Below, piece after piece: positions 1 to 64,000 of a stretch of 64,000 bases of DNA. Numbering within the stretch: position 1 is the stretch's first letter; the number at the start of each line of letters is the position of its first letter. A program made the translations under genes and the position numbers. Origin of the DNA: Myxococcales bacterium (GTDB taxonomy: Bacteria; Myxococcota; Polyangia; HGW-17; SLPX01). The DNA lies in the NCBI GenBank assembly GCA_007131745.1, contig SLPX01000204.1, positions 25,994 to 89,993 on the forward strand, in the 5' to 3' direction. Below the pieces are notes generated by a model. That model saw only the letters and a list, made by a program, of their open reading frames with translations. It did not search any database and had not been told where the DNA came from.

Positions 1-75
1 CTTGTCTGTTTCACGACTTTCTGCCCGGAGTCTGTAACCTTTGTATCCTGGAATCACGTAATCAAGTATTGCCAT
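1..75 (-). CDS. Hypothetical protein, N-terminal fragment cut by the window edge
   Basis: Only the first 25 codons are inside the window. They begin at an ATG at position 75 and read MAILDYVIPGYKGYRLRAES and onward without a stop. A GGAGAAG-type ribosome binding site sits just upstream of the ATG on the minus strand, so the start is well supported. The next gene on this strand ends 145 bases upstream, so the two may be co-transcribed. Too little is visible to assign a family. Confidence 0.55.
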   Translation of the reverse strand, partial: MAILDYVIPGYKGYRLRAESRETDK

Positions 76-220
76 GATCTTCTCCTGTAGAAATTGAGGC
101 TCAACTATATTCCATGCTGAAACTTGTTCAACCTGTCCGGCGCTTTGTTTTCCTCCGTTTTTTCGGAGTCGAAAGAACTCCTTATTTAACCGTTGCGAAC
201 TGACCGGACGATCGGAAAAA

Positions 221-580
221 TCATTTTCTCACATCCGATTCAGGCCCCGGACCGCTGCCCGCCTTGGCTCGTAAATACCCCAACAGGACCGCAACAGGAA
301 TGACAGCAATCGTAAACGGCCAAGCCCGTCTGAGACTGTATATATTCAGGTTTCCCCCCAAAATCACTGCGAAAACGAAAACGGCTACAAGAGCGATTTC
401 ATAATAGCCGGCCACGGCCAGTACGATACCTATTCCTATAAAAAGAACGGGCCACGTGGAACGAATTCCGGGGCCATCAAAAGTGTATTTTACGAGTAAA
501 ATACCGGCCAAACTAGCCAAGATGACTACCGCTCCAACCATGCCTTTCAGGTTCGCCGGTTTTTTTTCTGTTTCAGCCAT
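221..580 (-). CDS. Small membrane protein with DUF5668/LiaF-like WP-x-L segments
   Basis: A 119-residue protein with a short charged N-terminus and about four hydrophobic segments (roughly residues 14-34, 43-58, 60-76 and 85-103). Two of them begin with a Trp-Pro pair (TWPVLFIGIG and RAWPFTIAVI), as in the small DUF5668/LiaI-LiaF-type membrane domains found in many bacteria. A GGGAGG ribosome binding site lies at good distance before the ATG at 580. The C-terminus is short, polar and Pro/Gly-rich. The function is unknown. It probably sits in the inner membrane and may share a transcript with the fragment at the window edge. Confidence 0.7.
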   Translation of the reverse strand: MAETEKKPANLKGMVGAVVILASLAGILLVKYTFDGPGIRSTWPVLFIGIGIVLAVAGYYEIALVAVFVFAVILGGNLNIYSLRRAWPFTIAVIPVAVLLGYLRAKAGSGPGPESDVRK

Positions 581-892
581 CCGGAACCTCCCGCTTCGTA
601 GAATTCAAACCTTGATGTGTACTGTTTCAATCCCGTCTTTTTGCTCATGTGAAACAAGGGCCTATTTAAAACGGGCCTGAGCTCTTTTCAAGGTTTGCAT
701 TTGCTTTTCAAAATACAGCTTTGCTGGTCGCGCAAATTACGCAAAGGCACCTTCATTTCGGCCCTGAGTTTACACTATTAAGCAAGCTTGGAAAACAACC
801 AAATGTCGATGGCCGGTTTATCGAAAAATGTATGCGAAACACCGGATAGTGTCTGAATCATTCCTTTTTTGCGGCTAAACGACCTTTTTAAG

Positions 893-921
893 TTGACAGG
901 TTTATCCTTAAATACCATTAT
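893..921 (+). promoter_or_regulatory. Sigma70-type promoter for the DksA-family gene
   Basis: A perfect TTGACA (893-898) is followed by a 17-base spacer and CATTAT (916-921, 4 of 6 matches). The predicted transcription start is near 928, leaving an 80-base leader before the TTG start at 1010. Confidence 0.5.
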
Positions 922-924
922 CAA

Positions 925-938
925 CGGTAAAAATACCG
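925..938 (+). repeat. Small hairpin at the predicted transcription start
   Basis: CGGTA, a four-A loop and TACCG form a perfect 5-bp stem overlapping the predicted start of the dksA-type transcript. It could protect the 5' end or serve as an operator; either role is inference. Confidence 0.3.
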
Positions 939-1009
939 ATGGCGTTAAGTGCAATCGAAACAGAAACTCTTTGATGCGGCATTGATGACCGCCGAGAAGG
1001 AATGGGGAC

Positions 1010-1372
1010 TTGAGAAAACGGGATTTGAAAAAATTTGAAAAAATTTTGAATGAAAAGAAGGCACAGCTATTGAGCAAGGCTCGACGCACTTTATCCGAAG
1101 ACATGCAGCTTGATCCCAACGAACTTCCCGACGAAATGGATCTCGCGTCCACTGAATACCTTCAGTCTTTCACCTTCCGGTTGCGGGGAAGGGAAAAAAC
1201 TTTCCTGAAAAAAATCGACATTGCGCTTGGAAAGATCGATGAAGGGTCATTCGGAATATGCGATGAATGCAACGAACCCATTTCGCTCAAGCGATTGGAA
1301 GCTCGTCCGGAAACCACCATGTGCATCAAGTGCAAGGAAGAACAGGAGCAAAAGGAAAAGGCCTTCGGTTAG
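1010..1372 (+). CDS. dksA: DksA/TraR-family zinc-finger transcription factor
   Basis: A 120-residue protein with the DksA layout: a charged helical N-terminus, the coiled-coil tip motif DxxDxA (D41, D44, A46) that DksA inserts into the RNA polymerase secondary channel, and a C4 zinc finger (C84, C87, C105, C108). Family members work with ppGpp to tune transcription initiation, especially at rRNA promoters. The start is a TTG at 1010 with GAGAAGG upstream. An in-frame stop at 986-988 and the lack of an in-frame ATG leave this as the only sensible start. It has its own promoter and terminator, so it is probably monocistronic. TraR-like paralogues also exist, but the intact tip and full length favour DksA. 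Confidence 0.9.
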   Translation: MRKRDLKKFEKILNEKKAQLLSKARRTLSEDMQLDPNELPDEMDLASTEYLQSFTFRLRGREKTFLKKIDIALGKIDEGSFGICDECNEPISLKRLEARPETTMCIKCKEEQEQKEKAFG

Positions 1373-1400
1373 AACCTTCCTCTTTTAATCACCCGTACAT

Positions 1401-1437
1401 CAAGGATGGGGGACGCCGGGGTATATCCTTGTTTTTT
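1401..1437 (+). terminator. Rho-independent terminator after the DksA-family gene
   Basis: CAAGGAT (1401-1407) pairs with ATCCTTG (1425-1431), a 7-bp stem around a G-rich loop, immediately followed by six T residues (1432-1437). It starts 28 bases after the stop codon. Confidence 0.6.
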
Positions 1438-1527
1438 CGGGTTTTCCTGGATCATTATCTTGGCTCGATGAAGAAATCCCCTTTTTAGATCCGCTGGTGC
1501 GGACCGTGGAAACATTGGAGGTCACAA

Positions 1528-2583
1528 ATGGATTTTTTGGCAAACTATGGACTGTTCTTGCTCAAGACGGTAACGATAACGATTTGTGCGGTCCTGTTGT
1601 TGGTAGTTTTTGTGAAGGCACTGCGGAGTTGTCAGGAAACAAGGGAAGGAGAACTAAAGGTAAAAAACCTCAACAAACATTTCCGCTTGTTGAGCGAGGC
1701 CGTCGAAGAGCAGGTTCTTGAACCGGACCGGTTCAAAGAATTGCAAAAAAAGAGAAACAGGGAAGAAAAACTTCGTGGAAAGCACCGGGAGGAAAAAAAA
1801 GAAAGGAAAGATGGAAAAGAAGGAAAAAAAGAAAAGGTCTTTGTTATTGATTTCAACGGAGACCTTCGGGCGTCATCGGTGGATAGTCTGCGAGAAGAGA
1901 TATCAGCTTTGGTTTCCGTTGCGAAAAAAGGGGACGAGGTTGTTTTGAGGCTGGAAAGCAGCGGCGGCCTCGTACATTCCTACGGGTTGGCGGCCGCGCA
2001 ACTCGAGAGATTAAAGAATAAAGGGATAGAGCTCACGGCAGTTGTAGACAGGATTGCTGCAAGCGGCGGCTACATGATGGCCTGTGTAGCGGATCGCGTT
2101 GTGGCCGCCCCGTTCGCGTTGTTGGGGTCTATCGGCGTTGCTGCCGTTGTTCCAAATTTTCATCGGTTTTTGGAGAATCATCAAATCGACGTAGAACAGA
2201 TCACCGCGGGCGAATACAAACGCACCTTGTCACTGGTTGGAAAAAACACGGACAAGGGACGTGCCAAGTTCACCGAACAGGTAGAAGAAGCCCATGAGCT
2301 GTTCAAGAGTTTTGTAGCTCGTCACAGAAAAACATTGGACATGGAAAAAGCGGCCACCGGTGAATTCTGGTATGGATTGCAAGCGAAGGAGATGGGACTC
2401 GTGGACGATCTGGCCACAAGCGATGATGTTTTGCTCGAAGCCTCGAAAAGGGCGCAGATTTACAAGATATGCTTTGATCGTCCGAAAAGATTCTCTGAAC
2501 GCGTCGGTGGAATGATGTCCGTGGTTTTGCGTTCTCTTTTCAGGACAGGAGTGGAAGAGGCGCGTAACAAGACCGAAATATAA
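1528..2583 (+). CDS. sohB: SohB-like membrane-anchored serine protease, family S49
   Basis: A 351-residue protein resembling SohB, an S49 signal-peptide-peptidase relative. One transmembrane segment lies at about residues 10-32, followed by a long highly charged Lys/Glu-rich linker (about 70-103) and the S49 protease domain. The Ser-Lys dyad is visible: S179 in the AASGGYMMAC motif and K231 in the AGEYKR motif, 52 residues apart as expected. SohB-type enzymes are thought to cleave membrane or periplasmic peptides. A GGAGG ribosome binding site lies 7 bases before the ATG. It follows the DksA terminator, so it should have its own promoter. The linker is unusually long and charged. Confidence 0.88.
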   Translation: MDFLANYGLFLLKTVTITICAVLLLVVFVKALRSCQETREGELKVKNLNKHFRLLSEAVEEQVLEPDRFKELQKKRNREEKLRGKHREEKKERKDGKEGKKEKVFVIDFNGDLRASSVDSLREEISALVSVAKKGDEVVLRLESSGGLVHSYGLAAAQLERLKNKGIELTAVVDRIAASGGYMMACVADRVVAAPFALLGSIGVAAVVPNFHRFLENHQIDVEQITAGEYKRTLSLVGKNTDKGRAKFTEQVEEAHELFKSFVARHRKTLDMEKAATGEFWYGLQAKEMGLVDDLATSDDVLLEASKRAQIYKICFDRPKRFSERVGGMMSVVLRSLFRTGVEEARNKTEI

Positions 2584-2663
2584 CCATTCGCCTCGCGATT
2601 GCCTGCAAAATAACCGAAAAATGGGTTGCTTATATGGGCGGAGTGATTCATAAATGGAGGGTC

Positions 2664-2888
2664 ATGAAGCATTTACCGCCTGAAATACTGGTAACTGCGC
2701 GCTTGAACTTGTTGGATCGCGTGAAAATTTTGTGTCCCGCATGCTCCGAAGTAATCATTCCACCCGGAGCATCAGGCGAGTATGATATTTTTCGATGCCG
2801 TGTTGCCCATGGAAAACACTGTGTTACAGCGATCAACACACGGCATTGTGTAAAAAGGAATGATGATCCCAAAAGCAAGGACGCGTAG
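2664..2888 (+). CDS. Cys-rich mini-protein, first of a tandem paralogous pair
   Basis: A protein of about 74 residues with a pattern shared with its downstream neighbour: CPxC, a hydrophobic stretch ending in PP, then GExDIxRC, GKHC, and a final TxxCVK. The Cys spacing suggests a small metal-binding (zinc-ribbon-like) fold, but I do not recognise a named family. I chose the ATG at 2664, preceded by GGAGG only 3 bases away. An upstream in-frame ATG at 2634 has no ribosome binding site. Alignment with the paralogue also supports the shorter form. The function is unknown. It lies 80 bases after sohB on the same strand. Confidence 0.6.
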   Translation: MKHLPPEILVTARLNLLDRVKILCPACSEVIIPPGASGEYDIFRCRVAHGKHCVTAINTRHCVKRNDDPKSKDA

Positions 2889-2891
2889 CCA

Positions 2892-2924
2892 TTTCGGACA
2901 CAAAGATAAAGATGTGTGCCGAAA
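2892..2924 (+). repeat. Inverted repeat between the paired Cys-rich genes
   Basis: TTTCGGACACA (2892-2902) pairs with TGTGTGCCGAAA (2913-2924) apart from one bulged base, with a 10-base loop. No T-run follows. It could be an mRNA-stabilising hairpin or an attenuator between the two small genes. Confidence 0.45.
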
Positions 2925-2960
2925 ACATGATCGCCTTTGTTTCGAAAACCGGAGGATTGC

Positions 2961-3152
2961 GTGAGACCCACAGTGGAAATCGATGTAATGAAGCTCATCA
3001 AGGAAAATTGCCCCAACTGCGAGATGGCGATTGTTCCACCGGATTCAGAGGGAGAGTTGGACATCTACCGTTGTGAAGCAGCCGGCGGCAAGCATTGCCT
3101 TGTAGCCGTCACCACGCCGCAGTGCGTGAAAAAACCCTTGAACAAGGCATAG
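2961..3152 (+). CDS. Cys-rich mini-protein, second of a tandem paralogous pair
   Basis: A 63-residue paralogue of the preceding protein with the same skeleton: CPNC, an IVPP segment, GELDIYRC, GGKHC and a TxxCVKK tail. The start is a GTG at 2961, directly preceded by GGAGG with 5-base spacing; an upstream in-frame start lacks one. Conservation of all Cys and the GKHC motif in both copies argues that they are real and probably bind metal or form disulfides. The sequence has no signal peptide, so a cytoplasmic location is likely. No function can be assigned. Confidence 0.65.
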   Translation: MRPTVEIDVMKLIKENCPNCEMAIVPPDSEGELDIYRCEAAGGKHCLVAVTTPQCVKKPLNKA

Positions 3153-3182
3153 GTCTACGGGCAGAGAGACGGAGAAAGAATT

Positions 3183-3503
3183 CTAATCGGTTTTTTCCAA
3201 AAATGCTCTCAGCAATTCTTCCCCGTTCGCGCCGAACGAAAGAAACTTTACACCCATTCCCAGGTCTGAAGACCGGTCGTTTACCACTTCCGCCCACACC
3301 CTGACCACCGGTGCGTCTTTTTCTGTACCGAGGGGTATCTTGAGACAGAGACGTTTTCCCGGAAAATGGGGAAGTGCCCTGTCAAAATAAACACCGCCTG
3401 CGCTCAGGTTCCCGGTTCGCATGAAAACCTTGTTCTCACCTTCCTGTTCTTCGATCCACAGTTCCATGTTCACGCGTTTTTCTTTTCTTCTGTCTTCGCT
3501 CAT
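3183..3503 (-). CDS. PilZ-domain protein, possible cyclic di-GMP effector
   Basis: A 106-residue single-domain PilZ protein of the type common in myxobacteria. The N-terminal RRKEKR stretch gives the RxxxR ligand motif. The second motif is NLSAGG in place of canonical DxSxxG, so the Asp is replaced by Asn. The C-terminal part ends with the typical GMGVKFL segment. The ATG at 3503 has GGAGAA 8 bases upstream; a longer frame would overlap the preceding peptidase gene and is less likely. It is the last gene of a minus-strand run after the giant TPR protein and the M32 peptidase, 35 bases downstream of the latter. The Asn change makes ligand binding uncertain. Confidence 0.8.
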   Translation of the reverse strand: MSEDRRKEKRVNMELWIEEQEGENKVFMRTGNLSAGGVYFDRALPHFPGKRLCLKIPLGTEKDAPVVRVWAEVVNDRSSDLGMGVKFLSFGANGEELLRAFLEKTD

Positions 3504-3538
3504 GAAAGCGTTCTCCAAACGTAATGCGCTGGATTCTT

Positions 3539-5044
3539 TCAAAACCCGACCCGGCAAAGCTCCGAGTGTTTCTTTTCGATATAATCCTTAAAAAAAGATG
3601 AATCAAGAGAAGATCCGGTAGCCCTTCGGGTTATTTCATCGGTAGACCAGCGTCGACCGTGCACATGTATATTCCGCCTAAACCAGTCTTTTATCTCAAG
3701 AAAACCGCCGTTTTCAATCAATTCATCGAGAGTTCCGAGTTCCTTTTCCATCGCCCATGCCCATTGCGCGGCATACAAGTTTCCGAGAAGATACGTTGGA
3801 AAATATCCAAAGAGTCCCATGGACCAATGTATATCCTGCAAAACCCCTTGTCTTGGATCCGTCGGACGGATTCCAAGGAGTTTTTGCATTTCCTCATTCC
3901 AGGCGCCTTCAAGATCTTCCACTGCCAAAGCTCCATCCAACAGTCCCTTTTCCAGTTCATACCTAAGTGCGATGTGAAGATTATAGGTGACCTCATCGGC
4001 ATTTATCCTCACGGGGGAAGCCTTCACCTTGTTTACTGCATTATAGAGGTGTTCAGGATTTACACCAACCAGAGCAGGGCCGAATATTTCCTTCAGATCG
4101 GCTTGAGCAAAACACCAGAAAGCCATCCGGCGGCCCACCTGATTTTCCCAAAAACGGGATTGCGATTCATGTATCCCCAAAGACAGCGATTGTCCAAGCG
4201 GAGTAGATGAATGTTCTCTGCACAATCCTTGTTCGTAGAGTCCGTGTCCACCCTCGTGAAGCGTGCTCAACGCCGCCCTTGTCAGACAATCGGGATCATA
4301 ATGAGTGGTCAATCTTACGTCTCGGGTGTCAAAACTGCTTGTAAAGGGATGAACCGATTCATCCAGCCGACCTCCATTAAAATCGAAACCGATCCACTCG
4401 AGAATTCTGCGGCAAAAAATCTTCTGAGCTTTCAAACTATCTGAAGGAAATCTAAGGTCTGTATTCGGTTCTGATAGGCAAACACCCTCGTACAGCTTTT
4501 TGGCGTGATTGGCAGTCGATCCAATCAACTGATCAAGCTGGACAACTGTTGCTCCGGGTTCGTATTCATCCAGCAAAACGTCATAAACGAACTTTGCACC
4601 GGAATCGGACAAAGCATGGGCATGTTCTTTTTTCAGAAAAACTATTTCCTTCAGTGCAGGAACGAAATGGAGAAAATCATTTTTTTTTCGTGCCTCAATC
4701 CAGAACTTTTGTCCACGACCCACGGCTTCGGCCGTTTTTCTTACGAGGTCCGAAGATAGTCTAACAGCTCGATCCCTTTCCCTTCGGGCCTCCCTGACCA
4801 ATGCTTCATCGTCCGAGCCCGACGAAACTTTTCCGGCTGCTTCATCTATCAGTTCTCCCAGTTCACTCGAACATAGTTCCCCGTGCCGAATAGAGGCCAG
4901 CAAACCCATGTGCCGCACCCGAGCTTCTGTTCCTCCCGGGGGCATGAAAACCTGCTGATCCCACCCCAATAACTCCTCGACACAAAGAAGATCTTGAATC
5001 CTCATAAGACGGTTCTTCAACGTTTGGATGGTCTTGGATCTCAT
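3539..5044 (-). CDS. Carboxypeptidase Taq-like metallopeptidase, family M32
   Basis: A 501-residue protein of the usual M32 length and architecture. The zinc motif HEGGH is at H263-H267, and the third ligand is probably E293 in the GIHESQSRFWEN stretch. The preceding RLTTHYDPD segment and the later family motif around DEVTYNLHIALRYELE are also typical. M32 enzymes are cytoplasmic metallocarboxypeptidases that trim residues from peptide C-termini. No signal peptide is present. The gene starts 22 bases after the giant TPR gene and is followed by the PilZ gene, suggesting one transcript. The ATG at 5044 has no strong ribosome binding site, so coupling to the upstream gene is possible. Confidence 0.92.
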   Translation of the reverse strand: MRSKTIQTLKNRLMRIQDLLCVEELLGWDQQVFMPPGGTEARVRHMGLLASIRHGELCSSELGELIDEAAGKVSSGSDDEALVREARRERDRAVRLSSDLVRKTAEAVGRGQKFWIEARKKNDFLHFVPALKEIVFLKKEHAHALSDSGAKFVYDVLLDEYEPGATVVQLDQLIGSTANHAKKLYEGVCLSEPNTDLRFPSDSLKAQKIFCRRILEWIGFDFNGGRLDESVHPFTSSFDTRDVRLTTHYDPDCLTRAALSTLHEGGHGLYEQGLCREHSSTPLGQSLSLGIHESQSRFWENQVGRRMAFWCFAQADLKEIFGPALVGVNPEHLYNAVNKVKASPVRINADEVTYNLHIALRYELEKGLLDGALAVEDLEGAWNEEMQKLLGIRPTDPRQGVLQDIHWSMGLFGYFPTYLLGNLYAAQWAWAMEKELGTLDELIENGGFLEIKDWFRRNIHVHGRRWSTDEITRRATGSSLDSSFFKDYIEKKHSELCRVGF

Positions 5045-5066
5045 TTCAGCAAAGTTTCTATCGAGG

Positions 5067-8000
5067 TCAGGTCAAAAGATTTCTGAAACCCGGCGTGCAC
5101 GCCCAGGACAGGAGATCGGCTCGCTCGACGTGTTCTTTGATCTTTTCATCAAGTTCATCAATGCTTTCCACTTGACGGCCGATTTTCTCGCCTTCCATTC
5201 TTTCCATCGCTCTGATTGATAGGTGAAGCTCTCCCGCCATCAACAACCCGGTTCGCCGGGCGGTGCAGAGCACGCCGTTCCAGTATGATTCGATAAGTTT
5301 TTCCGGCTCCTCGTTTCTGAGAGAATCCAACTCTTTTTTCCAGCGATCCAGGGTTTCCGCGTCCACTTTTTCCACGATTGATCCTCGGATTTTTCCGGAC
5401 AACCCTGAGCGGCTTCCATACCATCCGAGGGCCGAATAAAGCCCCTTTGCCAATGCCGTACGTCCTTGCCCGGAAGAGATTGCAAGTACGGTGTTGCCGG
5501 GACGAACGAGTTCCAGCGCAAAGCCGAATACGTATCGTACCTCGTTTTGAACCAGTTTGCGGGCAAAATCGGCCTGCAAAATTATCCCGGGAGCAGCATC
5601 TACTTTTGCGAAAGTGATTGGAACATCCAGGCTCTCCGCTCTATAAGCATCCTGTTGCAGAATTCCGAGGTTCGCGCACTGTTCTTTCAAAACCTTTCCC
5701 AACCCCGTGCTTTCGCCTATCTTGGCGAACTCACCTTCCACCAAATCTTCAATATCGTACTCTCCGAAAGGTCCGGCGATTGCCTCGGCTTCGGCCAAGA
5801 CTCTTTCCAGTGCTTCAATGTGACGGGGATGGCGGACAAAGAGATTCCTGTCTTTTTCAGAGAGCACCGGAATACTTGCTCCGTCGAATTCCTTTCTCAT
5901 TTCCCTCAGCGCGGATTTCAACTCTTTGTCCACCTTCCGGACCTCGCTGAGCGGCGACAGAAGGCACCACGCCCAACGACGATTCCCGCTTTCGAGGGCT
6001 TCTTTTCCAAGGGCGGTAACCGGTTCGAAAAAGGGAGGACCGAAAGCAACCAGCTTTCCAAGAATGTTTTTCGCATCTTCTTCCCGCGATGGATCCTGTG
6101 AGTAAATCTCGTGCAGCCGCTCCAGGATTTCTTTGGATGACTCAATTTCTGCTGCTAGGCGCAAATAAGACTCCTCCCTTTCCTTGTCTCCGAATTGCTT
6201 TGCGCATACCTCCGCCATTTTGACTAGTACTTCCGCTTGCTTTGTCGGCGGAAGCAGTTGCTGCGTAGCATCCAAAACATCCAACAATTGGCTCCACTCT
6301 CCTTTTCTCTCCAAAAGGTTTCCGAGGCCTTCCAGTGCTTCCCGGCAACCCGGGTCATAAGACAGAGCCATGTCAAATGCTTCCATGGCGTTGTCTTCCC
6401 CTTCCGGACGTTCGGAAAACATCTGTCCCCTGGCTACCCACAGACCGGCCATGTCTTCGGGGTTTTCCACTTTGTCCAACATGGCGTCTATCAAGTGTAG
6501 AGCCTCTCCGTGTCTTCCGGCTTTTTGGTTGTACTTCAAGCTTCTCCAAAGAGTGTCCAAATCATCGGCGCCGTCGTCCAGCGCCCTTTTGTAGCAGGCA
6601 CCTGCTTCATCCGGTTTGCGGAGGTGATCTTCCAGCAAAGCGCCCAACCTGCTGTTGATCCTGGAGCGGAGTTGCGCGTCATCGGTAACCGGAACGGCGC
6701 GGATATACATTCTAGCCGCCTCGGCAAATCGTCGGGCTCCTACAAGTTCGCCTCCGACGGCTTCAAGAGCGCCGGCATGAAGCGGAATCTGCTCAAGTGT
6801 GTTTTTAAACGAGGCCACGGCTTTCTCGGGATCGCCAAGCCTGAGCGATATCGTTCCCAGCCGAAAAGTGATATGTGCCTTGATGTCACGGCCGAAACCC
6901 GCTGCTTCGGTCCGTTCCGCAAGCTCTTCGTAAATTTTCGCGGATCCTCTGAAATCTCCTTCATCGAACTTCTCATTCGCCACGGCAAGAGCCGCCCGTA
7001 CATCTTTGGGATCCAGGTCAAAAGCCCTCTTTTCGAGGGAGGCGGATTCTTCCTGATCGCCGATTTCACGGAATGCTGAGCTGCATGCGTGAAACCTTTC
7101 CACCTCTTCCACCAAATCCACTCCAGGAACACATCTTAACAGGAAGGCATCCAGCGCTCTCATACGCGCCCCTGCGGAGGACTCCAAGTCCCCTATGTCC
7201 TTCATCATGTCGGCCAGCCGATCCCATGCTCTTTCATGGTTGGGGGATACAGCAAGCGCTCTCCGGAGGAATTGCAATTCGTCATCCCGGTTTTCTGTTT
7301 TTCGTCCGGCGTCAAACAGCTTTTCTCCCTTTTCCTGGATGGTACATCCTCCCCCGCCGGGATCGTCTTGCAGCAACGTGGCTTCTTTACGCCAATCCTT
7401 GACTCTCCTGCCCAGCGCTTTTAGCGCCTGCCTGGCCAGGTCGTTGGAATCGTCCAGCATTCTAGCTCTGCGGTAAAAACTCACCGTACGTTCGGGTTGA
7501 GCGCAGTGTTCATCATTCACCTCGGCTAGGTGACAGTACACCAGTGATGCCGACCGCTCGTCCAGCAGTTTGGCGTGTCGCTCCCGGTGCCTGATGTATT
7601 CACTCCAGTTCCCTTCCGCTGCAGCGATGTCCGCAGCTGCCGTCACTGCGGGAATTTTACCTCGCTTCGACTTTTCCATGAGCTGAAACACCCGGTTTGC
7701 TTCGTCCAGGTTTTTCATAACCAGTAACTGGATTCTGGCCAGATCAAAAAGTGCCCAATGCCGTTCCGTTTCATCGGTCTGGGAAGCTGCGCTTCGCTCC
7801 AGCAACTCTGCCATCTCTTCGTGTCGACCCTGTGTTCTGAGTGTGTGTAAAAGTAAAACACCGGCCTGCCTGTCTTCCGGCCTGATCTCCAGGATCTTGC
7901 GACACAATCTCTCCGTGTTTTCAGGATTTTCGTTGTCTACGTGTTCGAGCCTTACTTGCAAAGCTTCCTGGAGAGAGTCCAACCGATCTCCCTCATCTTC

Positions 8001-11000
8001 CAATTCCTCGCAGCGGAATTCCAAAAATTCGGCCAGGTCCAGGAACCGCCCCTCTTCTCTGAAGAGTTTTGCGAGCAAAACACCGCCCTCGCCACTCCGA
8101 CCGGATTTTTCTACCAGTCGCATCAAAACCTCCACAGCACCTTCTTTGTCGTCCAAAACCTCCAACTGGTGCCGGGCCAGTTCCATGTGGAGTTTTACGG
8201 CCCGTTCTCCCTCGGCCGAGCGCAATTCCAGTTTCATCATTCGAAGCTTTTGTTCAGGAGAAAGCTTGTCCCCCATCGACGCGAGAGCGGCGCGGGCTTG
8301 CGGGTGATCGGGTTGAATTTCCAGGATTTGCGTATAAGCCAGTAAAGCTTTTTCAGGTTGGCCGCCCGCGGATGCAAGCTCGGCCAGTTCTTGGTATACA
8401 TCCACCTTGTTTTCGGTTTCAGGAGCGGTTTGAATCCATTTCTGTAAGAGCTGTCTGAGAGCTTCTTGGTCACCTGACTCGCGCTCATGTTCAATGCACA
8501 ATTCAAGAGAATCCATCGCATGTGGATAGATGGAGAGAATTCTTCTGTGTACCTCTACAGCGGCTTTTCGATCCTGCAATCTTGAATCCAGGATCTCCGC
8601 TGCTTTTCGGTACAATTCGATTTTTCTTTCTTTGTCTCCGATCAAGGCTGCAATGAAACGCAGACCGTCCGAGTACACCCCCCAGAGGTCGCCGGAGTCT
8701 ACAAGGGACTCAAGCAGATCGTAATTATCAAAACCTTCGGGGTTGTTTTCCGCTGCTTCAACCAAAACAGAAACGCAATGTGCCTTTGCATTCAGGTTTT
8801 CTTTATAACAGCGGGCCAATTCCACCAGGGGTTCCGCTGTACCAGCGTCTTCGCTTTTTTCAACGCCGGCCTCCATAACTGGAAGCCAATATTCCCATTT
8901 CGACAACTGGCCGGCTGCTTTTGATATCAACTCTTCAAGATCTTTCTGAGTCGATAACCTATACATCAAAACCAGCTTAAAAAACGCCCCTTGTTTATTA
9001 TCAAGCTTGTGCATCAACAGGTCGTGGATGGATCTGGCCAAATCCATGCGGCGTGCGGAAGACCCCACTGATTGCAGTAAATCCACGTATAGTCTTTCCA
9101 AAAGAGTCCAGATACCGGCCTTTTCCGCAACATCGGCCGCTCTTTCTACAAGTGTTTCGTCATCAGGATCGGCAAGAGCGGCGCGTCTGAAACAACCAAA
9201 AGCTCTCGACTCTTCGGAAAGTTTTTCATCCAAAATCCCACCGGCCTTGCACAACCATGAAACTCGTTTCTCTTTTTCATCAGCGGACAAGGCCAAAGAC
9301 TCGTATATGGCGACGAGATCTTCATATCTGCCGGTTGATTCCGCTAGTTCCGCCAGATGTTCCAGCACCTCGGGATCGGCGGATCCTGCAAAAATGCGCC
9401 GTTCGGCCAACAGAAAAGCTCTTATGGGATCTCCAATCTCATCTCTGCAGAACCTCGAAGCCCGGTCACTGAATATCTTCCGCTTCTCCTCTTCGCATTC
9501 GGCCGAAAGCTCTTCCAATAAACAGAGAAAGTCTTCCTTCATGTCGGTTTCAGCGGCCAAGACATTTAATTCTTCGAGTACACTATCATCATCGACATCC
9601 AACAAAACCGATTCCCTCAAAAGGTGGTATTTCTCCCTTTTCCAATCGGAATCCAGTTTCTCGGCCGTCCATCTGAGTAGATCCGCTTTGATGGCTGAAT
9701 CGTCGATACCTAGACACCCGTACTCCAGTACACTTAGTGCGCCTTGTACATCACCGCGGGCGATCCAAAGCTCTACGAGACCTTTCACAGAATCTACGCA
9801 ACCGGGGTGAAGCGCCAGAACCCTCTCGAAAGCAGAGGCAGCCGGTAAAACCCCTTCACTTCCCATTTCCATCAAAGTTTTTCCCAGATCCAACCCGAGG
9901 CGAATTTTTTCGGAAACTTCATCCACAGAGTTTATCCACCTCTTAAGAAAACCGGCCCACCGTTCAGGATCGGGTTCTTTAGAGGAAGAACCGCTTGCAG
10001 CTTGGAGCGCTTCGATATCTTTTGGGTTCCTGTCTAAAACCCGCCACCACGCAGTGAGCGCCAGCCCTTTATCGGCTAGATTTACCTCCACGTTTCTGGC
10101 CGCCTCCCTGCACAACTCCAGGGCAGTATCCCCGTCTGCAAGATTGATTTCTCGTACAAGCGAACGATTCAGGGCCTCATACTCTCCCTTTCGCTTGTGA
10201 AGCTGCAGCAATTCGCGTCCGGCCTCTCCGTCTTCGGGATCCAGCACGAGCATGCGGCGCCATGTCTTTTCCGCCTTTTCGTCATCATGAAGGTTTTCGG
10301 AATAAATTCTTCCTAATCTGCTCAATATGTTCCGTTTTCCGGATGGATCCCTACGATGCTCCAGTTCGGCGCAAAGAACCTCGGCCAGATCTTCATATGC
10401 TTCTATTCGCTCGTAGAGCCGTGCGAGGCCTGCAAGCGCTACGGAATTGTTTTCTGGCAAAACCTCGAGGTGTTGTTTCCAGTAATCGATGGCTCTTTGA
10501 AAATCCCCCAACTTTTCATCCACCGTAACGGCAAGCTTTGCCAGAAGCTTGGCTTTGACTTCATCCCGGTCGGCCCGTTCCAACATGTTTTCAAGCAACT
10601 CCACCAATTCATCGAAACGCTCCGCCTCCATTAGAGCGGACTCTACAGCGCGGGCTGCGGAAGCATCATCAGGATGTTCTTCGAGAACTTTGCGGTATAT
10701 TTCCAGCGCGGCTTGCTGTCGTCCGCCTTGGTAGAGTGCATCTGCAATCCACCGCTTCAACCCCATGGCGCCCGATGAATCCAATTCTTTTTCCGCACGT
10801 CCCAACATAGCCGTCAGGGAGTCCCAGTCTTTCCTTCGAGCAGACACTTCCGCGCTTGCAAGCAGCGCCATGGAATCTTCAGGTTCTTTTTCAATAAGAC
10901 GATCCACGGTTTCTTTCGCCCGGTCCAGGTCACCGGCACCGTACAGACAAAGTTCCACTACTTCTCGCAGCTGAAGGTTTCCAGCAGCGGACTCCATGAT

Positions 11001-12695
11001 TTGTGCGTCCTCGAACAAAAAATCGGCCAGATCCTTCCATCGGCCTCCCTCCCTGTAAAGCTGCGTCAACGCCAACCTAACCTGGTGCAGTCCTCCTACC
11101 AGTTTCCAGAGTCTCTCCCATGCTTCAACCGCCAGGCCGGGATCCTGTATCCGTTGCTGGGCGATTTCAGCAGCCATTCTTGTCCGCTCAAGCCTTTCAT
11201 CGGGATCCCATGTTGTCTCCACGCTTCCCAAGTAGAGACGAAACAAAGCGTTCCATTGCGAATTCTTTTCGTAATAAGAAATCAGAAACTCAAGGGCTTT
11301 TCGGCTGGAGGGATCTTCGCGTAACAGCTCTTCAAAAACAATTCGAGCTTCGTTTTCCGAGCCGACGTGATCCCTATATATTTTACCCAGATCCAGAAGC
11401 AGGGCTGCACGCGCAGGCCCCTCTTGTGCCCACGCCGCATGTTCGAGTGCTTGTCTTGTCAGATCTGCAAGCGATCGCCACCGTTTTCTCAGCGCCAACC
11501 GGTGAGCCTGGTCTTGAAAAGACGACCTTTGGGCCAACCAGGACGCGCTGCCCTCAATGTCCATTGTTTGGGATACCTCGCCCAATTCTTCCAGTCCCTC
11601 GGAGCCCTTGCGTTTGCGTGATTCTTTAAGCTTGGGTTCGCCGGTGTCTTTTATCCCAACATCTACCTCACTGTGCTCATGGTCTGCCCGCTCTTCGGAA
11701 AAACCCGCTTTATCAGATTCCACACCATCAGCCGACACAGTAGTTAAAACATCTGTAATTTCGGTTGCTTCCGGGGTCTTAACATCCGCAATCTTTTTTC
11801 CAAAAACTTCTCTGGACTCCAGAATTTCGTTGTCGGAAATCTCCACATCCTCCCCTTCAATAGCGGCCTCTTGTTCTCCTGCTTCTTCTACCACCATCCT
11901 TGCATCCTGCTTCTTGTCTGAGATTTCGTCGATACCATCCTTTTCAGTGCTTTCCGTTTCGTGAGCTTTTTGTTCGCCGTCCAATGCTCCTTCAGAAACC
12001 TTTTCTTCAGCAATGTTGCTTTTTTTTCCAAGCAATTCTCCGGCTTCTTCAGGGGTTATCTCTTCAGCATCCAAAAGATCGTGTTCCATTGTTGTTTCCG
12101 GCGGAGCCGCTTCATGTTCGCCGGTCGAGGCCCATGACTCGTGCGTGTCGAAACCCTGTGCAATCCTGAGCGGTTCTCTTCTTTCTTCATCCATGAGGTC
12201 GGGTTCCTGCTTCAAATCTATTTGGGATGTAGGTCGATCCAGAAAGGACATGTCATCATCCCCGCCATCCATATCTTCCAAATCTTCCAGGTCCAGGCGT
12301 TGAATTCTCGACGAAGACTTGATATCCTCTTCTGCCCTTAACACGGTGGCTTCATCGTCCGCGCCGACTTCTCCGGAGTTCCAGACAGCGTCGCTTGATG
12401 AGTCGTTACCATCCCTATCCTTCCCGCCTTTCTCTTCTATTTCTCCAACACTCACGCCGCTGGTATTCTCCTCCACCAAGAGAGCTTCATCCAAAAACTC
12501 GACATCTTCCTCTAGATCCAGGTTTTCTACGGAATCATTTTCCGATCCACTCGGGTCATTGGAAATATCCTCATCCGAACCCGATGAATTCGTATTATCC
12601 ATCTTTCGAAAACGCGGACTCTTCGCGGGGGCGGGCCGTGTTCTTTTCGAACGAGGTCCATTGTTTTTCGAGTTTTTGTCCCTGGAACTTGTCAT
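5067..12695 (-). CDS. Giant TPR-repeat protein with acidic disordered N-terminus
   Basis: A 2542-residue protein. Residues 1-30 are basic. About 31-390 are low-complexity and strongly acidic (Glu/Asp/Ser-rich), probably disordered. About 395-2190 form a long array of TPR-like helical repeats with recurring patterns such as A-LE-Y-LL-L-P-D, many with Asp-Pro/His-Pro helix caps. The last 300 residues form a non-repeat domain with a GQGRTALAKGLYSALGW segment. No signal peptide or membrane segment is seen, so it is probably a cytoplasmic scaffold. Such very long TPR proteins occur in myxobacterial relatives without known function. The ATG has GGGAGGT 8 bases upstream, and an inverted repeat lies just before it. 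It leads the operon with the M32 peptidase and PilZ genes. Confidence 0.85.
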   Translation of the reverse strand: MTSSRDKNSKNNGPRSKRTRPAPAKSPRFRKMDNTNSSGSDEDISNDPSGSENDSVENLDLEEDVEFLDEALLVEENTSGVSVGEIEEKGGKDRDGNDSSSDAVWNSGEVGADDEATVLRAEEDIKSSSRIQRLDLEDLEDMDGGDDDMSFLDRPTSQIDLKQEPDLMDEERREPLRIAQGFDTHESWASTGEHEAAPPETTMEHDLLDAEEITPEEAGELLGKKSNIAEEKVSEGALDGEQKAHETESTEKDGIDEISDKKQDARMVVEEAGEQEAAIEGEDVEISDNEILESREVFGKKIADVKTPEATEITDVLTTVSADGVESDKAGFSEERADHEHSEVDVGIKDTGEPKLKESRKRKGSEGLEELGEVSQTMDIEGSASWLAQRSSFQDQAHRLALRKRWRSLADLTRQALEHAAWAQEGPARAALLLDLGKIYRDHVGSENEARIVFEELLREDPSSRKALEFLISYYEKNSQWNALFRLYLGSVETTWDPDERLERTRMAAEIAQQRIQDPGLAVEAWERLWKLVGGLHQVRLALTQLYREGGRWKDLADFLFEDAQIMESAAGNLQLREVVELCLYGAGDLDRAKETVDRLIEKEPEDSMALLASAEVSARRKDWDSLTAMLGRAEKELDSSGAMGLKRWIADALYQGGRQQAALEIYRKVLEEHPDDASAARAVESALMEAERFDELVELLENMLERADRDEVKAKLLAKLAVTVDEKLGDFQRAIDYWKQHLEVLPENNSVALAGLARLYERIEAYEDLAEVLCAELEHRRDPSGKRNILSRLGRIYSENLHDDEKAEKTWRRMLVLDPEDGEAGRELLQLHKRKGEYEALNRSLVREINLADGDTALELCREAARNVEVNLADKGLALTAWWRVLDRNPKDIEALQAASGSSSKEPDPERWAGFLKRWINSVDEVSEKIRLGLDLGKTLMEMGSEGVLPAASAFERVLALHPGCVDSVKGLVELWIARGDVQGALSVLEYGCLGIDDSAIKADLLRWTAEKLDSDWKREKYHLLRESVLLDVDDDSVLEELNVLAAETDMKEDFLCLLEELSAECEEEKRKIFSDRASRFCRDEIGDPIRAFLLAERRIFAGSADPEVLEHLAELAESTGRYEDLVAIYESLALSADEKEKRVSWLCKAGGILDEKLSEESRAFGCFRRAALADPDDETLVERAADVAEKAGIWTLLERLYVDLLQSVGSSARRMDLARSIHDLLMHKLDNKQGAFFKLVLMYRLSTQKDLEELISKAAGQLSKWEYWLPVMEAGVEKSEDAGTAEPLVELARCYKENLNAKAHCVSVLVEAAENNPEGFDNYDLLESLVDSGDLWGVYSDGLRFIAALIGDKERKIELYRKAAEILDSRLQDRKAAVEVHRRILSIYPHAMDSLELCIEHERESGDQEALRQLLQKWIQTAPETENKVDVYQELAELASAGGQPEKALLAYTQILEIQPDHPQARAALASMGDKLSPEQKLRMMKLELRSAEGERAVKLHMELARHQLEVLDDKEGAVEVLMRLVEKSGRSGEGGVLLAKLFREEGRFLDLAEFLEFRCEELEDEGDRLDSLQEALQVRLEHVDNENPENTERLCRKILEIRPEDRQAGVLLLHTLRTQGRHEEMAELLERSAASQTDETERHWALFDLARIQLLVMKNLDEANRVFQLMEKSKRGKIPAVTAAADIAAAEGNWSEYIRHRERHAKLLDERSASLVYCHLAEVNDEHCAQPERTVSFYRRARMLDDSNDLARQALKALGRRVKDWRKEATLLQDDPGGGGCTIQEKGEKLFDAGRKTENRDDELQFLRRALAVSPNHERAWDRLADMMKDIGDLESSAGARMRALDAFLLRCVPGVDLVEEVERFHACSSAFREIGDQEESASLEKRAFDLDPKDVRAALAVANEKFDEGDFRGSAKIYEELAERTEAAGFGRDIKAHITFRLGTISLRLGDPEKAVASFKNTLEQIPLHAGALEAVGGELVGARRFAEAARMYIRAVPVTDDAQLRSRINSRLGALLEDHLRKPDEAGACYKRALDDGADDLDTLWRSLKYNQKAGRHGEALHLIDAMLDKVENPEDMAGLWVARGQMFSERPEGEDNAMEAFDMALSYDPGCREALEGLGNLLERKGEWSQLLDVLDATQQLLPPTKQAEVLVKMAEVCAKQFGDKEREESYLRLAAEIESSKEILERLHEIYSQDPSREEDAKNILGKLVAFGPPFFEPVTALGKEALESGNRRWAWCLLSPLSEVRKVDKELKSALREMRKEFDGASIPVLSEKDRNLFVRHPRHIEALERVLAEAEAIAGPFGEYDIEDLVEGEFAKIGESTGLGKVLKEQCANLGILQQDAYRAESLDVPITFAKVDAAPGIILQADFARKLVQNEVRYVFGFALELVRPGNTVLAISSGQGRTALAKGLYSALGWYGSRSGLSGKIRGSIVEKVDAETLDRWKKELDSLRNEEPEKLIESYWNGVLCTARRTGLLMAGELHLSIRAMERMEGEKIGRQVESIDELDEKIKEHVERADLLSWACTPGFRNLLT

Positions 12696-12711
12696 TTATA
12701 GCGACCTCCCG

Positions 12712-12734
12712 TTGCCTGCCGTAAAAACAGGCAA
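12712..12734 (-). repeat. Perfect inverted repeat in the leader of the giant TPR gene
   Basis: TTGCCTG (12712-12718) and CAGGCAA (12728-12734) form a perfect 7-bp stem with a 9-base loop, directly upstream of the ribosome binding site of the giant TPR gene. It could be an operator or a leader hairpin. There is no T-run in the direction of transcription, so a terminator is less likely. Confidence 0.5.
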
Positions 12735-12933
12735 ATGATTAATTATCCTTGGCAAAATGCTCTGTAAGCAAAACAACCCGTTTTTCGCACACTAGCCAAA
12801 CCCGTTCGGACCGTCAAGATGCAGAAACCGGTGTCCGAGCCCAAAGGTCCCGGTTCAACCTCTGTATTTCATGTTGCTGTTGGTTTTTTTTTGCACCCGG
12901 GCGTTCTTTTTTATGACGGGAGCGGATCTGCGT

Positions 12934-14484
12934 TCAGGGCATGGCTATCACATATAGTTTCGGAGACGCGTAGAATGCTGCTGTTATCTGAGCGGCCGCC
13001 GGTCCTCCGGATATGGAAAAAGGCGGGTAATCCCCAATGGGCATCACGTGGTGAAACTCCCAGCAATACCCGGCTTCGTACAGATGGAGGCTGTTTCCGA
13101 GGGTCAACATCGCTGCGTGAGGTCCGACCGTATCAGCAGAACCACCGGCTTCACAAATATTGCCGGGGCTTCCGGGCGTCCATCCCTGATTGTTTTCAAG
13201 GGCCAACCAGGAGGCCTTTACGTTATGAGGTTCGGGCGGATAGTCGCCGTCATCGCTCCAGTCAACCATTAATGGGTTGTTCTCCGATGGAGTGACTTCG
13301 CCGGTTGTGTTGTCAATGGAGAAGATTCTAAGCCACTCACCCTCGAACAAGGCAATGTCCGATGCACTTGAATGCCCCCAGCTTACGCCGTACGCAAAGG
13401 TAATATTAGCCCCGTTTGCACCGGGAAACTTTGATGGAATTGAACCGTGTTCGATCCATTCCATTCCGGGAACCGTCAAGACATGGTAGGTCGACTGGGT
13501 GAAAATATATGCTTCTCCGCGGGTTTGGGCATTGGCAGCCGCGATCACCGGGTGGGTCGGGGCGTGGGGTTTCCCGGCATAGGTAAGTGTCAAGGAAGAC
13601 CATCCGGAGGTAGTGTTTTCAATGGAATACAATACCGGTAGTTTTTCGATTTTGCAGTCGGGTGAGCAACCGTCGCCTGCGATGTTGTTTCCATCGTCAC
13701 ATTCTTCGCCGCTGTCTACTACTCCGTCACCGCATCTCGGTAGAGTGCAATCCGTTCGGCAAGCGTTTGGAGTTGTGTCGGAATTGAGCGCTCCGTCGTC
13801 GCATTCTTCGACTCCTGTCCAGACATAACCGTCTCCGCATGTGGCCAGCTTGCAGTTGTTAAGGCAGGAATCATTGTTTGAAGTGTTTCCATCATCACAT
13901 TCTTCCACTCCCTCCCACACGTATCCGTCTCCACATGTGGCCAGCTTGCAGTTCGGCAAACATTCACCAGTGGTGGAGTTCTCTTCTCCATGGTCACACT
14001 CCTCCCCGGGGTCGAGGATCCCGTTTCCGCAACCCGGAAGGATGCATTCCGTGGTATCGAACAAGCACGCAGGGCTGCATTTGAGCGTTCCTCCAGTGTA
14101 ATTGCCGGGAATTGTCGTGCAATCATTTCCCCCCAACAGATCACCGTCGCACTGTTCGCCGGGATCCAAGACGTTGTTTCCGCAAAGGTTTACACAAACA
14201 CTGGGTTCGCCCGAACAGGACCATCCCGGTTCGACCTTACATTCGGGGCTGCAGCCGTCTCCATCCATGAGATTGCCATCATCGCACTCTTCTCCTTCCT
14301 CGATGATTCCGTTGCCGCATATCCCGACCCCGGTTCCTCCGTCACCATTCTCCGCACCTCCGTCGACGGTGGGCAAAGGCCGCGAGCCCGGTTCTTGTGC
14401 GCATGTAGCAAGGCAGAAAAGACATGCTCCTACGGTAAAGAAAGCTATTACAGGTAGGCAATCCAGGTGTTTGAAACACTTCAT
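12934..14484 (-). CDS. DUF4215 Cys-rich repeat lipoprotein or secreted protein
   Basis: About 516 residues from the ATG at 14484; upstream in-frame starts at 14523 and 14535 lack a better ribosome binding site. The N-terminus is a signal sequence ending in a Cys-rich LFCLATC region, possibly a lipobox with an unusual Thr before Cys. About six DUF4215/myxobacterial Cys-rich repeats follow (CGNGIxxxGEECDDGNxxxGDGC type, roughly residues 53-285). The last 230 residues are rich in aromatic and beta-type segments and look like a separate extracellular domain. DUF4215 proteins are surface or secreted proteins of unknown function in Myxococcota. Two of the repeats are nearly identical at DNA level (96-bp spacing). 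It is transcribed divergently from the AgmX-like gene. Confidence 0.85.
   Translation of the reverse strand: MKCFKHLDCLPVIAFFTVGACLFCLATCAQEPGSRPLPTVDGGAENGDGGTGVGICGNGIIEEGEECDDGNLMDGDGCSPECKVEPGWSCSGEPSVCVNLCGNNVLDPGEQCDGDLLGGNDCTTIPGNYTGGTLKCSPACLFDTTECILPGCGNGILDPGEECDHGEENSTTGECLPNCKLATCGDGYVWEGVEECDDGNTSNNDSCLNNCKLATCGDGYVWTGVEECDDGALNSDTTPNACRTDCTLPRCGDGVVDSGEECDDGNNIAGDGCSPDCKIEKLPVLYSIENTTSGWSSLTLTYAGKPHAPTHPVIAAANAQTRGEAYIFTQSTYHVLTVPGMEWIEHGSIPSKFPGANGANITFAYGVSWGHSSASDIALFEGEWLRIFSIDNTTGEVTPSENNPLMVDWSDDGDYPPEPHNVKASWLALENNQGWTPGSPGNICEAGGSADTVGPHAAMLTLGNSLHLYEAGYCWEFHHVMPIGDYPPFSISGGPAAAQITAAFYASPKLYVIAMP
13838..13953. repeat. Intragenic direct repeat in the DUF4215 gene
   Basis: The 20-base word CATGTGGCCAGCTTGCAGTT occurs exactly at 13838-13857 and 13934-13953, a 96-base (32-codon) period. 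This reflects recent duplication of one Cys-rich repeat unit, both copies encoding the CKLATCGDGYVW segment. Confidence 0.75.
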
Positions 14485-14567
14485 GTTTATTCTCTTTTGT
14501 TTTGGTCTGTCATTAATCTTCATGTTCTTTTGCATTCGTAAAAATCTAACATGCCCACTCTAAACTG

Positions 14568-14585
14568 TTTACAAAGGAATGTAAA
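14568..14585. promoter_or_regulatory. Inverted repeat in a divergent promoter region, possible operator
   Basis: TTTACA (14568-14573), six bases, then TGTAAA (14580-14585) form a perfect symmetric repeat between the divergent DUF4215 and AgmX-like genes. On the minus strand TTTACA also resembles a -35 box, with TAGAGT 17 bases downstream. A regulator site shared by both genes is possible but unproven. Confidence 0.35.
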
Positions 14586-14735
14586 AGGCTGATGGGTCAC
14601 AAGTGTTGATTAAAGGGGTTTTTCTAACTGCCGGTTTTATGGTAAAGGGAGACCGAAAAACAGGATTTGGATCTAGTCGGAAACATATCAACCAAAACGG
14701 CGCGTTCGGCAGACGGACCCGCCGGGAGAAAACAC

Positions 14736-15518
14736 ATGAGAAGGAATCGGTTTGAGTCTTATGGATCTGATTTGATGAAAATGTTTGGATCTTTTGGGGT
14801 TTTTCTTTTTGGGGTAGCCGTTGCTCTGGTGTTTGCCGGGTGTCCCGCCGGAAAGAAGACGACCGAACCTCGTCCGGTTGACGAAAGCCCCGAACCCGAA
14901 TACAGCGTCGAGCATGTGCAAGAGGAGGAACCGGGTGACGGCTTGCAGATAGAGGGCATGCTCGGGACGATAGACGAACGGGTGGTAAGCCGGGAGTTTG
15001 CAAGAAAAAACTATGATATTGAACAATGTATCCTGGGCAACGTACGAGCGATGCCCTATGTAAATGGAAATATGAACTTTCATTTCGACGTGGACGCTGA
15101 GGGGGTAGTGACCGTAAAGGTTCTCGAAAATACGATAGGCAACCACCTGGTGGAAGAGTGTTTGTTGAAAGTGGCGGAATCGCTTGATTTCGGAAAACCC
15201 AAAGGCGGAAGCGCAAAGGTGGATTATCCTCTTTCGATTCCGGCAAGGGGCGATGCACCCGAAACATGGGCGGCTTCAAGAGTGAGAAAAGAGATAAAGA
15301 GGAACATGCGGGCGATAAACAAATGCAAGAAAAACGGCGAACCAAATGATTTCACCCTTTATTTCTACATCTTGCCGGGAGGCCGCATGACATCCCTGGG
15401 TGTGTTCGCCCGAAACGGTGTTCCGGACGGCTTCGCTTCCTGTGTTTTTGATGCACTCAAGGATGTAACCTTTCCAGACACTTTCGGCAACGTGGCAAAG
15501 GTGGAGTATAAATTCTGA
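14736..15518 (+). CDS. AgmX/PglI C-terminal domain lipoprotein
   Basis: A 260-residue lipoprotein. The hydrophobic signal (around MKMFGSFGVFLFGVAVALVF) ends in lipobox FAGC. After a short acidic, Pro-rich linker it carries two related domains with paired Cys. Each has a helix ending in an IxxC segment, then beta strands and a second Cys (for example QCILGNVR with EECLLKVAESL; NKCKKNG with ASCVFDALKDVTF). This matches the AgmX/PglI C-terminal domain found in gliding-motility-associated envelope proteins of myxobacteria. The ATG at 14736 has GGGAGAA 7 bases upstream; an internal ATG at 14775 would still give a complete signal peptide. It lies 23 bases before the acyl-CoA dehydrogenase gene but is probably functionally separate. 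Confidence 0.8.
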   Translation: MRRNRFESYGSDLMKMFGSFGVFLFGVAVALVFAGCPAGKKTTEPRPVDESPEPEYSVEHVQEEEPGDGLQIEGMLGTIDERVVSREFARKNYDIEQCILGNVRAMPYVNGNMNFHFDVDAEGVVTVKVLENTIGNHLVEECLLKVAESLDFGKPKGGSAKVDYPLSIPARGDAPETWAASRVRKEIKRNMRAINKCKKNGEPNDFTLYFYILPGGRMTSLGVFARNGVPDGFASCVFDALKDVTFPDTFGNVAKVEYKF

Positions 15519-15541
15519 TTGTACGGAAGGAATTTTGAGTC

Positions 15542-16699
15542 ATGAATCTTGATTTCACCGAGGAACAAATCCTGATCCGGAAGACAGCCGGAGACTTCGC
15601 CAAAAATGAACTGGCTCCCAAAGCTCAGGAGAGAGATGAAAAGGGAGTTTTCCCATCCGAAGAGCTAATCAAGCTTGCCGAGTTGGGTCTCATGGGTGTA
15701 AATGTTCCCGAAGAATATGGCGGCACCGAGGCTGGTGTAGTGGCGTATTCGCTTGCTATTACCGAGCTGGCCAAAGGCTGTGCTTCCACAACCGTGGCCC
15801 TTGCGGTTTCAAACATGGTGGCCGAGGTGATATGCAAGTTCGGCAATAAGGAGCAAAAAGAGCGATACGTCACAGCGATTACAGGGGGAGAATTCGAAGC
15901 CGCGGCATTCGCGTTGAGTGAACCGCAGGCCGGAAGCGATGCGTCCGCGCTCAAAACAAAAGCGGAAAAAAAAGGCGACAAGTGGATCATAAACGGCACA
16001 AAACAGTGGATTACTTCCGGTGATCACGCGGGGGTTTCGATTGTATGGGCCAAGACGAACCCGGACGAGGGAACAAGGGGAATATCGGCTTTTCTCGTTC
16101 CTAAGGGTGCGCCCGGGTTTTCGGTGGGACGGCACGAAGACAAGATGGGTCTTCGGGGTTCTTCCACCGTGTCGATGAATTTCGAGGATTGCGAAGTGGG
16201 CACGGATGCTCTTCTGGGAAAAGAGGGTGAAGGTTTCAAGATCGCCATGACCGCTCTCGACGGGGGACGAATCGGCGTGGCGTCTCAGGCTCTGGGGATC
16301 GGTTTGGCCGCTTGCGAGGAAGGAAGCCGCTATGCACTGGAAAGGCAGGCTTTCGGGAATAAGCTCGCAGACATGCAGGCAATCCAATGGATGCTCGCCG
16401 ATAGTGCCGTTGAACTGGAAGCCGCTCGTTTGTTGATTTTACAGGCAGCGTATCTGAAGGAAAACGGGCGGCCGTTTACAGAGCAGGCTTCTATGGCAAA
16501 AGTGTTTTCAACTGAGGCGGCATGGCGGGCCGCGGACCGAATGCTCCAGGTACACGGGGGTTACGGGTATGTAAAAGAATACCCGGTGGAGCGTTATCTG
16601 CGGGACGTGAGAGTCACGCGGATATACGAAGGAACGAGCGAAATACAGCGGCTTGTAATAGCGAGATGTGTTTTGGAGAAAGCCAAGAGAATGATGTAA
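15542..16699 (+). CDS. Acyl-CoA dehydrogenase, short/branched-chain type
   Basis: A 385-residue protein of standard acyl-CoA dehydrogenase length, alignable throughout. It has the FAD-contact segments ALSEPQAGSDA and WITSG, and the C-terminal YEGTSEIQ motif with the catalytic base Glu (E363) in the position used by short-chain enzymes. It oxidises an acyl-CoA to the 2,3-enoyl-CoA and passes electrons to ETF. Its stop codon overlaps the start of the cobalamin adenosyltransferase gene (TAATG), so the two are translationally coupled. Together with the B12-binding and MeaB genes downstream this suggests branched-chain or propionate-linked acyl-CoA metabolism. The exact substrate cannot be read from the sequence. 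Confidence 0.92.
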   Translation: MNLDFTEEQILIRKTAGDFAKNELAPKAQERDEKGVFPSEELIKLAELGLMGVNVPEEYGGTEAGVVAYSLAITELAKGCASTTVALAVSNMVAEVICKFGNKEQKERYVTAITGGEFEAAAFALSEPQAGSDASALKTKAEKKGDKWIINGTKQWITSGDHAGVSIVWAKTNPDEGTRGISAFLVPKGAPGFSVGRHEDKMGLRGSSTVSMNFEDCEVGTDALLGKEGEGFKIAMTALDGGRIGVASQALGIGLAACEEGSRYALERQAFGNKLADMQAIQWMLADSAVELEAARLLILQAAYLKENGRPFTEQASMAKVFSTEAAWRAADRMLQVHGGYGYVKEYPVERYLRDVRVTRIYEGTSEIQRLVIARCVLEKAKRMM

Positions 16700-17295
16700 T
16701 GGAGCCGGAAGCAATGAAATCGGAAGAAAATGCGAAAGAGAAAAATTGCGGTTGCGGCTGCGAAAAACGGCTTAAAAAGGGCTATATCCATGTCTACACC
16801 GGAGACGGAAAGGGCAAGACCACCGCTGCACTGGGTTTAGCCGCCAGAGCGGTGGGACACGGCATGAAAGCTTTCGTGATCCATTTCATGAAGGGTAACA
16901 TTGAATACGGTGAACTTGAAACAGCCCGAAGGCTTGCTCCGAACCTGCAAATCAAGCAAATGGGCCGCGAGTGTTTTGTGGATCGAAAAAACCCTGATCC
17001 CATAGATGTGAAAATGGCTTCAGACGCTCTCGATCTTGCCGGAAAAGCTATCATGGAGGGTGATTTCGACTTGGTGGTGCTGGATGAAATAAATGTTGCA
17101 ACGGATTTCGGACTCGTTTCAGCGGATGATGTTTTGGACTTGATTCGGAAAAAACCGGACCATGTTGAGATTGTCATGACAGGACGATACGCGCACAAAG
17201 AATTCATCGAGGCGGCTGATCTGGTCACCGAAATGAAATGCGTAAAACATTATTTTGACAAAGGAGTTCAAGCTCGGGTCGGAATCGAGCGATGA
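16699..17295 (+). CDS. cobO: Cob(I)alamin adenosyltransferase, CobA/CobO/BtuR type
   Basis: A 198-residue protein with the P-loop GDGKGKTT (residues 35-42) and the motifs of the CobA/CobO/BtuR family (FMKGN, VLDEIN, TGRYAH). It transfers adenosyl from ATP to reduced cobalamin, making the coenzyme B12 used by methylmalonyl-CoA mutase. The ATG shares its A with the stop codon of the acyl-CoA dehydrogenase gene. The N-terminus carries a Cys cluster (NCGCGCEK, residues 16-23) not typical of the family, which might bind a metal. Placement between an acyl-CoA dehydrogenase and the mutase accessory genes fits local supply of the cofactor. Confidence 0.92.
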
Positions 17296-17308
17296 CATGG
17301 AGGATGAA

Positions 17309-17731
17309 ATGTCCGATCATATTGGTAGAATTCGTGTTCTTATTGCAAAACCGGGGCTTGATGGTCACGACAGGGGAGCAAAAGTCGTAGCAAGGGCGCT
17401 CAGTGACGCCGGGTTCGAGGTTATTTATACCGGGTTACACCAAACTCCGGACATGATTGCCGCGGCTGCATTGCAGGAAGCCGTCGACGTGGTGGGTCTC
17501 TCCATAATGTCTGGAGCGCACATGACGCTTTTTCCAGCGACCATGGAAGCGCTGAAAAAGAGGGGTGTAGAAGACGTGGTGGTCTTCGGAGGCGGAATTA
17601 TCCCTGAAGAAGACATAGTGGAACTCAAAAAACAAGGTGTAGCTGAATTGTTCACTCCCGGAACCTCCACAGAAGACATCGTTAAGTGGATAAATGAGAA
17701 CGTAAAGGACCGCGAGGAAAAGGGATCGTGA
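17309..17731 (+). CDS. B12-binding domain protein, small subunit of a methylmalonyl-CoA-type mutase
   Basis: A 140-residue protein that is essentially one cobalamin-binding domain, as in the C-terminal part of methylmalonyl-CoA mutase. The DxHxxG motif is D18-x-H20-xx-G23, followed by LSIMSGAH and VFGGGIIP segments that contact the cofactor. The ATG at 17309 has GGAGG 5 bases upstream, better than earlier in-frame starts at 17255 or 17297. It starts 13 bases after cobO and its stop overlaps the meaB start. The catalytic large subunit is not in this window, so it must be encoded elsewhere. Related isobutyryl- or ethylmalonyl-CoA mutases also use such small subunits. Confidence 0.9.
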
Positions 17732-18699
17732 CGAAACCGGACTGTAACCGCATAGAAAAGAAATTCAGAGCCGTACTGGATGGAAACGACGCTGTTTCCG
17801 CCCGCCTGATCAGGGATCTTGAAGACGAAAAACCCGAAGCTATCGAAGTATTGAAGCGCCTTCACAACCACACGGGACGGGCGCATGTGGTGGGAATAAC
17901 CGGAAGCCCCGGCGCTGGGAAAAGCACGGTCGTCGACACCCTCATTACCAAATACCGCGGCGAAGGAAAGACGGTGGGGGTGGTAGCTATTGACCCGACG
18001 AGTCCGTTTTCGGGAGGAGCTATTTTGGGCGACAGGATCAGGATGCAAAAACACGCAACCGACACCGGTGTTTTCATCAGGTCGATGGCCACGCGGGGCC
18101 ACTTGGGGGGGTTGAGTCGAGCGGCAGTGGATGCTGTGGCCGTGCTTGACGCCATGGGGCGGGACGTTGTTATTGTTGAAACAGTGGGCGTGGGTCAGGG
18201 TGAAGTGGACATCGTGACATCGGCAGACACGATCATCGTGGTCGTTGTGCCGGGACTGGGAGATGAAATACAGGCGATCAAGGCCGGCATCCTTGAAATT
18301 GCCGATATCCTGGCCATAAACAAGGCGGACCGCAGCGGAGTAGAACGCACCGAGGCGGACCTGAACCTGATGCTCGACCTTTCCGCAAAAGTAGGCAAGC
18401 ACCGCGTTGCTATCGTGAAAACAGTGGCGACACATAACAAGGGAATACAAGACCTTGCATCCGCAGTGGAAGCACACCGCCGGCTGCTGGATGAGACCCA
18501 CGAGGGATTCAAGCGGGCTGTTCGAAGATCGGAAGTGCGGCTCGTTGAATTGCTGAAAGAGCGAATGATACGTGCGGCGGAAAAGAACCTTGAAGATTTT
18601 GGGGGATTGGAGTCATTCGCCGGGCGCATAGCCCGAAAGGAAACAGATCCATATTCCGCTGTCGAAGACATAGTTAAAAGACTCACGGGCGGGGTTTGA
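17728..18699 (+). CDS. meaB: MeaB/ArgK-family GTPase, chaperone of methylmalonyl-CoA mutase
   Basis: A 323-residue G3E-type GTPase. The P-loop GSPGAGKST is at residues 59-67; [20 protein letters not shown] and RGHLGGLS are hallmark MeaB stretches, and NKAD is the base-specificity motif. MeaB gates delivery of adenosylcobalamin to the mutase and protects it from inactivation. Translation starts at a GTG within a 4-base overlap (GTGA) with the B12-binding gene, so expression is coupled. The gene order acyl-CoA dehydrogenase, adenosyltransferase, B12 subunit, MeaB makes a coherent cofactor-handling operon. Confidence 0.95.
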
Positions 18700-18724
18700 T
18701 TTTCGTCTGTTTGCGGCTCTAACA

Positions 18725-21700
18725 ATGCATTCTGCGCCACTCGAAAAGAGAAGGAAGTGTAGACGACCCTTTTTAGTTGACCATGTCACGTCTTCCCTGG
18801 GAGCAGTGGTCGCAGCATCGTCATTGGCGTGCCTTCTCCTGGCTTCGGTCGATCTGGTAGCGCTCCATGTTCATCCTTACCATGATGGACGACCCGCTCT
18901 TTTTGTTTTGCCCGCTCTTGCGCTTTTTGCAGGGGTGTTCCTGGGGGCAATCGTCTGGCTGACAGGGGCACTGGTTTACAGCGTTTCGGGAAAACAAGAT
19001 TTTCTGCTGTCTTCCGCTCTTGTATCCGCAATGGCAGCCTCACCTTGTTGTTTTCTCTTGGCCCGTGGTCTGTTTTCCGGTGCGGGAGTTTCAAGAATTA
19101 TTTCCCCGGCAATTTCAATCCCGGCGGCGACCCTTCTTTTGATTTTGATCTTCGGCTCGGCCGTTTTTCTGGGAGGGTGGCTTTACTTGCGAGCGCTCTA
19201 CGGCAAACTCGATCTCGTGTCATGGGTGCTGGCAATCATGGGTTTGTTCGGCTTCGTCGTTTCCCTTCACTGGATAAACGGCCACGTGTTTGTGAGGCTT
19301 TATCCCCAAATTCACAAGGCTCAGTCTTGGACTGCTTGGGGAGCGGGAACCTTTCTTTTTGGAATCCTGCTTGCTCCTGCATTCCGCGAAGGGCGCGGTA
19401 AACACATACTCAAAGCGGCTGGAGCGACGGTTGCCCTGGGTGGAGTCGTCGGCCTTTTCATAGCGCGTCCGGCCTGGATGAATCACGAAACCCGTTTTAT
19501 TCTTGTGGACGGAACAGTAACTGGAAGGGAAATAGTGGAAATCCTGACCCGACGAAAATTCCGCCCGGATCATTTCCACGTGAAAAAAACCAACGCAGAG
19601 GTTTGGAGACAGGAAATCGGGGGGCTGCCCCTTCGCCACGGGACCAGTGTTTTGCTGATAACCGTCGACGCTCTCAGGGCAGACATGATGGGAACGTACT
19701 CTCCGCAAAGTCGCCTCACGCCTAACCTTGACCGGTGGGCGGAAAAGTCGACGGTATTTGAACGGTCATATTGTCAGAGCCCGCACAGCAGTTACTCCAT
19801 TGCTGCGCTTCTGACCGGCGAACCGGTCCGGTCTCTGGCGGCACTCAAACACCCTATGCCTATGACTCTTGCAGACCTCATGAATGAGAAAGGTTATTCA
19901 ACGAGCGCATATTGTACTGACGGCGTTTTTTACACCGGCAGAGGAAGACTTGGGGTTTACAGACAGAACCGTTTCGGATTCAGAGACTTTGACCCCAACG
20001 GCTACGATGGAGGTAGACTTACCCGGTTGGCTAAAGAGGAATTGAAAAGACTCCAAGGGGCAGGCAATCCGTTTTTCCTCTGGGTTCACTATTTTGATTT
20101 GCATGAGCCTTATCGTCGGCACGAGGAGTTCGACTTTGGGCCGGCTCCCTTGGACCGTTACAAATCGGAGATAGCATACACCGAGCGATACATCGCCGAT
20201 TTAATCTCAAAAGCCGATTCATTGGAAAAGGAAGTCATTGTGGTCCTGACAGCGGACCACGGAGAGGAATTCGGTGAACACGGCGGATTCTATCACGGAA
20301 GCAGCTTGTATGACGAACAGGTTAGGGTGCCCCTGATCATCAATATACCGGGAGTTGATCCACGGATGGTACGTGCACCGGTAAGTCTGGTTGACCTGGC
20401 GCCCACCCTGCTCGATGTTTTGGGTGTCGACATTCCCCATAACTTGGAGGGAAGAAGCCTTGTTCCTTACATCGCAGGCAAAGATCCTCCTCCCCGCCCG
20501 GTATTCGCAGAGGTGTCCACCAAGAGAATGGTCCTGTTCGAGGGGGTAAAGCTCATCAAAGATACTTGGCGAAAAACGATGGAGCTTTACGACCTGGAAC
20601 AGGATCCGATGGAACGGCGTAATCTCGTTGAAAGCCGCCCTGAACAAGCCGCCAAACTGCAAAATATGCTCTACGAATACATGGCAAGACTCGCGGCTCG
20701 AAACAGAGGTCTTCCCGAGGCGCTGGCTGCAGCCCGCCTGGGAACCGATCGAGCAAGGGACGGTCTTTGCGCGCTGGTGGAAAACGAGTCGGCTGAACCG
20801 GACCACAGGTTGGAAGCAGTGCAGAGGTTGTCAAGGATGAAAGGCGGCTGTTCTTTTCCGGTGCTTTCTAAAATGATGCAAACCCGTCAGCCCGGACTCT
20901 GGGAGGAAGCGGCGATATCGATCGGTGAGCTGGAGCATCCGGAAGCCGTCGACGCTTTGAAAGACATTATGATTAAAGCGGATTCACCGGATTTGAGGCA
21001 CCGAGCAGCCATAGCTGCAGGACGGCTTAAAATGAAGGCAGCGGCGCCCTTTTTGCTTGAAGCACTCTTTTCTTCGAATGGACGTACCAGGTATCGATCC
21101 GCGCATTATCTCGGCCAGGTAGGTGGAGATGAAGCGGTCCGGCCCTTGATGCATGCTGCTGGCAGCGTTGATAACGTAGGTCACTTGATAGCCGTATCTT
21201 TAGGCCGGATAGGGTACCGAATCGAAGGAAACACCTCAGAAGAAATCCTGGATTTTCTTTCGGATTGGGCCGCTAGAGAAAAAAGCAACCATGTTCTTGC
21301 CTCAATCATGAAGGGAATCGGCTACCTGGGAAAAAAGCGCTCTGCGAAAACGCTTATGCATTTCTTGGAAGACGAAAACATACAAGAAGCCCGCGAAGCT
21401 CTCGTGAGAACCCGAGCTTGGGGGCCGGAATACGGTTTTTGGGGAACCGACTTTCCGCCCGGCGATGAGCTGTCTATAGCCGGAGCGAAAAGAAAAGATT
21501 TCGATCCCGGCGCTCGTATAATCCCCGAAGCAGTAGTGCTTTCGGAAAAATTGAAATGTGGAAAGAATAGAACATGGAAAGCGTTCTCGTTTCTTAATAG
21601 GAGTTCCTGCCTCTTATCGCCCCGGTTCAGGGTCAGGTTCTTTTATGATCCGGCCGAACGGAACACAGATCCCAAACACCTTCTTTTTACCATCCGCCCC

Positions 21701-21901
21701 AAGAAGGATCGGAATAAGAGTCCGATGTTTTTGAATCTTCAAATCAACACGCGGCGACTTGAAAGAAAACCTCTGCAAAACGGCTGGCAGGAACTTAGAT
21801 GGACGTTGGAAGATGGGTCTCTACAACCTGGGTGGAATACGGTAAAAGCTGAATCTCAAGGAACACTCGCTCTGGAGGCGGATCATTTGATTGCCTGGTA
21901 A
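18725..21901 (+). CDS. Membrane-anchored sulfatase-like hydrolase with HEAT repeats
   Basis: A 1058-residue protein. About 270 N-terminal residues hold roughly seven membrane segments. A sulfatase/alkaline-phosphatase-superfamily domain follows (about 300-640), with the metal motif LLITVDALRAD and a later TADHGEEFGEHGG. HEAT-type repeats come next (about 680-900), then a C-terminal beta-rich segment. The formylglycine signature (C/S-x-P-x-R) is absent; the equivalent region reads CQSPHSSYS before LLTG, as in Ser/Thr-nucleophile members such as phosphoglycerol or phosphoethanolamine transferases. It may act on envelope lipids or glycans outside the membrane. The ATG at 18725 has only a weak ribosome binding site. 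It follows meaB by 25 bases but is probably unrelated in function. Confidence 0.85.
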   Translation: MHSAPLEKRRKCRRPFLVDHVTSSLGAVVAASSLACLLLASVDLVALHVHPYHDGRPALFVLPALALFAGVFLGAIVWLTGALVYSVSGKQDFLLSSALVSAMAASPCCFLLARGLFSGAGVSRIISPAISIPAATLLLILIFGSAVFLGGWLYLRALYGKLDLVSWVLAIMGLFGFVVSLHWINGHVFVRLYPQIHKAQSWTAWGAGTFLFGILLAPAFREGRGKHILKAAGATVALGGVVGLFIARPAWMNHETRFILVDGTVTGREIVEILTRRKFRPDHFHVKKTNAEVWRQEIGGLPLRHGTSVLLITVDALRADMMGTYSPQSRLTPNLDRWAEKSTVFERSYCQSPHSSYSIAALLTGEPVRSLAALKHPMPMTLADLMNEKGYSTSAYCTDGVFYTGRGRLGVYRQNRFGFRDFDPNGYDGGRLTRLAKEELKRLQGAGNPFFLWVHYFDLHEPYRRHEEFDFGPAPLDRYKSEIAYTERYIADLISKADSLEKEVIVVLTADHGEEFGEHGGFYHGSSLYDEQVRVPLIINIPGVDPRMVRAPVSLVDLAPTLLDVLGVDIPHNLEGRSLVPYIAGKDPPPRPVFAEVSTKRMVLFEGVKLIKDTWRKTMELYDLEQDPMERRNLVESRPEQAAKLQNMLYEYMARLAARNRGLPEALAAARLGTDRARDGLCALVENESAEPDHRLEAVQRLSRMKGGCSFPVLSKMMQTRQPGLWEEAAISIGELEHPEAVDALKDIMIKADSPDLRHRAAIAAGRLKMKAAAPFLLEALFSSNGRTRYRSAHYLGQVGGDEAVRPLMHAAGSVDNVGHLIAVSLGRIGYRIEGNTSEEILDFLSDWAAREKSNHVLASIMKGIGYLGKKRSAKTLMHFLEDENIQEAREALVRTRAWGPEYGFWGTDFPPGDELSIAGAKRKDFDPGARIIPEAVVLSEKLKCGKNRTWKAFSFLNRSSCLLSPRFRVRFFYDPAERNTDPKHLLFTIRPKKDRNKSPMFLNLQINTRRLERKPLQNGWQELRWTLEDGSLQPGWNTVKAESQGTLALEADHLIAW

Positions 21902-21936
21902 ATTCCAAGAGAGGACGTATGACCCGATGGGTCGGA

Positions 21937-22353
21937 TTATTTCGTCTTCGCCCAGTGCTCTTCTCGGAAGTGAATTTTATCGGTAACGTTGAACAATCCA
22001 AAATTCACGACCAGCGTCCATTCCGCCAAGATACGAATGGATGTTTCCTCTTTGCGCACCGATATAATTACTTCTTCAGCGGGAAGATTCAGAATTTCGG
22101 GAAGTTTTTTTCTTAGCGTGTTTTCAATGGCGGCTTCTATTTCCAGCCATGAACGGCTTTCGTTGCGGCGCTGATAGGTCTGTGAAGCTACCTTGCGTAT
22201 TTCTGCAACGGCTCGGCGTCCCCTTTGGTATGTGCTCAGGTACTTATATCCCGCGTAAACACCTACTGCAGAGAAAAGTACAACAAAAATCACTATGGGC
22301 TTTGTCCACCCGGCCTGTCTTGAGGGCCTGTTCACTATTGGCTCTCGTTTCAT
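21937..22353 (-). CDS. Hypothetical single-pass membrane protein
   Basis: About 138 residues from the ATG at 22353 (a GTG at 22380 is also possible; neither has a strong ribosome binding site). A basic N-terminus precedes one transmembrane segment (about residues 20-42). A basic helical stretch follows, then a soluble domain with an IEAAIENTLRKKL helix and beta strands ending in HFREEHWAKTK. I do not recognise a family. It is convergent with the sulfatase-like gene, whose stop is 35 bases away, and divergent from pncB. Confidence 0.6.
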   Translation of the reverse strand: MKREPIVNRPSRQAGWTKPIVIFVVLFSAVGVYAGYKYLSTYQRGRRAVAEIRKVASQTYQRRNESRSWLEIEAAIENTLRKKLPEILNLPAEEVIISVRKEETSIRILAEWTLVVNFGLFNVTDKIHFREEHWAKTK

Positions 22354-22478
22354 GCACACTTGTTGTATGTGACACCGCAAAGAATTTCTTTTACAAAGAA
22401 TATTATTGCTTGTTTACAAGGCAAGTCAAGGTCGGTTGAAAAACGAGTTGAAAAGACGATCAGGCTATACCTACCCGT

Positions 22479-22507
22479 TTGACAACAGTTTCGTGCCTTC
22501 ATAGCAT
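22479..22507 (+). promoter_or_regulatory. Sigma70-type promoter for pncB
   Basis: A perfect TTGACA (22479-22484), a 17-base spacer, and TAGCAT (22502-22507, 4 of 6). Transcription would start near 22514, about 50 bases before the pncB ATG. Confidence 0.5.
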
Positions 22508-22566
22508 AGGATACTTTCAGTTTTCAACGAAGTCGCCCGGTACGAGAGAAGAAAAAAGTAAATTAA

Positions 22567-23991
22567 ATGAAAAAACCCCCTGTAAAAAATCACCAAACAA
22601 AAATTTCTCCAGACGTTGTATCAAACACGACGCAATCAACCAGGCTGAAAGCACCGGGGCTTCAAGTGTCGGGTTTGGACACCGATCTTTATCAACTTAC
22701 CATGCTGGCAGCGTACCTCAAGTCCGGCAAGGCGGAAAAGAAAGCTTCGTTCGAGCTTTTCGTGAGGAACCTGCCGGCCGATTGGGGCTATCTTACCGCA
22801 TGCGGAATTGAAGGAGCGCTGGATTTTCTTGAACAGGTTTGTTTTGATGAACAACAGGTGGAATGGCTTTCGAGCCTGGACGTGTTTGCCGGGGTGGACC
22901 CACATGTTTTCGATTATTTAAAAAACTATCGTTTCAGGGGTGATGTATGGGCGATGGAAGAGGGAACCCCTGTTTTTGCAGAACAACCCATTTTGAGGAT
23001 AACCTCGGGCATAGGGGACGCCCAGATTGTGGAAACAGCGCTGTTGTCCAGGATCAACTATGAAACACTTGTAGCAACAAAGGCCTCCAGAGTAGTTCAT
23101 GCAGCTGCCGGGAGGCCGGTGGCGGACTTTGGAAGCCGCCGGGCTCACGGACCACAGGCGGCTTTTCTGGCGGCGCGAGCGGGTTTCGTTGGTGGTTGCA
23201 GTGCCACTTCGAATCTTTCGGCCGGATATAGACTTGGAATACCCGTGACGGGAACGTCCGCGCACGCTTTTATTATGGCATTTGAAAAAGAAAAAAGCGC
23301 GTTCAAGGCTTTTGTGGAAACCTATCCTCACGGTACTGCGCTCGTGATAGATACATACGATCCTCTCTTGGGTGCCAGGCGCGCAGCTGATTTCGGTAAA
23401 AGTGTAAACGCTGTTCGAATAGACGGTGGGGATCTTGTGTCTTTGAGCAGGAAAGTTCGCACTCTCTTGGACTCCCTTGATTGTTCTGATATCAGGATTT
23501 TTCTTTCCGGGGATCTGGATGAATACCGGATCGCGGAGATCGTTACAGCATCCGCTCCGGCGGACGCTTTCGGGGTGGGAACGAAATTGGTTACGTCCTG
23601 GGATCATCCCGCGCTTGGGGGCATATACAAGCTGGTGGAAATCGATGATCGGCCGGTGATGAAGAGAGGCGGTGAAAAAGCGACGTGGCCGGGAAGTAAA
23701 CAAGTTTTCCGCGAGGTGAACGAAGAAGGAACATTTGTCTCCGATACCGTAGGACTTGCCTCTGAAGTAGATCTACCCGGAATGCCTTTGCTGCAAAAGG
23801 TCATGGAAGACGGCCGGAGAATCCGGCCCGCCCGCGATGTAAACGATGCAAGGAGAAAGTGGCTTCAAAACAAAGAGAAGCTCTCTCCGGATGTCTTGCA
23901 GCTAAAAGCTCCCTCCCGGTATGATGTGCGCTGGTCTGCAATGATCAAGAAAATCAGACGAAACCTGGAAAAAAGACGGGTAGAACACTGA
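22567..23991 (+). CDS. pncB: Nicotinate phosphoribosyltransferase
   Basis: A 474-residue protein matching nicotinate phosphoribosyltransferase across its length. DTDLYQLTM near the N-terminus is the family opening motif. The autophosphorylated His lies in GTSAHAFI (H233), and the DFGSRRAHG and RIDGGDL segments line the phosphoribose site. It makes nicotinate mononucleotide from nicotinate and PRPP with ATP, in NAD salvage. About 30 extra N-terminal residues precede the family start. The ATG at 22567 has only a weak purine-rich stretch upstream. It is transcribed alone from its own promoter, convergent with rtcB. Confidence 0.95.
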   Translation: MKKPPVKNHQTKISPDVVSNTTQSTRLKAPGLQVSGLDTDLYQLTMLAAYLKSGKAEKKASFELFVRNLPADWGYLTACGIEGALDFLEQVCFDEQQVEWLSSLDVFAGVDPHVFDYLKNYRFRGDVWAMEEGTPVFAEQPILRITSGIGDAQIVETALLSRINYETLVATKASRVVHAAAGRPVADFGSRRAHGPQAAFLAARAGFVGGCSATSNLSAGYRLGIPVTGTSAHAFIMAFEKEKSAFKAFVETYPHGTALVIDTYDPLLGARRAADFGKSVNAVRIDGGDLVSLSRKVRTLLDSLDCSDIRIFLSGDLDEYRIAEIVTASAPADAFGVGTKLVTSWDHPALGGIYKLVEIDDRPVMKRGGEKATWPGSKQVFREVNEEGTFVSDTVGLASEVDLPGMPLLQKVMEDGRRIRPARDVNDARRKWLQNKEKLSPDVLQLKAPSRYDVRWSAMIKKIRRNLEKRRVEH

Positions 23992-24015
23992 GCCGCTGCA
24001 ACGAAAAAAGATTTC

Positions 24016-25452
24016 TTATCCTTTGATGACTGCCAGGGGAACTAATTTTGCGACAACTTTTGCTATGCCAAGATTTTCCACCACGTCGATGACCGCATCG
24101 ACGTTTTTGTAAGCTTCCGGCATTTCTTCAGCCAGGGTACGCTTGCCGGCTGCCTGTACTGTGATTCCCTTGTCTGAGAGTTCCTTGAAAAGTGACCGTC
24201 CCCCTGCTCTCCTCAATGCTTGCTTGCGGCTGAGCATTCGCCCTGCTCCGTGGCAACAAGAAGAAAAAGTTGTCTTCGCAGCCTGCTCAAGTCCTGCAAG
24301 AACGTACGAACAGGTACCCAGATCCCCGGGCACAAGAACCGGTTGTCCGGCACAACTGTATGGCCCCGGCAGTTCTTCATGGAATGCGTGCAACGCTCGC
24401 ACCGCGCCTTTGCGATGGACGCACAGTTTCACCGGTTGACCTTCCACTACATGCTTTTCGTATTTTGCAATGTTGTGACAAACATCATAGACCAGTCGGT
24501 AATCAAGGTCTCGCGGTGACAAGCGAAGAGCTTTTTGCATTATCTCTCCGATTTCGTGGCCCATGATCTGCCGATTTGCAAAAGCAAAGTTCGCCGCCGC
24601 ACCCATTGCATCGAGGTATTTTTTTCCTTCCGGCGAATCCAGTGGAGCGCAGCAAAGCTGGCGATCCGGAAGTTCGATGGAATACTTCTGCACAGCGCGG
24701 TACATAACCCTGATGTAGTCGTCGCACACCTGGTGGCCCAACCCTCTGGATCCGCTGTGCAACAAAACGGTCAACATGCCCTCGAAAATGCCGAATGCGC
24801 CCGCTGCCGCAACGTCTCGAATCTCGGACACTTTTCCCAATTCAATAAAATGGTTTCCTGAACCCAGAGTGCCCAATTGTCCCATGCCCCTCTCTATTGC
24901 ACGGGGTGAAACAGCGTCGATGTCCGCGTCTAATACGCCCCTGTTTTCAATGTAGTCGAGATCCCCCCTTTCGCCGAACCCTTCTTTTATCGCCCACGCT
25001 GCACCTTCCGCCATGGCTCCGCTGAGGCTCTGTTTTTTACACCCGATATCTTTTCTGCGGCTTCCGACTCCCGCTGGAATTTCCTTGAAAAGACATGAAA
25101 GCAAATCTTCCAGGTTTTTACGAATATCTTCCGCCCGGATCCCGGTTGTATAAAGTCTTACGCCGCAATTTATGTCATAACCTACTCCACCCGGAGAAAT
25201 CACCCCTCCTTTCCGAGGGTCGAACGCTGCGACTCCGCCGATGGGAAACCCATAACCCCAGTGAACATCCGGCATGGCCATTGACGGGCCGGTTATACCG
25301 GGTAAACAGGCGACATTGGCTACTTGTTGCGTTGCTCCATCCCCAGCGTCAAGCAAATCCCGGGTCGCAAAAATCATTCCGTCGGTGCGCATTGGTCCCT
25401 CACGGGGAATCCGGACCCTGTAAGGATCGATTCTTTGCGTCTTTAACTGCAT
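24016..25452 (-). CDS. rtcB: RNA-splicing ligase RtcB
   Basis: A 478-residue protein of full RtcB length. The metal-binding motifs PDVHWGYGFPIGG (residues 61-73) and GYDINCGVR (C96) are intact. The His that becomes guanylated is H401 in the CCHGAGR motif. RtcB joins 2',3'-cyclic phosphate and 5'-OH RNA ends with GTP, repairing or maturing cleaved RNA such as tRNA. The activating partner archease is not visible here. The gene starts 27 bases downstream of the FHA-GGDEF gene on the same strand, suggesting co-transcription. The ATG at 25452 has only a weak ribosome binding site. Confidence 0.96.
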   Translation of the reverse strand: MQLKTQRIDPYRVRIPREGPMRTDGMIFATRDLLDAGDGATQQVANVACLPGITGPSMAMPDVHWGYGFPIGGVAAFDPRKGGVISPGGVGYDINCGVRLYTTGIRAEDIRKNLEDLLSCLFKEIPAGVGSRRKDIGCKKQSLSGAMAEGAAWAIKEGFGERGDLDYIENRGVLDADIDAVSPRAIERGMGQLGTLGSGNHFIELGKVSEIRDVAAAGAFGIFEGMLTVLLHSGSRGLGHQVCDDYIRVMYRAVQKYSIELPDRQLCCAPLDSPEGKKYLDAMGAAANFAFANRQIMGHEIGEIMQKALRLSPRDLDYRLVYDVCHNIAKYEKHVVEGQPVKLCVHRKGAVRALHAFHEELPGPYSCAGQPVLVPGDLGTCSYVLAGLEQAAKTTFSSCCHGAGRMLSRKQALRRAGGRSLFKELSDKGITVQAAGKRTLAEEMPEAYKNVDAVIDVVENLGIAKVVAKLVPLAVIKG

Positions 25453-25479
25453 TGTCGTCTTATTTCTTGTGAAACGAAC

Positions 25480-26400
25480 TCAAATCCTTGAGTTGAAACC
25501 GAAAATAACAACTCGGTTCCGCCCGCTCTCTTTGGCTTCGTAGAGACCTTTGTCCGCTGCGGAAATGAGTTCGGTCGGGGTTTTGATGGATTCATCGGGC
25601 AATCCCGCTACTCCAACGCTCATGGTAACGACCAGGGGTTGGCCATGCCAGATGAACGGCTTGTCGGCCAACAAACAGCGCAGACGTTCTCCTACGATTG
25701 CTCCGTGAGAGAGGGAAATTCCCCTGCAAATCAACGCGAATTCTTCGCCCCCGTATCTTGCAAACACATCCTCGGTTCGAATGGACTCTTTGACCCTTTT
25801 GGTCATCTCTTTCAAAACGTAGTCTCCGGCCAAATGTCCGTAGGTATCATTGAACTTCTTGAAATGATCGATATCCATGATCAAAAGTGTCAAATCCGAA
25901 TTGTGTCTCTTGGAATATGCGTACTCCGAATCCAACCGATCATGGAAATACTTGCGGTTATATGCCTTAGTCAATCCGTCGCAAAGCGCAGCTTCGAGCA
26001 TCTGTCGCTGGAAAGTTTCATCCAGGTCATCCGTGTAGGTAAATTTCAAGATAGTGGTCGAACCCATCTGTATCTTGTCGCCGTCCTGCAAAAGGTGGGT
26101 TCTTATCGGTATACCGTTGATGAAAGTACCGTTCGCTGACTTCAGATCCTCAATCATCACATCGCCCGTGCCCAGCAAACGCACCATGCAGTGCTTCCTG
26201 CTGATACCCTCTTCCGTAATGCGAACGTTGGCGTCGCGTCCGCGCCCCAAAACCAGCTCATCCTTATCGAGCTTGTACATTTCACCTACATTAGACCCAG
26301 CCAGCACAATGAAATATGCCCTGTTCCTCGCTCGTTCCGTTTGTTGTGTGTTGGGCAGACTGATGATCGAAGTCGCCTGATCTTCTTCGAAATCACTCAC
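25480..26400 (-). CDS. FHA-GGDEF diguanylate cyclase
   Basis: A 306-residue protein. An FHA domain (about residues 30-120, with LGRGRDANVRI, ISRKHC and NGTFING motifs) should read phospho-threonine. A GGDEF domain (about 135-305) carries an active-type GGEEF signature in RYGGEEFALI. The inhibitory I-site RxxD is present as RTED, five residues upstream. It therefore probably makes cyclic di-GMP under control of a Ser/Thr kinase and has product feedback. The start is a GTG at 26400 with an AGGAGA site upstream. Cyclic di-GMP effectors (PilZ) and Ser/Thr kinases are encoded elsewhere in this window. It is probably co-transcribed with rtcB. Confidence 0.93.
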   Translation of the reverse strand: MSDFEEDQATSIISLPNTQQTERARNRAYFIVLAGSNVGEMYKLDKDELVLGRGRDANVRITEEGISRKHCMVRLLGTGDVMIEDLKSANGTFINGIPIRTHLLQDGDKIQMGSTTILKFTYTDDLDETFQRQMLEAALCDGLTKAYNRKYFHDRLDSEYAYSKRHNSDLTLLIMDIDHFKKFNDTYGHLAGDYVLKEMTKRVKESIRTEDVFARYGGEEFALICRGISLSHGAIVGERLRCLLADKPFIWHGQPLVVTMSVGVAGLPDESIKTPTELISAADKGLYEAKESGRNRVVIFGFNSRI

Positions 26401-26601
26401 TGTTGACTTTCTCCTGCTTGTCCTGTTGTACTGTTTGGCCGAGTTTCTTCTTCGCTTTTACTTTTTCAAAGGTTAAATAGTATACCCAAGAAAACCTGAA
26501 CCTTTTATGCCCCAAAGTAGGGTTATCTTCAATATCGACTATAACCGACCCATAACTTGCCGATTTACACCTCATATCCGCTTAAAATCAAGAAATTTAC
26601 C

Positions 26602-26736
26602 ATGAAAAAGCCGGGTTTTCACGAGACAAAAAAGAAAGAGATCAAAAAACTTAATGATTCTCGGTATGAAAAAATCGCCGCATGCCGGCTGGATCCGGAA
26701 GGATCCGGAAGAAAGGAATACGTTTCTTTGGAATGA
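26602..26736 (+). CDS. Possible small basic protein (44 residues)
   Basis: A short frame starting MKKPGFHETKKKEIKKLNDS, Lys-rich and probably helical, ending in a KEYVSLE tail. Upstream there is only a weak AAGAAA stretch. It lies alone between divergent genes. It could be a real small protein or chance; no family is recognised. Confidence 0.2.
   Translation: MKKPGFHETKKKEIKKLNDSRYEKIAACRLDPEGSGRKEYVSLE
26691..26710. repeat. Tandem 10-base repeat
   Basis: GGATCCGGAA occurs twice in immediate tandem at 26691-26700 and 26701-26710, inside the gap between the FHA-GGDEF and GtrA genes. Confidence 0.7.
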
Positions 26737-26805
26737 TGCTGGACAACGGTCCACTGTTGTTCTATCTCTGGCTGACCCCAAGCACTAAATGACACGAAAA
26801 TTGAA

Positions 26806-27354
26806 ATGACGAGCCGTTTAAGAAATAATATTGAAAAACCACCTAGGCAAGAGATCGATCATTCATCGGCATCGAAGAGTATTTTCAGTATTGAGGGTCT
26901 TCGGAGTCGCTACCCAGCCTACGTGGAGTTCGTGTTGTTTTGCATTATCGGCGGAACCGGCGTAATCGTTGACTACGCGGTGCTCATTCCTCTCACCGAG
27001 CTGGGTGGGCTGGATCCCAGATTAGCAGCGGTGGGCGCCTTTGCCGCAGCGGTCACGTGGAACTATGTATTGAACCGGCGGATTACTTTCCAGTCGGGAA
27101 AAAACGTCAAGGTATCCAAATCATATTCGGTTTTTGTCGGAGTTTGCCTCGTAGGACTGGCCGTTCGAATAGGAGTGATGCACGCTTTGATGGAATGGCT
27201 CGGCATGGGAAAAGGTCGGTGGTACCTGTTGGCATCACTTGTTGGTATAGCGGCCGCCACCATGGTGAATTTCCTGGGAAGTAAATATTTTGCTTTTAAA
27301 GATAAAAGCACGCCGGATCCACAGCCCTCCAATTCTTCATCGCCCCGCCCTTAG
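26806..27354 (+). CDS. GtrA-family membrane protein
   Basis: A 182-residue protein with a polar 40-residue N-terminus and four hydrophobic segments. The first reads VEFVLFCIIGGTGVIVDYAV, typical of GtrA, and the NYVLNRRITF motif between segments two and three is the family hallmark. GtrA proteins are thought to move lipid-linked sugars or to help in surface polysaccharide modification. No glycosyltransferase partner lies next to it here. The ATG at 26806 has no strong ribosome binding site. It is convergent with the FIST gene. Confidence 0.9.
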   Translation: MTSRLRNNIEKPPRQEIDHSSASKSIFSIEGLRSRYPAYVEFVLFCIIGGTGVIVDYAVLIPLTELGGLDPRLAAVGAFAAAVTWNYVLNRRITFQSGKNVKVSKSYSVFVGVCLVGLAVRIGVMHALMEWLGMGKGRWYLLASLVGIAAATMVNFLGSKYFAFKDKSTPDPQPSNSSSPRP

Positions 27355-27425
27355 GACCGAATCGAAGACCCGTTTCCGGGCAGAGCTGTATTCTGTTTCC
27401 ATTTTGCCGGAACAATTTTCTCCGA

Positions 27426-28628
27426 TCATTTTTCGAACAACAATACCGCGTTCATCAGGTTTCCATGATCAACCTTGCGTGGAATTACGCATCCCTGCTC
27501 TCCAAAGGAAAAGCCCGCCAGCCAAGGTGCCGGAGACACCTTATCTCCAAACTTCGACAACATTTCCTGCATTTCGTCCTGTATGGCCAACACACAGCCA
27601 CCACAATACATCATTAACCCACCGGCCAGTTCATCTTTTGAAAAACCCTGGAGATTCATGGCCCACTGTGCAACATTTGCTCCTCGGCCGACCAGGGATT
27701 TTTTTGTTGAATGCATTAAAACCACTGTTTCCCCTTCCTTGACCTCTGCAAACGTTGTCAGAGACCTGTCTTCCGGGATGATTTTTTCAGGATGTACCAG
27801 AATATAAGCATCCAAACCGCCGAAGCTTCCTCTCACAACACCAAGAGGGGTTAATGTGCTTACTCCCAGAACCGTACCGCCGTGTTCGAGATACTTATCC
27901 AGCTTTCCTCCCATCCATTCGTTGTAGACCTCTGCCGCCGGTCTCTTGTCCAGTTTCTTGATCACGCGGCCTGAACTTTCTGTGACCACTGCCTTCTTTT
28001 CGGTCGCGAGATACCCTCCCCGATAGCTCACCGCCGTTCGTTTCGGCCAGTGTCCAACTGCAAGGGCGACCCCGGTTCCGGTTGAAAAATCATCACTCCA
28101 CACCCTCCATTTTCCGGTGAGATCATTATCCGCGGCAGTTCCTCCTACGATGATCGTGTCTTCGCTAAACCGCTCGTAACAACCCCTGAGCACGGCCTCT
28201 TCATGGCCGGGAGTCGGGAGAAGTATAGCAAAGTCGGCTTCGTCCGGAGACAATCCGGCCTTAGAAAGTGCTTTATCAACGAGCGATCGACCTGTTTTTT
28301 CCGGGGCTGACCCGATAGGCGCTGAATGTGCACCGAAGCCGACTCCGTCACCTGCAAACCACAGTCCAGCGACTGCACCATCCCCCGATAGCAGCTTTCC
28401 GTCGACTCCCACTCCCAAACATGAAGTAAATCCGGCAAACGGGATTTTCGGCATCGCTTCGGCAAGAGATTCCCTGAAACGTTCCACGTCTGTTTGGGCC
28501 GTAGCGAAAAGAATACCCCCAGCAACGAGGATATTCTCGGCCTTTCCACGTAACTCGATCGCTGTTTTGCGTCCAAGTTCTCTTGGATCAGAATCGCATG
28601 CCGATGTAGTGATAATCCGAACCGTCAT
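27426..28628 (-). CDS. FIST-domain sensory protein
   Basis: A 400-residue protein made only of the FIST module: FIST_N about residues 30-220 (with AGGILFATA, FAGFTSCLGVG and IVGGTAADND segments) and FIST_C about 230-385 (with LMHSTKKSLV and MMYCGGC segments). FIST domains are inferred to sense small molecules, possibly amino acids, and are often fused to signalling output domains; here none is present. No signal peptide is seen. GAGGTGAA lies 8 bases before the ATG at 28628. It is preceded on its strand by a long gene-free region with strong hairpins that could form its leader. Confidence 0.88.
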   Translation of the reverse strand: MTVRIITTSACDSDPRELGRKTAIELRGKAENILVAGGILFATAQTDVERFRESLAEAMPKIPFAGFTSCLGVGVDGKLLSGDGAVAGLWFAGDGVGFGAHSAPIGSAPEKTGRSLVDKALSKAGLSPDEADFAILLPTPGHEEAVLRGCYERFSEDTIIVGGTAADNDLTGKWRVWSDDFSTGTGVALAVGHWPKRTAVSYRGGYLATEKKAVVTESSGRVIKKLDKRPAAEVYNEWMGGKLDKYLEHGGTVLGVSTLTPLGVVRGSFGGLDAYILVHPEKIIPEDRSLTTFAEVKEGETVVLMHSTKKSLVGRGANVAQWAMNLQGFSKDELAGGLMMYCGGCVLAIQDEMQEMLSKFGDKVSPAPWLAGFSFGEQGCVIPRKVDHGNLMNAVLLFEK

Positions 28629-29262
28629 TTCGATTCACCTCTTCATCCTGAAATCATGCCTGTTTAAGTTCGACTTCAGGCGAAATGGTTGTCAGTTCAG
28701 TTGAAAGCCCGGCCGAAAGAATCCAACGTTATACCCGCCGCATTTCACGTCGACCGACAACAGAAGCTAAATATGCTAACTCCCAATCTCTCCAGGGAGG
28801 GTAGAATAACACGGATTGTCCTTGTTTCAAACCCATGTGCGTTTGTCGGCCAGGGCAATCTAGTTCTATCTATTGGTCCGTCGGTGGGCCATAATAAAGT
28901 TCGTTGATGGGGCCGATAGATTCACATCTTTTTTCGCGGTTCAGGACGAGCCGCAGATGAACCTCCGTCAAGGAGGTTCTCACAAGGCGCTCGGCGGCTT
29001 GGACGCTGCCGTAAAATCACAGGCTCGTCCGTTCATCCGGCGCGAATTTCACACAAAATGATATGGACTTTTTTCCTGTAAGGTTCCGGCTGCGCCGGGA
29101 TAGGCAAACGGAAGAAATTTGATGCTGTTCGGGCGACGAACTGCAATAGTGCCCACCGGCAACTGTTCGATTAGAACGCGATTGCCCTGGTTTGTAGGCC
29201 ATGGTGTTTGTGAATCCCTATGTGAGTGGAAGCCGGCGAACGCAGAAAAAAGATTCAGAGAT
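28629..29262. other. Long intergenic region with several strong hairpins
   Basis: This 634-base gap lies between two minus-strand genes. Frames in it are short and lack ribosome binding sites. Its middle part folds into a three-way junction and three further hairpins (listed separately). A GCCTG/CAGGC hairpin with an inner AAGT/ACTT stem lies near 28653-28677, close to the FIST start. Confidence 0.6.
28944..29186. ncRNA. Candidate structured RNA with a three-way junction
   Basis: GGACGAGCC (28944-28952) pairs perfectly with GGCTCGTCC (29022-29030). Inside are GAACCTCC/GGAGGTTC (28959-28966 with 28972-28979, 5-base loop) and CGGCGGC/GCTGCCG (28992-28998 with 29005-29011, one G-U pair). Together they make a three-way junction. 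Further hairpins follow at 29086-29098 (CCGGC/GCCGG), 29123-29145 (GTTCG/CGAAC, extended) and 29158-29186 (GGCAA..GTTC/GAAC..TTGCC). Strand is undecided because these stems also fold in the complement; the minus strand would place it upstream of the FIST gene. No known riboswitch, 6S, SRP, tmRNA or RNase P core was recognised. Confidence 0.4.
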
Positions 29263-30642
29263 TTATTCTTGACCCATTGATGCCCGGCAGGTTTTTTCGT
29301 ACAGGTTTCTAAAAATGTTGTCGGGATCTGTAATGGATTTTACCTTTTCAAAATTGGGACGGTTGAAAATCGTCCAAAATTCTTCCTCGGTGTAATAGTT
29401 GTATGAAATCAAGGTCTTGATTCCGCCTAGTTCTTTAAGTTTTTCTTCCATGAGCCGATAGTAGTTGGTTTGGCCTTTTTGTTTCATGCCGTATATGGCG
29501 ATATCAATCAAAAGGTCGTCGGTCATGGTTTTCCAGAAATCCTCGGTCAACCATTCGTAGTCGTGTACACGACGGTACGGAACGCACCACAGGGGAAAGT
29601 GCCCGAAATCTTTTTCATACCATTCCAGGAACTCTTTCAGCCTGGAAAAAGGAAGAAAGGTGTCTACTGTTACGTCGGGTCGATCGTCGTTTAGCAAGAA
29701 CCAGCGAAACTTTTCCGCGATGCGAAGGATTTCGGAAGATCCCAGGAACTTTCCTAGAAACAACCGGCCCAGAAAGGATTTTGGGTGAACATTGGTGACT
29801 CCTTGATCGTAGCGGTAGAAATAATGAGGAGTCCGAAGATAATCCTCCCGGCGGGAAGCGGTGCTTTTGTAATAAACCTGAAGCCAATCGTAACGATTAG
29901 CGTAAGGCGCTGAATCGACGAAATTACCTACGCAAAGAACGAGTTTGTCCAGCGAGTGAATTATGCCGTCCATGAAATCTACATCCTGTCTTTCGTAATG
30001 AGACCGGATGGACTCCATGTAACTATCTATGGATTCATGCATTTCATGTTTCAAATGTACAAAGGGTTTTGCTTCAACAAGACGAAAAACAAGACGGGAT
30101 AAGATCCCCACGGTGCCGAATGACCCGTGCATCATCTGGAATACCAGGGAGTGTTCATTGTCCGGTGTACAGGTTAGAACATCTCCTTTTCCAGTGATGA
30201 TTTCATACTCCAAGCAAGTATCGTGAAAACCGCCGTATCGATAGGACATGGATTCTATAGAACACCCGGCGACTGCTCCTCCGATGGTGATGGTTTTGAG
30301 TTCCGGCACTACGATGGGAACAAGGCCGAACGGCAAAGTGTGATCTACAATTTTACAAAAAGGAACTCCCGGTTCTGCTATACAGATACGTCTTTCGGGA
30401 TCAATCTCGATAATCTCGTCGAAGTCCAGGAGATCGATTTTCTCGTCGGAGTATTTTTTGTCGTGCACCTTGGGAACTTGGTGGGATACCGCTTTTTTTT
30501 TCCGGGACAGAGGAGCCGTGCTTTTACGCTGTTTAAGCTGTCGCGCCACCCGCATTACCTTGCGTCCATGGGAAGCGTTCGCCTCTGCGCCTTTTGACGT
30601 GTGGGTTGCAATGGGGTGATGAATTGATGAATATGTTTTCAT
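29263..30642 (-). CDS. FAD-dependent oxidoreductase, DHCR24/DIMINUTO-like
   Basis: About 459 residues from the ATG at 30642, which has AAGG at good distance; a TTG at 30657 is the alternative. After a basic, His/Lys-rich N-terminus of about 50 residues comes a PCMH-type FAD-binding domain: IEIDPERRICIAEPGV, then ITIGGAVAG, and the ESMSYRYGGFHDTCLEYE segment that matches delta-24 sterol reductase (DHCR24) relatives. The C-terminal half continues to an ITDPDNIFRNLYEK end. It probably reduces or oxidises a lipid or other small substrate with FAD. The true substrate is unknown, and bacterial members need not act on sterols. It is 124 bases downstream of the dehydratase-activase gene. Confidence 0.82.
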   Translation of the reverse strand: MKTYSSIHHPIATHTSKGAEANASHGRKVMRVARQLKQRKSTAPLSRKKKAVSHQVPKVHDKKYSDEKIDLLDFDEIIEIDPERRICIAEPGVPFCKIVDHTLPFGLVPIVVPELKTITIGGAVAGCSIESMSYRYGGFHDTCLEYEIITGKGDVLTCTPDNEHSLVFQMMHGSFGTVGILSRLVFRLVEAKPFVHLKHEMHESIDSYMESIRSHYERQDVDFMDGIIHSLDKLVLCVGNFVDSAPYANRYDWLQVYYKSTASRREDYLRTPHYFYRYDQGVTNVHPKSFLGRLFLGKFLGSSEILRIAEKFRWFLLNDDRPDVTVDTFLPFSRLKEFLEWYEKDFGHFPLWCVPYRRVHDYEWLTEDFWKTMTDDLLIDIAIYGMKQKGQTNYYRLMEEKLKELGGIKTLISYNYYTEEEFWTIFNRPNFEKVKSITDPDNIFRNLYEKTCRASMGQE

Positions 30643-30765
30643 GTAAGTACCTTTCAATAATAGCGGAATGACATTACGGGTTGGAGCATGCCGACTTTGA
30701 TGGCGGTTCCATCCCGACCTGGTGTTTTTTTCCGGTACTTTTCCTTTTCTCAGCGGAAGAACTGT

Positions 30766-33700
30766 TTATGGGTTATTCACGTTTTCCCGGGTTGAAAATT
30801 TTTGAAGCCGGGCTGCCTGCGCCAAACGTCGCCAAGAGATCTTTCTTTGATCCGAGCTTTCAAAACGTTCGACGTTGTGGGCAAAAACTTCGATCCTGGA
30901 AGTGATGTTAGGCGGATAAATCTGCCCATCGTTTTCAAGCGCCAATACAGGGTAATCACGCGCTTTGGCCCATGGGGCGTAAACCCCTTCGATAAGTCGA
31001 CCGGGAAGACAGCCGAACGGCGCAATGATTGCAACACCCGAGTAGCCTTCTTTCATGGCGGCTGCTCCGACGGCCGGAGATACCGTGGCTTCGCTTTCCA
31101 GTTCGGGATCAACGAAATCCTTGTGCCCCTTGCCTATAATCTCGCTCATGTTGTGGGGTACGTGGGGGATGAGTCCCGTTGGACGCAGGATGGAGGATAT
31201 CTTTTTTTCCACTGTGTCCTTCCAGACTTTCTCAACTATGTATACGGCTTCATCCTTCAATCCGCCGTTCAGGAGTGAGCGCAGCCAGCCTTCCCGCCGT
31301 CTTCGCCCTTCCATGATGAACTTACGGGCGAAGTCGGTGTAATGGAACCATTCGGTTACTCCGGTTACCTTGGGATAAATCCCCTTGGATATAAGCATTT
31401 CAGAAATTTCATGGACGGAAAAGTTGTCCCGTCGGACGTAAATCTCTCCGACCACCAGCACTTTCTTGAGTTCTTCGAGTTTCTTTTTGCGGGGGATTGC
31501 TTTAAGGCGGGCGGCAGCTATTCTGAGCGCCTGATCCAGTGCTTTCGGGCCTTGGCTTAAACCGACAAGAACATCGTTCCAGACATCTCCAAAGATGTCC
31601 AACGCGGAAGATGAATCTTTAGCCAGTAGACGAAGGGAGGTTCGAACGTCCGCAAAATAGTCTCCCAGTACAAGGGCACGCCAAACATCCCTGTTAAAAG
31701 TCGCACCCATTTCCCGGTAGGAATTTTCTGAATTGGCCACCAGCAGCACGACATTTTCCCACCCCATTTCCTCGAAAAGTCGGTCAAAAAACACGTAATA
31801 CTGACCGGTGCGACAAGGACCAAGGGTGGAAGGCACGAATACAAGGTAGATTTGATCTCCGGACGTGGGATCGCGTTGGGCGAAGAACTTGAGAACCGAA
31901 CCCAGTACCAGAAGAGCCGGAATGCACTCTTTTCCCGACGCCACATTTCGAGCAAGCTGTGTGGAGTGTACATCAGGCAATGGAAGATGTTGCGAATTAA
32001 TCCCCTGGCGACGAGCGGCTACATCCATGGCTTCTGTGGAAAGATCTCCCATGGAAGGCCAGATGAGATTGACCCGGGGGTCTCGGATATCAAGCCGCGC
32101 GCCTGTACGCCGGTCCACGATATCGCAAAATTCTTCCTTCAACTCGACATGGTAACGTCGCAGGAAAGGCTTTTCTTCTGCAGGGGCCATGTGACGACGA
32201 TAGCTTTCCACTATATCAAGAAATGCTTCCACCCGGGTGTCCAGTCCCGCGTCCGCTGTGTGGGAATCGATTTCAAGCACGAGATAGGGCTTTTGACCCA
32301 TGAGCCAACGTACATAGTGCAGAAGAAAAGAGTCCGGCGCGCAGGAAAAATTCGATATGAATGCAGGGTAAAGGTTGTCAATAGCTCGCGTCTGCCTTAT
32401 GGCTTTCATGTTTTGTTGGCCGTAATACCAGTAGTTGTTCGGAGGTATTTCAGCATCATCGTCGAAGATCATGTCAAAGGGAATTACCGTAACGCCCTGG
32501 GATGTGAACTTGCGGGGAATCCCCATGTTGGCATCCCGAGTGAAGGCATTGTACGGGCGGCCGAGTATGGTGACATAGACCCTGTCCGGATTTCGACGAA
32601 CTTCGGCGAGCACTTCGCGTCCGAGTGCCCGATAGGCGTGTAGGAACCTCTTGTAGTGGAGAATTCCAGTGTCATATGCGCGGCCGCCTTCTTCCCTGGA
32701 AAACCCCAATTTCACGCCTACATCCTCGAAATATCTTCTTGAAGCATCAAAGCTCGGGCCGAAAGACACGAGAGGTCTCAAATTCTGGTTGTCCAAAAGT
32801 CCGAAAGCGTGTTTTGAGAAAAACGGCAGACCTTGAGTCAACGGACAAACGCACGCGTGCACATCTTCAAGGCTGGGCATATCCCTGAAGTGGGGCAGGA
32901 AAACATAGTCTACACCTCTGTGGAGAACATCTTCTATTGCACCGTGAGCTATTTCAGCAGGGAAGCAGTAGTTGCTTTCCTGCTTTGCAATTCCTTTTGG
33001 AAGGATTTTTTTAGATACTTCGACCGGCACTCCCAGTTCATGGAAAAACCAGGAGTAAAAAGGCCACAGGGAATGGACTGAAAAGGCCATCGGGATTCCG
33101 ACCTTTTTTGTAGTCCTTGGACTGAATTCGTCTTTAGGCGGAGCGAATTCCTCGAAAAGCATTCGGCTTCGTTCTTCGGAGTAGTCCTTAATATCACCTG
33201 CGCGGATGTTTCGTTTTTTTCGTTGGTTTGTATACAGAGAGCAGCGTCCTCCGAAGGGATAGCGCCGGCCGCCTACTTCCAAACGTTTGATTACGCAAAG
33301 ATTTTCACAAGCCTTGCATGTGAATTCGCTTTTGTATTTGATTTCCTTGTCCACAATGTTTTGGAGATCAAAGAGGCTTTTATCCAGGAGTCCTTCCATG
33401 TGCTTGTCTAATGCAAGTTTTGCAACGCCGAAGCACCCCATGAGTTCCGGGTCCGGCGGAACCGTGATATGTCTGCCGGTCATTCGGGCAAAAGCCGGGG
33501 GAACAGCCGGGTTTTTTGCTACGCCGCCTTGAAGTACGACGTGATCTCCGATTGACCGGTTTCCAACCACCCGGTTAAGATAATTCGCAACTATGGAAAA
33601 AACCAGGCCGGCCACGATGTCTTCCCGCTCGGCACCCTGACTGATGGCCTTGCGGATATCTGAGTTTATAAAAGCGGAGCAGTGTTCACCAAACTTGAGC

Positions 33701-35088
33701 GGCGCTTGGGCTCGGCATGCGATGGGACCGATTTCGGCAGCGGTTTCAATATTCAAATCCCCTGCTGCCGATTCTTCCAGAAAAGAACCCGTGCCGGCCG
33801 AACAGGCTTCGTTCATAGCGTAGTCAATTGGAACTCCGTTGTTGATATAAACGTACTTGGCGTCTTGCCCGCCTATTTCAAATATTGTGTCGACCGACTT
33901 TTGGAAGTAAGTAGTGCCGACGGTATGAGCAATGATTTCATTGTAAACACCGGCGGTTTCGAGAAATACTCCCAAAAGCTCGCGCGAAGAACCCGTAGTG
34001 GCAGCAAGGGTGATGCGAGGGTTTTGATTTCCGATTTGTTTAAGGATTTCACCCATGCAATGTTTCAAAGCAGCTACGGGATCTCCATGGGTGCGGCCAT
34101 AGTGTTCGGCCGCGATTTCCAGTGTCTCGGCGTTGATCAAAGCCGCCTTGGTTGTGGTTGAGCCCCCGTCCACACCCAGGACATATTCGGCTTCAGGATC
34201 AAACTCGGCTCGCCGGGATGGAGCGTACTCGACCATTTCATCAGAGTCTGCAAGCGGGGGAAATGTCTTGAAATGAAGAGCCGTGTTTCGACCGACCAAG
34301 CCCCCTTCCGGTAGTACGACTCCTTTGGTGCGAGCGATGTGTGCGGCTCCGAACGCTTCGAAAAAGGAAGCTTCCTCCGGTAATATGAAGTTTATGCCGG
34401 GATTGCCCTTAAAAACAAAGTCCACCAAGTGCTTATTTTGCGTGACCCCACCGATCAAGACTACTTCACCTTCTGATATCTTCGCTTTTGTGAGAAACTC
34501 CGAAACCTTGTCGGCCATCACTTTTGAGAGAGAAAGAGCAATGTCTCCTTTTTCGGCTTCGCCCTTGTTCAGGCGGTGGGTGCAGTCGGATTTCATGAAA
34601 ACCGAACATCGGGAAGAGAGGCGATGGAGGGAAGCCTCTTCACAAGCGCATTCAATATCTTTTAGCTGCATGTTCATGCGGCCGAGTTGCTGGCGAAAAA
34701 ACTCCCCTGTGCCGGATGCACACTTGTTTCCGGAATAGTTGTTTACAATCTGCCCCCGGCGGTTGAGTACGTAGACGACAAGATCTTCACCTCCCATGGA
34801 AACTACAGCCCTTGGTTTAAGGCCGAGTGCGTTTAAACCCGCTTCAACCGCGGTTGCAGCTATGACCTCGGGGAGAGCGACCCGGTGACGTCCCTCGGTT
34901 CCCGTGACAACGGCAGATGGGGGAGATGGGTGTTCAACAAGGCCCAAATCCCCAAGAAGTTTGCCTACAGCGCCGGGGAGATCTCCTTCATGGGCCAACA
35001 CCTTACCGTTACATGTTCCGTCCGTTGACAGAAGGCAGAGTTTTACTGTTGTGGATCCGATATCTATTCCAAGAGATTTTTTCGTCAT
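30766..35088 (-). CDS. Giant 2-hydroxyacyl-CoA dehydratase-type activase (BadF/HgdC plus DUF2229)
   Basis: About 1440 residues from the ATG at 35088. It has two ASKHA ATPase domains of the BadF/BadG/HgdC type. The first starts GIDIGSTTVKL and has CASGTGEFF; the second has GVDGGSTTTKA and CSAGTGSFLEES, with Cys residues that hold the shared [4Fe-4S] cluster in HgdC. A Cys cluster (CKACENLC and GGRCSLYTN, about residues 595-630) and a long DUF2229/HgdB-like region follow. Known relatives use ATP to drive low-potential electrons into radical dehydratases or reductases. No separate dehydratase subunits are nearby, so the substrate is unknown. A GGGGT/ACCCC hairpin lies just before the start. It suggests an anaerobic metabolism. 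Confidence 0.9.
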   Translation of the reverse strand: MTKKSLGIDIGSTTVKLCLLSTDGTCNGKVLAHEGDLPGAVGKLLGDLGLVEHPSPPSAVVTGTEGRHRVALPEVIAATAVEAGLNALGLKPRAVVSMGGEDLVVYVLNRRGQIVNNYSGNKCASGTGEFFRQQLGRMNMQLKDIECACEEASLHRLSSRCSVFMKSDCTHRLNKGEAEKGDIALSLSKVMADKVSEFLTKAKISEGEVVLIGGVTQNKHLVDFVFKGNPGINFILPEEASFFEAFGAAHIARTKGVVLPEGGLVGRNTALHFKTFPPLADSDEMVEYAPSRRAEFDPEAEYVLGVDGGSTTTKAALINAETLEIAAEHYGRTHGDPVAALKHCMGEILKQIGNQNPRITLAATTGSSRELLGVFLETAGVYNEIIAHTVGTTYFQKSVDTIFEIGGQDAKYVYINNGVPIDYAMNEACSAGTGSFLEESAAGDLNIETAAEIGPIACRAQAPLKFGEHCSAFINSDIRKAISQGAEREDIVAGLVFSIVANYLNRVVGNRSIGDHVVLQGGVAKNPAVPPAFARMTGRHITVPPDPELMGCFGVAKLALDKHMEGLLDKSLFDLQNIVDKEIKYKSEFTCKACENLCVIKRLEVGGRRYPFGGRCSLYTNQRKKRNIRAGDIKDYSEERSRMLFEEFAPPKDEFSPRTTKKVGIPMAFSVHSLWPFYSWFFHELGVPVEVSKKILPKGIAKQESNYCFPAEIAHGAIEDVLHRGVDYVFLPHFRDMPSLEDVHACVCPLTQGLPFFSKHAFGLLDNQNLRPLVSFGPSFDASRRYFEDVGVKLGFSREEGGRAYDTGILHYKRFLHAYRALGREVLAEVRRNPDRVYVTILGRPYNAFTRDANMGIPRKFTSQGVTVIPFDMIFDDDAEIPPNNYWYYGQQNMKAIRQTRAIDNLYPAFISNFSCAPDSFLLHYVRWLMGQKPYLVLEIDSHTADAGLDTRVEAFLDIVESYRRHMAPAEEKPFLRRYHVELKEEFCDIVDRRTGARLDIRDPRVNLIWPSMGDLSTEAMDVAARRQGINSQHLPLPDVHSTQLARNVASGKECIPALLVLGSVLKFFAQRDPTSGDQIYLVFVPSTLGPCRTGQYYVFFDRLFEEMGWENVVLLVANSENSYREMGATFNRDVWRALVLGDYFADVRTSLRLLAKDSSSALDIFGDVWNDVLVGLSQGPKALDQALRIAAARLKAIPRKKKLEELKKVLVVGEIYVRRDNFSVHEISEMLISKGIYPKVTGVTEWFHYTDFARKFIMEGRRRREGWLRSLLNGGLKDEAVYIVEKVWKDTVEKKISSILRPTGLIPHVPHNMSEIIGKGHKDFVDPELESEATVSPAVGAAAMKEGYSGVAIIAPFGCLPGRLIEGVYAPWAKARDYPVLALENDGQIYPPNITSRIEVFAHNVERFESSDQRKISWRRLAQAARLQKFSTRENVNNP

Positions 35089-35102
35089 GGTAACTATGTC
35101 CC

Positions 35103-35116
35103 GGGGTATAGACCCC
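35103..35116 (-). repeat. Hairpin just upstream of the activase start
   Basis: GGGGT (35103-35107) and ACCCC (35112-35116) form a perfect 5-bp stem with a 4-base loop, 15 to 28 bases before the activase ATG. It adjoins the only purine-rich stretch that could act as a ribosome binding site, so it might affect translation. Confidence 0.3.
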
Positions 35117-35209
35117 ATTGCTATTAGGGAAATCAAAGAACCGATTTTTTTGGGAAACTACTTTAACCGAAGAGACCGGTCAAGTGCGGGCTTTTAAACA
35201 CATGTCTTT

Positions 35210-36733
35210 TCAAGAGCTGAATGTAAAAAGAATGCCCGCCCATGTAGCACTGATACAAGAAACAATTGCACCGGCTGCCATGGCTCTCAATCCCAGTTTC
35301 GCCAGATCTCCCCTGCGCGATGGAGCTATTCCTCCAATGCCGCCGATCTGGATTCCTATCGAGGCCAGGTTCGCGAATCCACACAACGCGTATGACGCTA
35401 TGATGGAGGTTCTGACATCAATAGAAGCCTGGATTGTCTGCAATTCAGCGTAGGCCAGCAATTCGGTCAAAACCAGTTTTTTGCCGAGCAATTGGCCCAG
35501 CTTGGGGGCATCGGCCCAACTTACGCCGAGACACCAGGAAAGAGGAGAAAGAATCCATCCCAATATCCGCTCCAGGCTGAGATCAATGCCGAAAGGCCGG
35601 CCCATCAAGTGCAGAATAAAGTTAAAAAGCGCTACCATGGCTACAAATGCGATCAGCATCGCTACTACGTTTAATACAAGGGTAATGCCTTCCGATGCGC
35701 CCCTTGCAAGGGCTTCGATTGAATTTGCATCGGGTTTCTCTATTTCCACTTTTACTGTTCCGGCTGTTACAGGGGAGCCGTCTTCAGGGAAAATGATCTT
35801 AGCCACGGCCAGAGCCCCGGGAGCCGCCATCAAGGATGCGGTGACAAGATGGCCGGCAATGCCCGGAATGTCCCGGAGCATAGACACATAGACGGCCAAA
35901 ACACCTCCTGCCACGGTTGCAAAACCGCCTGTCATGACGGCCATGAGTTCGCTTTGAGTCATGTCTTTTACGAAAGGCTTAATCAGAAGCGGTGCTTCGG
36001 TTTGGCCTACAAAAACATTAGCAGTACAGGAAAGAGTTTCCGCTCCCGAAGTTCCGAGTACAGACTGGACGGCTTTGGCCACGCCCTTTACGATCCATTG
36101 CATTACACCAAGATGATAAAGAACCGTCATCAAAGCGGAGAAAAAAATTATGGTGGGAAGAACCCAGAAAGCCAGGTTTTTTACGGCGGGACTGACTTTT
36201 CCCGTCATCAGATCATGGATGACCCATTGACCTGAAGTATCCACAAAAGTCGCTTGATGCGGTTCCACGCTCGACATCACAAACGCTGTGCCGGCTTCAG
36301 CGAATGAAAGCAGTTTTCGCACCCCCGTGTCCACTACGGAGAAAAATCTTTCTCCAACGACCGGATTCAAGACAAGAACAGCGAACAATGCCTGCAAACC
36401 CAAACCTCCGGCCACGGCCCTCCATTTTATGGCCCTTCGGTTCACTGATAAGAGAACACAAAGGCCAAGCAGGACGACAAAGCCCAGAAGGCTTTGAAGA
36501 ATGTTGAGAAAACCCGTATCAATCGCCCGTGGTTCGCCGAATTTCGGCTTGGTGCTTTTTTCAAGGGATATGCGAACATCTTCTTTCCATTGGCTGTATC
36601 GTTCTTCTGAAGGCGATGGATCGACCCGGTTTTCTTTAATGGAGTTGTTTGGGTTTTTGGATGCAGTGTCTGCAAAAGCGTGGTTTGCAGTTACGACAAG
36701 CAGAAACATGATGATCTTTAAAAAATGTTTCAT
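35210..36733 (-). CDS. nupC: Concentrative nucleoside transporter, NupC/CNT family
   Basis: About 507 residues from the ATG at 36733; an upstream TTG at 36775 would overlap the phosphorylase gene. The start MKHFLKIIMFLLVVTANHAFA is a signal peptide, followed by a polar 50-residue periplasmic stretch and then the CNT membrane domain. CNT hallmarks include the VGQTEAPLLIKPF motif for nucleoside binding and the later gate segments. CNT carriers import nucleosides with Na+ or H+. It lies 38 bases downstream of the pyrimidine-nucleoside phosphorylase, so import and breakdown are linked. The cleavable signal plus periplasmic extension is longer than in E. coli NupC. Confidence 0.92.
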   Translation of the reverse strand: MKHFLKIIMFLLVVTANHAFADTASKNPNNSIKENRVDPSPSEERYSQWKEDVRISLEKSTKPKFGEPRAIDTGFLNILQSLLGFVVLLGLCVLLSVNRRAIKWRAVAGGLGLQALFAVLVLNPVVGERFFSVVDTGVRKLLSFAEAGTAFVMSSVEPHQATFVDTSGQWVIHDLMTGKVSPAVKNLAFWVLPTIIFFSALMTVLYHLGVMQWIVKGVAKAVQSVLGTSGAETLSCTANVFVGQTEAPLLIKPFVKDMTQSELMAVMTGGFATVAGGVLAVYVSMLRDIPGIAGHLVTASLMAAPGALAVAKIIFPEDGSPVTAGTVKVEIEKPDANSIEALARGASEGITLVLNVVAMLIAFVAMVALFNFILHLMGRPFGIDLSLERILGWILSPLSWCLGVSWADAPKLGQLLGKKLVLTELLAYAELQTIQASIDVRTSIIASYALCGFANLASIGIQIGGIGGIAPSRRGDLAKLGLRAMAAGAIVSCISATWAGILFTFSS

Positions 36734-36771
36734 GATCCGTGGTTTTCCGCCGGGGTTAAACAGGCCGGCCC

Positions 36772-38082
36772 TCAAAGACCTTTGATAACATCGATAACAA
36801 GGGAACCGCCGACTACAGGGGAGGATCCTGTTTCGAAAGCAGATTCAATGGTTTTTTTCGCCTGTTCGACTTGGTTGCCACCGTTGTGGTGTAAGACGGC
36901 AAGGGGTTCCCCTGTGGTTACCGTGTCTCCTGTTTTTTTATTTACCGTTATGCCTACCGCCGGATCAATGGAATCTTCCGAGCGCCGGCGGCCCGCTCCC
37001 ACTATCATCGCGGCACGGGCGATTTTCAGCGAATCCTGGAAGTGAATGATTCCCGACCAGGGTGAAGGGATTTCTTCATGGTTTACAGCTTGCGGAAAAA
37101 TATTGGAATCTTCGCAAACATCAGGATTTCCGCCCTGGGCTTTGATTAACTCTTTCATTTTTGTGAGCGCTGACCTTGATGAAATAGTTTCTTCAAGCAT
37201 TTCACGAGCTTGATCATCGCTTTCAGCCTTTCCCGCCAAAATGAGCATTTCCATCCCCAGGCGTAGGGTGAGTTCTTTTACGTCTTCAGGACCCCTGCCT
37301 TTCAGTACATCCAGCGCTTCGATTGTTTCCAGAGCGTTCCCGACTTCTTTGCCTAGGACATCATCCATTTTCGTCAAAAACGCGGTCACCTTCTTTTTCG
37401 CCCGTACTCCGATCGAGATGAGGGTTTCCGCCAGTTTCCTGGCGTCTTCTTCGGTCTTCATGAAAGCGCCCCGACCCACTTTTACATCCAGGACCAGCCC
37501 GTCTATTCCTTCGGCAAGTTTCTTGCTCATTATCGATGAAGCGATAAGCGGGATCGACTCAACCGTTGCGGTGACATCCCTGAGAGCGTACAGCTTTCGA
37601 TCTGCAGGCGCCAGATCTTCGGTTTGTCCGATAAGACAAAAACCGGTGGACCTCACCAGTTCGATGAATTTGTTTGTAGATAGGCGAACATTGAATCCGG
37701 GAATGGCTTCCAGTTTGTCCAGTGTTCCGCCGGTATGGCCCAAGCCTCTTCCGGAAATCATGGGAACCGCGACACCGCACGCTGCCACCATGGGAGCCAG
37801 GCATATGCTTATCTTGTCGCCTACGCCGCCGGTGGAGTGCTTATCCATCTTCATCGCGGGAATAGAAGAAAGGTCCAGCACTTTACCTGAATGCAGCATG
37901 GCATCGGTCCATGTGCTGAGTTCATCCTGGGACATTCCCCGAATGGCCACGGCCATTATAAGTGCGGCCGCCTGATAGTCAGGGATTCTTCCAGCCGCGT
38001 ATTCTTTGATGAAATATCGAATCTGTTCGGATGAAAGTGGTTTTCCATATCTTTTTGTTGCTATGATATCTCTGACATCCAT
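36772..38082 (-). CDS. pdp: Pyrimidine-nucleoside (thymidine) phosphorylase
   Basis: A 436-residue protein of the family's normal length. The substrate loop MDKHSTGGVGDK and the signature SGRGLGHTGGTLDKLE are intact, and the C-terminal domain has the VGAGRRRSEDSIDPAVG segment. It splits thymidine, deoxyuridine or uridine with phosphate into base and (deoxy)ribose-1-phosphate. The ATG at 38082 has TAGGAGAA 4 bases upstream. With nupC it forms a nucleoside scavenging pair. Specificity between DeoA-like and Pdp-like cannot be settled by eye, though the length and Lys/Ser motif set resemble Gram-positive Pdp. Confidence 0.94.
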   Translation of the reverse strand: MDVRDIIATKRYGKPLSSEQIRYFIKEYAAGRIPDYQAAALIMAVAIRGMSQDELSTWTDAMLHSGKVLDLSSIPAMKMDKHSTGGVGDKISICLAPMVAACGVAVPMISGRGLGHTGGTLDKLEAIPGFNVRLSTNKFIELVRSTGFCLIGQTEDLAPADRKLYALRDVTATVESIPLIASSIMSKKLAEGIDGLVLDVKVGRGAFMKTEEDARKLAETLISIGVRAKKKVTAFLTKMDDVLGKEVGNALETIEALDVLKGRGPEDVKELTLRLGMEMLILAGKAESDDQAREMLEETISSRSALTKMKELIKAQGGNPDVCEDSNIFPQAVNHEEIPSPWSGIIHFQDSLKIARAAMIVGAGRRRSEDSIDPAVGITVNKKTGDTVTTGEPLAVLHHNGGNQVEQAKKTIESAFETGSSPVVGGSLVIDVIKGL

Positions 38083-38221
38083 GGATTTCTCCTACCGGGT
38101 TTTCTAAATAATGCTTGGTTAAAGCCCGGTGACAGCCGGGAAGACATATTCATATCCACAGGATGAGGCCAATTACAAGTTCAAAGGAGCAAAAGCATCT
38201 TTGCCTTGGTGAAAGACTCTT

Positions 38222-41200
38222 TCAGGCTACTTCATTTGTTTGAATGAGTGTTCTTTCCGTTGCGTGCTTCATTCCATCAGGCCAGCCGATCTCCCATGCG
38301 AGCTGGTAAGCTTCTTCTCTGTATGCTTCGGAGTCTCCGCTGTTCTTTCGGGATGCTGCAAGAAGAAGACAGCGGACCTGGCCTTTTCTGTCTCCGATGG
38401 TTCTGAGAGTCTTTAGTGCCTGGCTGATGTGATGATCAATTTTTTCATCTATACTAGCCTTGCGGTGAAGCTCGGCAAGCAAGATGTGAGCGCCGGCTAT
38501 TCCGGTAGAATCGGAAATCCTTTCCGCCTGAATCAAAGCAGCCGATGCTGTTTCCATGGCGGTTTTTAAATTCGACAAATCCGAGGATTGGGAAGATCGG
38601 AGTTCAGAGATTTTGACTAGCAGAAGCCATAGGTTTTTCGGGGCTTTCGAAACCATGGGACCTTCACCAGCGGTTACGAGATCTTGGCCTTCGTTGAGTT
38701 CTTCCAGCGCCTGAACCGTGTCACCTGAAAGAACAAGCAATTCTCCCAGTTCGAGATAAAGGTCTGTCAAAACCTCGGCGTCGCCGTGCATAATGGCATC
38801 GCCTATGGCTTGCCTGAGAGCGGCGATGGCTTTTGCCGGGTAACCTTGAGACATAAGAACCTTTGCAAGGCTGCGAGTGATATCGATCTTTATTTCAGGA
38901 TAAAAACTGGAATTGCCGGCTCCATGTTTCAATACTATCAACGCCCCGTTCAGATCACCGGCTGCACTCATCGCTTTTCCCAGTTTGGCATTCAGCGTTA
39001 TGTAGCGGATGTCGTCTTCGCTTAGAAGAAGCCGCCACCTGGCGATATCCAAGGCTTGCCTGTAAAAGCTGATAGCACCCTGTGCGTCGAAGTGATCGAA
39101 AGCGTCGTCACCCGCGGTTTCATAACATTGAAACGCGTCCTGTTCCATGCCGGCGCTTAGAAAATGGTATGCCTTGCATACAGCAGGAACAGATCTTGAG
39201 TCAAAAAGCTGTACAAATCTTCGGTTGTAAAATGACCTTACCTCGGCTGGAAGGGATTCTCTGATTATGGAAACAATGAAAGGGTGGGAGAATCTCAACT
39301 TCAACACGGGTAAAACCTTGTGCCCGGGGAGTTCTTTCGGGCCTGTTTTATCCGGCTTGGCAGTCGATGGATCTATATCATCTTCCTGGACAAGGAATCC
39401 CCGCAGGGAAAGAAGCTGAACAGCGGTTTCGTTAAGCGATTCCTTTTCCAGTAGAAAAGCTACATCTTTAGCTTTCCCTTCCATTCCAATTACAGCCAAG
39501 GCCTGAAGAATTTGTTGTGCGTCCGACGGGAGTCTGGACAAGCGGGTCAATATAAGATCCGGCAACTCCTGATTGCTTTCGGTTCCGGATTCGGTTGCGA
39601 GGGCGAGAGCTTGTTCCAGCCAAAGCGGATGGCCTTTTGATGAAGCCGCCATGTTGGACATCATTCCCCCCCATGAATCCGTGGGGCGGTTAAACAACTC
39701 GTTGACGAGGATATCCACAGTCTGCCGGTCGAGCGGTTTCAAATCGATTGTTTTCATGGATGGAATAGATTCCAGCAGTGGAACGGTGGATGTGATCACA
39801 ATCAAAAGACGTGACCCCTGCCCCCGGGTTTTTGCCAGTCGTTCTACAAAAAGACGCGATGGTTCATCATAAAGATCGATGTCTTCAAAAACGATAAGCT
39901 GTGGAGTATCGGTTTTGTGAAGAATAGTCTTCCATGCAGAGGCTATAGTTTCATCTCTTCTGGTTAGCGGGGATGTTTTCCTGAGCGGGTTTTGATAACC
40001 GAACAATTCGGACAAACCTTGATATTCACGGATCAGACCTTCATTGGAAGCTATGGTGTCCCTTAATTCCGCTTCTGTCGGCGAGCGTGAAATGGACAGG
40101 ACGGAAGCAACCGCTTGACGCACCGGCTCCCAGGAAACCGGCAGGTTGCTGCTATGCGGCTCTACCCAGTGAACTTGAAAACCTAACGAGGCAGCTTCGC
40201 GTGCTGTGTTCGCAGCAAGAGCTGTTTTACCCATTCCCACGGTACCCACGAGCTGAACGGCCGACAATTTTTCTTCAATAAGAGATCTGAGGATTTTGCG
40301 CTCTTCTTTTCTGTTCATCAAGGGCAGTTTTACCGCCAAACTGCTCCATAGTCGGTCGAGTGTGGGTTGACTGTCCGATGGGACGCTCTTTTTTTGATCG
40401 TCTACTGCATATTGTGTATCCGCGGTCGCCAGGGATTTTTTTCCTTCTTTAGGCGCGTGCAGCCTGTGTCCGCAATGAGAGCAAAACTGAACCGACGTTT
40501 CCACCGATTGATTGCATTTCGGACATGCCTTGGTTCCAATGGTTGTTAAGCGGGCTGCTTTTCGCAGTGCCCGGCGGAAATCTCCAGCGCACGCAAACCG
40601 GTTTTGCGGATCTTTTTCAAGGGCTTTGTCAATAAGAGTTTGAAGTTGTTCGGAATAATTCAATTCCGGAACAACCTCGGCCAGCCGCGGCGGAGAGGAG
40701 TAAAGATGAGCTTTCAAGACATCGAACAAGTTCTCGGCTTGAAACGGTAATCGGCCGGTCAACATTTCGAAAAGAATAATCCCCGCAGCGTATATGTCCG
40801 CGGCTGCCGTGATTTCCTGAGTGCGAACCTGTTCGGGAGCCATGTAATCCGGCGTTCCGAAAAGCTGTCCTTGTTGAGTCAGTTTCTGAGAATCCTGGTC
40901 TAGTATCTGGGCGATTCCGAAATCCAGCACTTTTACGAAGTCCTCTCCTCCTCGCAACTGCGACACCATTATGTTGTCCGGTTTCAGGTCCCTGTGCACG
41001 ACGTTGCCATTGTGAGATTCTTCGAGTGCTGACAGAATCTGGCTCATGATTCTGACGGCTCTTTTGAAATTGATCGGCTCTTCATGATGCAAAAGTTCGG
41101 TGAGCGGGACTCCCCGCAGAAACTCCGTTACGATATAAAGAAGACCGCTTGGAGTTTCCCCGAAATCTATGACGGAAATGATATGGGGATGATTTAACCT

Positions 41201-41494
41201 GCTGGCGGCTTTTGCTTCTCTTTTAAACCTTGCGGCCCTGTTTTCATCAGGACGAACCTGCGGTTTCATGATTTTTACCGCGACTGAATTCTCCAGGGTC
41301 ATGTGGGTTCCTTTATAAACCCACCCCATGGCTCCTTCTCCCAGATACTCTGCAAGCTCGTATTTGTCGGCCAACCGGAGGCCCACCAGGTTATCCCCGT
41401 CTACGAGATTTGTAGATGTAACCTCGTGTCCGCACCCGGAGCAAACCATCGCGGCGTCTCTACAAACACCCTTGCATTTTGGGCAAATCTTCAT
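38222..41494 (-). CDS. Ser/Thr protein kinase with two zinc ribbons, NTPase and TPRs
   Basis: A 1090-residue regulator. It begins with a zinc ribbon (C4, C7, C18, C21). The kinase domain (about 45-310) is active-type: LGEGAMGWVYKG, K74, HRD at 167-169, DFG at 191-193, and GTPDYMAPE. A second zinc ribbon (CPKC...CSHC, about 320-342) follows. Next is a PknK-like AAA/STAND NTPase with Walker A GTVGMGKTALAAN and a FEDIDLYDEP Walker B. The last 350 residues are TPR-like. Such proteins join phosphorylation to an NTPase switch in myxobacteria. A good promoter lies just upstream. No membrane segment is seen, so it should be cytoplasmic. Confidence 0.93.
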   Translation of the reverse strand: MKICPKCKGVCRDAAMVCSGCGHEVTSTNLVDGDNLVGLRLADKYELAEYLGEGAMGWVYKGTHMTLENSVAVKIMKPQVRPDENRAARFKREAKAASRLNHPHIISVIDFGETPSGLLYIVTEFLRGVPLTELLHHEEPINFKRAVRIMSQILSALEESHNGNVVHRDLKPDNIMVSQLRGGEDFVKVLDFGIAQILDQDSQKLTQQGQLFGTPDYMAPEQVRTQEITAAADIYAAGIILFEMLTGRLPFQAENLFDVLKAHLYSSPPRLAEVVPELNYSEQLQTLIDKALEKDPQNRFACAGDFRRALRKAARLTTIGTKACPKCNQSVETSVQFCSHCGHRLHAPKEGKKSLATADTQYAVDDQKKSVPSDSQPTLDRLWSSLAVKLPLMNRKEERKILRSLIEEKLSAVQLVGTVGMGKTALAANTAREAASLGFQVHWVEPHSSNLPVSWEPVRQAVASVLSISRSPTEAELRDTIASNEGLIREYQGLSELFGYQNPLRKTSPLTRRDETIASAWKTILHKTDTPQLIVFEDIDLYDEPSRLFVERLAKTRGQGSRLLIVITSTVPLLESIPSMKTIDLKPLDRQTVDILVNELFNRPTDSWGGMMSNMAASSKGHPLWLEQALALATESGTESNQELPDLILTRLSRLPSDAQQILQALAVIGMEGKAKDVAFLLEKESLNETAVQLLSLRGFLVQEDDIDPSTAKPDKTGPKELPGHKVLPVLKLRFSHPFIVSIIRESLPAEVRSFYNRRFVQLFDSRSVPAVCKAYHFLSAGMEQDAFQCYETAGDDAFDHFDAQGAISFYRQALDIARWRLLLSEDDIRYITLNAKLGKAMSAAGDLNGALIVLKHGAGNSSFYPEIKIDITRSLAKVLMSQGYPAKAIAALRQAIGDAIMHGDAEVLTDLYLELGELLVLSGDTVQALEELNEGQDLVTAGEGPMVSKAPKNLWLLLVKISELRSSQSSDLSNLKTAMETASAALIQAERISDSTGIAGAHILLAELHRKASIDEKIDHHISQALKTLRTIGDRKGQVRCLLLAASRKNSGDSEAYREEAYQLAWEIGWPDGMKHATERTLIQTNEVA

Positions 41495-41550
41495 CTTGAG
41501 AAGCCTGTAAAAAAAGCCATGATCAGGTCTTACAAAAACAACCTTAATAA

Positions 41551-41579
41551 TTTATAGCAGTCCTTTAGGGGACTAACAA
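41551..41579 (-). promoter_or_regulatory. Promoter of the kinase gene with a palindrome in its spacer
   Basis: On the minus strand TTGTTA (41574-41579) and TATAAA (41551-41556, 5 of 6) are 17 bases apart. The spacer contains the inverted repeat AGTCC-N6-GGACT (41559-41574), a position where a repressor or MerR-like activator could act. Confidence 0.45.
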
Positions 41580-41798
41580 GGCCTTTATCAGCCAAAAAGG
41601 CTCCGTTTTTTCTTAATAATCACAATAGTCACTAAGCCTGAGAATGTTTTGTCCACCACTGATCCTTTGGTCGACCGGATCCTGCCGGATCGAAGGGAAA
41701 AACTATTGCGACTAATACCCCGGAGAAATGGAATTCTTGTGTGTTCTTGTCTTGAGAAAGTTTCCTATCATGGATTGCATCGGAGGAGTTTGATTTCC

Positions 41799-41828
41799 TT
41801 GACACCGCGATCTGTAAAAGTACTTAAT
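41799..41828 (+). promoter_or_regulatory. Sigma70-type promoter for guaA
   Basis: A perfect TTGACA (41799-41804), an 18-base spacer, and CTTAAT (41823-41828, 4 of 6). It leaves a leader of about 70 bases before the guaA start. Confidence 0.4.
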
Positions 41829-41906
41829 AAACCGCTTGTAACGGTTCTTTGGAAACGGACACAGTAAAGTTTCTTTCTTCAGCCAACGAGAAATTTGGAG
41901 ATGTTC

Positions 41907-43730
41907 ATGGTAAAAGATGGAATAGCAGTTCTGGATTTCGGTGGTCAATATGCGCATCTTATCGCTGCAAAACTAAGAGAATTGAAAGTTTTTGCCGAGT
42001 TGAAGGATTCCACGACTCCCGCGAAACGGTTAGCTGAATACAAAGGGGTGATACTTTCAGGAAGTCCCTCTTTGGCCTCCAAGAATGAAGGTATAGATTA
42101 TGATGCGGAATTGTTTGACCTGAAAATTCCATTATTGGGATTGTGTTTTGGACACCAGGAAATAGCAAAACATTATGGGGGCAAGGTGGCGCATACAGGG
42201 AAGGAATATGGACCCGCGGTTTTTTATAAAACGACTGAAACCCCCCTTTTCAACGACTTGGCCGGTGAGGAACAAGTTTGGATGAGTCACATGGACAGCG
42301 TGGTAGAGGTGCCTCCGGGATTTATGGAGCTGGGGTATACGGTGTCCGGAGATGGAAAAACCCATCGGAATTCAGCAATCGGATCAAATGCGCTTCGGCG
42401 GTACGGGTTTCAGTTTCATCCGGAGGTAGACGACACGGTTCACGGCAAAGAAATGCTGGAAGCCTTTGCAAAGGAAATATGCGGGTGTGGTGAGTCATGG
42501 ACCATGGAAGATTATATCGACCGAATAACGGCTGAAATTCGTGAGAAAACAGATGGAAAACAAGTTCTTCTGCTTGTTTCCGGGGGCGTGGATTCGACAG
42601 TTTGCGCTTGGCTTTTGGGCAGGGCCGTGGGACCGGAGAAACTGCATCTTTTGCATATCGACAACGGCCTGATGCGGATGAATGAAAGCAGGGAAGTGGT
42701 AAAATGGTTTCAAGATAACGATGTAAGCCGGAATATCCACTTCGTGGACGCATCGAATGAATTCATTCGTTCGCTTGAAGGGGTGGTGGATCCTGAAAAA
42801 AAGCGCGGTTCAATAGGAAATACGTTCATAGATGTACTTGAAAGAGAGGCCGAGAAGCTGGATCTCAGGAATTTTGTGATGGCCCAAGGAACGATTTACC
42901 CGGATACCGTGGAGACCGGGGGAACCCGCAGATCTACAGTGATAAAAACTCATCACAACAGGGTGCCTGTCGTAGAAAAAATGCTGGCGGCAGGAAAAAT
43001 GATAGAACCCCTGGCAGAATTGTACAAAAACGAGGTCAGGGAGTTGGGTAAAAAACTCGGCATTGTGGATCAGGCATTGGAAAGACATCCCTTTCCGGGT
43101 CCGGGCTTAGGTGTTCGAGTTTTGGCATCCCGATTGGATATTCCAAAAACTCATACGGAAGATATGGAGAGCAGGGTTGAAAAAGCAGCGCGGAACGCAG
43201 GTTTTCGTGGTTGGTTAATGCCGATTCGATCCGTGGGGGTGAAGGCGGATCTTCGAAGTTATGAGCAGCCCGTTATGCTTTGGAGCGAGAGTTTTGAGTG
43301 GGAAAAAGCCCGACAGCTGGTTGTTGACATGGTAAATGATATCCCCGGAATCAATCGAGGTGTTTTGTTATGGGGAAAAGATCCGGGGAACGTGTCTTTA
43401 ACATGTTTTGGGGCGGAGGTTACGCGGAAAAGGCTGGAAGTGTTGCGGAAAGCCGATGAAGAGGTAAAAAACGCACTGGAGCAAAGCGGTTCTTGGAAGA
43501 ATATATGGCAATGCCCTGTTATTCTGGTTCCGATAGGAATAGAAGGAAGGCGAGAGGAACTCTTGGTTATCCGCCCGGTTTATTCACAAAGGGCAATGAC
43601 CGCCAGCCCGGCCCCGATAGAGAATGAAGTTTTGGAAAAGATATGGAGCAGGGTGTCTCAGATTGGATGTGTTTGGGGTATGGCTCTAGATGTTACGGGG
43701 AAACCTCCGTCCACAATAGAGTGGGAATGA
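41907..43730 (+). CDS. guaA: GMP synthase (glutamine-hydrolysing), long eukaryote-like form
   Basis: About 607 residues from the ATG at 41907, with GGAG 6 bases upstream; earlier in-frame starts at 41895 and 41901 are less likely. The glutaminase domain has C80 in GLCFGHQ and H171/E173 in FQFHPEVDD. The ATP-PPase P-loop SGGVDST is at 225-231, and the end is PPSTIEWE. It makes GMP from XMP. Typical bacterial GuaA is about 525 residues. The extra 80 lie in the dimerisation region, where the sequence resembles human GMPS (PIRSVGVKADLRSYE, LRKADEEVKNAL, CPVILVPI, with a second MTASPAP copy). The stop directly abuts that of the convergent lipoprotein gene. Confidence 0.95.
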   Translation: MVKDGIAVLDFGGQYAHLIAAKLRELKVFAELKDSTTPAKRLAEYKGVILSGSPSLASKNEGIDYDAELFDLKIPLLGLCFGHQEIAKHYGGKVAHTGKEYGPAVFYKTTETPLFNDLAGEEQVWMSHMDSVVEVPPGFMELGYTVSGDGKTHRNSAIGSNALRRYGFQFHPEVDDTVHGKEMLEAFAKEICGCGESWTMEDYIDRITAEIREKTDGKQVLLLVSGGVDSTVCAWLLGRAVGPEKLHLLHIDNGLMRMNESREVVKWFQDNDVSRNIHFVDASNEFIRSLEGVVDPEKKRGSIGNTFIDVLEREAEKLDLRNFVMAQGTIYPDTVETGGTRRSTVIKTHHNRVPVVEKMLAAGKMIEPLAELYKNEVRELGKKLGIVDQALERHPFPGPGLGVRVLASRLDIPKTHTEDMESRVEKAARNAGFRGWLMPIRSVGVKADLRSYEQPVMLWSESFEWEKARQLVVDMVNDIPGINRGVLLWGKDPGNVSLTCFGAEVTRKRLEVLRKADEEVKNALEQSGSWKNIWQCPVILVPIGIEGRREELLVIRPVYSQRAMTASPAPIENEVLEKIWSRVSQIGCVWGMALDVTGKPPSTIEWE

Positions 43731-44423
43731 TCAGGGTATCGTAAAAGAACATTGCAAGAAACCGGAGATTCTTTTCAGTGCATTGATTGCTGAATTTCGT
43801 CCATGATGTTCGGAGAACCCGAGGGATTTTAGTATGTTTATTGTAGGGGGCGTATCTGATGTACAAAGCTCAGCGATTTCTTCAAGGGCTCGACAAAGAG
43901 ATTTGCCACCGGATGCTGAAAGAAATTTTCGGGATCGGGCAAAATGATGCCCGGTAATATCGGCGATGATTGCCGCGTGAATTAGATCACCGGAACATCC
44001 GGTGATCCTCGCTCTTTCCAGCAATGCTGAAACAAAAGTATCGAGATTGCCATTGGTGACAGCGCTATTGGCGGCTTCGGTCAAGAGGGGGAGAGCTTTT
44101 TCCTGCAAAATATCGGCCAGGAGCCACAATATGTCGGGAGGCGGAGTGGGTAAAGAAACTGCTTTTTCCCGGATTCGACCGATCATGGCAAGACCCAGGA
44201 GTCGGCGACTTGGTTTGTCGGCTTCAAGATAAGCGGCCTTGAGGTCTTTGGCGGCTTTTTCTTCCATGTGTTGTACATCCAGGTTTTTCAGCGCGGTTTT
44301 TACTTTGTCATGCGGGTTTTTCGTGGAACGCTCAGGGACAGGAGGATCAAAACAACCGAAAAAAAAGAAGCAACAAAGGAAGCAACAAAAGAAGACCGGT
44401 TTCTTTTCGACCGAAATGCTCAT
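43731..44423 (-). CDS. Hypothetical lipoprotein
   Basis: About 230 residues from the ATG at 44423; an ATG at 44441 or GTG at 44459 would extend it by 6 or 12 residues. The N-terminus is an extremely Phe/Cys-rich signal (FFCCFLCCFFFFGC) ending in an FFGC lipobox, so the mature protein should start at that Cys. The rest is helical, with a Pro-rich turn at LPTPPPD and no recognised domain. It is the last gene of a minus-strand run after the FHA-sigma54 activator. Its stop codon touches the guaA stop with no bases between. Function unknown. Confidence 0.65.
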   Translation of the reverse strand: MSISVEKKPVFFCCFLCCFFFFGCFDPPVPERSTKNPHDKVKTALKNLDVQHMEEKAAKDLKAAYLEADKPSRRLLGLAMIGRIREKAVSLPTPPPDILWLLADILQEKALPLLTEAANSAVTNGNLDTFVSALLERARITGCSGDLIHAAIIADITGHHFARSRKFLSASGGKSLCRALEEIAELCTSDTPPTINILKSLGFSEHHGRNSAINALKRISGFLQCSFTIP

Positions 44424-44461
44424 ATCTATGCAGGATCTCATTGAGAGCCGACCAAACACGC

Positions 44462-46369
44462 TTACATTCCATGGCGAGACAGCTTTTTATGAAGGCCTTC
44501 TCTTGTAATTCCTAGGGCCTTGGCCGTGCGCGTCTTGTTTTGTTCGTGTTTTTCAAGGGCCTCTTTCAAGATCCATCTTTCAACAGCGTCCATACGTTCT
44601 TTCAAAGTACCTGAAGAGGGTTTCATTTGATCCACTATCCCGGGGCCTTGAATCTGCGGTGAGAGATGGTCCGGCTGAATGAAACTTTCAGGATCACACT
44701 GGATTACCAAACGTTGCACTTCATTTTCCAGTTCACGAATATTGCCGGGCCACTTGTATGCGAACATCAAGTCGAGGGCTTCTTGTGAAAAACCCAGGAC
44801 GGTTTTTTGAAGTTCTTTTGTGTATCGTTCCAGAAAATGATGTGCGAGCGCGGGGATATCTTCTCTTCGCTCTCTGAGAGGGGGAAGGGTGATTGGAAAA
44901 ACGTGAAGGCGGTAATACAAATCCTCCCGGAACTTGCTGTTTTTGACCTCGTCTTTAAGGCTCTTGTTTGTTGCGCATATTATCCGAACATCGACGGTTT
45001 TAGTGTGTGCCGATCCCACCGGGCGGATTTCACCTTCTTGAAGCACCCGCAAAATGCGAGCTTGCAGGCTTATGGACATTTCACCGATCTCATCCAGGAA
45101 AAGGGTTCCGCCGTCGGCTACTTCGAACAGCCCTTTCTTGTCCCGATCCGCACCGGTAAACGCTCCCTTTGTATGTCCGAACAACTCACTTTCTAGAAGG
45201 TTTTCCGGTAGAGCCGCGCAATTTGCGGCTACGAAAAGCTTGGTGGATCGCTGCCCCTGGTCATGAATGGCGTTGGCTATCAATTCCTTGCCGGTTCCGG
45301 TTTCTCCTTCGATCAAGATTGTGGCCCGTGTGTTTATAACCTTTTCGAGTTGTGAAAAGATGTCACGCATTGCCGGACTTTCTCCGACCATTTCATCAAA
45401 AGATATCTTGGAATTCTTCTTCTTGAGGTATGCGGCCTCGGATCGAGCTTGCTCTTCCGATGTTTTGAGTTTCTGATAGAGCCGAGCGGTTTCAATGGTA
45501 GATGCGGCATGAGAACCCAGTATTGCAAGCAGTTCAAGATCTCTTTCCCTGAACATCCCGCTTGATGTCCGGTTGTCGACTTGCAAAACACCCCTGATTT
45601 CCTCGCCGGTCCAGAGAGGAACACCGAGTGAAGACATGATGTTGGCCGCCATGACACTTTCAGTGGAGCCCAGCTCTTTTTCCGCATTGGCGACCAAAAC
45701 AGCGGCTCGGCCTTCCAGAACCCTGCGAAGAACCGCCCTCGACATTCTGACGGATTTTCCTTCTTCCGAGTTTCTTGCCCTTGCCAGCACGGGAGTGTAG
45801 CGATCGCCTTCCCTGTCTGACAGGAGAACCGTGACGTGTGTCGCATTGTCTAAAAGGTCAAACACCACATCGGCCAAAGTGATTAAAACAGTGTTGAGAT
45901 CAACGCCTGACTGGCTGAGGCGTGAAGAACAGCGGTAAAGCTTGGCGAGATCGTCCGGTATGGTTCCGAGTTCGCCGGCAAGTTTCTTAAGGTCTTCTCT
46001 GGATTTTTTGGCAACGAGCGTTTCAGGAGGATCTTCTTCGGCCGGCTTAAAGGAACATTGAAGAACAACCGGGGACGAAGGATCGCCCAGGAGAAGACTG
46101 TCACCGTTTTGAAGACGGGTTTCCCACTGTTGTGGACCGTTGAGGATCAAGCGTTCCTTGTTCCTCAGAACCATTGTGCCGTTGGTGGAGCGAAGATCTC
46201 TTACAATGTAAGTATCGCCGTCGAGGTATATTTGCAGGTGTTCAGCGGAAAGATGATAATCAGCAAGGGTTACGTCGCAAGAGGGGCTTCTGCCCACCAC
46301 GATCCGAGGAGAACCGGATGTAAAAAGACGGCCTTTGTCTTGGCCCTGGATAACTTCTATTTCCAGCAT
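44462..46369 (-). CDS. FHA-GAF sigma54-dependent transcriptional activator
   Basis: A 635-residue regulator. The FHA domain spans about residues 5-95 ([24 protein letters not shown]). A GAF domain covers about 145-310. The AAA+ sigma54-interaction domain (about 325-560) has Walker A GETGTGKE, the sigma54-contact loop GAFTGA, and a FLDEIGE Walker B. A Fis-type helix-turn-helix occupies the C-terminal 45 residues ([20 protein letters not shown]). The FHA input implies control by a Ser/Thr kinase, as in the many such activators of myxobacteria. It lies 55 bases after the HEAT lipoprotein gene, in the same direction. The ATG at 46369 has a weak ribosome binding site. Target promoters are unknown. 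Confidence 0.94.
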
Positions 46370-46424
46370 GGTTTGAAACGGTCATCCGCCGGTGGTTTCC
46401 TCGATGGAGACGCGCAGCGCAAGA

Positions 46425-49043
46425 TCAGCCGGAAGGCTTTCTACGGCTCATGCGGCCGAGGCAGGCTTGAGCGTCCCTGTTGATCTGCCAGACGCCTCTT
46501 ACCCGACGGGATGTTTCGTCATCGATAACCTTTTGTATTGCCTGTCCCATTTCTTCATTGTCTATGTGTCTTGAATCCGCGATGCGGTCAAGAGAGCGGA
46601 GAATGGCTTGTCTTACACTTACAGGGGCACCCTCATAGGCTCCGCTGAGGGTTCTTATCGCCATGTCTCTGTTGGCTGATTCTCTTCCGAGTATCCCAAG
46701 CATGTGAGCTGCTTTTTCCTGCCGCCGCCAATCCATTTCTTTCAATTCAACAGTTGGAAAACCTTCCTGGGCGCAATCCTGATCCGTGAAGCTGGAGAGG
46801 TTGTCGCCCTTAAGAGTAGCTATATAACAGTTGATGTCGTGCTTGCAGGTCTCCAGCACGGTAAGGCGCTTGGTCATTTGGCAAAGACGGCGCTCAATGG
46901 TCTCAATGGCTTTTTTACGCCGGGCTTTGACCATGTTTTCCGTCATGATCAGGTGTGGGTTTTTCAATATTTCGAGATCCATAGGATCATAGTAAGTCGT
47001 GCCTTCCTTCGGCATGGATTCCTCGGTTCTGTTCGGAGGCGTCAGGAAAATCTCGGGCTTGAGATTTTGCAGAAGGGGGAGCTCTTTCATGGTAGCTGCA
47101 CGCATTGCTTCCGATGCAAAATTCAATCTCATTTCCTGATCTCCATCCAGGCAGGTGTAAAACGTTTCCGCGTTACAAACACCCCATTCGTAGCATTTAG
47201 GTACACCAAGCCTTCGTTCTTCTTCTGTTGGAGATTCTTTGCACGCAGGCTCCTTGCTTTTGGTTTCCGGATCGGCACAGTACTCGTGCTGGTAATCCTT
47301 TACATCGTTGGGTTCAAAATAGCCGACGAGTTTTTTGACTTCAGGCAGCCAGAAATTCTCCCTGAAACGCTTGAAACATTCTTCCGCGGAATTGCCTTCG
47401 GCCTGGCATTCCTGCCATCGTTGATCCAGCTCGGGTTTTGCGGCAGGGCATTGCTTTTGTGCCGCCGCCCAGCCGGCGTGTTGGAACATTCGGTATTTGA
47501 AAGAATGGCCGATCCAACTCTGTACGGTTCCGATTCGGTCTATAAGGGTTCTCAGAAGCTCTTCATCGTGTGGTGCACGACCAATGGCTTCCGCAGCTTT
47601 CATCATGCTGCCTGGATCCCCGCTCCAGTTCAGGCTTCTTATCAACTCCGCCTTGAGACCTTCAACTTCGTCGATGTGGCCGAGATGGCCGACAGCGAAC
47701 AAAAACTCCATCCGGATGTTCATGTCGCGGCCGTAACCTTCGATTTGCATTCTTTGGTTTTGCACCCGCGGCAGCCATCGATCTTCCCTATCCATTTTTC
47801 GAAACCATTTTCTTTCGAGTGCCCTGCTACCGTAGTGTGCCAGCATTTCGGTCAATACCATGTTGTCTTTGCCGGGGTCTCCTATTTCCCTGAGGGCGAT
47901 AATGGAGTTCAGCTCCACCACGCCTGGTTCCTGTTCTTCCCACCTTTCGACCCGGCTCTCCCAGAATATGTCACAGATAAAAGAAACATCCGAAGGAACG
48001 TCGTCGGGACACGGGGGCATCTCTTTCAGTGCGCTCAGTCTTTCGTTCAAAGCGTCGATGGTGGATTGGTTCGCTTCTTTAGCTTTGTCATCCTCTTCGA
48101 GTTTCGCCAGAACGCGTGTCCATGGGTCACCTTTGACCAGCCATACAAGCGGTTTTACAGCCGGATGAGATCCATCGGCGGCTGCGGGAAGCTGGGCCAG
48201 AGCGACCACGGAATATGGATGGAAAGCGCGGCCTCGCCCCTTTCGAAAAAGAGAGGCGATGAGAGCCTGGACGGTTCTGGGGCTGTTGTCGCCAACATTT
48301 CCCAGAGAGCGCGCCGCGAAAATATTGACCATTGGATCCTGGATTTGCCCCTGTTGGAATCCGAAATCCAGAATCGTGGCGAGCAGTCGCCCTGCAACGG
48401 TTTTCTTTTCAGGCAGAGCTTCTATCAAGGGCGGCATAGCGTTGACCACCGCGTTTCTGATGAAGCTGCGTTGGTCCAGAGCTTCCAATACACCCGAGCC
48501 CTTTCCGGTTCGACAAATGCGATCTATCAATGCGCCGATGACGTTCATTGCTTCGCCTGGAACTTTTTTATCCTCGGCCAGTGCTCCAAGTCCACCGAGA
48601 GCCTTTGCGACCAGTCCTTCCTGTAAATCCACGTCGCCGTACTTATCCATGGTGTCATCTACATATTCCTGGATAATCCTTATATAGAGAGGAACGGCTT
48701 CTTCCGCTTCAAACATCATGAGATGTTCGAGGATCTCTTGGGTAGCTTCGTACCGGTCATTGATCTTGACATCAAAGGCCTTTACAAGGACGGGATTAAC
48801 CTTTTTGCGAAAAGCCTCCAGGCTCTTTGCCGACTCTTCACCAGCTGCACCCGGTCTTTCGGCGAGAGCCTTTGTCGTTTCATGAATGCGGTAGAGGTTA
48901 ACCAGTGATTCTCTTCTCTTAAAGGAACTGCTGTTAATTTGGGCAAGCCAAGTGTCTGGAGAGTCGGGGTCTGTCCAACAGCCGCCCAGCATGGTGCTGA
49001 GAATTGTCGCTATGGATGCGATAGCCACCAAGGGTCTAGTCAT
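46425..49043 (-). CDS. HEAT-repeat lipoprotein
   Basis: An 872-residue protein. The signal peptide ends in the lipobox MLGGC (Cys22), so it is a lipoprotein. Helical HEAT-like repeats cover most of the length (for example ALGGLGALAEDKKVPGEA, ARSLGNVGDNSPRTVQA, LLFAVGHLGHIDEVEG, AHMLGILGRES). A Cys-rich insert (CADPETKSKEPACKE... CYEWGVCNAETFYTC) lies around residues 595-640. It probably acts as an envelope scaffold. AAGGAG lies 8 bases before the ATG, and a strong promoter lies upstream. It is divergent from the SctL/SctN pair and leads the run with the FHA-sigma54 activator. Confidence 0.85.
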   Translation of the reverse strand: MTRPLVAIASIATILSTMLGGCWTDPDSPDTWLAQINSSSFKRRESLVNLYRIHETTKALAERPGAAGEESAKSLEAFRKKVNPVLVKAFDVKINDRYEATQEILEHLMMFEAEEAVPLYIRIIQEYVDDTMDKYGDVDLQEGLVAKALGGLGALAEDKKVPGEAMNVIGALIDRICRTGKGSGVLEALDQRSFIRNAVVNAMPPLIEALPEKKTVAGRLLATILDFGFQQGQIQDPMVNIFAARSLGNVGDNSPRTVQALIASLFRKGRGRAFHPYSVVALAQLPAAADGSHPAVKPLVWLVKGDPWTRVLAKLEEDDKAKEANQSTIDALNERLSALKEMPPCPDDVPSDVSFICDIFWESRVERWEEQEPGVVELNSIIALREIGDPGKDNMVLTEMLAHYGSRALERKWFRKMDREDRWLPRVQNQRMQIEGYGRDMNIRMEFLFAVGHLGHIDEVEGLKAELIRSLNWSGDPGSMMKAAEAIGRAPHDEELLRTLIDRIGTVQSWIGHSFKYRMFQHAGWAAAQKQCPAAKPELDQRWQECQAEGNSAEECFKRFRENFWLPEVKKLVGYFEPNDVKDYQHEYCADPETKSKEPACKESPTEEERRLGVPKCYEWGVCNAETFYTCLDGDQEMRLNFASEAMRAATMKELPLLQNLKPEIFLTPPNRTEESMPKEGTTYYDPMDLEILKNPHLIMTENMVKARRKKAIETIERRLCQMTKRLTVLETCKHDINCYIATLKGDNLSSFTDQDCAQEGFPTVELKEMDWRRQEKAAHMLGILGRESANRDMAIRTLSGAYEGAPVSVRQAILRSLDRIADSRHIDNEEMGQAIQKVIDDETSRRVRGVWQINRDAQACLGRMSRRKPSG

Positions 49044-49088
49044 TTCCTTGCTCCTTACTGTTTATTCCAATGAAGGAATTTTTGTCGC

Positions 49089-49118
49089 AGTATAGATTTT
49101 CCAAGTCCCTTGTGTCAA
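49089..49118 (-). promoter_or_regulatory. Sigma70-type promoter of the HEAT lipoprotein gene
   Basis: On the minus strand a perfect TTGACA (49113-49118), an 18-base spacer and TATACT (49089-49094, 5 of 6). The -10 box is 45 bases from the ATG at 49043. Confidence 0.55.
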
Positions 49119-49214
49119 GGAATCGCGACCGGTATTTTATTATGCACCAAAAGGTGGAAAATTCTCAGAAAATCAGGGATTCTGGACAGGAAAGATCAGG
49201 AGACGAAAAGGGCT

Positions 49215-49844
49215 ATGTGCGATAAAAAAACAGGACGGGTAGTTCGGGGAGTGGTTTTGAAGAACAAGACCGCAATGATTTCCCGAAGAATTTTTCAGGC
49301 GGAATTGGATGGGCGGCGGATAATTGAAAACGCTGAAGAAAAGGCAAAACAAATAATTGCCGATGCCCTTGAAAAAAAAGAAGAAATAGAAAAACAGGGC
49401 CGGCTTGAAGGGATTGAGGCAGGGAAAGCGGAAATGGTAGGAGTTCTTTCCCGCGTCGCCGCGGAAGCTGAAAAACTGAGACAAAACGCGGCCGATCGGA
49501 TGATAGAACTTGCAGTGCAGATAGCCCGGAAAATACTTGAAGAGGAATTGACAACCAGCCCGGAAAAAATCCGTTTGTTGGCGCGAAAAGCGCTGAAGGG
49601 GGCAAAATGGGCGCAAAGTGTCAAGATAAAGGCGAATCCGAAAGATCTCGAAATGCTTGAAAATTCAAGAGGCGAATTCATGTCTTTGTTATCGAGCGTG
49701 AATGAATTGTCCATTGTGGGGGACTCCGAAGTGCCTATCGGGGGGTGTGTTGTCGAAACGGAAGAAGGTGAAATGGACGCCACCCTTGAGACACAGGTTT
49801 CCGCTATGTACCAAGCATTGAAAAAGGAGCTGAATAATGAATGA
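49215..49844 (+). CDS. sctL: SctL/FliH-like stator protein of a type III export ATPase
   Basis: About 209 residues from the ATG at 49215, with AAGGG close upstream and AGGAG further away. The N-terminal half is a charged coiled coil (about 25-95) of the FliH/SctL and V-ATPase E-subunit type. The C-terminal half has the QIARKILEEEL helix, the KIKANPKDLE strand, and the GGCVVETEEGEMDATLETQ motif typical of SctL/HrpE/YscL. It should bind and restrain the ATPase encoded next. The genes overlap by 8 bases. No other export-apparatus gene is near. FliH of a flagellum is the alternative reading. Confidence 0.85.
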   Translation: MCDKKTGRVVRGVVLKNKTAMISRRIFQAELDGRRIIENAEEKAKQIIADALEKKEEIEKQGRLEGIEAGKAEMVGVLSRVAAEAEKLRQNAADRMIELAVQIARKILEEELTTSPEKIRLLARKALKGAKWAQSVKIKANPKDLEMLENSRGEFMSLLSSVNELSIVGDSEVPIGGCVVETEEGEMDATLETQVSAMYQALKKELNNE

Positions 49845-51162
49845 GGGAGATCCATTCGATCGCGTTGCAAGGGCGGCGACGTTTTTGAAGGAAACGGATA
49901 CATTGAAGACCAAGGGGAGGATCGTGGAGATCTTGGGGCTAATGCTCAAAGCGACTGTTCCGGGTGTGAAAACCGGGGATCTTGTAGAGGTCCGGCGCGG
50001 CGATGGCGCTTTTCTCACAGCGGAAATCGTAGGTTTCAGGGGAGGCAGCGCAGTATTGGCGCCCTTGGGGGAAGTGACGGGAGTCGGACCCGACAGCGAA
50101 GTGGTTCCGGTTAACCGAAAGCTTAGCCTGCGTTGCGGGTTCGGCTTGATTGGCAGGGTGTTGGATGGATTGGGGAAACCGGTGGATGGAAAGGGAACCA
50201 TTCAAGGTCCGACGGAGGTTTGGGATGTAGATCGTGCTGCACCGGATCCTCTCAGCCGCCCCCGGATTACCAAGCCTCTGTCCATGGGGGTTCGCGCTTT
50301 GGATGGTTTGTTGACGGTCGGCGAAGGACAGCGCGTGGGTCTTTTTGCCGGATCGGGGGTTGGAAAATCAACCTTGCTCGGACAAATAGCGAGAAACACG
50401 GAAGCCGAAGTAAATGTTATTTGCTTGGTGGGGGAGCGGGGAAGGGAGGTAAGAGAATTTTTGGAAGATTCTTTGGAAGATGAGGGAATGCAAAGATCGG
50501 TTGTTGTATGCGCAACCAGCGATACGCCCGGTCAAATAAGGCTCAAATGTCCGTTGGTGGCCACGGCTGTGGCCGAATATTTCAGGGCTAAAGGCAAAAA
50601 GGTTCTTTTTTTACTGGATTCGGTGACTCGTTACGCCCGTGCACTTCGGGAAGTTGGACTTGCTGCAGGAGAGCCGCCCGCGAGGAGAGGATATCCTCCC
50701 AGTGTTTTTGCCGCTTTGCCGCGGCTTTTGGAACGCACCGGTATGGCCCGCGAGGGATCTGTAACCGCTATTTATACCGTTTTGGTTGAGGGCGGAGACA
50801 TGGAAGAGCCGATAGCCGACGAGGTGAGAGGCATTTTGGACGGACATGTCGTTTTGAGCAGGGAGTTGGCCGCGCGGAATCATTATCCTGCAATAGATGT
50901 TCTTAACAGTCTCTCCCGGGTAATGAATGCTGTTGCGGATGAGCGGCATGTCAGAAACGCCGGCGTATTCCGATCTCTTCTGGCTGCTTATGAGTCCAAC
51001 CGCGACCTGATCACTCTGGGTGCCTACAAGAAGGGAAGCGATCCGTCGGTGGACGAAGCCTTGGAAAAGCTGCAAGATATAACAGCTTTTTTGCAACAGT
51101 CCACCGGGGAGGAGGCTTTGATGAGTGACACAGTCAACCGGTTATCCGCCATTGTCGGTTGA
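49837..51162 (+). CDS. sctN: SctN/FliI-family type III secretion ATPase
   Basis: A 441-residue export ATPase of normal length. Walker A GSGVGKST is at residues 172-179. GERGREVREF, LLDSVTRYARALRE and GYPPSVFAALPRL are family motifs. It hexamerises at the cytoplasmic base of a type III secretion system or flagellum to unfold and feed substrates. The sequence around ATSDTPGQ and LAAGEPPARRGYPP fits SctN slightly better than FliI, but flagellar origin cannot be excluded. It overlaps sctL by 8 bases at its start and the convergent peptidase gene by 21 bases at its end. Confidence 0.9.
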   Translation: MNEGDPFDRVARAATFLKETDTLKTKGRIVEILGLMLKATVPGVKTGDLVEVRRGDGAFLTAEIVGFRGGSAVLAPLGEVTGVGPDSEVVPVNRKLSLRCGFGLIGRVLDGLGKPVDGKGTIQGPTEVWDVDRAAPDPLSRPRITKPLSMGVRALDGLLTVGEGQRVGLFAGSGVGKSTLLGQIARNTEAEVNVICLVGERGREVREFLEDSLEDEGMQRSVVVCATSDTPGQIRLKCPLVATAVAEYFRAKGKKVLFLLDSVTRYARALREVGLAAGEPPARRGYPPSVFAALPRLLERTGMAREGSVTAIYTVLVEGGDMEEPIADEVRGILDGHVVLSRELAARNHYPAIDVLNSLSRVMNAVADERHVRNAGVFRSLLAAYESNRDLITLGAYKKGSDPSVDEALEKLQDITAFLQQSTGEEALMSDTVNRLSAIVG

Positions 51163-52395
51163 TTCCGGGTTTTCATCATCAGTTAACCGGCCTTTCATCC
51201 ACCACGGTAAAGCCATCAAAATTCCGATGGCCGTACCCGTGATAGCGAAGACAACGAAAGTTCTGGTGTTGGGAAAAAGGGGTCCAAGAAGCCCCGATGC
51301 TAGAAAAGTCATCCCGAGTCCGGCCAGAAACCAAATCAGAGAGGGCCGGTAATCCTGGTTCTTTTCTTCTTGCGGGCGATCATCTGTTTGGGGATATGAC
51401 GGGAGGATCATATCGGCGTCATCAGGCATGGCGCTTATCCTGATTCTTTGAGTGCGTTTCTTTTTCATGTAGCCGAGCACCAAGAGAAGGGCTGCAAGAA
51501 TCCAGAGAATGAGTCCTGAGGTAACCAGGGGAACCACCAATGTTCTGTACCGCCAGTCTCTGCGCCATCGATTTTCCATGGAGTCCAGTGAAACACCGTA
51601 GATCCGTTTGACCGCCGCGTGGAAAGGGGCGCCCCGGCTTAGAAGTTTTATAAGGGAATGGAAATCCTCGGGTGAGCCGCTCGAATACAGAAAAGAAACA
51701 AATGAGCGACTTTGGCTGTATGCGGCGGATGCTTGCCTGTGATTGCGGGGAAACCTTTGTTCAAGTTCGCCCAGGGGAAGGGTGGAAGGACTGAAATCAA
51801 CGGAGAGAGGATCGGTGCGGCCGGCCGTAAGGTCCGCAACACCCTCGACAAACCATTTGGGCAATCGCCGATACCCGGTTGCGTGTGCCAGAGATACATG
51901 TGAATACTCGTGAGACAGCAAGGCGAAACGCGCGGACAGAGAATGGGTTTCCGAAGGACCCATCACAATGTATTGAATTCGCGGAAACGCCACTGCAGCG
52001 GCCCAGTATGGGATTTTTACACCTTGGGGCAACAGAGAATGAAACCGGGAACGCGTTGCGCTCAGGGATACAGTGGTTTTCGGAGGAGGCTCGGTTCCAA
52101 GAATGCGGACTGTTTCGGCCTCAAGCAGATGACCTTTTTTTGCGAGTGCATGGGCCTGATCCTCTAAAGAATGGGGATAACGAAAACAAAACCGACCTCT
52201 GCATTCTTCAGTGTAATCAGGTGGAAGGACCGGAATTTTTCCCGGCTTTCGATCTGAAACAGGATCTACGTGAACGCTTTGAGTTTTCTTATCGTGTGGT
52301 GAGTGAATCCTTTGGTTTGACGCAAAGGCGCAAACAGCCTGTAAAAGACAATATAAAAAGAGAGTTTTCGGAAGAATAAAAAACATTTGGCTCAA
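51142..52395 (-). CDS. Membrane-bound gluzincin peptidase (peptidase MA-like)
   Basis: A 417-residue protein. A signal peptide (about 1-26) precedes the extracytoplasmic peptidase domain, which carries HEYSH (H162-H166) with a likely third zinc ligand E184 in WFVEGVADL, the MA-like gluzincin arrangement. A Trp/Arg-rich stretch is followed by transmembrane segments at about 290-312, 354-374 and 379-397. It would cleave proteins outside the membrane. The start (TTG at 52395) lies in a 4-base overlap with the preceding TPR protein gene; an ATG at 52386 is an alternative. It is the last gene of the HxsB-like operon, so it may process or export the product of that pathway. The 3' end overlaps sctN. 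Confidence 0.83.
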   Translation of the reverse strand: MSQMFFILPKTLFLYCLLQAVCAFASNQRIHSPHDKKTQSVHVDPVSDRKPGKIPVLPPDYTEECRGRFCFRYPHSLEDQAHALAKKGHLLEAETVRILGTEPPPKTTVSLSATRSRFHSLLPQGVKIPYWAAAVAFPRIQYIVMGPSETHSLSARFALLSHEYSHVSLAHATGYRRLPKWFVEGVADLTAGRTDPLSVDFSPSTLPLGELEQRFPRNHRQASAAYSQSRSFVSFLYSSGSPEDFHSLIKLLSRGAPFHAAVKRIYGVSLDSMENRWRRDWRYRTLVVPLVTSGLILWILAALLLVLGYMKKKRTQRIRISAMPDDADMILPSYPQTDDRPQEEKNQDYRPSLIWFLAGLGMTFLASGLLGPLFPNTRTFVVFAITGTAIGILMALPWWMKGRLTDDENPESTDNGG

Positions 52396-53750
52396 GGCCG
52401 TTGAACCTTGATTTCAACCCGGCTTTCGGGGTCTTTTCTGACTGCAAACACGACGGTGACGATTCCGACAACGCCCAGTGCAGTCCAGAAATACCAGCGC
52501 TTCCACACCGGAACGGGTTTCTTTTTTTTCGGAGGCAGGGTTTTCTTTTCGGTTACCTTTACTGCTGCTTTGCGTTTGCTTTTTTTCAAATCGATGGGTT
52601 TAGGAGCAAGACTTTTTGCAACCGCGGTCGCCCAAAGGGAAAGGTTTTCGCTGTGTTCGACACTGACGGAGGGAATAACTTCAAACGACAAAGGCAGAAG
52701 TTTTTTCTTTTTGGCTTCAAATATTTGAAGAATAATCGTCTCTTTTTTTCTTCTTGCCAGTATAAGCCTGTCAGCGCCGGTTTTTTCCGCCAATGACAAC
52801 ATGTCTTTTTCTCCGGGAACAGTGGGTTTTGACAACCATTCGCCCACGGTGTTGCGGACATCTTGATGCGGATCTTCGGCCAAAGGAGACATGCCTGCAA
52901 CGATGTAGACTTCGTCCCGACCAGGTTGAATTTTTGTATAAAACTTTTTGTGGCCGGGCGCTTCCACGACAACGTGTAAAAGACCGGTATGAGAAATCAG
53001 TGTCCATAATGCATTGTTGTCATCGACCGTTTGGGCGTCGTCTTCAAGAAGCTTGAAGTTTACGTAAACCGACGCTTCTTTTGGGGCGCGGATTTTTAGA
53101 GGTCGTTTTTGTGGCCTTTTCTTCGGCAAGATTTTTTTCCAAAGCGAAGACGGGATAGTCTGGGGGTAGGCGCCTGCCACAACGTAATGAAGAATCTCAG
53201 CGTACTCCCGCATTTGTTCCTCTTGCCCAATCGAATTCATGGAGAGGATCAGGTATGATAAGGTGGAGGCAAGGCCTTCGCTGCCTTTTTCTTGGCCTAC
53301 ATGTTCGAGAAAAATCGATTTAGCGCGTTTCAATACGTCTATCGCTTCCTCGAATTTGAGTTCTCCATAAAGAGCCCGGCCTTTTGTAAGCTTGTTATCA
53401 GCTTTTTCGAAACTACCGTCAAAAGGAGCGGACAAGAGAGCATTCCTCAAATCTTCTTTGTCGAGACCTTTTCCAAGAGAAGTTTTGTCCAGAATTTCAT
53501 ATAGAAGGTGAAGATTTTTTCTCGTCGAGGAATCCGGCGAAACAGTGTTTATAATTGCAAAAGTCCCCGGCAAAGTCGCTTTGCGGCAAGGCGGCTTTTC
53601 TTCTTTGCTCATTGTGCCGGACGGAGAGGTTTTTTTTGTGGATGGTTTTGCTTCTGTTTTCTCCAGGGGGAGGTTTTCGGCCGAAGCCTGAATAGGTCTC
53701 CAAAAAACCAAAGCGGCCATTACAATGAAAACTTTTTTAAATTCACGCAA
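52392..53750 (-). CDS. TPR/PEGA-like membrane protein in the HxsB-like operon
   Basis: A 452-residue protein. It has a signal peptide (MREFKKVFIVMAALVFW, cut near ASAE), a Lys/Pro-rich linker, and a helical TPR-like part (about 110-205). A PEGA-like beta domain follows (about 215-275, with VYVNFKLLEDD and VVVEAPGHKKFYTKI), then a domain resembling a nucleotide- or effector-binding fold (DRLILARRKKETIIL). The Lys-rich stretch and one transmembrane helix (WYFWTALGVVGIVTVVFAV) end the protein. Such architectures are common in myxobacterial envelope proteins. The TTG at 53750 is the first start of the frame; an ATG at 53720 would cut the signal peptide. It follows the radical SAM gene by 56 bases. 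Confidence 0.7.
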   Translation of the reverse strand: MREFKKVFIVMAALVFWRPIQASAENLPLEKTEAKPSTKKTSPSGTMSKEEKPPCRKATLPGTFAIINTVSPDSSTRKNLHLLYEILDKTSLGKGLDKEDLRNALLSAPFDGSFEKADNKLTKGRALYGELKFEEAIDVLKRAKSIFLEHVGQEKGSEGLASTLSYLILSMNSIGQEEQMREYAEILHYVVAGAYPQTIPSSLWKKILPKKRPQKRPLKIRAPKEASVYVNFKLLEDDAQTVDDNNALWTLISHTGLLHVVVEAPGHKKFYTKIQPGRDEVYIVAGMSPLAEDPHQDVRNTVGEWLSKPTVPGEKDMLSLAEKTGADRLILARRKKETIILQIFEAKKKKLLPLSFEVIPSVSVEHSENLSLWATAVAKSLAPKPIDLKKSKRKAAVKVTEKKTLPPKKKKPVPVWKRWYFWTALGVVGIVTVVFAVRKDPESRVEIKVQRP

Positions 53751-53806
53751 GATGCTTCATGCCTTTCCTGCCATAAAAGGTTACATGTTCCGGGCTCGTA
53801 TCTTTT

Positions 53807-55333
53807 TTACCCCCGACGGCCGCCCGTGTAAATGGAAGATCTGTCCTTGTGTATCGTCCATCTTTCAAAGATAGGTTTCACCGATTCTTCGTCTTCAGCG
53901 AGATGTCTAAAAAGAATGTCCAGGATTCCTTTTTGGATTAAGCAACGATTGCACTGCGGAACGTGAGGAAACAAATCTCCCTGCGTAATGTAGGAATAAA
54001 CGGGACATACTCCACAATAAGGCTGATACGCGCAATCCGTGCATCCGGGTAATCCTTCAAGACAGGATGCCAAGCAGACGGATCGCACTCCCGGGTGACG
54101 TATAATTTCTTCGTAGCTTGATTCGTATACATTGCCGATGCAAAACATGTCATCGCCCATCGATCCGACCATTCTGCCTTCATCACATATATAAACTTTG
54201 CCGTCGTAGTTGTACGCAAGCTGGCCTATTCCAGCCCCGCACGGTGAGCGAAGGTCCATGTAATTGGAATCCCTGTCGGTAAGGATTGCGGTCAGAAACA
54301 GAGAGGCTGTTTTTTCAAGGATTTCAACGCCTTTTCGGTTCAGATCAAGAATGTGCTCAAACGCTTCTTCATAAAAATCAAGAAACTGTTCCGCCGAATA
54401 GTTTTGTTTTTTCCAAGCTTTTTCGGCAAAACCGAAGGGCTGAAGTGGCCGTAAATGAATGACTTTTTGACCTCGCTTGACATATTCATCCACAACATCT
54501 CGGCCCCGTTTAAGGGTATCTTTGGTCACGGTCAAAATTGTCCCGACATTGGCCAGGTCCGGATCCAATCCCTGGCTTGCGTATGCTTCATTTATCTTAT
54601 CCATCCAGCGAATGGCATGTTCGTAACTTCCGGGCTTTTTTCGGGGGCGGTTTGCATCATGAAGATCCCTTGGGCCGTCAAGGGATGTGCATATCTGTAC
54701 TCGGTTGTCCAACAGGAAACGCAGCTTTTTTTCATCCATGAGCGAAAGGCTGGTTACGATTGTAAAATAAACGGTTTTTCCCGACCCGATCGCCCGGGCT
54801 TCTTTTACGATCTGCTCCACCCTTTCAAAATTGGCCAGTGGTTCACCTCCCTGAAACTCTATTGTCAAAGATGGGGAGGGGGAGGAAACCGCTGTTTTTA
54901 GGGCCAGGGAGGCTGTTTCCGGCGACATGTCAAAGCCGTCTGCATTCATGGGTCGCCTGCCGGCTTGGCAATAAATGCAACGGTGATCGCATCGGAGCGT
55001 TAAGACAAAAATGTGGAGCAAAGGACCCTTGAAAAGGTGCAGATTTCTACTCCGGTAGACATCTTCCCATTTGTCTCTTTCACCCTGATTTTCTATGAAT
55101 CCCTTGTCCTTTAATTGAGCATGCAAGAGATGGGAGGGATCGAGACGTGATGATTGCAGATGCTCAAAGTCTTTTTTTGAGACAAACAGGTATCGACCCC
55201 AGTCGTTTGTCAGTAGGTACTGGTCTTTTATCTTCCGAAATCTGAAGTGACCAAGTCCGGAAAGAGAAAATGCTGACTTTTTGATTCGTGAAACCGGCAT
55301 GGATAAAGTTTTTTTACACGCGGGCATTGTCAC
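53807..55333 (-). CDS. hxsB: HxsB-like radical SAM/SPASM maturase
   Basis: A 508-residue radical SAM enzyme. The CxxxCxxC cluster motif is C115, C119, C122, followed by the FQGGEPLANF glycine-rich motif. The C-terminal SPASM region has Cys at 420, 424, 431, 434, 440, 443, 461 and 464. The stretches LLTNDWGRYLFVS, GFDMSPETASLAL and CTSLDGPRDLHDANRP match HxsB, the maturase of His-Xaa-Ser systems that modify ribosomal peptides. In known systems HxsB works with a second enzyme HxsC and partner HxsD. Here HxsC is absent. The gene overlaps the upstream small gene by 4 bases. The substrate is not identified. Confidence 0.9.
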   Translation of the reverse strand: MTMPACKKTLSMPVSRIKKSAFSLSGLGHFRFRKIKDQYLLTNDWGRYLFVSKKDFEHLQSSRLDPSHLLHAQLKDKGFIENQGERDKWEDVYRSRNLHLFKGPLLHIFVLTLRCDHRCIYCQAGRRPMNADGFDMSPETASLALKTAVSSPSPSLTIEFQGGEPLANFERVEQIVKEARAIGSGKTVYFTIVTSLSLMDEKKLRFLLDNRVQICTSLDGPRDLHDANRPRKKPGSYEHAIRWMDKINEAYASQGLDPDLANVGTILTVTKDTLKRGRDVVDEYVKRGQKVIHLRPLQPFGFAEKAWKKQNYSAEQFLDFYEEAFEHILDLNRKGVEILEKTASLFLTAILTDRDSNYMDLRSPCGAGIGQLAYNYDGKVYICDEGRMVGSMGDDMFCIGNVYESSYEEIIRHPGVRSVCLASCLEGLPGCTDCAYQPYCGVCPVYSYITQGDLFPHVPQCNRCLIQKGILDILFRHLAEDEESVKPIFERWTIHKDRSSIYTGGRRG

Positions 55334-55644
55334 TTCCGTTTTTGTTGGATCGAAAAGAAAAGCGCGTGGTTTACGAAAGATCCTGTGATTTCTTTCAATA
55401 ACTCGGGATCGGAATCCGGATCCGTGCAGGAAACGGTGACCGCATGATAAGGATTTCCGGATTTTACAACAATATCGGCGGTGGATCTGAAGGCCTCAAT
55501 CGCTTGTTTCAATGCCTTAAGTCGGTAGATCCGCCGATGAAAGGAGATCTGACAAACCCTTGGGCAAGTTTCCATCAACCAAGGCAATGTTCCTCTTTTT
55601 AGCTCGTAGAATCCCTTGTTTTTAAATTGAAACGATAAGCTCAT
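55330..55644 (-). CDS. Divergent HxsD-like small partner protein
   Basis: A 104-residue protein. The central part FHRRIYRLKALKQAIEAF and the C-terminal ITGSFVNHALFFSIQQK match the helix-strand-helix pattern of HxsD, and align with the neighbouring upstream protein (MDAVYGACHRF and AGEFANELLHQSLRLRI). This suggests a duplicated and diverged HxsD. HxsD is probably a peptide-recognition or scaffold partner of the maturase. It overlaps both neighbours by 4 bases, so the three genes form one translational unit. It could also be the substrate-carrying protein itself; no His-Xaa-Ser repeat is present. Confidence 0.7.
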   Translation of the reverse strand: MSLSFQFKNKGFYELKRGTLPWLMETCPRVCQISFHRRIYRLKALKQAIEAFRSTADIVVKSGNPYHAVTVSCTDPDSDPELLKEITGSFVNHALFFSIQQKRK

Positions 55645-56135
55645 GGGGATTCTTCCTCTGATGACTCCTTTGAAGAAGCCGCGTCGTCATTTTGCCCGGA
55701 AAATTTTTCTTCCCAGGGAACCGCTATGCCCAAAGGATCATCAAGATAGTCGGGATCAAAAGCAGCTTCTCCCCCATTGGTTTTACGATCTGACAACTCT
55801 TGGCCGCACAACTCTTCATCATTCTGGACGGGTTCGGCCGAAAGCAAAGCCCGGCCCAAGATCATCTCTCGAACAGCAGAAGTCTTGTTTGCAATTCTTA
55901 ATCGAAGAGACTGGTGTAGAAGTTCGTTGGCGAATTCTCCGGCGCAACTTTTCAGATCGGTATCGTTCATGGATGCTTTGGGTACAAGGTTGACTTCAAT
56001 GCGTCCGCCGGTCGGCTTGTCCAGGAACAGATAGAACTTGTCTATGAAACGATGGCATGCACCGTATACAGCGTCCATGGGATAAACCCGGAGAGACAAT
56101 TCAATGGAAATATGTTTGATGTTGTCTTTGTCCAT
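55641..56135 (-). CDS. hxsD: HxsD-like partner protein with acidic tail
   Basis: A 164-residue protein. The N-terminal 95 residues fit HxsD: SIELSLRVYPMDAVYGACHRFIDK... FLDKP, then AGEFANELLHQSLRLRIANKT and REMILGRALL. The last 70 residues are an added acidic Glu/Asp/Ser tail (ending SSKESSEEESP), not usual in HxsD. In known systems HxsD accompanies HxsB and HxsC. It is the first gene of the operon; the region before it shows no precursor gene. The ATG at 56135 lacks a good ribosome binding site. Expression with the next genes is coupled by overlaps. Confidence 0.72.
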   Translation of the reverse strand: MDKDNIKHISIELSLRVYPMDAVYGACHRFIDKFYLFLDKPTGGRIEVNLVPKASMNDTDLKSCAGEFANELLHQSLRLRIANKTSAVREMILGRALLSAEPVQNDEELCGQELSDRKTNGGEAAFDPDYLDDPLGIAVPWEEKFSGQNDDAASSKESSEEESP

Positions 56136-56399
56136 TGTTGTTTTTTAACCGTTTCAAAGAAATAGCAAAACCTTGTTTTTCACAATCAGGATATTGTAGT
56201 ATATCGAATCCTGGGTTCGCAATGAAAGGATAATTTGTCTTGGAAAAATTGAAATGGAAAACGATCTTGAACTGTGTATGTCGTGCGAGACAACCCGGTC
56301 GGGACCAAAGGCGTCGATTGTGCGACGGGAGATTGGTTCGGCGTACGAACTCCGAAGTTGTTTTTTCGTCGGCTCCAAGAATATTCGGAGGGGAGTTTA

Positions 56400-56777
56400 A
56401 TGGATCCTGAAACAATGGATGTGATCTCATCAGAGGAAAGGCGGGAATTTCCAAGATTGGATGCCAGGGTTAAAGTGGATCTGGTTTTCATGCCGCCCGG
56501 AAGCAGGGAAGCTACGAGCCGCGAATTCCGCTCTATGGACGTAAGTTCGGGAGGTATGCGGATTTTGATAGATACCCCGGTATCCAAAGGCTCTTTTGTG
56601 GCGTTGAGAGTTCGGCTTCCTGAGGAAAAGGAAACGGTGGATTTGTTCGCCAAAGTGGTTTGGCAGCGACCTGCTTCACAGAAGACCGAACAATATTTGG
56701 TGGGCCTTAAGTTTTTATCCAGCTCTCAGGAGAGTGTGGAGACCTTGAAAAAATTTTTACAACCTCGCCTGGAATAA
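56400..56777 (+). CDS. PilZ-domain protein, possible cyclic di-GMP effector
   Basis: A 125-residue single-domain PilZ protein of the same myxobacterial type as the one near 3.2 kb. RREFPRLDARVKV gives the RxxxR motif and DVSSGG the DxSxxG motif, so both ligand motifs are intact. The ATG at 56400 has GGAGGGG 6 bases upstream; a longer frame from 56274 has no such site. It precedes the pseudokinase gene by 27 bases on the same strand. The FHA-GGDEF cyclase near 26 kb could supply its ligand. Confidence 0.88.
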   Translation: MDPETMDVISSEERREFPRLDARVKVDLVFMPPGSREATSREFRSMDVSSGGMRILIDTPVSKGSFVALRVRLPEEKETVDLFAKVVWQRPASQKTEQYLVGLKFLSSSQESVETLKKFLQPRLE

Positions 56778-56804
56778 ACTTCGCCGGTCGGAGGAAGAAA
56801 GAGC

Positions 56805-58838
56805 ATGTATCAATTAAGGGATCGGCTGGGACGGTGGGGGGTTGGTGAAATATACGAAGCCGTGCACAAGGAAAACGGGGAAATGCGCATTTTGAAGATA
56901 GTGCGCGGGCGGAAAGCGGAAGATTCCCTTATAAGAGCGAAGTTGACCCGGGAGTTGCAAGTTGCCGAAAAGATAGACCATCCTAACGTCTTAAAGATCG
57001 AAACACTGGAAGAAGATTCTGGAACCGGGGTTTTTCTCGTTATTTTGCCGATGAACGGAGAAACTCTGGCGGCTCGATTGTCCAGAGGAGTGACTTTTCC
57101 GGCTGAAAACTCGGCCGCTTTGGTAAAAGATGTAGCCGAAGGTTTGGCTGCCGCTCACAGACAAGATTTTATACACGGTGAATTGAGCCCGGATTCCATT
57201 TTTCTGAAAGATGAATCCAATGTCACGGTGCCGCTGCTTGGAGGATTCGGCCTTCCGCCGTCGGGTACCAAGGTGGGACAGCCGCCGATTTTGCCTCTTG
57301 AAGCCATGCCGTATGCCGCTCCTGAACGCAGGCAGAGTGGAGAGTGGAGTGTTTTCTGTGATGTTTACTCTATATGTTCTATTTTTGCACAGTTGCTCAT
57401 AGGGCGACCTCCTCCCCTGCAAGGTTGGGCGGACCAGCCTGTTCTTCCCGATAATGCATCGAAAGAAAGCAAGGGTTTTTTGGAGCTGGCGTTCAGGGGC
57501 ATGAGCAAAGAACCCTCCCAAAGATATCCGACCGTGGAAGCGTTTACTACGGCCGTTGGTTTTCTGTTGGGAGGAAGGGATGGTGTTGGAACGGTTGCAA
57601 CCAGAAGGAAAGGGAAAGTAAAAAGGCCTACGCCACCACCACCCTTGCCTTCAGGGGCAACCGGCATGCCCGGCCAAGTTCATGCGAAAACCATTTTGGG
57701 AGTGCCCGCTGTGAAAACAGGAAAGATTCTTCGGAAAAGAACATCCGGAAAATCTGAGGGATTGAAAATATCAGTTACGCAACCGCGCTTTGTAGATCCC
57801 ATACAACAGCCGCCGGCAGACCCACCACCACCTCCTCCGGTTGACGGCTCGGCAGGTGGGATGTCGCCTCCGGGACCGCCCCCAGGGTACCAAATAGATG
57901 AAACTCAAAAAAGGAAGATGGATCTTGTGATGTCGGAAGCGGCAAAAGACGCAGTCGGCATCATGCCCCTGGAGCCGGAGGTTTTTAATGGCCGAACAGG
58001 GTCTGTGCCGGATGTTGATTCAGAGGTGATAAGATGCATGGACACACCGGCCGTGGTGTCACCTCAGCGAAAAAGGAATTTTTTGTGGATTTTTGCTGTA
58101 GCCGGGGTGTTGGCTGTTTGTTTGGCTGTGTTATTCGTGTGGAAACCCTGGAAAAAGGCGGATTTGGAGAGAGTGGACAAATCCGAAAAGATTGCAGTCG
58201 GGGAAAGGGAAGCAGAGAAAACGGTTCATTCGGAGGAGCCCGATCGGCAAGAAAAAGACGAAGACAAATCAACGGATTCCACCCATGAAGGGATAACTCA
58301 AGCAGATTCAGGAGTTGAAGATGTGAAGAGTGGTGCGGATGAGGTGGATGGAGAGAAAGAGGACGAAGAAGATTTAGCGTTGGATGAAGATCCGGTCGTC
58401 AGCGAGGAGTTCGACGTTGCGATAGAAGAGGGGGAAACGGCCGAAGATGTGAAACCGGGAAAAGAACAGCAGATGTCTTCTACGGATCAGTATAATCTTT
58501 ATCTTCGACAGGGTTTGAGAGCAATGAGGCAGAAGCGCTATGAACTTGCGCGCAGGCAATTCAATCGGGCTATCAAGATAAAAAGGACCAGCTTCAGGGC
58601 GAGGTCATATATGGGGCAGACTTATCAGAGAACCGGACAGCACCGGGAAGCGTTAGTGTGGTTTAACAGAGCTTTGAAGGTAAGCCCTAAAAGTGCTTCC
58701 ACCCATTTATCGATTGCTCAAGTCTATTTGAGAATGAAAAGAAGGAAAGAAGCCTGTCGTCATTTCAACAGGGCTTTTGAATTGAGGCCGAATTCCAGAA
58801 AATATAGAAGTTACGTTGAGAATCATTCCTGCCGATGA
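56805..58838 (+). CDS. Pseudokinase-TPR transmembrane protein
   Basis: A 677-residue protein. The N-terminal 250 residues follow the bacterial Ser/Thr kinase fold: a Gly-rich GRWGVGEIYEAV loop, K31 in the VAIK-like position, and AAPE at 171-174. The catalytic HRD is replaced by HGE (124-126) and the DFG by GFG (147-149), so it should not phosphorylate. A Pro-rich linker (about 280-390) precedes one transmembrane helix (about 425-445). An acidic Glu/Asp-rich stretch and C-terminal TPRs (about 565-665) follow; after membrane passage these should be outside the cytoplasm. It lies 27 bases after the PilZ gene, so the two may act together. Confidence 0.87.
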   Translation: MYQLRDRLGRWGVGEIYEAVHKENGEMRILKIVRGRKAEDSLIRAKLTRELQVAEKIDHPNVLKIETLEEDSGTGVFLVILPMNGETLAARLSRGVTFPAENSAALVKDVAEGLAAAHRQDFIHGELSPDSIFLKDESNVTVPLLGGFGLPPSGTKVGQPPILPLEAMPYAAPERRQSGEWSVFCDVYSICSIFAQLLIGRPPPLQGWADQPVLPDNASKESKGFLELAFRGMSKEPSQRYPTVEAFTTAVGFLLGGRDGVGTVATRRKGKVKRPTPPPPLPSGATGMPGQVHAKTILGVPAVKTGKILRKRTSGKSEGLKISVTQPRFVDPIQQPPADPPPPPPVDGSAGGMSPPGPPPGYQIDETQKRKMDLVMSEAAKDAVGIMPLEPEVFNGRTGSVPDVDSEVIRCMDTPAVVSPQRKRNFLWIFAVAGVLAVCLAVLFVWKPWKKADLERVDKSEKIAVGEREAEKTVHSEEPDRQEKDEDKSTDSTHEGITQADSGVEDVKSGADEVDGEKEDEEDLALDEDPVVSEEFDVAIEEGETAEDVKPGKEQQMSSTDQYNLYLRQGLRAMRQKRYELARRQFNRAIKIKRTSFRARSYMGQTYQRTGQHREALVWFNRALKVSPKSASTHLSIAQVYLRMKRRKEACRHFNRAFELRPNSRKYRSYVENHSCR

Positions 58839-58897
58839 AGGGGTGTCTTTCGTTTGACGGATTGCCTTGAGTGAACGTCCTTTTCTTTCCGAGACCC

Positions 58898-58926
58898 ATT
58901 AGGCTATCCTAATATTTTGATTTTTG
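58898..58926 (+). terminator. Weak Rho-independent terminator after the pseudokinase gene
   Basis: ATTAGG (58898-58903) and CCTAAT (58908-58913) form a perfect 6-bp stem, followed by the T-rich ATTTTGATTTTTG. The stem is AT-rich, so termination may be partial. It lies between the pseudokinase and recA. Confidence 0.35.
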
Positions 58927-59035
58927 TACATGTTTCTGCCGGGCATGTTTATTGCAAAAAACAGCGTGTCGGTAAAACTCCGGTTTGCTGAAGGGAACAA
59001 ATGACAGCTTAGACGGTCTGAGACAGGAGTACAAC

Positions 59036-60085
59036 ATGTCCAAAGAAAGCAAGGAGATCTGCAAGGACACGGCCAAGGCGCTTCAAAAAGCCGTGTCCCT
59101 AATCGAAAAACAGTTTGGAAAAGGTTCCATAATGTGCATGGGAGATCCTGTGCATGGAAATATACCTGTTATTTCAACCGGGTCGCTGACACTTGATTTT
59201 GCTTTGGGTGTCGGCGGTTTGCCTAGAGGACGAGTGTGTGAAATTTTCGGCCCGGAATCCTCCGGAAAAACTACGTTGGCCCTATCCGCCATTGCCCGGG
59301 AGCAATCTCAGGGAGGCGTGTGCGCATTTATAGATGCAGAACATGCACTGGATATCCGCTATGCTGAAAATTTGGGCGTCAAACTTGAAAACTTGTTAGT
59401 GGCTCAACCTGATTGTGGAGAACAGGCACTCGAGATAGTGGAAATTCTGACCAGAAGCGGGGAGGTCGGACTTCTTGTTGTAGATTCTGTTGCTGCCCTT
59501 GTTCCTCGTGCGGAAATAGAGGGGGATATGGGGGATAGTCACATGGGTCTTCAGGCGCGGCTGATGAGCCAGGCGATGCGAAAACTCACAGCGGTGGCTG
59601 CTCGTACCCAAGCGTGTGTGCTTTTCATCAATCAACTTAGAATGAAGATAGGCGTCTCTTTCGGTAACCCGGAAACGACCACCGGTGGAAATGCTTTGAG
59701 GTTTTATTCTTCAGTGAGACTGGACATTCGCCGCATAGGAGCCCTGAAAAACGACGAGGAAGTTTGCGGTAATCGAACACGGGTAAAAGTAGTGAAAAAC
59801 AAGGTAGCACCGCCTTTCAGGCAGGCCGAATTCGACATCATATTCGGGAAGGGAATAAGAAACAGTGGAGAACTCCTTGATCTTGGAGAAGAAATGGGGT
59901 TGGTTCAACGCTCGGGGTCTTGGTTCAGTTTCGGCGACAGGGCGTTGGCCCAGGGTCGCCAGAAATGTTGTGATCTTCTGGAACAAGAAGAAACCTTGTT
60001 TGTGGAATTGAGAGAAAGCATATTGAAAGCCGGAGGAAGAGAAGGAATTATTTTACCCGTGCATCAATGTGCTAAGGCGGCCTGA
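59036..60085 (+). CDS. recA: Recombinase RecA
   Basis: A 349-residue RecA of usual length. Walker A GPESSGKT, the catalytic FIDAEHALD stretch, loop 1 ([20 protein letters not shown]), loop 2 ([16 protein letters not shown]), and [18 protein letters not shown] are all intact. It forms ATP-dependent filaments on single-stranded DNA for strand exchange and SOS induction. The ATG at 59036 has AGGAG 7 bases upstream. It has about ten Cys residues, more than the three of E. coli RecA, some at positions normally held by Val, Thr or Ala. I did not find a convincing LexA box upstream. Confidence 0.97.
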
Positions 60086-60153
60086 ATACTTGGGCAAGAT
60101 AACAAACAGGATATTGTCGAAACGGTAATTGCCGGAAATAATCATGCAGAGTT

Positions 60154-61059
60154 GTGATGAAGCAGGAACCGGAATCTGAAAAAGCGACTGCAGCGGATCT
60201 TGTCAAATTGATCAGGCCCCATCAATGGGTGAAAAACTTCTTCGTAATAGCTCCACTGGTTTTTTCAAAGAATCTGACAAATCCGGTTTTGGTGCTCACT
60301 TCCCTAGGGGCGTTTGTTCTGTTTTCTTTGGCCAGTGGTTTTGTTTATGTCTACAACGATATCATGGACATGGATGCCGACAGGCTTCACCCGGTCAAGA
60401 AGAATCGACCTTTAGCTTCCGGGCGAATTGGTGTTCGGACTGGAAAAATATATGCATTAATATTAGCGGGCGCAGCCTTGGCCGGGGGATGGTGCTTGGG
60501 ATGGGAATTCGGATTGTTTTTGAGCGGGTATCTTTTACTGAACCTATTTTACACTGTTTTGTTTAAAAAGGTTCCGTATCTGGATGTAGCTTCAATAGCC
60601 ACTGGTTTTTTGTTCAGGGTTTTGGCAGGTGCAGCCGTGGTGAAAGTGGAACCTTCCGTATGGCTCATGGTATGTACGGTTTTGTTGGCGGCTTATTTGG
60701 GTCTTGGAAAAAGAGCGTTCGAGATCAGACTTTTAGGGGATAAAGCACCCGAACATCGTAAGGTGCTCAGTGGGTATAATCCCAAGCACTTGAAGGCTGC
60801 TTTAATATTGTTGGGTGTGACCACTCTTGTGGCATATTTTTTCTACACAATGGCGCCTCATACCGTCCGATTTTTCGGAACCCGGGATCTTGTCTGGACA
60901 ACACCGTTTCCTGCAATAGGATTGTTTCGTTTCGGACAACTTCTTCAAACCGGAAACAGCAAGGATGGTCCGACGGAAGAAATGTTAAAGGATCCAATAT
61001 TCTTGATCAACATGGCAGCCTGGTTTTTGTCCGTATCCGCGATAATCTACTTTTTCTGA
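60154..61059 (+). CDS. UbiA-family prenyltransferase, decaprenyl-phosphate phosphoribosyltransferase-like
   Basis: A 301-residue UbiA-fold membrane enzyme with about eight or nine hydrophobic segments. The Asp-rich motif NDIMDMDADRLHP (N68-P80) and the RLLGDKAPEHRKVL loop match decaprenyl-phosphate 5-phosphoribosyltransferase (Rv3806c type) and polyprenyl-phosphate relatives. It would link phosphoribose to a polyprenyl phosphate, the first step to decaprenyl-phosphoryl arabinose or ribose donors. DprE partners are not in view. The start is GTG at 60154 or ATG at 60157, with weak ribosome binding sites. The 3' end overlaps the convergent DUF2723 gene by 13 bases. Confidence 0.88.
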   Translation: MMKQEPESEKATAADLVKLIRPHQWVKNFFVIAPLVFSKNLTNPVLVLTSLGAFVLFSLASGFVYVYNDIMDMDADRLHPVKKNRPLASGRIGVRTGKIYALILAGAALAGGWCLGWEFGLFLSGYLLLNLFYTVLFKKVPYLDVASIATGFLFRVLAGAAVVKVEPSVWLMVCTVLLAAYLGLGKRAFEIRLLGDKAPEHRKVLSGYNPKHLKAALILLGVTTLVAYFFYTMAPHTVRFFGTRDLVWTTPFPAIGLFRFGQLLQTGNSKDGPTEEMLKDPIFLINMAAWFLSVSAIIYFF

Positions 61060-63473
61060 ACGGATTCTTTTTGTGGGCGATCTTTTCTCCGGTGTGCACG
61101 AAGGAGTTTCCGGAAAGTGTCCGGATCTGTTCTTTCAGCTCTTTTCATCAACGCTGTTGCTTCATCGACAGCGCCCATACGGCCTTTTATCATTGCCATG
61201 TAAAAAAGAGCGTGAACGTTGTCATGGTCTATTTTTAGAGCCCTTTCAAACCAGACGGCCGCAGAATCCAGCCGGTTTTGCATGGCTTTGAGCCTTCCCA
61301 TGGCAATGAGATTTTCCAGCCGTTCGGGTTCATTTCTCACCGCGTATTCAAGATGTACGGCGGCTTGTACATATCTTTTCTCCTTCATGTGTATCCGGGC
61401 TGAAAGAACAAAAGGTTCTGATGTCGTGCATAAAAAAGACCCCGCGTTTTTCCATCTGGGTGGAGGAGGATTTGCCAGATGGGGTTTGAGCTGCTGAAGA
61501 GCTTTATCATATTCGCCCCGGCCGGCTAGAAAGCGGGCTCTTGAAACAGCTACGTTGCAATGAACCATGCGCCCTGATTCGGGCTCACGTATAAGCGGGA
61601 ATTCTTCATAAGAAGCGCAAATTTTGTTTTCAGAATGGAACAATCCGGAAGTTTCACTCCCGGATGCTATGGAATGGGTTTTGTCGTTAGGCACGACTCC
61701 GTATACAATTCCGCAATCTTCGACATTCAGAGGTGGTTTGGGCTCTAAAGGGGATTCAACATAAACCTGGAAACGTTCGGCGTTTATGGAAATGAATCGG
61801 CGGCGGATTTGTTTTGTGTTTCCTCCATCGTCTACGAGAGGGACGAAGAGCCAGGGCCACTGTTTCTTAACAAGATGCCTGTACCAGTGCGCCGTTGAAC
61901 CGATCATCCACGAATTCGACACAGCTATGTCCGGGCGCCAATCCTCAGCGGCCTTGGCATAAAGCAGAGGGAAAAGAAAATGATCGCTTCCGGCCGAGAC
62001 AAGTGCAGGTCCAGGCATAACGGCTTTCGACACTCTGAGGGTCATTTCATGGGCTTCTGCTCCCCGGGCTGTTTCTTCGGAAAGCCTTCCGAAGTGGGTA
62101 AGCGCCAGCGGCGCAAGGAGAGCGGACACCAGTACTGCCTGCGTGGTGCTGTTTAGCCTCGACCGGTTGAATGCTTTTTGAGGAAACTTTACCGCTGTCC
62201 ATGCAGCCAGCAATGCTAATGCACAAAGAGCGGGCAACATGTAACCACGGAGATCCGGATTGTGAGGGAGGAAGCTGCCCACTGTGATCAATGGGATGAC
62301 TGTTGAGAACAGCAAGGAAAAAGGAAGAAAAATTGAAAGGCGGCCCCCTATTTTTTTTGACCAGCATAAAAGCAAGGCAATGGCGGCTGCGATGAGGACA
62401 AATGGGCCGCTGACATAGGAAAAGACTTTCAGTAAATCCAATAGACGCGGCAAAAAACCGCTTGCGGGAGCGCCCAGGTTTTCAGCATAGGCCCTCCCGG
62501 TGATCATAAACAAAAAACCTTCAATGGAACTCGGATCTCCCATGTGAACAGGTGTTTCCCGGTGAGCTACAATGGGCAGATAAAGCCACAAAAAAGATCC
62601 GAGCATCACTCCACCCATTCCCCAAGCCACCGAGGAAAAAGAACGTCTTTTGAAAACGGGAATCAGAGCGGCAAAACCCAACGCAAGGCCTGCAGCGAAT
62701 GCAATTAATGGGTGAGCTGCCGCTGCCAAAGAAAGCGAAAAGCCGGCTATGACAACAGGTCGGCGAACAGGTAGCCGTGTCATGGCGTATACGCGTATTG
62801 TCCGCCTGGGAGCAAGTGAGTCCGCAGGCCGTCTTTTGCGGGCTTCTTCCGAAAGTTTTAAGGTTGTCGCCAGGTCTCCCTTGTCTAAAAGGGTTTGGGT
62901 TGAAAAATGAGGGGAGATCGACCAGTAAGCCAGCAAAACAAATAAAAGCGACAATGTATAAACTTCGGTTCTTACGGATTGTTCAGTTAGAGCCCAGCTT
63001 AAAGCCATGACTGCAACACAAACCAGGACAGGTTTGCCGTTTTTGTCGGGCCACAAAGTGTTTGCCAGTTTTCCCAGGTAGAGTATTGACAGCCCTGCAG
63101 ATACGGCGCTCAACAGGTTGCATCTGAATCCTATGGTTCCCAGTGGAATAAAGGTAAACAATTTAGCGGCCAGAGTGTGAAGGGGTTGTCCCGGAGGATG
63201 GGAAATCCCAAGAGCAAAACCCGCGCCTGCAAGCTCTCCTGTGTCAAACCATGTAATCTCGGGTGCAGCCGCCCACACGAAAAAAGCGGAAAGCGAAAGA
63301 CTCAAAACAAAAGGCAGGCGGGAGGTTTCACGAGGAAGGATGCGCAAGGTGTTTTTTCCGAACCGGGACAAACCGCTTCGAAGACCAGATTCCAGACCGG
63401 GGTTGCTTAATAACGAGCTCAGCTCGGTAAGCTTTTGTGTAAAGCGTTTTGTGTATCGTCTGGGTCTTCTCAA
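61047..63473 (-). CDS. DUF2723 membrane protein with C-terminal TPRs
   Basis: An 808-residue protein. After a basic N-terminus come about 10-12 membrane segments (about 55-490). The DUF2723 hallmark FDTGELAGAGFALGISHPPGQPLHTL lies near residues 75-101. Such proteins resemble GT-C glycosyltransferases (protein O-mannosyltransferase-like) that use lipid-linked sugars. The C-terminal 300 residues are extracytoplasmic, with a beta-rich part and three to four TPRs (about 650-790, e.g. AAVHLEYAVRNEPERLEN and AAVWFERALKIDHDN). The TTG at 63473 has AAGG upstream. It follows the M2 peptidase gene by 30 bases and overlaps the convergent prenyltransferase gene, which makes a polyprenyl-phosphate sugar. 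Confidence 0.82.
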   Translation of the reverse strand: MRRPRRYTKRFTQKLTELSSLLSNPGLESGLRSGLSRFGKNTLRILPRETSRLPFVLSLSLSAFFVWAAAPEITWFDTGELAGAGFALGISHPPGQPLHTLAAKLFTFIPLGTIGFRCNLLSAVSAGLSILYLGKLANTLWPDKNGKPVLVCVAVMALSWALTEQSVRTEVYTLSLLFVLLAYWSISPHFSTQTLLDKGDLATTLKLSEEARKRRPADSLAPRRTIRVYAMTRLPVRRPVVIAGFSLSLAAAAHPLIAFAAGLALGFAALIPVFKRRSFSSVAWGMGGVMLGSFLWLYLPIVAHRETPVHMGDPSSIEGFLFMITGRAYAENLGAPASGFLPRLLDLLKVFSYVSGPFVLIAAAIALLLCWSKKIGGRLSIFLPFSLLFSTVIPLITVGSFLPHNPDLRGYMLPALCALALLAAWTAVKFPQKAFNRSRLNSTTQAVLVSALLAPLALTHFGRLSEETARGAEAHEMTLRVSKAVMPGPALVSAGSDHFLFPLLYAKAAEDWRPDIAVSNSWMIGSTAHWYRHLVKKQWPWLFVPLVDDGGNTKQIRRRFISINAERFQVYVESPLEPKPPLNVEDCGIVYGVVPNDKTHSIASGSETSGLFHSENKICASYEEFPLIREPESGRMVHCNVAVSRARFLAGRGEYDKALQQLKPHLANPPPPRWKNAGSFLCTTSEPFVLSARIHMKEKRYVQAAVHLEYAVRNEPERLENLIAMGRLKAMQNRLDSAAVWFERALKIDHDNVHALFYMAMIKGRMGAVDEATALMKRAERTDPDTFRKLLRAHRRKDRPQKESVQKK

Positions 63474-63503
63474 GACAAAAACCTTGCTTTGTGTGGTGAA
63501 AGC

Positions 63504-64000
63504 TTACTCGAGTTCGGATGCAAAAAATTTTGCTGAAAGAGGAAACCCGGTAGATGCTTCAACGAAATCCGGCCAGTGGAGTTTTCTGCCGGGTCTGAAA
63601 ACCTTTTCTTTCAAATACTCTCCGAATGCCTCAGTCAAGATTGATTCGCCGGAAGACGCCTTCGCTTCTTTCAGATACCCTGCGCGGAGCTGGGCTGCGA
63701 AAAGTTCGCCAAGCATGTAGTTGTGATAATAGACGGGAGCGATTGTGAAGTGAGGTTTTGACGCCCAATCGGCAGCATTGCGTTTTTTTGGGGGGGTTAG
63801 GTGCTGATACTTTGCCACCATGTCCCACCAAAGAGAGTTCAATTCCGTGAGTTCTCTGTCCGGGTTTTCATAGAGTGCTTTTTCGAAATGCAGCATTACG
63901 AGAGTCCATCGGGTGAAAATGAGTTGTTCGCGACGTCTTTGTTCCAAAATATGGGGTTCAAGCTTTTTCACTTGTACCGGGTCCGCTCCTGCGTACTTTA
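63504..64000 (-). CDS. M2-family (ACE-like) metallopeptidase, C-terminal part, cut by window edge
   Basis: About 165 C-terminal residues of a longer protein; the frame stays open to the window edge (…KYAGADPVQVKKLEPHIL). The stretch LIFTRWTLVMLHFEKALYENP, then SLWWDMVAKYQ and HFTIAPVYYHNYMLGELFAAQL, matches the C-terminal region of peptidyl-dipeptidase A (M2). It includes the helix that follows the zinc site in ACE. The HEMGH active site must lie outside the window. The last residues FASELE precede a TAA/TGA-type stop at 63504. With the M32 enzyme at 3.5-5.0 kb this makes two different dipeptidyl/carboxypeptidases in the window. M3 and M32 families were considered but fit less well. Confidence 0.78.
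   Translation of the reverse strand, partial: KYAGADPVQVKKLEPHILEQRRREQLIFTRWTLVMLHFEKALYENPDRELTELNSLWWDMVAKYQHLTPPKKRNAADWASKPHFTIAPVYYHNYMLGELFAAQLRAGYLKEAKASSGESILTEAFGEYLKEKVFRPGRKLHWPDFVEASTGFPLSAKFFASELE

Follow-up and report, generated by a model that had tools for sequence, protein, structure and literature searches.

A candidate HxsC-less His-Xaa-Ser maturation module with a conserved HxsD tail in a Myxococcales bacterium

The closest described relatives of the locus analysed here are the His-Xaa-Ser systems (TIGR03976-TIGR03979), for which we found no biochemistry in the open-licence PMC papers searched. CteB, with which HxsB is compared below, acts on a Cys-rich peptide and not on a His-Xaa-Ser repeat. 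Peptidase_MA_2 metallopeptidases are not known to belong to any His-Xaa-Ser system. Within the window, that is, the whole stretch of DNA that was analysed (64 kb), five ORFs form one minus-strand run at 51142-56135:

55641..56135, minus strand: HxsD, 164 aa (TIGR03976, 59.1 bits; cut-off 50)
55330..55644, minus strand: HxsD-like protein (HxsD_rel), 104 aa (NF038315, 46.9 bits; cut-off 41)
53807..55333, minus strand: HxsB radical SAM/SPASM maturase, 508 aa (TIGR03978, 531.8 bits; cut-off 370)
52392..53750, minus strand: 452-aa protein (no Pfam family at cut-off)
51142..52395, minus strand: Peptidase_MA_2 metallopeptidase, 417 aa (PF13485, 49.2 bits; cut-off 32.4)

The run and the 4-base overlaps at three of its four junctions (55641-55644, 55330-55333 and 52392-52395) lie exactly where the preliminary description had placed them; the HxsB and 452-aa genes are separated by a 56-base gap. 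The proposal of an HxsB-type maturation operon with two HxsD paralogues and no HxsC was also borne out. All three proteins scored above their NCBIfam cut-offs, and six-frame profile searches detected nothing credible for HxsC or HxsA within the 64 kb; as a positive control, the HxsC profile matched locus L133 at E 3e-148. No CX3CX2C motif besides that of HxsB was present in stop-to-stop frames of more than 200 residues in the window. "Missing" here means absent from the 64 kb, because the window and not the whole genome was scanned. HxsD_rel aligned with the HxsD profile (hhalign probability 94.5), showing that, as judged from their sequences, HxsD and HxsD_rel are paralogues. The window thus has what defines the module here: three adjacent genes, a tailed HxsD and no HxsC. 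We lean towards hxsD-hxsD_rel-hxsB being an HxsC-less His-Xaa-Ser maturation module as the best explanation of the whole.

Two sets of loci were compared with the window. A search based on alignment A1 of 44 HxsB proteins gave 576 confirmed loci in named species genomes; the best 80, ranked by similarity to the window HxsB, were kept and, with the window, make 81. Most were labelled Myxococcota, Deltaproteobacteria or similar, and the more distant ones included Elusimicrobia, Omnitrophota, Patescibacteria and Spirochaetes. For an unselected comparison, we sampled 140 genomes evenly across the phylum to which G001, the nearest relative, belongs; HxsB exceeded its cut-off in 48 of them, and loci were taken from 20 of these 48. 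Many locus flanks stop at contig ends.

HxsD was present within 2.6 kb upstream of HxsB in 64 of the 81 loci, and HxsD_rel immediately precedes HxsB in 53, a count obtained from 61 profile matches by subtracting 8 in which the profile had matched HxsD itself. Six of these eight cross-matching loci were labelled Elusimicrobia or Elusimicrobiota. HxsD_rel was detected at E<=1e-3 in 47 of the 48 phylum-sample HxsB genomes (43 over cut-off), and HxsC in only one, G104, which was the one genome without HxsD_rel. The missing HxsC and doubled HxsD that the preliminary description had singled out are therefore real in the window but are the norm in the phylum (47/48) rather than a peculiarity of this operon. 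Nor was a separate HxsC common in the genomes bearing related loci: of 42, only the Polyangium genome containing L038 had one over the cut-off. This HxsC lies on a different contig and has its own tail-less HxsD; the L038 locus itself carries HxsD_rel.

Nine HxsC-type loci served for comparison: seven plasmid loci around HxsB matches, L125 and L133 (from G104). HxsC was annotated in six of the seven plasmid loci, and in the seventh, L132, an unnamed gene scored 546 bits with an HxsC profile to which L132 had not contributed. All nine HxsC-type loci reached at least 486 bits with the HxsC profile, and none of the 99 others (80 related and 19 sampled) reached 150 bits. Neither HxsD_rel nor an HxsD tail with its Trp was found in the nine HxsC-type loci. 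HxsC and HxsD_rel nearly exclude each other at a locus, a relationship that we did not find in print among open-licence PMC papers. The family is split into two architectures, unmixed at all 108 loci compared, and each small protein can be assigned to one of them. In two HxsC-type loci, L130 and L132, HxsD carries a short extension that faintly resembles the acidic half of the tail.

The same division was evident in HxsB, whose features in the window are as follows:

55034..55249, minus strand: N-terminal beta-beta-beta-alpha-alpha-alpha part, residues ~29-100 (secondary structure of the AF2 model)
54968..54991, minus strand: radical SAM CX3CX2C motif, C115/C119/C122 (in 109/109 aligned HxsB)
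53942..54241, minus strand: SPASM region, C365 to C464 (C365/C383/C443 kept in the window HxsB)

In the HxsB tree, one branch (support 0.906) separated the nine HxsC-type proteins from the other 100. In all nine, A/S/M, S and D/E occupy the positions of C365, C383 and C443 of the window protein, three residues that presumably bind one auxiliary cluster, going by the anSME numbering. Loss of these residues is not specific to the HxsC type, because among the other 100 HxsB they were kept in only 74, 79 and 68 proteins, respectively (all three in 68). The N-terminal part of HxsB may be a leader-binding (RRE-like) domain, as its modelled fold suggests and as some RiPP maturases carry fused to their radical SAM and SPASM domains; alignments with CteB start at HxsB residues 28-29 and with TigE at 24, and residues before 97 are barely tested by them.

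A further feature of the module is in HxsD. The window protein has a folded body (approximately residues 8-100) followed by a long C-terminal extension, which adds ~60 residues; in the AF2 model, blocks of residues 11-100 had mean pLDDT values of 94-98 and the extension 52-66. A conserved motif, DDPLGIAVPWEEK, sits within this extension on a variable linker:

55698..55745, minus strand: conserved HxsD tail, residues 131-146, LDDPLGIAVPWEEKFS (tail HMM E 5.5e-14 in the window)

Alignment A3 comprised the window protein and 39 of 47 gene-called HxsD of 130-235 aa, with L032 among the eight left out. Five columns were invariant in these 40 sequences, namely M1, R78 and A96 together with two tail residues, D133 and W141; the invariance of D133 and W141 refers to the 40 rows alone, because the tail-less L032 protein is not among them. 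Mean majority identity was 0.75 in the tail (131-146), 0.51 in the body, 0.25 in the linker and 0.20 after the tail. In 54 tails picked by a peptide pattern, the three codon positions were 0.87, 0.97 and 0.63 identical; the pattern partly fixes the first two positions, so only the free third one is telling, and its value of 0.63 indicates that tail conservation does not come from recently shared DNA.

The tail was present in 63 of the 64 HxsD proteins of HxsC-less loci, 57 of which were recognized in frame by a tail HMM, for which 45 sequences from these loci had been used, and 6 by eye or with a looser pattern; the HxsD of L032 was the only one without a visible tail. The phylum sample contributed 19 HxsC-less loci; HxsD was found in 14 of these, and all 14 had the tail or a variant of it by eye. 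Of the five loci without HxsD, L142 has HxsD_rel, and L145, L146, L147 and L150 have neither protein. A search of 5.8 billion proteins, which needs exact words and is biased towards them, returned only tailed HxsD among the 120 of 310 matches listed (120/120). We found no description of the tail in open-licence PMC papers. We read it as a docking peptide.

A different reading, which we regard as unlikely, is that HxsD is itself the radical SAM substrate in HxsC-less systems and not a helper. The folded body would then act as leader, and HxsB would modify the Trp of the DDPLGIAVPWEEK tail to give a permanently modified protein that carries its own peptide-derived cofactor or cross-link. The greater conservation of the tail than of the body, its variable linker, the two tail residues among the five invariant columns and the lack of HxsA both in the window and, as far as found, in G001 would all fit such a precursor, as would a second, degenerate copy of the tail in the HxsD of L141. 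However, the tail is retained also in HxsD encoded beside an adjacent HxsA, 7-50 variable residues follow it (in the word-biased sample), no conserved cleavage site was seen by eye, and most genomes of this kind encode HxsA repeat proteins.

The latter were identified with a profile built from 11 HxsA proteins; 28 of 31 genomes bearing related loci gave a match at E<=1e-3. The matches in G001 (E 4.5e-4 and 8.4e-4, in frames with stops) were not accepted, leaving 27 of 31 credible and no credible HxsA in this closest relative; seven of the 31 genomes had contributed to the profile, and without these and the weak G001 match the count is 20 of 24. HxsA was also detected at E<=1e-10 in 36 of 41 further phylum-sample genomes, the five without it including the HxsC-type G104. 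The absence of a precursor noted in the preliminary description thus holds for the 64 kb, but most related genomes have HxsA, adjacent or unlinked. A His-Xaa-Ser repeat ORF was present in the flanks of 42 of the 81 loci, and in 37 of the 81 it lay no more than 900 bases past the HxsB match. In several genomes (for example, G002, G008, G013, G014, G018 and G019), HxsA and the HxsB through which the genome had been retrieved lay on separate contigs, so a lone hxsB operon is usual. At ten such unlinked HxsA loci, a narrow motif pattern picked out one radical SAM candidate nearby. A twin-arginine-like motif before a hydrophobic stretch was seen by eye in 7 of 42 HxsA leaders (12 of 42 by regular expression), and some of the remaining leaders had a hydrophobic stretch alone and some neither. 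With leaders so mixed, export is likely for some products only.

It is also improbable, in our estimation, that, after loss of the operon's dedicated substrate, HxsB now modifies another, unrecognised protein of the lineage. The failure to find HxsA in the window or in G001 would agree with such a loss, and the enzyme looks intact from its sequence, all ten HxsB cysteines examined being present. Against this, HxsA was found in the genomes of five of the eight other members of the tree clade (L002, L003, L004, L009 and L017), a sixth member (L011) has an HxsA fragment at a contig end, and draft genomes may miss HxsA.

The last two genes of the run had been viewed as handling or cleaving the product. 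The peptidase exceeded the PF13485 cut-off and has an HExxH motif (HEYSH, 51898-51912), and a signal-like segment was seen by eye at its N-terminus. By eye, a hydrophobic segment lies at the N-terminus of the 452-aa protein and a membrane segment at its C-terminus; the assignment of this protein as TPR/PEGA-like is unproven, because it matched no Pfam or NCBIfam family at cut-off. Apart from the window, only 1 of the 80 related loci, L001, has the two genes next to hxsB, so that co-occurrence with the radical SAM gene, although real, is due solely to this close relative. Window and L001 share the order hxsD-hxsD_rel-hxsB-452-peptidase, with HxsB 67% identical, and in both the run is convergent with a type III secretion/flagellar-type ATPase gene. 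Among 42 HxsB genomes, a credible 452-aa homologue was present in two (beside hxsB in G001, away from it in G002); two more genomes gave matches of 36-45 residues (E 5e-4 to 8e-4). Peptidase homologues were found in 31 of the 42 genomes, and within the hxsB flanks of the 80 loci only in L001. The proposal that the membrane protein and the metallopeptidase process the modified product at the envelope might draw on the gene order shared with L001, the signal-like segment and the twin-arginine-like HxsA leaders, by which some products are probably exported, but it is unlikely given the near absence of hxsB linkage, the spread of peptidase homologues over 31 of 42 genomes, the 452-aa/peptidase pair lying together without hxsB in L105 (G002) and a membrane-anchored protein, by eye, upstream of the peptidase directly in L112 and one gene away in L111. 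The two genes are probably neighbours outside the maturation system, and we take their position beside hxsB as a lineage-specific neighbourhood in which a functional link is at most possible.

In the HxsC-less maturation module that we favour, HxsB, the sole radical SAM enzyme, would bind the precursor leader via its N-terminal domain, as the modelled domain layout suggests, and would modify the bound precursor, with HxsD and HxsD_rel probably cooperating as its accessory partners. The HxsD tail, with its near-invariant Trp and flexible linker, may dock on HxsB, HxsD_rel or the substrate, whereas HxsC-type systems would manage without it. The substrate would be an HxsA-type His-Xaa-Ser repeat protein encoded elsewhere, as seen in most relatives though not in this organism, and would presumably be acted upon in trans; the 452-aa protein and the peptidase would form a separate module that came to sit downstream in this lineage. 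The short peptide with its near-invariant tryptophan offers a specific target for testing. A docking role for the tail might explain why a single enzyme can dispense with HxsC; modification of the tail would instead mean that the substrate of a sizeable group of enzymes (7,422 protein clusters at E<=1e-20 among 7,999 candidates scored) has gone unnoticed.

Compared with known systems, the locus resembles the His-Xaa-Ser system in that HxsB and HxsD pass the family cut-offs and most related genomes contain His-Xaa-Ser repeat proteins, but differs from it in lacking HxsC and in having a second HxsD paralogue and a tailed HxsD. The 104-aa protein belongs to an already modelled family (NF038315, 'HxsD-like protein'). 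HxsB was modelled as CteB-like (PDB 5wgg/5why, titled thioether bond formation in sactipeptide biosynthesis) at 20% identity and, unlike HxsC-type HxsB, in which they are replaced in 9/9, keeps its SPASM residues C365/C383/C443. The 417-aa protein is a Peptidase_MA_2 member, and its homologues are usually not near hxsB. The kind of system is itself already known; what we did not find described in open-licence PMC papers is its rule-like HxsC-less composition together with the conserved HxsD tail.

Beyond the 3' end of the peptidase gene, the window carries the following secretion- or flagellar-type genes and a lipoprotein gene:

within 49110-51162, plus strand, SctL/FliH-like gene (assigned by position and by eye)
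within 49110-51162, plus strand, SctN/FliI-type ATPase gene (PF18269)
46425-49043, HEAT-repeat lipoprotein

The peptidase gene is convergent with the plus-strand genes of 49110-51162 and overlaps them by 21 bases. All three genes occupy the same position in L001, the locus of the closest relative.

Precomputed annotation assigned Pfam PF27806.1 to the window HxsD (55641-56135) and its relatives; a local Pfam search did not report this family for the window protein. In the HxsC-less locus L141 (G135), the HxsD upstream of HxsB carried two copies of the conserved C-terminal tail, the second of which was degenerate (DDPLEIGALWE). The 'SW' form of this tail seems, by eye, to accompany HxsA precursors lacking a hydrophobic stretch. 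Inspection by eye also revealed a twin-arginine-like motif (e.g., TRRDFL, TRRDLV or NRRTLL) followed by a hydrophobic stretch in the HxsA leaders of L003, L007, L009, L010, L012, L026 and L046.

A further neighborhood type consisted of hxsB genes upstream of which HxsD was not found. It was represented by four HxsC-less loci from the phylum sample (L145, L146, L147 and L150) and, in the set formed by the window and the best 80 of 576 confirmed HxsB relatives, by 17 of 81 loci. Among these 17, HxsD_rel was present in three (L021, L037 and L047), and a contig end was close by in three (L046, L047 and L053). Several consecutive radical SAM genes occurred around L043, L039 and L054, in small HxsB-containing draft genomes (G036, G033 and G039); some were HxsC-like, with scores of 121-181 bits, under the HxsC cut-off.

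The HxsB alignment showed that SPASM cysteines 365, 383 and 443 (window numbering) were all replaced in each of the nine HxsC-type proteins, which are encoded at loci with HxsC and without HxsD_rel, and that at least one of them was replaced in 32 of the 100 other HxsB sequences, hinting that one auxiliary iron-sulfur cluster may have been lost repeatedly among HxsB proteins.
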